This document shows, one piece after another, positions 1 to 12,342 of a stretch of 12,342 nucleotides of DNA; position 1 is the stretch's first letter; each line of letters starts with the position of its first letter. The notes beneath the pieces are model-generated. The model was not told the DNA's origin. It did no database searches and saw only the letters and a list, made by a program, of their open reading frames with translations. Location: positions 1 to 12,342 of the forward strand of contig DUWJ01000448.1 in NCBI GenBank assembly GCA_012842765.1, in the 5' to 3' direction. The position numbers were made by a program, and so were the translations under genes. The stretch comes from Bacillota bacterium (GTDB lineage: Bacteria > Bacillota > DTU025).

Positions 1-1
1 C

Positions 2-562
2 CCCGAAGGGCAGGTGCATGTGTTTGATTCGGCCAACCTGTCCACGGGAATCGCACAGCTTGTCCTTTACGCACATGATCTAGCCGCCGAAAACAAAACC
101 GTTCCCGAGATCATGGACCTCCTCGAAAAAGCACGCCCCAATGTCAAAACGTGCTTCATGATCGACACTCTAGAGTACATGCACATGGGAGGCAGATGCA
201 CGGGGATCCAGACGTTGCTTACATCAGTTCTCAAGGTAAGGCCCATAATTGAAGTAGTTGACGGAGGCATGAGGGTGGCGGCAAAGATACGTGGAAGCAG
301 GACCAAGCTTCTCGACTGGCAACTCACACGATTCGCCCAAGATGTCGAGCGCGGGCTCGTCGAACCTGTCCGGGTTTTTCTGACTCATACTGGGGTTCAC
401 GAAGATGCCCTGTACATGGCGGATAGAATTCGGCGCATCATGCCCGAGATGCGCGAGATACTTGAAACGCCGGCAGGCTCTGTGATAGGAAGCCACTGCG
501 GTCCGGGCACCATCGGAATCCTTTACATGCTAAAACAGGTGCATCCTTATCCATATGCATGA
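2..562 (+). CDS. DegV family protein (FakB-like fatty-acid-binding), 3' part
   Basis: The C-terminal roughly 187 residues of a DegV-family protein; the frame is open to the left edge, so about 90-100 N-terminal residues lie outside (family members are about 280 aa). Seen: a VHVFDSANLSTG stretch near the start (the family's V-DS--vS-G region), DTLEYMHMGGR about 55 residues on (the very conserved TLEYL-kGGR motif), KVRPII-V-DG, and the closing motif SHCGPGTIGI, matching the family's g-HtGPG-iG. Known of the family: DegV proteins bind a long-chain fatty acid; the studied FakB members present it to the kinase FakA for phosphorylation and membrane lipid synthesis. No FakA gene is visible here. A GTG at 14 lies in frame but cannot be the true start, because conserved family sequence surrounds it. 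A strong hairpin follows the stop codon. Family assignment is firm; the fatty-acid role is inferred from homologues. Confidence 0.93.
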   Translation, partial: PEGQVHVFDSANLSTGIAQLVLYAHDLAAENKTVPEIMDLLEKARPNVKTCFMIDTLEYMHMGGRCTGIQTLLTSVLKVRPIIEVVDGGMRVAAKIRGSRTKLLDWQLTRFAQDVERGLVEPVRVFLTHTGVHEDALYMADRIRRIMPEMREILETPAGSVIGSHCGPGTIGILYMLKQVHPYPYA

Positions 563-566
563 GCTT

Positions 567-603
567 GATCCAGAGGGCAAGGCGGATGCTTGCCCTCTGG
601 ATC
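567..603 (+). terminator. Perfect 15-bp inverted repeat after degV (terminator-like, no U tract)
   Basis: Arms GATCCAGAGGGCAAG (567-581) and CTTGCCCTCTGGATC (589-603) are exact reverse complements around the 7-nt loop GCGGATG. It starts 4 nt after the degV stop and ends about 20 nt before the ribosome binding site of the next gene. No run of T follows on either strand, so it is not a textbook intrinsic terminator. It may protect the degV mRNA 3' end or attenuate read-through into the next gene. Confidence 0.5.
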
Positions 604-623
604 GTGTCTGAAAAACAAAGCTT

Positions 624-629
624 GAGGAG
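624..629 (+). promoter_or_regulatory. Shine-Dalgarno site that selects the TTG start at 638
   Basis: GAGGAG lies 8 nt before TTG 638. The longer open frame's GTG at 629 overlaps this site itself and so could not be initiated from it. Confidence 0.7.
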
Positions 630-637
630 TGATCTTT

Positions 638-862
638 TTGGCTCAGCGCATTGGAGCAATTCTATTTCAGATAGGCGGCATGATGACGGTCATCGGATTC
701 ATCCTCGTACGCCACCCAAAAGCCTTCTCCTGGTTTGGACATCTGCCAGGGGATTTCATGACAGAAACCGTAATAGCCCCCATCGCATCGATGCTAGTGA
801 TCAGCCTCGGCCTGTCCGCGCTCTCCTGGATATGCGGCGCGCTGCTCCGTCTGATTCGCTGA
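638..862 (+). CDS. DUF2905-like small membrane protein
   Basis: A 74-residue protein with two hydrophobic segments, about residues 5-20 and 48-70, separated by a short polar stretch containing FGHLPGDF. The pattern of a first helix, a G-LPGD motif and a second helix rich in small and aliphatic residues matches the DUF2905 family, tiny membrane proteins common in Bacillota whose function is unknown. The start is placed at TTG 638 because GAGGAG sits 8 nt upstream; the open frame can be extended to GTG 629 (77 aa), but that codon overlaps the binding site. It follows degV in the same direction after a strong hairpin, so it may be co-transcribed or separately expressed. The stop codon falls in the loop of a small inverted repeat. 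Family call is fairly sure; no function is claimed. Confidence 0.85.
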   Translation: MAQRIGAILFQIGGMMTVIGFILVRHPKAFSWFGHLPGDFMTETVIAPIASMLVISLGLSALSWICGALLRLIR

Positions 863-882
863 TCGAATCGGGGCTTCGCCTC
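853..882. terminator. Weak paired hairpins between convergent genes
   Basis: The only space between the plus-strand and minus-strand genes is 863-897. GATTCG (853-858) pairs with CGAATC (864-869), and directly after it GGGGC (870-874) pairs with GCCTC (878-882) across a TTC loop with one wobble. A pyrimidine-rich stretch follows on the plus strand, but there is no clean T run. It could serve as a poor terminator for either transcript; support is modest. Confidence 0.25.
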
Positions 883-897
883 TTCTTCGCTCCTCTG

Positions 898-1644
898 TCA
901 GTACCCCACCCGCTCCGTTTCTGCAAGGGCCTTTCTGTTGAACTCCCCCGCTCCAGGAAGATGGTTGCTCTTCCACACCTGGGGCGTCAAGCCCCGTTTG
1001 AGCATCCTATCGATGATTTCTGCCTCGAGCGTCCACATCAAGCAGGCCGCTGCAATGCCCGATGTCGGAATCGCCTTGGTGTCAAGGCCCTCTACTTCAA
1101 GGATGGCATCTCCTATGACGCCGCAGTTGTCGAGGACGATGTCTGCTGCTTCAAACAAGTGTTTGCCGGACGGATGCTGCGCCTCGAGCGACGACGAATA
1201 GGCTACGGATGTAAGCGCAATAACCTTTATGCCCCTCTCCCTTGCAAGAAGCGCCAGGCCTACGGGGAGCGCGTTCTTCCCGGATACAGACCCTATGATA
1301 AGGACATCGCCAGGATAGATATCGCTTCTGTCGAGGATGAATTCCGGTAACCCGGGTATCTCGTCGAGATAGACCATTTCCTTGGTCTTACCAGGCCTTG
1401 CGGGGCCGGGGTTGTCCACTTCCATCTTGATGTTAACAGGTCTCGGCATCATCAGCCCGCCCGCCCGGCCAAACAACTCGTTCATAAGCATGTGGCCCGT
1501 GTCCAAGACGTGAACAGCTCCACCCTGACTCACGGAGTCTACAATAGCGTCTGCAGCTTCAGCAATGCTTTCTGACTGTGTCTTCTCAATCCTGTCTATC
1601 AGCTTTCGCAGTTCATCAAGGTACTTCGCGCCCAAACCGAGCAT
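898..1644 (-). CDS. SIS-domain protein, UPF0309-like (divergent paralogue)
   Basis: A 248-residue sugar isomerase (SIS) domain protein, last gene of the minus-strand cluster. SIS domains bind phosphosugars in isomerases, in MurNAc-6-phosphate etherase and in regulators. Seen: an N-terminal helical stretch, DTGHMLMNELFGRAGG at about 48-63, the glycine/serine motif SVSGKNALPVGLA at about 119-131, and a C-terminal SN-LPG-GEFN segment. It aligns along its whole length with the gene just upstream, so the two are tandem paralogues, but here GHSH has become GHML and SNSG has become SVSG, and the stretch after RAGG differs strongly. The frame is open back to TTG 1707 (269 aa), but ATG 1644 is preferred: GGGAGGA lies 9 nt upstream and the protein then begins where the paralogue begins. 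It is probably cytoplasmic. The substrate is unknown; a deaminase, isomerase, lyase or regulatory role is each possible. Confidence 0.85.
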   Translation of the reverse strand: MLGLGAKYLDELRKLIDRIEKTQSESIAEAADAIVDSVSQGGAVHVLDTGHMLMNELFGRAGGLMMPRPVNIKMEVDNPGPARPGKTKEMVYLDEIPGLPEFILDRSDIYPGDVLIIGSVSGKNALPVGLALLARERGIKVIALTSVAYSSSLEAQHPSGKHLFEAADIVLDNCGVIGDAILEVEGLDTKAIPTSGIAAACLMWTLEAEIIDRMLKRGLTPQVWKSNHLPGAGEFNRKALAETERVGY

Positions 1645-1653
1645 TCCAATCAG

Positions 1654-1660
1654 TCCTCCC
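1654..1660 (-). promoter_or_regulatory. Shine-Dalgarno site of the distal SIS gene
   Basis: GGGAGGA on the minus strand, 9 nt before ATG 1644. It supports the inner start over TTG 1707, which has only a weaker GGAAGG-like stretch before it. Confidence 0.6.
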
Positions 1661-1728
1661 AACCTTTGGTCAATGAAGGGCTTCGCAGCCCAGTAACCAG
1701 CGTCCAACAGTGGCTAGCCTTCCGCCTA

Positions 1729-2457
1729 TCAAAACGATTTGATCTTGGATCTATACTGTTTAAGCAATACCTCGTTATGTTCCAATCCGCCTGGTACGTT
1801 AGAGCTCATGAAGATAGGCGGGTCGATTCCGCGTTCCACGAGTCTCTCGATGACCCGCACTACAACAGTGTTGAGTATCGCCGCCCCTATCACCGTCGAA
1901 ACAGGTCCGGTCTTCTGCGAAACCCCTTCCACCTCTATAGCCGCATCGCCCCATGGCACGTGCGTATCGATTACGATGTCGGCGATCTCATAAAGTCGCT
2001 TGCCAACGCTGTTTCTGACCGGAGTGGTCCGAGAACCCTCGACAGACGTCAAGCCTATCACCTTTACGCCGTCGGACTTGGCCTCGGCCGCCATTTCCAC
2101 CGGCACAGGGTTTACTCCGGAATTGGATGCAACGATCATGACGTCTCCGCTGCCTACTCCTGCATCATCAAGTATGATCCTGGCAAGCCCTGTAAGCCGC
2201 TCCATGTGGGAGCTCTTGCCGGCGCCGAAAGTAACCATGAGCGCGGGCTCGACGATGGCGTTCACAGGCACAAGTCCCCCTGCCCTGTAAAACAGCTCCT
2301 CTCCGAGCATGTGAGAATGGCCGGCCGCGAAATAATGGAGCACCCGCCCATCTGCAATAGCTTCCGCGATGAGCGTGGCTGCCTCCTCCATATTCTCAGC
2401 CTCAGCCCGCTCAACCTCGTCCAGCAAAGATCGGACGACGTCAAAATACTCGAACAC
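1729..2457 (-). CDS. SIS-domain protein, UPF0309-like
   Basis: A 242-residue SIS-domain protein resembling the UPF0309 family of Bacillota. Seen: AAGHSHMLGEELFYRAGGL at 44-62, a family hallmark; IVEPALMV followed by GAGKSSHMERLTGLA at 68-92; SNSGVNPVPVEMA at 111-123, the phosphosugar-binding loop; SVGKRLYEIADIVIDTHVP at 150-168; and SSNVPGGLEHN near the C-terminus. No signal peptide, so cytoplasmic. The start is GTG 2457, with AGGGGGT about 8 nt upstream inside the end of the PHP gene, 12 bp from that gene's stop, which points to coupled translation. Known: SIS domains handle phosphorylated sugars, often amino sugars. Inference: it acts on a phosphosugar derived from the cluster's imported substrate. 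It keeps the canonical motifs that the downstream copy has lost, so this copy is the better enzyme candidate. Confidence 0.9.
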   Translation of the reverse strand: MFEYFDVVRSLLDEVERAEAENMEEAATLIAEAIADGRVLHYFAAGHSHMLGEELFYRAGGLVPVNAIVEPALMVTFGAGKSSHMERLTGLARIILDDAGVGSGDVMIVASNSGVNPVPVEMAAEAKSDGVKVIGLTSVEGSRTTPVRNSVGKRLYEIADIVIDTHVPWGDAAIEVEGVSQKTGPVSTVIGAAILNTVVVRVIERLVERGIDPPIFMSSNVPGGLEHNEVLLKQYRSKIKSF

Positions 2458-2469
2458 CTAGACTACCCC

Positions 2470-3303
2470 CTAACGGACTGGGCGCGCACCGACTCTTGTC
2501 TGAGGAAGCGGACACCACAGATTGTGCCGTCCACCGCCGACAGACTGAAGAGTATCATATGCCCACGCCACTTCGCCGACTCTTTCAACATTATGGGCAT
2601 CGCTGCCCACAGAGAACTTTATCCCCATCTTCAGCCCCAACTCGACCATATCGATCCTGGGGGTGCAAGTCGCACAATGCAGCTCGATTGCCGTCTTGTT
2701 GGCTAGGGCCGCCCTGAAGACGTCTTCATACCACTCGCGCGAGAAGAACCTGGCATCGATCTCGCGCTCCATCTGCCGCCTCTCCTCAAAGGTGGACCCG
2801 GGAAGCAACATCTGCCCCATGGGCAGGTAGCCTGCCATGTGTCCTATTACGTCCACTTCGGGATCTGAAGCTACCCTCAGCACCTCATCCATGTAGGCGC
2901 GCCAGTATCTCTCATCGTAGAGCCTTCCACGCTCAACGGGGATCTTTGATGTAACATAGTGCACGCTTCCGATCACGAAATCGGGCTGCATCGGCAGGGA
3001 TGCGGTTCCCACCGGAATGGGCCCCCGCTCAATCCCGATGAAGACCTCGATATCATCCTCCCCGGCAAGCCCGTCTCTCCACTTGAGCTGCTCCGCCAGG
3101 CTTTTGTCATCGAACACATTTCCTGATTGGGCCCCGTATTTCGCCGCGAAAGGGTCATAGTGATCAGTTATGGCCACCATAGAAAGCCCCTTCGCCTTAG
3201 CCTGCTTCAACACTTCATCCGCTGTAGGCTGCCCATCAGACGCATTCGTGTGAATATGCATATCAACAGGGCCGCTTCCCTCGCGGCGTTCTCCGGCATT
3301 CAA
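2470..3303 (-). CDS. PHP-domain phosphoesterase (histidinol-phosphatase type)
   Basis: A 277-residue PHP-superfamily protein; these are metal-dependent phosphoesterases with a distorted barrel, including histidinol-phosphate phosphatase and nucleotide or sugar phosphatases. Metal-site motifs appear in the expected order: MHIHTNASDG (H16, H18), ITDHYD (D47, H48), IGIER (E92), GSVHY (H115), VIGHMAGYL (H155), AIELHC (208-209) and SVGSDAHN (D235, H237). All key residues seem intact. The start is TTG 3303, with AGGAGGA 9 nt upstream inside the last codons of the preceding gene; the gap between the two genes is only 3 bp. An ATG at 3261 is in frame just before the HIH motif but lacks a good binding site. 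No histidine genes are nearby, so a sugar-phosphate or other phosphoester substrate within this cluster is more likely than histidinol phosphate. That substrate is inferred. Confidence 0.88.
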   Translation of the reverse strand: MNAGERREGSGPVDMHIHTNASDGQPTADEVLKQAKAKGLSMVAITDHYDPFAAKYGAQSGNVFDDKSLAEQLKWRDGLAGEDDIEVFIGIERGPIPVGTASLPMQPDFVIGSVHYVTSKIPVERGRLYDERYWRAYMDEVLRVASDPEVDVIGHMAGYLPMGQMLLPGSTFEERRQMEREIDARFFSREWYEDVFRAALANKTAIELHCATCTPRIDMVELGLKMGIKFSVGSDAHNVERVGEVAWAYDTLQSVGGGRHNLWCPLPQTRVGARPVR

Positions 3304-3306
3304 AGC

Positions 3307-5679
3307 CTATCGTCCTCCTATGACCATCTCTTTGGGAAGCACTGCAATAAACGAAAGCCTCGACTCGGGGACCTCCAGAGTGACTCCTCCCCTATCATCG
3401 ATGACAACCTCCAGGTCGGATCGCACACCTCCGAGCTCGTACTGGATTGCATGGCGCCTGCTTCCCGAAATCGCGCCCCCTCCGCACCCGTCTTCCACCC
3501 AGACACGCTTCCCCTTCAACCTCTGCGGGTTAGACATGAGGATAAGGACTCCTCCCCCGGCCAGAGTCCAGCGACTGGCAGTGACCGATATAAGATCACT
3601 AAATGGCAAGCACGTCCAATCGCAGCTATGCCCAAAACTGCCTTCCAGACCCTCGGAACCGTCCTCGTCATCCCACCAAATCCTCGGCGCCGGATCTGGC
3701 GCAGTGTCGCATTCGCCGATAAAGGCCAGCCCCAAGTCGTCCCTATAAGTACCACGAGCAATGTAGGGGGCAGCCTGTTGTCGCAGGCGCAGCGCCTCCA
3801 GAGCTTCTTCGCGCAATTCTTCGTTTCCGGGCCCGAAACGGTCTCCAAGCTCCATCCAGAATACCGACCCAAGCACGAATGCCCGGGCCAAGTCCCGGAA
3901 GAACCAGGCATAACGAAGGTCGCGGTCGTCGATTCGTCTGGGATTTACCATGTTTACCTGGATAAACTCAGGGAACGTGTACTTGTACATGTTGAAGAAC
4001 TCATCGTATTCCTCGCCATTCCAGGTCAGGTTTGCATATAGGTACTGGCTATAAACATCGCCGCAATTCTCAATCATCAGAAAGGATGATGGATCTATCA
4101 GGCGGCATCTCTCCTTGATCCTTTCTATCATCTTCACGTACCCGTGGTTATAGAGGCCATGATGCGGCCGTTCCCCGCGATTCCCCACCTTCACGTGCTC
4201 GTGGCCCGAATCGTAGCATGGCAACGGAGTAGCCGACCCCAGTTGATCGAGGTAGATGCCTCTTGCCCCGAAGGCGTCGACCATCCACGATGCAGTGTCG
4301 ACCGCCCAATCCTGCCAGTCGCCACAGCCGGGACAAAGGACTGCAAATGTCCGAGGCCCATACATCTCATGGGTGATCTCGCCGCTCAATCCCTTTGCGG
4401 CCCACGCTCTTCCCAGGGAATCGAAGAACTTGGACTCAGTATCGAAAAGGCGAACGTTGATGTAGAAGGTGGTGAATCCACCCTCGCTCCTCACGTGCCT
4501 GCAGCCCTCTCTCAGCTGCCACGAACTGCCCAGCTCCATGTCGGGGATGAACTCCGGATAATCGGTGTCAAACCCCTGCCTGTTCCAGCCGGATATGAGA
4601 AAATGGTTGATATGCTCACGGTGAGCAGTCCCATACATCTCCGGAATGTCAACAAATCTGTTCCTCACGGTCTGGCCGTTCTTGAAATCGTAGCGTGGAC
4701 AGATTGCCGACTCGCGCGCCAAGTCGTCGGGGACACGAGTCACAGTCAAATGCTCCTCAGCCCATGATCTGTATTGCTCAGAAGCCCAGTGCCAATCGCC
4801 TGAATGAACCCCAAGAACGTATGGGTGCGAGCTCCACACCTCTCCCGGCCCAATGGGCACGTATTTTCTGAACCCAAATCCACACCAGGGATCATCTGGC
4901 CCCCCGGTCTCGCTCCTGATCCCGGTCAGTATGAAGTCACTGTCGTATGAGGCCATGTATAGTCCGCCCGAACCATTCCGATCGTAACAATCCATCCACA
5001 TCATTGACGCAAGTCCACAGTAGTTGATCTCTCGGGAATAAGTCCCGTCGGGCTCAATACGGCTCTCTGCTCGCCAAAACTTCATATATCTATCGGATGC
5101 AAGCCGACTTGCCGGGTTCTCAATCTTCTCGCCAGCATGGTGCGGGAAAATGAGGATGCTGTCCTCCGGTGCTACGCCTACCTGGATTCCGCGGACATAC
5201 GGAAAGAGAACCTCTATGACCTCGTAATCTTGTGAGCGGTTATCAACGGACAATGCCCACTTCGAAATCTCCGGATTCTCTTCATCCAGTTCAACGCTCC
5301 ACGAACACGCAATCTCGATCTCGTCTTCGCCTCTACCGCACCCGAGGAGACCCGACACGTCATCCTCCTCGCCACCAGATCCAATACACGGCGTTATGGC
5401 CTCACCGCTGGCCACCACCGTTCGATGCTCCACGTTCAAGGCCAACTTGCCCACACCGTTAAACTTTGTTGCAGTGGCAATTGACGCGGGCCCTGGAGCA
5501 AATACACGCCTGTGCCCTTGCAAATCGCGGCATACGATCCGAAGGGGAGCGCCGTGCACGGCCTCAGGCCACTTCACCAACTCGTCACGAGATACGATAT
5601 TGAATATGCTTCTGACTTCTCCGGTCTTTCCATCTACTTCAATGCGGATTCTGCTGTTTTGCATCTGGGGCATGCACAT
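3307..5679 (-). CDS. DUF6259-like putative glycoside hydrolase (TIM-barrel type)
   Basis: A 790-residue protein without signal peptide or membrane segment, so probably cytoplasmic. Residues about 1-320 look beta-rich, like the N-terminal sandwich of large glycosidases. About 325-640 looks like a TIM barrel: GWNRQGFDTDYPEFIPD (364-380), TTFYINVRLFD (403-413), GIYLDQLGSATP (474-485), a histidine-rich loop, then FLMIENCGD (533-541) and TWNGEEYDEF. The C-terminal 150 residues are again beta-rich. The pattern fits DUF6259-type proteins, related to glycoside hydrolases of the GH36/GH101 fold. D478 in the IYLDQ motif and E537 in the IENCGD motif are my candidates for catalytic nucleophile and acid/base; this is inference. 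ATG 5679 has GAGGA 9 nt upstream; ATGs at 5673 and 5664 are alternatives. Its place behind an ABC sugar importer supports hydrolysis of an imported glycoside. The substrate is unknown. Confidence 0.75.
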   Translation of the reverse strand: MCMPQMQNSRIRIEVDGKTGEVRSIFNIVSRDELVKWPEAVHGAPLRIVCRDLQGHRRVFAPGPASIATATKFNGVGKLALNVEHRTVVASGEAITPCIGSGGEEDDVSGLLGCGRGEDEIEIACSWSVELDEENPEISKWALSVDNRSQDYEVIEVLFPYVRGIQVGVAPEDSILIFPHHAGEKIENPASRLASDRYMKFWRAESRIEPDGTYSREINYCGLASMMWMDCYDRNGSGGLYMASYDSDFILTGIRSETGGPDDPWCGFGFRKYVPIGPGEVWSSHPYVLGVHSGDWHWASEQYRSWAEEHLTVTRVPDDLARESAICPRYDFKNGQTVRNRFVDIPEMYGTAHREHINHFLISGWNRQGFDTDYPEFIPDMELGSSWQLREGCRHVRSEGGFTTFYINVRLFDTESKFFDSLGRAWAAKGLSGEITHEMYGPRTFAVLCPGCGDWQDWAVDTASWMVDAFGARGIYLDQLGSATPLPCYDSGHEHVKVGNRGERPHHGLYNHGYVKMIERIKERCRLIDPSSFLMIENCGDVYSQYLYANLTWNGEEYDEFFNMYKYTFPEFIQVNMVNPRRIDDRDLRYAWFFRDLARAFVLGSVFWMELGDRFGPGNEELREEALEALRLRQQAAPYIARGTYRDDLGLAFIGECDTAPDPAPRIWWDDEDGSEGLEGSFGHSCDWTCLPFSDLISVTASRWTLAGGGVLILMSNPQRLKGKRVWVEDGCGGGAISGSRRHAIQYELGGVRSDLEVVIDDRGGVTLEVPESRLSFIAVLPKEMVIGGR

Positions 5680-5782
5680 TCCCCCTGTTCCTCGGCGCCC
5701 TGCGCCGTCCCCAACCCTTCATGTTGTGTTGCACAATTTCCGAAAGCTCTTGCACTGATGGTCCGTACAGCAACAGCACGAG
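5680..5782 (-). other. 103-bp intergenic spacer in the cluster
   Basis: Lies between the fusion gene and the DUF6259-like gene. On the minus strand it holds two short inverted repeats, TTGTG-CAA-CACAA and GGCGC-AGG-GCGCC, the latter just before the ribosome binding site of the downstream gene. No convincing promoter or terminator with a T run is seen. The second repeat might modulate translation start; support is weak. Confidence 0.3.
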
Positions 5783-8596
5783 TTAAAGCTGGAAAAGTGC
5801 ATCCAATGCGTCTGTCACAAATGATCTCACATCATCTGAAAGCATTTCAGGCGCGAAAATATCACAGCCTACATAAATCACGCGCCCCGACAACACCACA
5901 GCGGAGTTGTATTCATCAGCATGGCTAGGACTGCCATCGTCATCTGCCCATGTGCCCAATTCGCAAGTGCCTGGAAGGCGCCTTACTATGATCGCGCGAG
6001 AATCGGCAACCTCTATTGGCGACTCGAGTACGCCTCCGTCACTTGTCGGCATGATGATGCTGTGCAAGGGAGCAACCCCCTGCCACCCTACGAACGAAAC
6101 GCCAAACAGATCAGCGAGGTAGAAACCGTGGGCGCCAGACGCCTTCTCATCTACAGATTTAAGAGAGGTCTGTCCGGTTGCCAGCACTCTTCCACCTGCC
6201 GCCACAAAATCCCGAACTGCCTGCAACTGGGCGTCCGACATCCGCCTCGCATTGGACAGTATGAGTGTCGTGGGGCGCACTTGCGCCACCTGCCAAAGGA
6301 CTTCGATGTTGTCCTCAGCAACCTCGACACACTCGTATCCCGCCTCTTCTACCACGTCGAATATGGCGTTTATGTGGTCCTGCCAATCCCATCGCATGTC
6401 TTCATACCACTCTTCATTTGCCCGGCCCGTAAAAACCGTAACCAGCGGAGTCCGAGCCGCATCCGTCATATCGTTCTGCCCGGACCAGTCGGCACTGGGC
6501 ACTTCTATGGTGGCAATGTATGGCAGATGATCGGATGCGAGGGTCTGCGGAACTCTGGCCGCTCCCGGTTCATCCACTATGCCGATGTCAAAGGAAGTAA
6601 ATATGTAGTCGATGCGCCGCGCGGGGCTATAAGCGTCGTATGTATATCCTCCCTTTAGGTAATCCCTGGCGAACAGTCCCTCCTTGACCAGCTCATCGCT
6701 GTTCACAAGGACCCTGTACGTAGGCATAGTGTCGTTGAACTCGTGCAACGCCAAAGATATTTCATCTGCGTAGGGAGACGCGTTGAAATCTCCCATTATC
6801 ACGCTCGGCCCCACCGCTTTGGACGCGATGTCAAGCAAGGCGCCAACCTGCGCACGACGGCCCGTCTCATCCTTCACATCCAGGTGCGTGACGAAAACGT
6901 TGAGAATTGTTCCGTCCACATCGACCTGAGCTTCAAGGACCGCCCTAGGCTCGTTCCCTGCCGGGTTAGGAAGCTGGTGATTGCACCATGAACGGATAGG
7001 GTAACGTGAGATTAGCGCGTTGCCGAACTGTCCACCGCCATAATAGATGGTGCGGCCGTACACGTGCTCGTATCCGAGCCTTGAGGCGATGTATGCGGCT
7101 TGGTCTACCCCGCCCGATCTTCCCGTTTTGCAGTCGACCTCGCACATGCCTGCGATATCAACCTTCTGCTCCGAAATGAGGTCAGCAATTCTATCGAGGT
7201 CGAGCACGAGATCTGCTCCAAACCCACTATGTATGTTGTATGTCATAACATTGACTCGGTGTGCGGGTTTCACTTCAAGCCTTGGGCGCTCACGAAGGCC
7301 GACCGATGCACGCGATTGTTCTTCGACGCAAGAGACGGCACCGTTAGTCCCATCTTCTTCTATGGGCGCTTCTTTTTCGGTGGCCCCGGCTAGTCCCTCT
7401 TCCACCGTGTACACCTCTCCCAAGTTGACCTGCATGGCCATGGCCATTAGCTTCGCCACATCAGTATTGTCAGACGCAGATGCAAACAGTTCAGAACACT
7501 TGCCCTGCGCAAACAGAAATACTGGTTCCGTGGTGTGCCCATCGGTGCTGAACTGTATCTCTCCGCTGGAGACATCGACTCCCCCTGTTTCATGGTCGGC
7601 CGTCACTATGACCAGGGTGTCGTCGCGTCCAGACGCATACTCCAGCCCAACTGAGACCGCCTTGTCGAAAGCCAGCATCTCGCTGATGAGCATCTCGGCA
7701 TCATTGTTGTGGCAGGCATGGTCTATCCTGCCTCCCTCTATCATGAGGAAGAACCCTTCACCTTCTGTTGATGAAAGGAGTTCTATGGCCTTGGCAGTCA
7801 TCTCGGCAAGACTGGGCTGCTCATCAGGATTTCTCTGAACGTCGTAATCCATATGGGTCATGGAAAACAGCCCTAAAAGCGGAACCGACGATGCGTTGAG
7901 GAAATCCTCCTTGTTCTGGACTACGGTATATCCCTTGCTGCGCGCCACCTCTATGGGCGGAGGAGTCTTTTCAAAGAGCGTCGGCAAAAAGTAAGAGGCT
8001 CCTCCCCCGACTATCAGATCTAGACCGGTCTCCAACATTGCCGCAGCTATCTCACGCCCGCTTCCGCGATCGGCAACATGGACCGAAAACCCCGCAGGAG
8101 TTGCGTCCGTTATCGAACAGGTGCTGACCAATCCGGTGTATCGCCCACTCTCCTTGGCAGCTTCCACTATGTTGGGCACTGGCGTTCCATCAGGGAGCAC
8201 GCCGAGCGACCGATTGACCGTCTTGTGCCCGGTGGCAAGAGCGGTCGAACTCGCGGCTGAGTCAGTAAGGTTGTCTCCCCACGAGTTTGTAGTTATCCTT
8301 GTCATCACGGGCATAAAATCCATAGACAACATGAACGGACTCACATCGCGGGCAGCCTCGATCTGCCCAGGTCCCATCCCGTCTCCGATGAACAATATGA
8401 CGTTGCGTGCGGCCACGTTCTCCCCGGCAGAACATGAGCCGGGGCAGAGCCATGTAAGCACTCCGGCATTCGCCCCGTGGTCAGCGGGTCCGAATGCCAT
8501 TATCATCAGGCAGAGGACCAGCGCAGCCACGACCGTTGCCGACCTTACAGGTCGCCGCCCTTGCGGGCGCACTCTGCCTGCAAAAACCCGGATCAT
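5783..8596 (-). CDS. Exported three-domain fusion: alkaline phosphatase + EEP nuclease/phosphatase + GATase-like domain
   Basis: A 937-residue protein (numbering from ATG 8596). Residues 1-44 are a signal peptide: an arginine-rich start, a hydrophobic core (about 19-35), then a GANA cleavage-type site. Residues about 64-390 are an alkaline phosphatase: FIGDGMG (metal D72), TDSAASSTALATGHKT (nucleophile S113), MIEGGRIDHACHNND (E287, D292, H296), TADHETGG (D334, H335) and DGHTTE (H354). After a glutamate-rich linker (about 395-440), residues 445-699 are an endonuclease/exonuclease/phosphatase domain: MTYNIHSG (N454), GMCEVD (E486), FVTHLD (H571), IMGDFN (D603, N605) and SDH (D689, H690). Residues about 716-937 resemble the GATase-like middle domain of GH42 beta-galactosidases (LILSNARRMSD, FVAAGGRVLATGQTSL, YLADLFGV). 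All hydrolase motifs look intact. The start is chosen because AGGGGGG lies 8 nt upstream and a clean signal peptide follows; a 973-aa form from ATG 8704 is possible. It probably releases phosphate from external phosphoesters. Confidence 0.9.
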   Translation of the reverse strand: MIRVFAGRVRPQGRRPVRSATVVAALVLCLMIMAFGPADHGANAGVLTWLCPGSCSAGENVAARNVILFIGDGMGPGQIEAARDVSPFMLSMDFMPVMTRITTNSWGDNLTDSAASSTALATGHKTVNRSLGVLPDGTPVPNIVEAAKESGRYTGLVSTCSITDATPAGFSVHVADRGSGREIAAAMLETGLDLIVGGGASYFLPTLFEKTPPPIEVARSKGYTVVQNKEDFLNASSVPLLGLFSMTHMDYDVQRNPDEQPSLAEMTAKAIELLSSTEGEGFFLMIEGGRIDHACHNNDAEMLISEMLAFDKAVSVGLEYASGRDDTLVIVTADHETGGVDVSSGEIQFSTDGHTTEPVFLFAQGKCSELFASASDNTDVAKLMAMAMQVNLGEVYTVEEGLAGATEKEAPIEEDGTNGAVSCVEEQSRASVGLRERPRLEVKPAHRVNVMTYNIHSGFGADLVLDLDRIADLISEQKVDIAGMCEVDCKTGRSGGVDQAAYIASRLGYEHVYGRTIYYGGGQFGNALISRYPIRSWCNHQLPNPAGNEPRAVLEAQVDVDGTILNVFVTHLDVKDETGRRAQVGALLDIASKAVGPSVIMGDFNASPYADEISLALHEFNDTMPTYRVLVNSDELVKEGLFARDYLKGGYTYDAYSPARRIDYIFTSFDIGIVDEPGAARVPQTLASDHLPYIATIEVPSADWSGQNDMTDAARTPLVTVFTGRANEEWYEDMRWDWQDHINAIFDVVEEAGYECVEVAEDNIEVLWQVAQVRPTTLILSNARRMSDAQLQAVRDFVAAGGRVLATGQTSLKSVDEKASGAHGFYLADLFGVSFVGWQGVAPLHSIIMPTSDGGVLESPIEVADSRAIIVRRLPGTCELGTWADDDGSPSHADEYNSAVVLSGRVIYVGCDIFAPEMLSDDVRSFVTDALDALFQL

Positions 8597-8721
8597 TAGT
8601 AATACCCCCCTCATCATAGCGTCATGCGATGTTCGGGCAAGGCGCCAACCGGGGCCGTTGCGAGTTGGCCCTGGAAGAACGTACCGGGCGCCCTGCTTTC
8701 TCATAACCTGAAACTCGCCTT
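8597..8721 (-). other. 125-bp leader before the fusion gene
   Basis: Spacer between the second permease and the preferred start of the fusion gene. It is open in the same frame back to ATG 8704, but the 36 residues that would be added do not resemble a signal peptide or a phosphatase N-terminus. It contains overlapping GC-rich inverted repeats, such as GGGCC-N10-GGCCC, on the minus strand. No promoter with recognisable -35 and -10 boxes was found. Confidence 0.35.
8605..8612 (-). promoter_or_regulatory. Shine-Dalgarno site selecting ATG 8596
   Basis: GAGGGGGG on the minus strand, 8 nt before ATG 8596. The outer ATG 8704 has only a weak GAG/CAGG-like region before it. Confidence 0.6.
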
Positions 8722-9624
8722 CTAGCCCTTCATTCCTGTTATCGTTATGCCCTCCACGAAGTAGCGTTGCGTGAACAGGAAAAGGATCAACACAGGCGCA
8801 ATTGCCATGAGTGACGCCGCATTGATCAAGTTCTGATAACTGAAGTACTGCCCCGAAAAATAGGGGATCGCCAGCGGCAACGTACGCAGTTTATCCGAGT
8901 TCACGCATATGAGCGGCCATATATAGGCCCCCCAATGCCCCGTAAACGTGAAAAGGGTCTGAGTAGCCAAAGCAGGCTTTACTAGCGGAATCACGATCTG
9001 GTTGAAGATTCGAAACTCGCTGGCGCCGTCGATGCGCGCAGCATCGAGAAGCTCGTCAGGTATTGTCATCATGAACTGTCTCATCATGAATATCCCCGAC
9101 GCACTCGAAAGACCCACTATGATCAGACCCGCGTATGTGTTTACCAGCCCGGCTTTGGCCATCATCACGTAAAGCGGCACTATCGTGGCTGGAAAAGGAA
9201 CCATCATGGTAGCGAGTATGACCCAGAACAACACGTCCCTTCCGGCAAACTTGTACTTCGCGAACCCGAAGCCCGCCATGGAACAGGTTATCACCGTGAC
9301 AACCGTGGGTATCACCGACGTGATGATGCTGTTCATGTAGTAACGGGCAAACGGTATCCTCTCGAAAACCTCTCGGAAATTCGACAAAGTAGGGTTCTTC
9401 GGAAAGAACGTCGGAGGAAAGAGCGATATCTCCTCCAAAGTCTTAAAGGACGACAATATGAGCCACACAAAGGGCAGAGCCATCATGATGGCGCCCAAGG
9501 TCACGACGATATACGCGAGCACTTTTCCGATAATCTTCCCCCACTTCGATGCCTTTGCCGGGCCTTGATTCTTCTGGTTACGCAAGGCGGAATCGAGGGT
9601 GCTGCTGTTGACATTTGCGCTCAT
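8722..9624 (-). CDS. Carbohydrate ABC transporter permease, MalG type
   Basis: A 300-residue inner-membrane permease of the MalG/UgpE type (CUT1 sugar importers). About six hydrophobic segments are seen, near 31-58, 97-120, 131-155, 164-184, 221-240 and 268-286. The EAA loop that docks the ATPase is at 194-217 (LDAARIDGASEFRIFNQ, then IPLVKP). The typical ending, with RYFVEGITITGMKG as the last residues, is intact. The start is placed at ATG 9624: AGGAGGT lies 9 nt upstream, and this ATG overlaps the stop of the preceding permease as ATGA, a classic sign of coupled translation and of equal amounts of the two subunits. A longer frame from 9657 adds 11 residues that lack support. It forms the membrane channel together with the permease encoded just upstream. 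The transported sugar cannot be read from the sequence. Confidence 0.95.
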   Translation of the reverse strand: MSANVNSSTLDSALRNQKNQGPAKASKWGKIIGKVLAYIVVTLGAIMMALPFVWLILSSFKTLEEISLFPPTFFPKNPTLSNFREVFERIPFARYYMNSIITSVIPTVVTVITCSMAGFGFAKYKFAGRDVLFWVILATMMVPFPATIVPLYVMMAKAGLVNTYAGLIIVGLSSASGIFMMRQFMMTIPDELLDAARIDGASEFRIFNQIVIPLVKPALATQTLFTFTGHWGAYIWPLICVNSDKLRTLPLAIPYFSGQYFSYQNLINAASLMAIAPVLILFLFTQRYFVEGITITGMKG

Positions 9625-10553
9625 TCGTACGTGACCTCCTTTCCAAGAAACTTCCACTGTATCAGCGTGATTACGAGGATTATTCCGAACAGAACAAACG
9701 ACATCGCCGCCGCAAGTCCGAATTGAAGGTCACCAAAAGCCCTCTTGAATATGTACGACACAACAACTTGCGTCGCATCAAGCGGGCCGCCTCCGGTCAG
9801 CACGTTCACAAGTCCGAACACCTGGAACGAACTGATTACGCTTGTGACCAAGATATACAGGGTAGTGGGCTTGAGCAACGGAAGCGTGATGTATCTGAAA
9901 GCGTCCCAATTCCCTGCCCCGTCTATCTCTGCTGCCTCGTAGTAACTCCGAGGTATGCCCTGCAAGGCCGCGAGGTACACAACCATGCGATACCCGATTC
10001 CCGACCATATGGCGACGAGAATCACCGAGAACATCGCCCAGGCCGGATCGCCCAACCAATCCTGGGGCGCCAGCCCGATAAACTTGACTATCTGGTTGAA
10101 TATGCCGAGATTGGGATGGTATATCCAAGTCCAGATAACCGCCGCAATCGATAGCGGAGTAATCACAGGCAGATAGTACAGAAGCCTGAAAAACTTTTTC
10201 CCCTTAATCCCGGTGTTTAACAGGAGCGCAACAAGCAGCGCCAGGATCATCTGCAAGGGAACCACGCCTATCGAATATGTAAGCGTGTTCTTCATGGCCG
10301 TCCAAAACAGCGGGTCTGCAAAGAGTTTGCGGTAATTGGCAAGACCCACCCAAGGCTGTGTCGGACGGATAATGTTCCAATTGTGGAAACTCATCCAGAA
10401 CCCCGTTATCATCGGCACAATCGTGACCATGAGGTAAAACACTACCCCAGGCAGTATGAAGATATACGGGGCGCTGGCCTTTTGAAAGCGATACCACTTG
10501 TACTTGCGCTCATTGCCGTTTCGTGGTGGAATTGTTGTCGCCTCTGCGCTCAC
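9621..10553 (-). CDS. Carbohydrate ABC transporter permease, MalF/UgpA type
   Basis: A 310-residue inner-membrane permease, partner of the MalG-type protein. Seen: a basic cytoplasmic start, a first membrane segment near 30-54, WVGLANYRKLFADP (68-81), a motif typical of UgpA/MalF-type permeases, further hydrophobic segments near 90-113, 125-145, 172-196, 230-250 and 278-300, and the EAA loop at 206-228 (EAAEIDGAGNWDAFRYITLP). TGGGPLDAT near 253-261 is also a family hallmark. The GTG start at 10553 has AGGAGG about 10 nt upstream; an out-of-frame ATG lies between them. The stop overlaps the next gene by ATGA. No ATP-binding subunit is encoded in the window, so a shared MsmX/UgpC-type ATPase is presumably supplied from elsewhere. 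Confidence 0.95.
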   Translation of the reverse strand: MSAEATTIPPRNGNERKYKWYRFQKASAPYIFILPGVVFYLMVTIVPMITGFWMSFHNWNIIRPTQPWVGLANYRKLFADPLFWTAMKNTLTYSIGVVPLQMILALLVALLLNTGIKGKKFFRLLYYLPVITPLSIAAVIWTWIYHPNLGIFNQIVKFIGLAPQDWLGDPAWAMFSVILVAIWSGIGYRMVVYLAALQGIPRSYYEAAEIDGAGNWDAFRYITLPLLKPTTLYILVTSVISSFQVFGLVNVLTGGGPLDATQVVVSYIFKRAFGDLQFGLAAAMSFVLFGIILVITLIQWKFLGKEVTYE

Positions 10554-10605
10554 GGCGCATCAACCTCCTTATCCAAGCCGAGCTGGGACCGGACATCTGG
10601 ATGCG

Positions 10606-10648
10606 AGATGTGCGGGACCAGGATGCCAACACCCGGCCCCGCACATCT
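10606..10648 (-). other. 17-bp intercistronic RNA hairpin between binding-protein and permease genes
   Basis: On the minus strand AGATGTGCGGG (10648-10638) and CCCGCACATCT (10616-10606) are perfect complements. The stem continues inwards through GCCGGG opposite CCTGGT, giving 17 pairs with two G-U wobbles around a 9-nt loop. Read as plus-strand RNA, the two wobbles would be A-C mismatches, so the structure fits the cluster's own transcript. No U tract follows. The likely role, as for hairpins behind binding-protein genes such as malE, is to shield the upstream mRNA from 3' decay or cause partial termination, so that binding protein exceeds permease. Confidence 0.7.
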
Positions 10649-10704
10649 GCGCGAATTCCATGTGCCACAACCTCTACAGAATCACAACCGGATGTGCGCT
10701 CTCA

Positions 10705-10730
10705 CCCACGTGGGGACAGTCCCACATAGA
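10705..10730 (-). other. Smaller hairpin downstream of the binding-protein gene
   Basis: On the minus strand GTGGG (10725-10721) and CCCAC (10714-10710) pair around the loop ACTGTC. In RNA the stem could extend to 10 pairs with three G-U wobbles. It begins 36 nt after the binding-protein stop and precedes the larger hairpin, so it may be part of the same 3'-end structure. No U run follows. Confidence 0.4.
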
Positions 10731-10766
10731 GATGAAGTTGTGCAATACATCCCGGTCCGCAGCTTA

Positions 10767-12035
10767 CTATGGCTTTGCCAGTTCCTGTTGCTCCTTTTCA
10801 GCCTTTATGCCCTCTTGCGTTAGCCACTTCAGGGCAGCTGCAGGACTCTCGCCCTTCAGCGTCACCATCTGATAGGCCTTCCTTACCAGCTCATCATCGA
10901 GACTCCTGGTAGTCCATGGCGCGGGCACTGATTTCTTCATCGATTCCATACAAGGAGCCAACAGCTTGTCGCTCTTGTATTCCGGCAGGTCGAGCAGAGC
11001 TCTCCTCGAAGGCAGCTCGCCAGTGGTCAACGTCCAACGTTTCTGCGCATCTGCCGAAGTCAGGTATGCCACCCACTTGGAGCAGATTTCCGACTCCGCC
11101 TTGCTTGACACCACATAAGCCCACGAAGTGAGCAGCGTGGAGCGGGATCCGCCAGCCTTCGGTGCAGGGACCTCAGCCACCAAAAAGTCAAGATTGGGCG
11201 CCGTGGTCCTGAAACTGCCTATCATGGCTGGGTGTCCGAACACCATTCCCAACTTGTCCTGTCGGAACGCATTGTATCTCTGGCCAAACTGGGGATCCTC
11301 AACTTTGTACGTAGTCACCATGTCCGTCGCAAACTTCAGCGCTTCTATGGCTTGTGGAGAGTTGAAATCGGGGAGCTGCGTCTTGTTATCCCAAAGCGGA
11401 GCTCCATTTTGAATCATGAGAGAGACCAACACGGGGCCATATCCGCCTGTAGCAACGCCCATTTGCGTTGTAACGCCCTTGACATCCCGCTTGTGAATTG
11501 CCTGCGCATACTTTATCAACTCGTCCCATGTCTGCGGAGGTCTTGCGGGGTCAAGCCCAGCTTCTTTGAAGAGCTTCGGGTTGTAGAACAAGACTATCGT
11601 CTGCGTGTCAACGGGAAAACCGTAGTATTTCCCATCATACTTAAGCCTCTTGATTGCCGGCGCGATAAAATCGTTCTCAATCTGCCGGGCGGTGGCCACT
11701 CTCGGGTCAATCTGCTGAATGACGCCTGAGGCGGCATACGCTGGCACCTGGCCTGTGGGAATCTGGAACGTGTCGGGACCTGATCCTGCGGCAAGCGCCG
11801 GAAGAAGCTTCTGGAAGTAGTCGCTTTCAGGTACCGATTCGATCTCTATCTTGACGTTAGGGTTCTGCTTCATGAACTCCTCTGCGAAGGTCTGGACCAG
11901 TTCGAGCCGCGCAGGAGAGTGATGCTGCCAGTGCACGATCGTGACCTTCTTCTGCGCCGCTACGTTGCAGGAGAGTCCTACGAGAAGCACGACTGCGAGC
12001 AACAACGCACCGTACCTGCTCATGTTTTTGGTCAT
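10767..12035 (-). CDS. Extracellular solute-binding protein, family 1 (sugar ABC importer)
   Basis: A 422-residue exported binding protein of the SBP_bac_1 (MalE/UgpB-like) type. Residues 1-27 form a signal peptide: K/R near the start, a hydrophobic core LLLAVVLLVGL, and a probable cut after NVAA. A cysteine at 23 lies in GLSC, a poor match to a lipobox, so lipid anchoring is uncertain. Seen: IVHWQHHSPARLELVQTF (33-50), EEFMKQNPNVKIE (52-64), GSGPDTFQI (84-92), and the hallmark DGKYYGFPVDTQTIVLFYNP (134-153) followed by LFKEAGLDPARPPQTWDEL. The ATG start has TAGGAGG 8 nt upstream. It captures the sugar outside the membrane and delivers it to the two permeases encoded next. A 213-bp gap with strong hairpins follows, consistent with separate control of its mRNA level. 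The ligand is unknown. Confidence 0.95.
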   Translation of the reverse strand: MTKNMSRYGALLLAVVLLVGLSCNVAAQKKVTIVHWQHHSPARLELVQTFAEEFMKQNPNVKIEIESVPESDYFQKLLPALAAGSGPDTFQIPTGQVPAYAASGVIQQIDPRVATARQIENDFIAPAIKRLKYDGKYYGFPVDTQTIVLFYNPKLFKEAGLDPARPPQTWDELIKYAQAIHKRDVKGVTTQMGVATGGYGPVLVSLMIQNGAPLWDNKTQLPDFNSPQAIEALKFATDMVTTYKVEDPQFGQRYNAFRQDKLGMVFGHPAMIGSFRTTAPNLDFLVAEVPAPKAGGSRSTLLTSWAYVVSSKAESEICSKWVAYLTSADAQKRWTLTTGELPSRRALLDLPEYKSDKLLAPCMESMKKSVPAPWTTRSLDDELVRKAYQMVTLKGESPAAALKWLTQEGIKAEKEQQELAKP

Positions 12036-12114
12036 GGTTCTTGCCTCCTAGGATTTGCTGACCGCGCCTCAGACGCGGCCGCATAATTCAATTGACTGAT
12101 ACCCAAATCACGGT
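12036..12114 (-). other. 79-bp spacer between oxidoreductase and binding-protein genes
   Basis: Contains the binding-protein ribosome binding site (TAGGAGG, 12044-12050), a small GC hairpin (CCGCG-N7-CGCGG at 12062-12078) and an 8-bp palindrome TCAATTGA at 12088-12095. An AT-rich patch around 12083-12110 might hold a promoter, but no convincing -35/-10 pair is seen. Whether transcription starts here or upstream of the oxidoreductase cannot be decided. Confidence 0.3.
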
Positions 12115-12342
12115 CTAGCAATCCAACTTATCGAGTGCGACAACCTCCCCGAGCCTGGAAGACTCGTATGCTGCCAGAGCAACTTCCAACGCCCTGAGGC
12201 CGTCCACGCCGTCGGCAGCGGGCCTACGTCCCTCGCGTGCCGCGGAGACGAAGTCCGCAACGAGGGCAAGATCGGAATTGTCGCCCCACCCCCTGTATAC
12301 AACGGCTCCTTGAGAATCGCTGGCCTCGACCAAGCATTGGGC
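12115..12342 (-). CDS. Gfo/Idh/MocA-family oxidoreductase, C-terminal end only
   Basis: The last 75 residues of a protein running off the right edge. The tail YRGWGDNSDLALVADFV, then A-REGRRP, then DGVDGLRALEVALAAYESS is the typical C-terminal helix pattern of Gfo/Idh/MocA oxidoreductases (about 330-400 aa), in which a conserved GLRALEV-LAAYES segment closes the protein. The N-terminal Rossmann fold and catalytic EKP-type lysine lie outside the window. Known: these enzymes use NAD(P) to oxidise, reduce or epimerise sugars and cyclitols, and are often found in sugar-import operons. Inference: it modifies the imported sugar. A TTG at 12333 is in frame but is internal to the gene. It is first in the visible part of the minus-strand cluster, 79 bp before the binding-protein gene. 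Confidence 0.88.
   Translation of the reverse strand, partial: AQCLVEASDSQGAVVYRGWGDNSDLALVADFVSAAREGRRPAADGVDGLRALEVALAAYESSRLGEVVALDKLDC

Follow-up and report, generated by a model that had tools for sequence, protein, structure and literature searches.

The window analysed here is a stretch of 12,342 nucleotides and makes up a whole contig of a 2.19-Mb draft genome of a Bacillota bacterium (G000:C420; 482 contigs, 87% complete). The minus strand carries a head-to-tail run of eight genes that encode, in order, the sugar-binding protein (SBP) and two permeases of an ABC importer, a fused protein, a DUF6259 protein, a PHP-domain protein, and two SIS-domain proteins (SIS1 and SIS2) (Table 1). 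Neighboring genes of this operon are separated by 3 to 213 bases, except that the two permease genes overlap by 37 bases. Permease 2 is followed after 125 bases by the fused gene, and the DUF6259 gene begins 103 bases downstream of the fused gene. A scan for promoters and terminators gave no usable signal. On the opposite strand, a partial DegV-family gene occupies positions 2 to 562, and the same neighbor is found at the same end in genome G004 (locus L001).

Table 1. Coordinates of genes and protein regions in the window
Feature	Coordinates	Strand	Remark
ABC importer sugar-binding protein (SBP)	10767..12035	-	PF01547 E 2.2e-43
ABC importer permease 1, UgpA-like, below NCBIfam cut-off	9621..10553	-	
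ABC importer permease 2, GlcU/UgpE-like, below NCBIfam cut-offs	8722..9657	-	Directly upstream of fused gene
Fused gene, 937 aa: export-type N terminus + ALP + EEP + GH42-middle-like CTD	5783..8596	-	
Hydrophobic export-type N terminus, about residues 1-46	8459..8596	-	End set by eye
Alkaline phosphatase (ALP) domain, about residues 56-395	7412..8431	-	
EEP phosphodiesterase-type domain, about residues 446-702	6491..7261	-	PF03372 E 1.4e-21, PF23226 E 1.1e-17
C-terminal domain (CTD), GATase-like, GH42-middle type, about residues 714-937	5786..6457	-	
DUF6259 protein	3307..5679	-	PF19773 E 6.2e-34
PHP-domain phosphoesterase-type protein	2470..3303	-	PF02811 E 3.4e-12; histidinol phosphatase 2yxo E 3.3e-8
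SIS-domain phosphosugar protein 1 (SIS1)	1729..2457	-	PF13580 E 1.4e-45; PRK02947 311 bits, cut-off 135
SIS-domain phosphosugar protein 2 (SIS2)	898..1707	-	PF13580 E 9.1e-29; PRK02947 222 bits, cut-off 135

The fused frame runs without interruption, and the window contains no N bases; an alternative ATG at position 8704 would give a product of 973 amino acids. The N terminus is of the hydrophobic export type, with the top 15-residue Kyte-Doolittle mean of 2.84 starting at residue 22. These features agree with the preliminary description, which had proposed a single exported protein with the domain order ALP-EEP-CTD; the domain search of the window recovered this order, and at least 14 other full-length proteins share it. 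When we compared the window gene with those of G003 and G004, dN was 0.10 to 0.16 in the ALP, EEP, and CTD regions (with dS of 1.3 to 1.8, near saturation) and 0.64 to 0.69 in the N terminus and the ALP-EEP linker. This pattern indicates that all three domains are under selection and that the linker is much freer. The predicted structure of the full-length protein had a low pTM (0.43), and the packing of the domains is not fixed by this model.

The ALP domain scored 260.3 bits against PF00245, above the gathering cut-off of 24.4, and 168.2 bits against the PhoA equivalog NF007810, below the NCBIfam cut-off of 540. We take the catalytic residues to be those of PhoA, with Ser113 as the nucleophile. 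The window protein is identical at 11 of 12 PhoA positions, including the equivalents of the nucleophile Ser, the metal ligands, and Arg166. The exception is K328, which is His. Ten PhoA positions are kept in all 18 fused rows (P0005 and G384 being one protein), and K328 varies among them. A further departure from PhoA is seen in some fused relatives, where the M3-site Asp153 is A, G, or S (seven rows: P0009, P0010, P0012, P0013, P0014, P0015, and G002). Compared with other PF00245 members (E. coli PhoA and TAB5 AP), the window ALP of ∼340 residues differs in being fused to the EEP domain and the CTD. The alignment thus bears out the complete ALP motifs claimed in the preliminary description, and this domain is a predicted phosphomonoesterase with a complete catalytic site. 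The window's genome has two more ALP paralogues that are 39 to 40% identical and fall outside the fused clade, one near two ABC permeases (L033 7751-9025) and one near an SBP-like gene (L034 116-1747).

The EEP domain scored 77.7 bits against PF03372 (cut-off 24.5) and 64.5 bits against PF23226 (cut-off 27). When aligned to E. coli ExoIII, it is identical at seven of eight positions; the eighth, Tyr109, is Phe and is adjacent to a THL motif. The catalytic N, E, D, N, D, D-H set is kept in every row that covers it, and Tyr109 is Phe in the fused proteins. All seven catalytic positions aligned to ExoIII are therefore kept, as the EEP motifs had suggested, and the domain is a predicted phosphodiesterase with a complete catalytic site. 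Neither active site of the fused protein lacks a required residue on alignment. The window EEP domain shares the N, E, D-N, D, D-H set with the EEP superfamily (PF03372/PF23226; ExoIII, DNase I, and the PGAP2IP C-terminal domain) but is found in an export-type protein, between an ALP and the CTD. In PGAP2IP/Cwh43-type proteins, the EEP domain is accompanied by an N-terminal membrane domain with multiple spans. Pfam detected no such domain on the fused chain, although PF23226 scored above its cut-off. A second EEP gene in G004 (L032 1961-2887, 308 aa) has a hydrophobic N terminus without an ALP or a CTD and branches at the base of the EEP-CTD clade.

The predicted fold of the CTD corresponds to the GATase-like middle domain of GH42/GH164 enzymes, with ∼15% identity to the GH42 middle domain. 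This prediction upholds the earlier assignment of the third domain to the GH42 GATase-like type, without a sequence profile above cut-off: DUF4350 scored 24.3 bits, below its cut-off of 30.4, and the Pfam scan of the fused chain gave no PF08532 match at E 0.001. Active class I glutamine amidotransferases have a conserved nucleophile Cys. Across 21 aligned proteins, the CTD has no invariant or nearly invariant Cys, and it is probably a noncatalytic binding or assembly domain. Unlike the middle (GATase-like trimerization) domain of GH42 beta-galactosidases, the CTD is not accompanied by a GH42 barrel on the fused chain, and in G311, a domain of this type is a gene of its own. A protein search with the CTD alone returned three matches, all close to the CTDs of the ALP-EEP-CTD family (P0121 matches the end of P0003). 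CTD-like domains were also seen joined to a GHL10 glycosidase-like domain in one protein (L035 8760-10697) and as a separate gene adjoining a GHL10 gene (L064 8247-9002); this company hints at a glycan role for the CTD.

We searched about 5.8 billion proteins, scored 7995 candidates, and considered the best 120 of 220 matches. The matches listed include at least 14 other full-length three-part proteins (P0002-P0010, P0012-P0015, and P0018; 40 to 74% identity). P0011 is a fragment of a three-part protein, P0016 and P0017 are apparently pieces of fused genes, and six proteins (P0019-P0024) are EEP-CTD proteins with their own hydrophobic N terminus and no ALP. The fused gene is also present in genomes G002, G003, G004, G059, and G384; the protein and genome sets overlap (P0002 lies in the G004 locus, P0003 lies in the G003 locus, and P0005 is G384). 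In G210, the gene appears as two frames, but the bases at the break are unread, and this locus has no bearing on the join either way. The recurrence of the same join in these five genomes and in the other full-length proteins excludes an assembly error. The fused protein is a real and conserved product, made of ordinary parts in an unusual assembly. A literature search for an ALP-EEP fusion, judged from its result listings, found no paper describing one. A likeness is seen with ALP-GDPD fusions (P0074 and P0101, named Arthrobacter, and P0091), in which an ALP is likewise fused to a phosphodiesterase; theirs is a GDPD rather than an EEP domain, and their Pfam lists contain no GH42-like domain. 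Joining of a phosphodiesterase to an ALP has thus occurred with other parts too.

The same three domains also occur as separate genes. In the one-contig genome G311, the ALP (397 aa), the EEP protein (294 aa), and the CTD are three adjacent genes in this order after permease 2, each protein has a hydrophobic N terminus, and the ALP and EEP genes overlap by 4 bases (the CTD start is a GTG that we picked). PHP and SIS1 lie downstream of the CTD gene, and a NagK-like kinase, SIS2, and DUF6259 lie upstream of SBP. In G006 and G007, a lone ALP occupies the operon slot, and an EEP-CTD gene is found on a different contig, surrounded by other kinds of genes. The preliminary description had treated separately encoded homologues and an assembly error as the findings that would undo it: the former do exist, in G311, G006, and G007, but the latter is contradicted by the other genomes with the join.

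In a rerun ALP tree, the stand-alone ALPs of G001, G005, G006, and G007 nest inside the fused set, and a single clade of the 17 fused rows was rejected (p-AU 2.6e-8, with G210 counted as fused and P0018 left out). The nesting of G001 and G005 has starred support, and G006 and G007 are placed less firmly. The trees were built without P0011, P0017, P0005, P0025, and six short wrong-frame ORFs, and the second ALP tree was additionally built without the long rows G009, G311, P0018, P0029, and P0032. This nesting suggests that the join is probably old and was later partly undone, so that one old fusion followed by splitting or loss is the simplest history; several separate fusions may instead have taken place. 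Since G311 and P0018 are long-branched, either a three-gene or a one-gene state may have come first.

The importer is a steady partner of these genes. At 9 of 10 loci with an ALP and the importer, the ALP gene, lone or fused, comes next after the orthologous permease (G000, G002, G003, G004, G006, G007, G059, G210, and G311; the G003 contig has permease 2 only). The tenth locus, in G384, is rearranged, with the fused gene after a partial permease 2 and a full importer ∼10 kb away; an ALP N-terminal fragment follows this full importer (L057 18388-18810). Within the class, EEP-CTD is found in 6 of 12 genomes (G000, G002, G003, G004, G006, and G007), and the SBP orthologue is found in the same six. 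G001 and G005 (the latter 84% complete) have the ALP only, without EEP-CTD or the SBP orthologue. Across the phylum, 45 of 398 genomes have some EEP-CTD match at 1e-20, and 10 encode an EEP domain and a CTD either in the same gene or in directly neighboring genes (E of 1.3e-48 or better for the EEP part); all 10 are among the 11 genomes with an SBP orthologue at E 1e-90. Only the best three (EEP-CTD) or four (SBP) candidates per genome were scored in these counts, which may overcount absences, and the genomes with the set come from just four families, which means that the co-occurrences are not independent observations. In the eleventh genome, G267, an EEP gene whose product has a hydrophobic N terminus lies 77 bases before SBP, and a CTD-like gene adjoins a GHL10 gene on another contig. 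These results show that the ALP-EEP-CTD set travels with one CUT1-type sugar importer and give substance to the sugar-importer link drawn in the preliminary description.

The rest of the operon is less tightly bound to the fused gene. A set of DUF6259, SIS, and NagK-like kinase genes occurs with other importers (25 to 42% identical) in G005, G008, G059 (on another contig), G097, G186, and G344, and the fused enzyme and its importer therefore look like a module docked on a wider pathway. We take the DUF6259 protein to be glycosidase-like; a search of PDB sequences gave no match at E 0.01, and a literature search for DUF6259 found no paper with the term. Two solved relatives were found for SIS1; one of them, SCO4393, suggested that SIS1 might be a NagS (GlcNAc-6P dehydratase). 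According to PMC12680351, one of four homologues assayed was active, that of Streptacidiphilus, and those of Clostridium and Paenibacillus were inactive, which weakened this candidate. MocA-type oxidoreductase genes lie ahead of the importer in G059, G210, and G384 (two each) and in G004 (one, where the contig starts), and regulators near the relatives are of the GntR/UTRA or ROK type. These neighbors might point to an inositol or an amino-sugar substrate: their best profiles, all far below the cut-offs, were IolG or UDP-GlcNAc 3-dehydrogenase for MocA, NagK for the kinase, and NagC for the ROK regulator, and their PDB matches were just as mixed.

From these domains and neighbors, we infer a chemistry, a type of substrate, and a role for the CTD. 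In the reading that we favor, with confidence a little above even, the fused protein would be an exported two-step phosphodiesterase-phosphomonoesterase that frees a sugar for the adjacent importer. The EEP domain would cleave an extracellular phosphodiester, the phosphomonoester left over would be hydrolyzed by the ALP domain, and the ABC importer would take up the neutral sugar or glycoside set free. Inside the cell, the DUF6259, SIS phosphosugar, and PHP proteins would process the import, joined in some relatives by the NagK-like kinase or MocA oxidoreductases. Fusion would hold the intermediate close to the cell and to the second catalytic site. With the ALP acting outside, the importer should meet a product already free of phosphate, as suits a CUT1 importer, and the neighborhood is best read as serving to release such a dephosphorylated sugar for uptake. 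Against it, the EEP-CTD gene lies away from the importer in G006 and G007, no permease relative was found within 20 kb around the G267 SBP, and the window operon has no obvious sugar kinase. Further phosphoesterase genes within about 5 kb of SBP speak for this reading, but as they accompany fused and split forms alike, the EEP domain need not be the sole phosphodiesterase. They are PF01663 genes in G006 and G007, with BLAST relatives in G002, G059, and G384, and a metallophosphoesterase gene in G002, with a relative adjoining the fused gene in G384. We considered the PF01663 phosphodiesterase as a stand-in for the departed EEP in G006 and G007 and dropped this idea because its relatives are also near the fused genes. 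Two long proteins beside the operon are 48% identical to each other (L024 1787-4828, in G002, and L057 1917-5687); the G002 protein has PD40 propeller repeats and a calcineurin-like phosphoesterase domain.

ALPs are classic Pi-scavenging enzymes, and together with the further phosphoesterase genes nearby, this could mean that under phosphate starvation, the fused protein frees Pi from a mixture of organic phosphodiesters, the sugar-importer link being secondary. We consider general scavenging unlikely: the nine window proteins scanned include no Pst or PhoB/PhoR protein, the partner conserved in all four families is a CUT1-type SBP, and the nearby regulators are GntR/UTRA or ROK types. Salvage of nucleic acids or nucleotides, with the EEP domain as a nuclease and the ALP yielding nucleosides, is more doubtful still. 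The EEP fold includes DNase I and ExoIII, and seven of eight ExoIII positions are identical, but Tyr109 is Phe next to the THL motif, and nucleoside importer and catabolism genes are absent from the nine window proteins scanned; the three solved relatives found (4ruw, 3g6s, and 3teb) are named at the family level only and are neutral on this point. Similarly improbable is a joining of domains with unrelated substrates for co-export only, with no two-step chemistry, which would suit the separate genes of G311, the unlinked genes of G006 and G007, and the lone ALPs of G001 and G005 but not the constancy of order and operon slot with and without fusion or the presence of EEP-CTD with SBP even where unlinked.

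Within the favored two-step release of an importable sugar, a more specific proposal is tentative. The locus may serve phosphoglycoside utilization, a hitherto unrecognized pathway in several Bacillota families. In this proposal, the fused exoenzyme would reduce a sugar or amino sugar in phosphodiester linkage (in an inositol-phosphoglycan, a sugar-1-phosphate polymer, or teichoic-type material) to a neutral glycoside that would be imported and reprocessed by the DUF6259/SIS/NagK-like set, with the glycan bound by the CTD. These three export-type domains, encoded by three, two, or one gene with the ALP in the same slot, form a natural experiment; a shared substrate is predicted across these states, and the coupling is testable. 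The substrate, if found, would point to a function for DUF6259 and for the accompanying importer clade and would add a route for bacterial use of phosphodiester-linked sugars.

The window's genome carries a second copy of the importer (G000:C21, L084 2-5441), in which SBP is 82% and the permeases are 91% and 84% identical to those in the window. Two MocA-type oxidoreductase genes lie ahead of this copy. Its contig ends 79 bases past permease 2, and a second ALP gene could follow there.
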